Notes under the pieces: model-generated
Database searches by the model: none
Told to the model about the DNA's origin: nothing
Seen by the model: the letters and a program-made list of their open reading frames with translations, nothing else
In this document: positions 1 to 9,124 of the stretch, in pieces
How positions within the stretch are numbered: position 1 is the first letter of the stretch
Layout of the letters: each line of letters starts with the position of its first letter
Source of the DNA: Chloroflexota bacterium
GTDB taxonomy: Bacteria; Chloroflexota; Dehalococcoidia; Lucifugimonadales; UBA826
DNA length: 9,124 bases
Direction: 5' to 3'
NCBI GenBank assembly: GCA_002718095.1
Contig: PBDP01000005.1
Coordinates: 1 to 9,124 of the forward strand
Position numbers and translations under genes: made by a program

Positions 1-94
1 GAGATCCAGGTGTTTCCATTCCGTCTTTAGGTGCTCCAGGAGATCCAGGTGTTTCCATTCCGTCTTTAGGTGCTCCAGGAGATCCAGGTGTTTC
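1..94. repeat. 39-bp tandem repeat array (cut by the left edge)
   Basis: Positions 1-39 and 40-78 are identical at every base, and 79-94 match the first 16 bases of a third copy. The unit is 13 codons, so changes in copy number keep the frame of the minus-strand gene. Perfect identity, including third codon positions, suggests recent expansion. More copies may lie left of the window. Confidence 0.93.
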
Positions 95-397
95 AGGCCC
101 CATATCAGGGGCAGGTCCCATATCAGGAGGAGGCCCCATATCAGGAGGAGGTCCAGGATCTGAAGGAGGTTCAGGAGGAGGCCCCATATCAGGAGGAGGT
201 CCAGGATCTGAAGGAGGTTCAGGAGGGGGCCCCATATCAGGAGGGGGTCCCATATCAGGAGGGGGTCCAGGATTTAGAGGGTTTAGATCTGTTACAGGGA
301 TAAAAAATTGTTTAGAATCACCGTAAACAGTATCAATCCCATATGAAGTTACAGTTAAAGTAATAAAAATCGCTGTTAGAATAAATATTTTTTTCAT
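1..397 (-). CDS. Secreted Pro/Gly-rich tandem-repeat protein (3' end off the window)
   Basis: Reading leftward from the ATG at 397, the frame stays open to the window edge, giving 132 residues with no stop. The start has a good Shine-Dalgarno sequence (AAAGGTGG, about 405-412). The N-terminus has two or three lysines followed by a hydrophobic stretch (IFILTAIFITLTV), then TSYGIDTVYG, which fits a Sec signal peptide of about 25 residues. The mature part, after about residue 40, is low complexity. It holds repeated GPPPDM hexamers, two copies of a 16-residue unit (GPPPDMGPPPEPPSDP), then a 13-residue unit (GMETPGSPGAPKD) that continues past the edge. The glycine spacing in the last unit is 3+5+5, so it is not a true collagen Gly-X-Y repeat. 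It lies 26 bp after the lipoprotein gene and is probably cotranscribed with it. I do not recognise a family. An exported surface or envelope-associated stalk-like role is only an inference. Confidence 0.72.
   Translation of the reverse strand, partial: MKKIFILTAIFITLTVTSYGIDTVYGDSKQFFIPVTDLNPLNPGPPPDMGPPPDMGPPPEPPSDPGPPPDMGPPPEPPSDPGPPPDMGPPPDMGPAPDMGPETPGSPGAPKDGMETPGSPGAPKDGMETPGS
96..272. repeat. Pro-rich coding repeats: 18-bp and 48-bp units
   Basis: This tract encodes GPPPDM-type hexamers (18 bp). It includes two adjacent, nearly identical 48-bp units at 132-179 and 180-227, each encoding the same 16 residues. The tract differs in unit and sequence from the 39-bp array to its left, so the gene contains two separate repeat expansions side by side. 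Confidence 0.88.
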
Positions 398-423
398 AAT
401 AATTCCACCTTTAGATCACGTGA

Positions 424-1128
424 TTACTCACAGGAAAATCCTGAAATAATATTATTAAAACGTATTTGTAGAGCAGTTGAATCAGGTCCCGTTGTCACTA
501 ATGTATAAGAAGTATTGTTTGTGCAAGTCCAACCAGCTATCAGCCCTCCTCCTGCATCTGACCCTTGAGGGTCAGAAACTACAAAGGCTGCAAAGTTTCC
601 AGATACTCCTCCTACAGTGATGTCACCGTTATTTATAAGAGTAAATATATTTGTAGGTTGACTATCAGATAAAATAAAATACCCAAAGTCTACCAATTCT
701 TGAGTAGATTCACCTTCGTTTGGAGACCATATTAAAGATGAGTCAACACCTTTATATTCGAAGGTTATTAACCCTTGAGTATTGTCTGGATCCTCTTCTA
801 GTAATCCACTTTTAACTAGGTTAGAGTTCCAGATATCTGTATCTCCATCTAAAGTTAAAATAAATTCGTATTCGTCAAAAACATTTGGTATTTGAACCTT
901 TTTTTCAGGTTGTGGTGTTGGAGTATTGACTGGAACCATGATTGGTTTCGGAGGCTGTATTGTAGGTTCTGGCACAAAAGCTTCCTCTTTTATAGTAACA
1001 GTGGGGGTAATTGCGGGTAAAGTGTCAGTCGCAGGAGTGCTGGCTATAGGAGCCTCTTCACTCCCCCCACATGAAACAATAAAAATAGATGCTATTAAGC
1101 TTGTAAATAGAATAATAAGTTTATTCAT
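424..1128 (-). CDS. Putative lipoprotein with Thr/Pro-rich linker, unknown function
   Basis: The 234-residue protein begins with a lipoprotein signal: MNK, a hydrophobic segment, and a lipobox IVSC with the modified cysteine at residue 20, followed by GGSEE. Residues about 25-78 are rich in Thr, Pro and Ala (TPATDTLP, TPTPQPEK), a typical flexible spacer holding a domain away from the membrane. Residues about 80-234 look globular and mostly beta (YEFILTLDGD, GDITVGGVSG, SYTLVTTGPD). Two cysteines near the C-terminus (in WTCTNN and GFSCE) could form a disulfide outside the cytoplasm. The start is supported by GAGG at 1134-1137. The gene begins 21 bp after the ligA stop and is followed after 26 bp by the repeat protein. 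I recognise no family. Membrane anchoring is well supported; the function is unknown. Confidence 0.85.
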   Translation of the reverse strand: MNKLIILFTSLIASIFIVSCGGSEEAPIASTPATDTLPAITPTVTIKEEAFVPEPTIQPPKPIMVPVNTPTPQPEKKVQIPNVFDEYEFILTLDGDTDIWNSNLVKSGLLEEDPDNTQGLITFEYKGVDSSLIWSPNEGESTQELVDFGYFILSDSQPTNIFTLINNGDITVGGVSGNFAAFVVSDPQGSDAGGGLIAGWTCTNNTSYTLVTTGPDSTALQIRFNNIISGFSCE

Positions 1129-1149
1129 AATTTCCTCAAATATGTTTTC

Positions 1150-3195
<2,046 letters not shown>

Positions 3196-3235
3196 TCATT
3201 TTATACTATAAATCCAGTTTGTCGGCATTTATATC

Positions 3236-3265
3236 TTGTTAAACATGCACTAAATCATTTAATAT
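3236..3265 (+). promoter_or_regulatory. Candidate promoter for the cysteine synthase leader
   Basis: TTGTTA at 3236-3241 and TAATAT at 3260-3265, separated by 18 bp, each match the sigma-70 consensus at four of six bases. Transcription would start close to 3272, which is also the A of the small leader ORF's ATG. In such AT-rich DNA chance matches are common, so this rests partly on its agreement with the ORF and terminator downstream. Confidence 0.35.
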
Positions 3266-3271
3266 TGTTAT

Positions 3272-3340
3272 ATGAACTTAAATATAAATGACATAATCAA
3301 CTGTTCTTGTAGAAGCTTATATATCTCTTCGGGCGGTTAA
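3272..3340 (+). CDS. Candidate 22-aa cysteine-containing leader peptide
   Basis: An ATG at 3272 opens 22 codons ending in TAA at 3338-3340. Residues 10-15 read NCSCRS and the end reads SSGG, so it has two Cys codons (3302-3304 and 3308-3310) separated by one Ser, plus three further Ser codons. No Shine-Dalgarno sequence precedes it, but the best promoter candidate would start the RNA at or next to this ATG, so it could be translated leaderless. It is followed 30 bases later by a strong terminator and then by a cysteine synthase homologue. Cys-codon leader ORFs that act as cysteine-responsive attenuators are known from mycobacteria. The role here is inferred from order and codon content only. 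A chance ORF of this length is not unlikely by itself. Confidence 0.45.
   Translation: MNLNINDIINCSCRSLYISSGG
3299..3338 (+). promoter_or_regulatory. Possible leader RNA hairpin covering the Cys codons
   Basis: AACTGTTC (3299-3306) can pair over eight positions, including G-U pairs, with GGGCGGTT (3331-3338). An inner GAAG/CTTC stem (3312-3315 with 3327-3330) is possible. The 5' arm contains the first Cys codon and lies beside the second. A ribosome stalled there would open this stem and free TCGGG (3329-3333), which is complementary to CCCGA (3381-3385) in the terminator 5' arm and loop. This is a hand-drawn pairing without any energy calculation. Confidence 0.35.
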
Positions 3341-3369
3341 ACTTGTTTTAAAAATAGTCAAATTAGACA

Positions 3370-3401
3370 CTAAAAAAGCCCCCGATAGGGGGCTTTTTTA
3401 G
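3370..3401. terminator. Perfect bidirectional intrinsic terminator
   Basis: CTAAAAAAGCCCCC (3370-3383), a GATA loop, and GGGGGCTTTTTTAG (3388-3401) form a perfect 14-bp stem. The core is six G-C pairs, with a run of six T on the 3' side on both strands, so it can end transcription in either direction. It sits between the divergent ligA and cysteine synthase genes, only 20 bp before the latter's start codon. It cannot be an ordinary end-of-gene terminator for any annotated plus-strand gene. It could be an attenuator for the plus-strand leader, or stop antisense read-through from gyrB, or both. Confidence 0.93.
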
Positions 3402-3421
3402 TTTAAAGGAATATTTAAATA

Positions 3422-6322
<2,901 letters not shown>

Positions 6323-6353
6323 CTAAAAGTTTTATATTATTTTCTTCTATTAG

Positions 6354-6382
6354 ACTTTAATCCATTCACGCCTGTGTGTAAA
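6354..6382 (-). promoter_or_regulatory. Candidate gyrB promoter
   Basis: Read on the minus strand, TTTACA (6382-6377) and TAAAGT (6359-6354) are separated by exactly 17 bp, matching the sigma-70 consensus at five and four of six bases. The start of RNA would be near 6347, giving a leader of about 45 bases that includes the AAGGAG site. Confidence 0.5.
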
Positions 6383-6408
6383 GTAATTGATAGCTAATTT
6401 TAAATGTT

Positions 6409-6426
6409 ATATTTTTGCAAAAATAT
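6409..6426. promoter_or_regulatory. Perfect 18-bp palindrome between gyrB and the pan operon
   Basis: ATATTTTTGCAAAAATAT is a perfect palindrome with no spacer. It lies between the candidate gyrB promoter and the candidate pan promoter, centred about 45 bp before the predicted pan start, at the upstream edge of its -35 region. Its symmetry and place suit a site for a dimeric DNA-binding protein. No regulator is identified, and AT-rich palindromes also arise by chance. Confidence 0.45.
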
Positions 6427-6429
6427 GGT

Positions 6430-6456
6430 TTGTAAAATAAGACTTTCTGGTACAAT
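6430..6456 (+). promoter_or_regulatory. Candidate pan operon promoter with extended -10
   Basis: TACAAT (6451-6456) matches the -10 consensus at five of six bases and is preceded by TGG, giving a full TGn extended -10. A weak -35 (TTGTAA, 6430-6435) sits at the short spacing of 15, which an extended -10 can tolerate. RNA would start near 6463, inside the dyad TTGGC-A-GCCAA (6460-6470), a possible operator. Confidence 0.55.
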
Positions 6457-6476
6457 GACTTGGCAGCCAATCCAAT

Positions 6477-6537
6477 ATGTGATGGTGAGCAGAATCGAAC
6501 TCGTTAATATAATGTGTTTTTGTATTTTCCATCACAT
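6477..6537 (+). promoter_or_regulatory. Possible structured leader RNA of the pan operon
   Basis: ATGTGATGG (6477-6485) and CCATCACAT (6529-6537) form a perfect 9-bp stem closing 43 bases. Inside are two weaker hairpins, GAG/CTC (6487-6489 with 6500-6502) and AATAT/GTATT (6506-6510 with 6522-6526), giving a three-way-junction shape. It starts about 15 bases after the predicted transcription start. I could not match it to a known riboswitch class. The pan RNA motif upstream of panB genes is one to test, but I cannot confirm it here. Confidence 0.35.
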
Positions 6538-6565
6538 CAAATCGATTAAGGTTTGGAAAAAATGA
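6482..6565 (+). CDS. Candidate 27-aa small ORF coupled to panG
   Basis: GTG-ATG-GTG codons at 6479-6487 open a frame. From ATG 6482 it gives 27 residues, starting MVSRIELVN, with CFCIFHH in the middle and a basic, Trp-containing end (VWKK). Its TGA at 6563-6565 overlaps the ATG of the next gene at 6562 as ATGA, the classic arrangement for translational coupling. Nine of 27 residues are Val, Ile or Leu, which is suggestive for a pathway drawing on the valine precursor, but AT-rich DNA is Ile-rich anyway. There is no Shine-Dalgarno sequence upstream, and the ORF overlaps the possible RNA stem. No terminator hairpin follows, so it is not a standard attenuator. It may be a chance ORF. Confidence 0.3.
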   Translation: MVSRIELVNIMCFCIFHHIKSIKVWKK

Positions 6566-7446
6566 TGGAATTTACAAAAAAATCAAAGATAGCTATTGTA
6601 GGTGCAGGTAAGCTTGGAGGGTCATTAGCTTTAGCCTTATCTGCTGCCTCATATAATGTTGTTTCTGTTTTTAGTAGAAATGCCAATTCAGCACTCAATG
6701 TTTCTAAAGAAATTGATGGATGTATTCCAAGTAGTGATATACAAGAAACAATTAACGTTGCAGAAATTGTTTTTATAACAACTCCTGATGATGTTATATC
6801 TAAGATAGCTAGTTCATCAAAATGGTCTAATTCTCAGGCGGTAATCCATTGTTCTGGAGCTTCAGGAATAGAATTGTTTAGTTCAATAGAATCTCGTATA
6901 GAGTTTGGGTCTTTTCACCCAATGCAAACATTTTCGTCTATTAAAGAAGGCTCTAAAAGCATGCAGGGTATTACTTTTGCAATAGACGGAACAGATAGAA
7001 TAGTGGGATTTTTAAAAGAAATAACCAATTCATTTAATTCTGGATTTGTTTTAATACCTTCTGAATACAAGCCCATGTATCACCTGACAGGTACGTTGAT
7101 GGGTAATTTGCTCTTGGAATACGCGGCGATTTCAGCAAAATTATGGGAACAGATCGGGTATGACCAAGAGAAAGGAATTCAATCTTTGGTTCCTATGATG
7201 AGACAGGTTGCAGATAATTTAGAGAATATTGGACTTCCAGAAGCGTTAGCAGGTCCTTTTGTTAGGGGTGATATTGGAACTATTAAAAAACATTTGGAAA
7301 TTTTAAAAGAAGATGCTCCCCAGGTGTTGAATTTATATTGTGAATTAGCTTTAGCTGGATTTTATTTTGTAAAAGACGATATTGAAATGAACTTAGAACT
7401 AAAAGAAGAAATAACTGAGATGTTGGAATCAAAACTTCAGAGGTAG
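6562..7446 (+). CDS. panG: Rossmann-like / DUF2520 oxidoreductase, likely ketopantoate reductase (PanG-type)
   Basis: The 294-residue protein has an N-terminal NAD(P)-binding Rossmann fold with VGAGKLGGSLALAL (about 13-26), TTPDDVISKI (73-82), HCSGASGIELF (96-106) and SFHPMQTFSS (117-126). A C-terminal helical DUF2520 domain follows (YHLTGTLMGN at 173-182, LAGPFVRGDIGTIKKHL at 229-245). This is the COG5495-type family. It stands directly before panB and panC, in the place of a ketopantoate reductase. No classical PanE is visible in the window. PanG of Francisella is a known alternative ketopantoate reductase that, as I recall, belongs to this family. The function is therefore family plus context inference. 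The frame opens at TTG 6553, but ATG 6562 has AAGG at 6548-6551 ten bases upstream and an ATGA overlap with the preceding small ORF. ATG 6565 is also possible. Confidence 0.88.
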   Translation: MMEFTKKSKIAIVGAGKLGGSLALALSAASYNVVSVFSRNANSALNVSKEIDGCIPSSDIQETINVAEIVFITTPDDVISKIASSSKWSNSQAVIHCSGASGIELFSSIESRIEFGSFHPMQTFSSIKEGSKSMQGITFAIDGTDRIVGFLKEITNSFNSGFVLIPSEYKPMYHLTGTLMGNLLLEYAAISAKLWEQIGYDQEKGIQSLVPMMRQVADNLENIGLPEALAGPFVRGDIGTIKKHLEILKEDAPQVLNLYCELALAGFYFVKDDIEMNLELKEEITEMLESKLQR

Positions 7447-7453
7447 AACTATC

Positions 7454-8248
7454 ATGAGAGTTACTATTAATAGATTGCAGAAAATGAAGGATGAAGGATC
7501 TTTAATTCCTATGATTAGTGCCTACGATTATACGTCAGCCTTCATTCTTGAAGACGCAGGAATACCTATTATTTTAGTAGGAGATAGCTTGGGGAACGTT
7601 GTTTTAGGCTATGATTCTACAATTCCTGTAACAATGGATGACATGTTACGACATACGCAAATGGTTGTTAGGGGCACGAAAAAAGCTCATATTGTTGGTG
7701 ATATGCCTTTTATGAGCTATCAAACAGGAGTTAGGGATGCTATTTGTAATGCAGGACGACTTATTAAAGAAGGTGGCTGCCAATCTGTAAAACTAGAGGG
7801 AGGCGAACCAATAGTAGAAATTGTTCAAAGCCTTGTACAATTTGGAATACCTGTTATGGGCCATTTGGGACTCACCCCACAGTCTGTAAATCAATTAGGC
7901 GGTTATAGAGTTCAAGGTAAAGAGGATTCTTCAGGAGAGAAATTACTCAATGAAGCACGTATGTTACAAAATGCTGGGGCATACGCCATAGTGTTAGAGT
8001 TAATACCTGCCAAATTAGCCGAAAAAATAACTGCTTCTTTAGATATTCCTACTATAGGAATTGGCGCAGGACCCAAATGTGATGGGCAAGTTCAAATTTT
8101 TCATGATATGTTAGGTCTGTTTCCTGATTTTTCACCCAAACATGCGAGAAAATACATGGACCTTAATATTGAAATCAAAAAAGCCGTTCAGGGTTATATA
8201 AAAGATGTTCAAAAAGGACTTTTTCCTTCAGATCAAGAAAGTTTTTGA
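7454..8248 (+). CDS. panB: 3-methyl-2-oxobutanoate hydroxymethyltransferase PanB
   Basis: PanB transfers a one-carbon unit from 5,10-methylenetetrahydrofolate to 2-oxoisovalerate, forming ketopantoate, the first step of pantothenate synthesis, in the cytoplasm. The 264-residue length is normal. The metal and catalytic residues are all present: D44 in VGDSLGN, D83 in VGDMPFMSY, E115 in KLEGG, and E182 in LELIP. Other family motifs are PVTMDDMLRHTQMVVRG (58-74), MGHLGLTPQ (135-143) and the C-terminal GIGAGPKCDGQ (202-212). It starts 7 bp after the reductase stop, with GAGG (7440-7443) inside the end of that gene, so the two are cotranscribed. Its product is the expected substrate of the upstream reductase. 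Confidence 0.98.
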   Translation: MRVTINRLQKMKDEGSLIPMISAYDYTSAFILEDAGIPIILVGDSLGNVVLGYDSTIPVTMDDMLRHTQMVVRGTKKAHIVGDMPFMSYQTGVRDAICNAGRLIKEGGCQSVKLEGGEPIVEIVQSLVQFGIPVMGHLGLTPQSVNQLGGYRVQGKEDSSGEKLLNEARMLQNAGAYAIVLELIPAKLAEKITASLDIPTIGIGAGPKCDGQVQIFHDMLGLFPDFSPKHARKYMDLNIEIKKAVQGYIKDVQKGLFPSDQESF

Positions 8249-8271
8249 TTAATCTATTTTGGAATAAAAAT

Positions 8272-9105
8272 ATGAAAATTATTAAATCTATTGCTGAACT
8301 GAAAGGTGAACTAAATGCAAATAAAGGATCCTTAGGATTAGTCCCTACTATGGGGGCGCTTCATATAGGTCACCAGTCTCTGTTTAAGAAAGCTAGGGAA
8401 GACAATGATTTTCTAGCTATTTCATTATTTGTTAATCCTTCTCAATTTGGCCCTGATGAAGATTTTGATAAATATCCTAGAAATATTAATAAAGATTTAG
8501 ATATATTAAATTCTGATAATGTGGATCTTGTTTTCATGCCTGATATTCAAGAAATGTATCCTTCTGGATTTTTAACAAATGTTGTTGTTGATAAACTGGC
8601 TGATGTTTATGAGGGTTTGCATAGAAAGGGACATTTTAATGGAGTTTCAACTGTAGTAACTAAATTGTTTAATGTTTTTAAACCTGATAGGGCATATTTT
8701 GGTGCCAAAGATGCTCAACAATGCGCAATTATAAAAAGATTAAACATTGATTTAAATTTAGGTGTCGACGTTATAATTTGCCCAACAGTTAGAGAAGATT
8801 CAGGATTAGCGTTAAGCAGTAGGAATGGTTATTTGAATATTGATCAAATGGAGGCTGGTTTATTAATTAGCCGAGGACTCTTTAAATCAAAAGAGTTATT
8901 TGATTCTGGTGAAAAAAATATTGTTAATTTATGTAAAGTTGCAAGGAATATTATTGAATCTAATTCATTATGTCAGATTGATTATCTAGACATAGTTAAT
9001 TGTGAAACTTTTGATCTTCAGACAGATTTAGATCAAAATTCTATAATGATTGTTGCCGTTAGAATTAGAAATATAAGACTTATAGATAATATTGAAATAA
9101 AGTAG
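8272..9105 (+). CDS. panC: Pantothenate synthetase PanC
   Basis: PanC condenses pantoate with beta-alanine, using ATP and a pantoyl-adenylate intermediate, to give pantothenate. The 277-residue protein has the class I nucleotidyltransferase signature: VPTMGALHIGH (24-34) with the HIGH motif, FVNPSQFGPDEDFDKYPR (53-70), HFNGVSTVV (121-129), YFGAKDAQQ (142-150), and a KMSKS-equivalent loop LALSSRNGYL (179-188). The frame extends to a TTG at 8245 that would overlap panB by 4 bp. I prefer ATG 8272 because PanC proteins typically begin close to an MKIIKTIxEL-like sequence, as seen here, and a short GGA lies eight bases upstream. It follows panB by 23 bp. The gene for the beta-alanine supplier PanD, if it is part of this operon, would lie beyond the right edge; only 19 bases remain. 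Confidence 0.97.
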   Translation: MKIIKSIAELKGELNANKGSLGLVPTMGALHIGHQSLFKKAREDNDFLAISLFVNPSQFGPDEDFDKYPRNINKDLDILNSDNVDLVFMPDIQEMYPSGFLTNVVVDKLADVYEGLHRKGHFNGVSTVVTKLFNVFKPDRAYFGAKDAQQCAIIKRLNIDLNLGVDVIICPTVREDSGLALSSRNGYLNIDQMEAGLLISRGLFKSKELFDSGEKNIVNLCKVARNIIESNSLCQIDYLDIVNCETFDLQTDLDQNSIMIVAVRIRNIRLIDNIEIK

Positions 9106-9124
9106 GTATTCTATATAGTTATAT

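Follow-up and report, generated by a model that had tools for sequence, protein, structure and literature searches.

The leader of a cysK/cysM-like gene in a SAR202-cluster Chloroflexota genome is probably a lineage-specific ribosome-mediated attenuator and is likely to respond to cysteine; the complete reading, in which transcription of the gene is attenuated by a translating ribosome with cysteine as the inferred signal, is favored at somewhat better than an even balance. If this is true, leader-peptide attenuation of a cysteine gene would be added to the Chloroflexota, beside a Tyr/Phe attenuator, and one lineage would have swapped an ancestral promoter-based control of cysK for an RNA-based one. 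Abundant in the deep ocean, SAR202 bacteria have mostly not been cultured, and their regulation must therefore be read from sequence. A literature search for attenuation in SAR202 found no report.

The window, that is, the whole stretch of 9,124 nucleotides that was analyzed, opens contig C5 of a host genome of 1.44 Mb, whose closest relatives are SAR202-cluster Chloroflexota/Dehalococcoidia and whose genus comprises this one genome only. The contig is AT-rich (34% GC) and 93% coding. The divergent ligA-cysK pair is kept across about 30 SAR202 relatives, usually with gyrB next to it. The genes and leader elements of the window are the following:

1150-3189, minus strand: ligA
3236-3265, plus strand: weak promoter-like pair, TTGTTA (3236-3241), 18 nt, TAATAT (3260-3265), with 8/12 matches
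3272-3340, plus strand: candidate leader ORF of 22 codons, MNLNINDIINCSCRSLYISSGG, from ATG 3272 to TAA 3338-3340, without a Shine-Dalgarno sequence
3299-3306, plus strand: segment 1 (AACUGUUC), predicted to pair with segment 2 in the untranslated leader fold
3302-3310, plus strand: Cys-Ser-Cys codons TGT TCT TGT (codons 11-13), the proposed stall site
3329-3338, plus strand: segment 2 (UCGGGcGGUU), 5' strand of the predicted antiterminator, covering the last codons and the first base of the stop codon
3369-3402, plus strand: intrinsic terminator with 15 perfect pairs, loop GATA (3384-3387) and U-tract (3394-3399)
3377-3385, plus strand: segment 3 (AGCCCCCGA), common to the predicted antiterminator and the terminator
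3405-3410, plus strand: Shine-Dalgarno-like AAAGGA of the structural gene, 11 nt 5' of GTG 3422
3422-4366, plus strand: cysteine synthase family (CysK/CysM-like) gene, with start codon GTG at 3422
4355-6301, minus strand: gyrB, overlapping the end of cysK, on the same strand as ligA and pointing at it
Elsewhere in the window: a lipoprotein-like ORF (minus strand) and, as further genes, a dehydrogenase-like gene, panB and panC

The structural gene had been assigned to the cysteine synthase family from the letters alone and placed 20 bp past a terminator, and profile and structure matches now agree with that assignment. Its best profiles are TIGR01138 cysM (307 bits, with a cut-off of 394) and TIGR01136 cysKM (305 bits, with a cut-off of 344), and its best relatives with a solved structure are cysteine synthases (E 1e-56). 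Because no cysE gene scores above the curated cut-off in the host genome, the substrate of the enzyme is uncertain and may be other than O-acetylserine. A scan of viral contigs for close relatives of the gene returned none.

An attenuator should carry an intrinsic terminator in the 5' leader just before its gene, and one is present here, with a hairpin energy of -25.0 kcal/mol and its end 20 bp before the GTG codon. The inverted repeat is perfect, as had been described, and comprises 15 pairs rather than 14. Its GCCC/GGGC core is unique in the host genome, and the whole cysK leader folds far better than its shuffles (z -4.5), mostly owing to the terminator. That the hairpin is a product of chance, or a weakly acting relic with no regulatory role, is highly improbable: although it is conserved in no relative, no other terminator-like hairpin in the first 400 kb of this 93%-coding contig is as strong, and the hairpin is placed in the same way as the T-box terminators of ileS and ilvB, at 20-47 nt before the gene.

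The hairpin is also symmetrical, with T-tracts on both strands, and is thus terminator-like in either direction. This symmetry would suit an arrangement in which it serves mainly the minus strand, or both strands, and ends gyrB read-through antisense to cysK before ligA is reached, with the cysK promoter overlapping the hairpin or with partial read-through. The end of cysK is overlapped by gyrB, which lies on the ligA strand and is directed toward ligA, and this position fits such a role. However, family members with the ligA-cysK-gyrB order, some of them with gyrB abutting cysK, are without such a hairpin; the ileS T-box terminator is equally symmetrical, so symmetry is no sign of two-way use; and the 20 bp between the hairpin and the cysK start are too short for a promoter. 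We therefore consider a minus-strand function unlikely.

A short ORF with codons for the amino acid of the pathway is likewise found in the leader, with a probability of about 3% of arising by chance. The 22-codon ATG ORF with a Cys-Ser-Cys run that had been reported before the terminator is present at 3272-3340, with its Cys codons at TGT 3302-3304 and TGT 3308-3310. In the host genome, 18/533 intergenic ATG ORFs (3.4%) contain C-x-C, as do 3.2% of Markov leaders. The ORF holds two Cys codons that are non-adjacent (C-S-C) rather than a contiguous run of the mycobacterial type; within its sensing stretch, Cys codons are no more frequent than those for Ser (2) or Ile (2).

Given that chance alone would place a C-x-C ORF in about 3% of such leaders, and that the sensing stretch contains Ser and Ile codons too, the hairpin might instead be a conditional cysK terminator governed by another sensor, the Cys-Ser-Cys codons being a coincidence. 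Such a sensor could be a small molecule, a protein antiterminator, or a leader peptide that senses Ser or general translation, and the nusA and glnA leaders of the same genome do carry terminators without a recognizable leader peptide. We rate this explanation as rather unlikely, since the ORF ends where segment 2 lies and Rfam yields no riboswitch or T-box in the window at gathering score, its low-scoring matches being of the terminator type only. These are sub-threshold Phe and Thr leader matches (28 and 26 bits, with a cut-off of 55) that are confined to the terminator and its immediate flank. A T-box (RF00230) reading of the cysK leader was rejected, with no match at gathering score nor down to E 5.

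The original prediction had also relied on a promoter-like pair whose predicted start falls on the ATG, and this part was not confirmed. The pair at 3236-3265 has 8/12 matches and is missing from the scan list of promoter sites with at least 9/12, and the six pairs of at least 8/12 within 3190-3340 are not above chance when 5.0 are expected in shuffles. The ATG at 3272 comes 6 nt past the pair, and a true promoter there would make the ORF leaderless.

The remaining element is a predicted antiterminator that cannot coexist with the terminator: a stalled ribosome would leave it free to form, whereas a ribosome sitting on the stop codon would mask it. Where about five pairs had been proposed, the fold gives a longer duplex, in which 3329-3338 pairs with 3377-3385 over 9 bp with C3334 bulged, at -14.0 kcal/mol for the duplex alone (nascent-RNA fold 3316-3386). 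The two states of the proposed switch are both recovered by RNAfold: when the RNA 5' of 3316 or 3322 is covered, as it would be by a ribosome stalling on codon 11 or codon 13, respectively, and the 3' arm of the terminator is absent, the antiterminator forms (-12.5 kcal/mol including small hairpins), whereas with the ribosome at the stop codon it is gone and only the terminator folds. As to how unusual this antiterminator is, 0.25% of mononucleotide shuffles are as good, and under dinucleotide shuffles the figure is 0.8-14% depending on the window, so that it is only modestly unusual. Of 40,000 leaders simulated with a first-order Markov model, 7 combined a C-x-C ORF with a masked antiterminator at least as strong as -12 kcal/mol, and 0.19% had any ORF together with a masked antiterminator of -14 kcal/mol; both thresholds were fixed after the case was seen. 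In a survey of the host genome restricted to intergenic terminators of -18 kcal/mol or stronger at most 120 nt before a gene, the strongest masked antiterminators are those of cysK (-14.0) and DAHP synthase (-13.2), while the opposite strand of the cysK hairpin offers one of only -2.1. Since the terminator (-25) is the more stable of the two, the predicted antiterminator (-14) would have to win kinetically. The hairpin described as overlapping the Cys codons does exist (3299-3306 with 3331-3338, -9.1 kcal/mol), but 10% of shuffles match it and it is no better than chance.

These elements can be assembled into the following mechanism. Transcription would start near 3272, and a ribosome would begin the 22-codon ORF at or near the 5' end of the RNA. 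When Cys-tRNA is ample, the ribosome would reach the stop codon at 3338 and cover segment 2 (3329-3338); with a standard footprint, a ribosome at 3338-3340 would occupy about 3323-3350 and so hide this segment, the terminator at 3369-3402 would form, and RNA polymerase would stop short of the gene. Under a shortage of Cys-tRNA, the ribosome would stall at codons 11-13, leaving segment 2 free to pair with 3377-3385 once these bases are made, which would block the terminator and allow cysK to be transcribed. In untranslated RNA, a classical 1:2 hairpin would form between 3299-3306 and 3331-3338. The sequence itself contains the ORF, the terminator and segments complementary to each other, all with the right spacing. 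We infer that cysteine, rather than another amino acid, would be the signal, a specificity read from two codons in one genome. The attenuator mechanism as first proposed is plausible and partly supported, more strongly than the original prediction had assumed: its architecture is coherent and is strengthened by its genomic context (the DAHP synthase attenuator described below), which does not extend to its promoter and leaderless part.

Comparison with relatives points to a lineage-specific element. Across 250 genomes of the order, no homologue of the cysK leader turned up, only short AT-rich matches, and among 80 related loci no convincing Cys leader or comparable terminator plus ORF was found before cysK. 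Homologous leaders that keep the terminator and lose the Cys ORF had been named as evidence against attenuation; homologues in the family are without both, so they speak neither way. Most relatives carry a conserved SAR202 cysK promoter, T[A/G]GAC..-N14/15-GATATACTC, which scores 19-27 bits and lies 40-110 nt before the aligned gene start in the host's family and in other SAR202 families (loci L034-L036, L038, L041-L046, L048 and L050-L068). In the window, the best match to this promoter reaches 4.3 bits, compared with 3.2 +/- 3.4 in shuffles. Its absence is consistent with a replaced regulatory region, and the cysK element is taken to be lineage-specific because relatives carry this other promoter and are without the terminator and the Cys ORF. 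Quick replacement of the sensing systems before one gene has been documented (PMC2965389). It is very unlikely that a degenerate form of the ancestral promoter (TCAACTG 3297 / TATATATCT 3318) has been kept, with transcription starting near 3330 and the Cys-Ser-Cys ORF untranscribed. Although this site has the right spacing and few positions in the window score higher against the family motif, it scores 0-3.3 bits versus 19-27 in most relatives, which is not above shuffles, and the terminator would still separate such a start from the gene.

In one sister genus, loci L035, L042 and L046 show a hairpin of 7-9 bp, for example AGGAGACAG-TTCTT-CTGTCTCCT followed by ATTATTTTG, about 30-60 nt before cysK and just 3' of the cysK promoter. 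This hairpin is partly compensated between species and could be a weak terminator or operator.

Strong intrinsic terminators are few in the host genome, about 98% of which was covered by the terminator survey, and those just before amino-acid-related genes precede ileS, ilvB, DAHP synthase, glnA and the cysK-like gene. The leaders concerned outside the window, together with that of nusA, are as follows:

G000:C2:131147-131368, minus strand: T-box leader before ileS
G000:C2:207904-208230, minus strand: T-box leader before ilvB
C2:268719-268902, minus strand: third T-box, below the cut-off
G000:C2:245443-245479, plus strand: strong leader terminator 33 nt before nusA
G000:C2:168550-168586, plus strand: strong leader terminator 23 nt before glnA
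G000:C5:150670-150799 (L121:10670-10799): DAHP synthase attenuator, host copy, with relatives at L187-L189 and L192-L200

Rfam scores the T-boxes of ileS and ilvB at 115 and 101 bits, and their terminators lie 24 and 47 nt 5' of the gene, respectively, that of ileS being as symmetrical as the cysK terminator, and T-boxes occur in 16/16 genomes of the host's family. The nusA and glnA leaders show no obvious leader peptide, and the glnA terminator is a weaker one than the others before amino-acid genes; both leaders are candidates for other kinds of antitermination.

The DAHP synthase leader, judged by its sequence, reads clearly as a near-leaderless Tyr/Phe leader-peptide attenuator and is better supported than the cysK one. 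The host copy consists of TTGACA-N17-TACCAT, nine bases, the codons GTG TGT TAT AAC TAT TTT ACA TAT TAT TAC TTT... and a terminator. Its leader peptide (like MENKFYENTHMFYYYFSSLSQLPLKDLCKL), with a YYYF/YYF core followed by an LP motif, is found in 13/15 family genomes that have DAHP synthase. Most family leaders have a TTGACA-N17-TATACT promoter 9-12 nt before the leader start, and the ATG comes 11-12 nt past TATACT/TATACC in most of them, leaving no space for a Shine-Dalgarno sequence. The antiterminator CUGCCGA:UCGGUAG shows compensatory changes, with 86% of cells paired versus 18-61% when slid; shuffled-column controls were indecisive because the sequences are close relatives. A model of this leader, searched over 247 genomes of the order, recovers family members and little else, and Rfam gives no match at gathering score on the host copy. 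Given the T-boxes and this conserved attenuator, antitermination, including the leader-peptide kind, is a normal mode of regulation in the lineage.

The DAHP model also matches the cysK leader end to end (28 bits, E 0.02, ranking second in the genome); its YYF-SSL codons align with CSC-RSL codons, and the score beat 200 shuffles. With a leader-only profile that omits the terminator, other intergenic regions outscore the cysK leader. As the terminator carries much of the match, a common origin of the two leaders is not claimed. In its most far-reaching form, the proposal would be that the cysK switch is a recent, leaderless, cysteine-sensing attenuator in Chloroflexota that in one lineage took the place of the ancestral SAR202 cysK promoter, perhaps as a copy of the DAHP Tyr/Phe attenuator with its stall codons changed (YYF-SSL to CSC-RSL), and this we hold to be distinctly unlikely.

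The attenuator favored here can be compared with several known systems. It had been proposed as a cysteine attenuator outside the known groups, a claim that has to be softened, since a Cys-codon leader with a terminator is known before cysS (PMC8632094). That motif, uORFC-8-2 of Rhodobacterales, is a conserved one that combines a Cys-codon leader with an intrinsic terminator in 145 examples (PMC8632094). It resembles the cysK leader in its short ORF with two Cys codons in the first stem (codons 14-15 there, 11 and 13 here), in its intrinsic terminator with a U-run and in the ribosome-mediated attenuation proposed for it, and differs in phylum, in gene (cysS) and in having tandem Cys codons and 145 examples, compared with Cys-Ser-Cys in one genome here. 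In mycobacteria, poly-Cys leaderless sORFs are, as the work of Canestrari et al. 2020 is cited in PMC9031893 and PMC13236596, cysteine-responsive attenuators that act at the level of translation. On that account, they share with the cysK leader a short ORF, only putatively leaderless for cysK, that contains Cys codons and precedes cysteine-biosynthesis genes, but attenuate translation, whereas in the cysK leader the Cys codons number only two and a strong intrinsic terminator is present. Actinobacterial cys operons carry leader peptides with Cys runs and without a conserved terminator (PMC1262725). Within the host genome, the ileS and ilvB T-boxes (RF00230) are similar in that they respond to amino acids by antitermination at an intrinsic terminator lying directly before the gene, although they are tRNA-sensing RNAs with a conserved fold, to which the cysK leader has no match. 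The DAHP synthase attenuator of the same genome likewise has its leader ORF near the promoter (which for cysK is only putative) and a segment 2 that falls within the final third of the ORF and is predicted to pair with the 5' arm and loop of the terminator; its terminator, too, lies shortly before the gene, at 45 bp. It differs in its Tyr/Phe codons and in being kept in 13 genomes with covariation.
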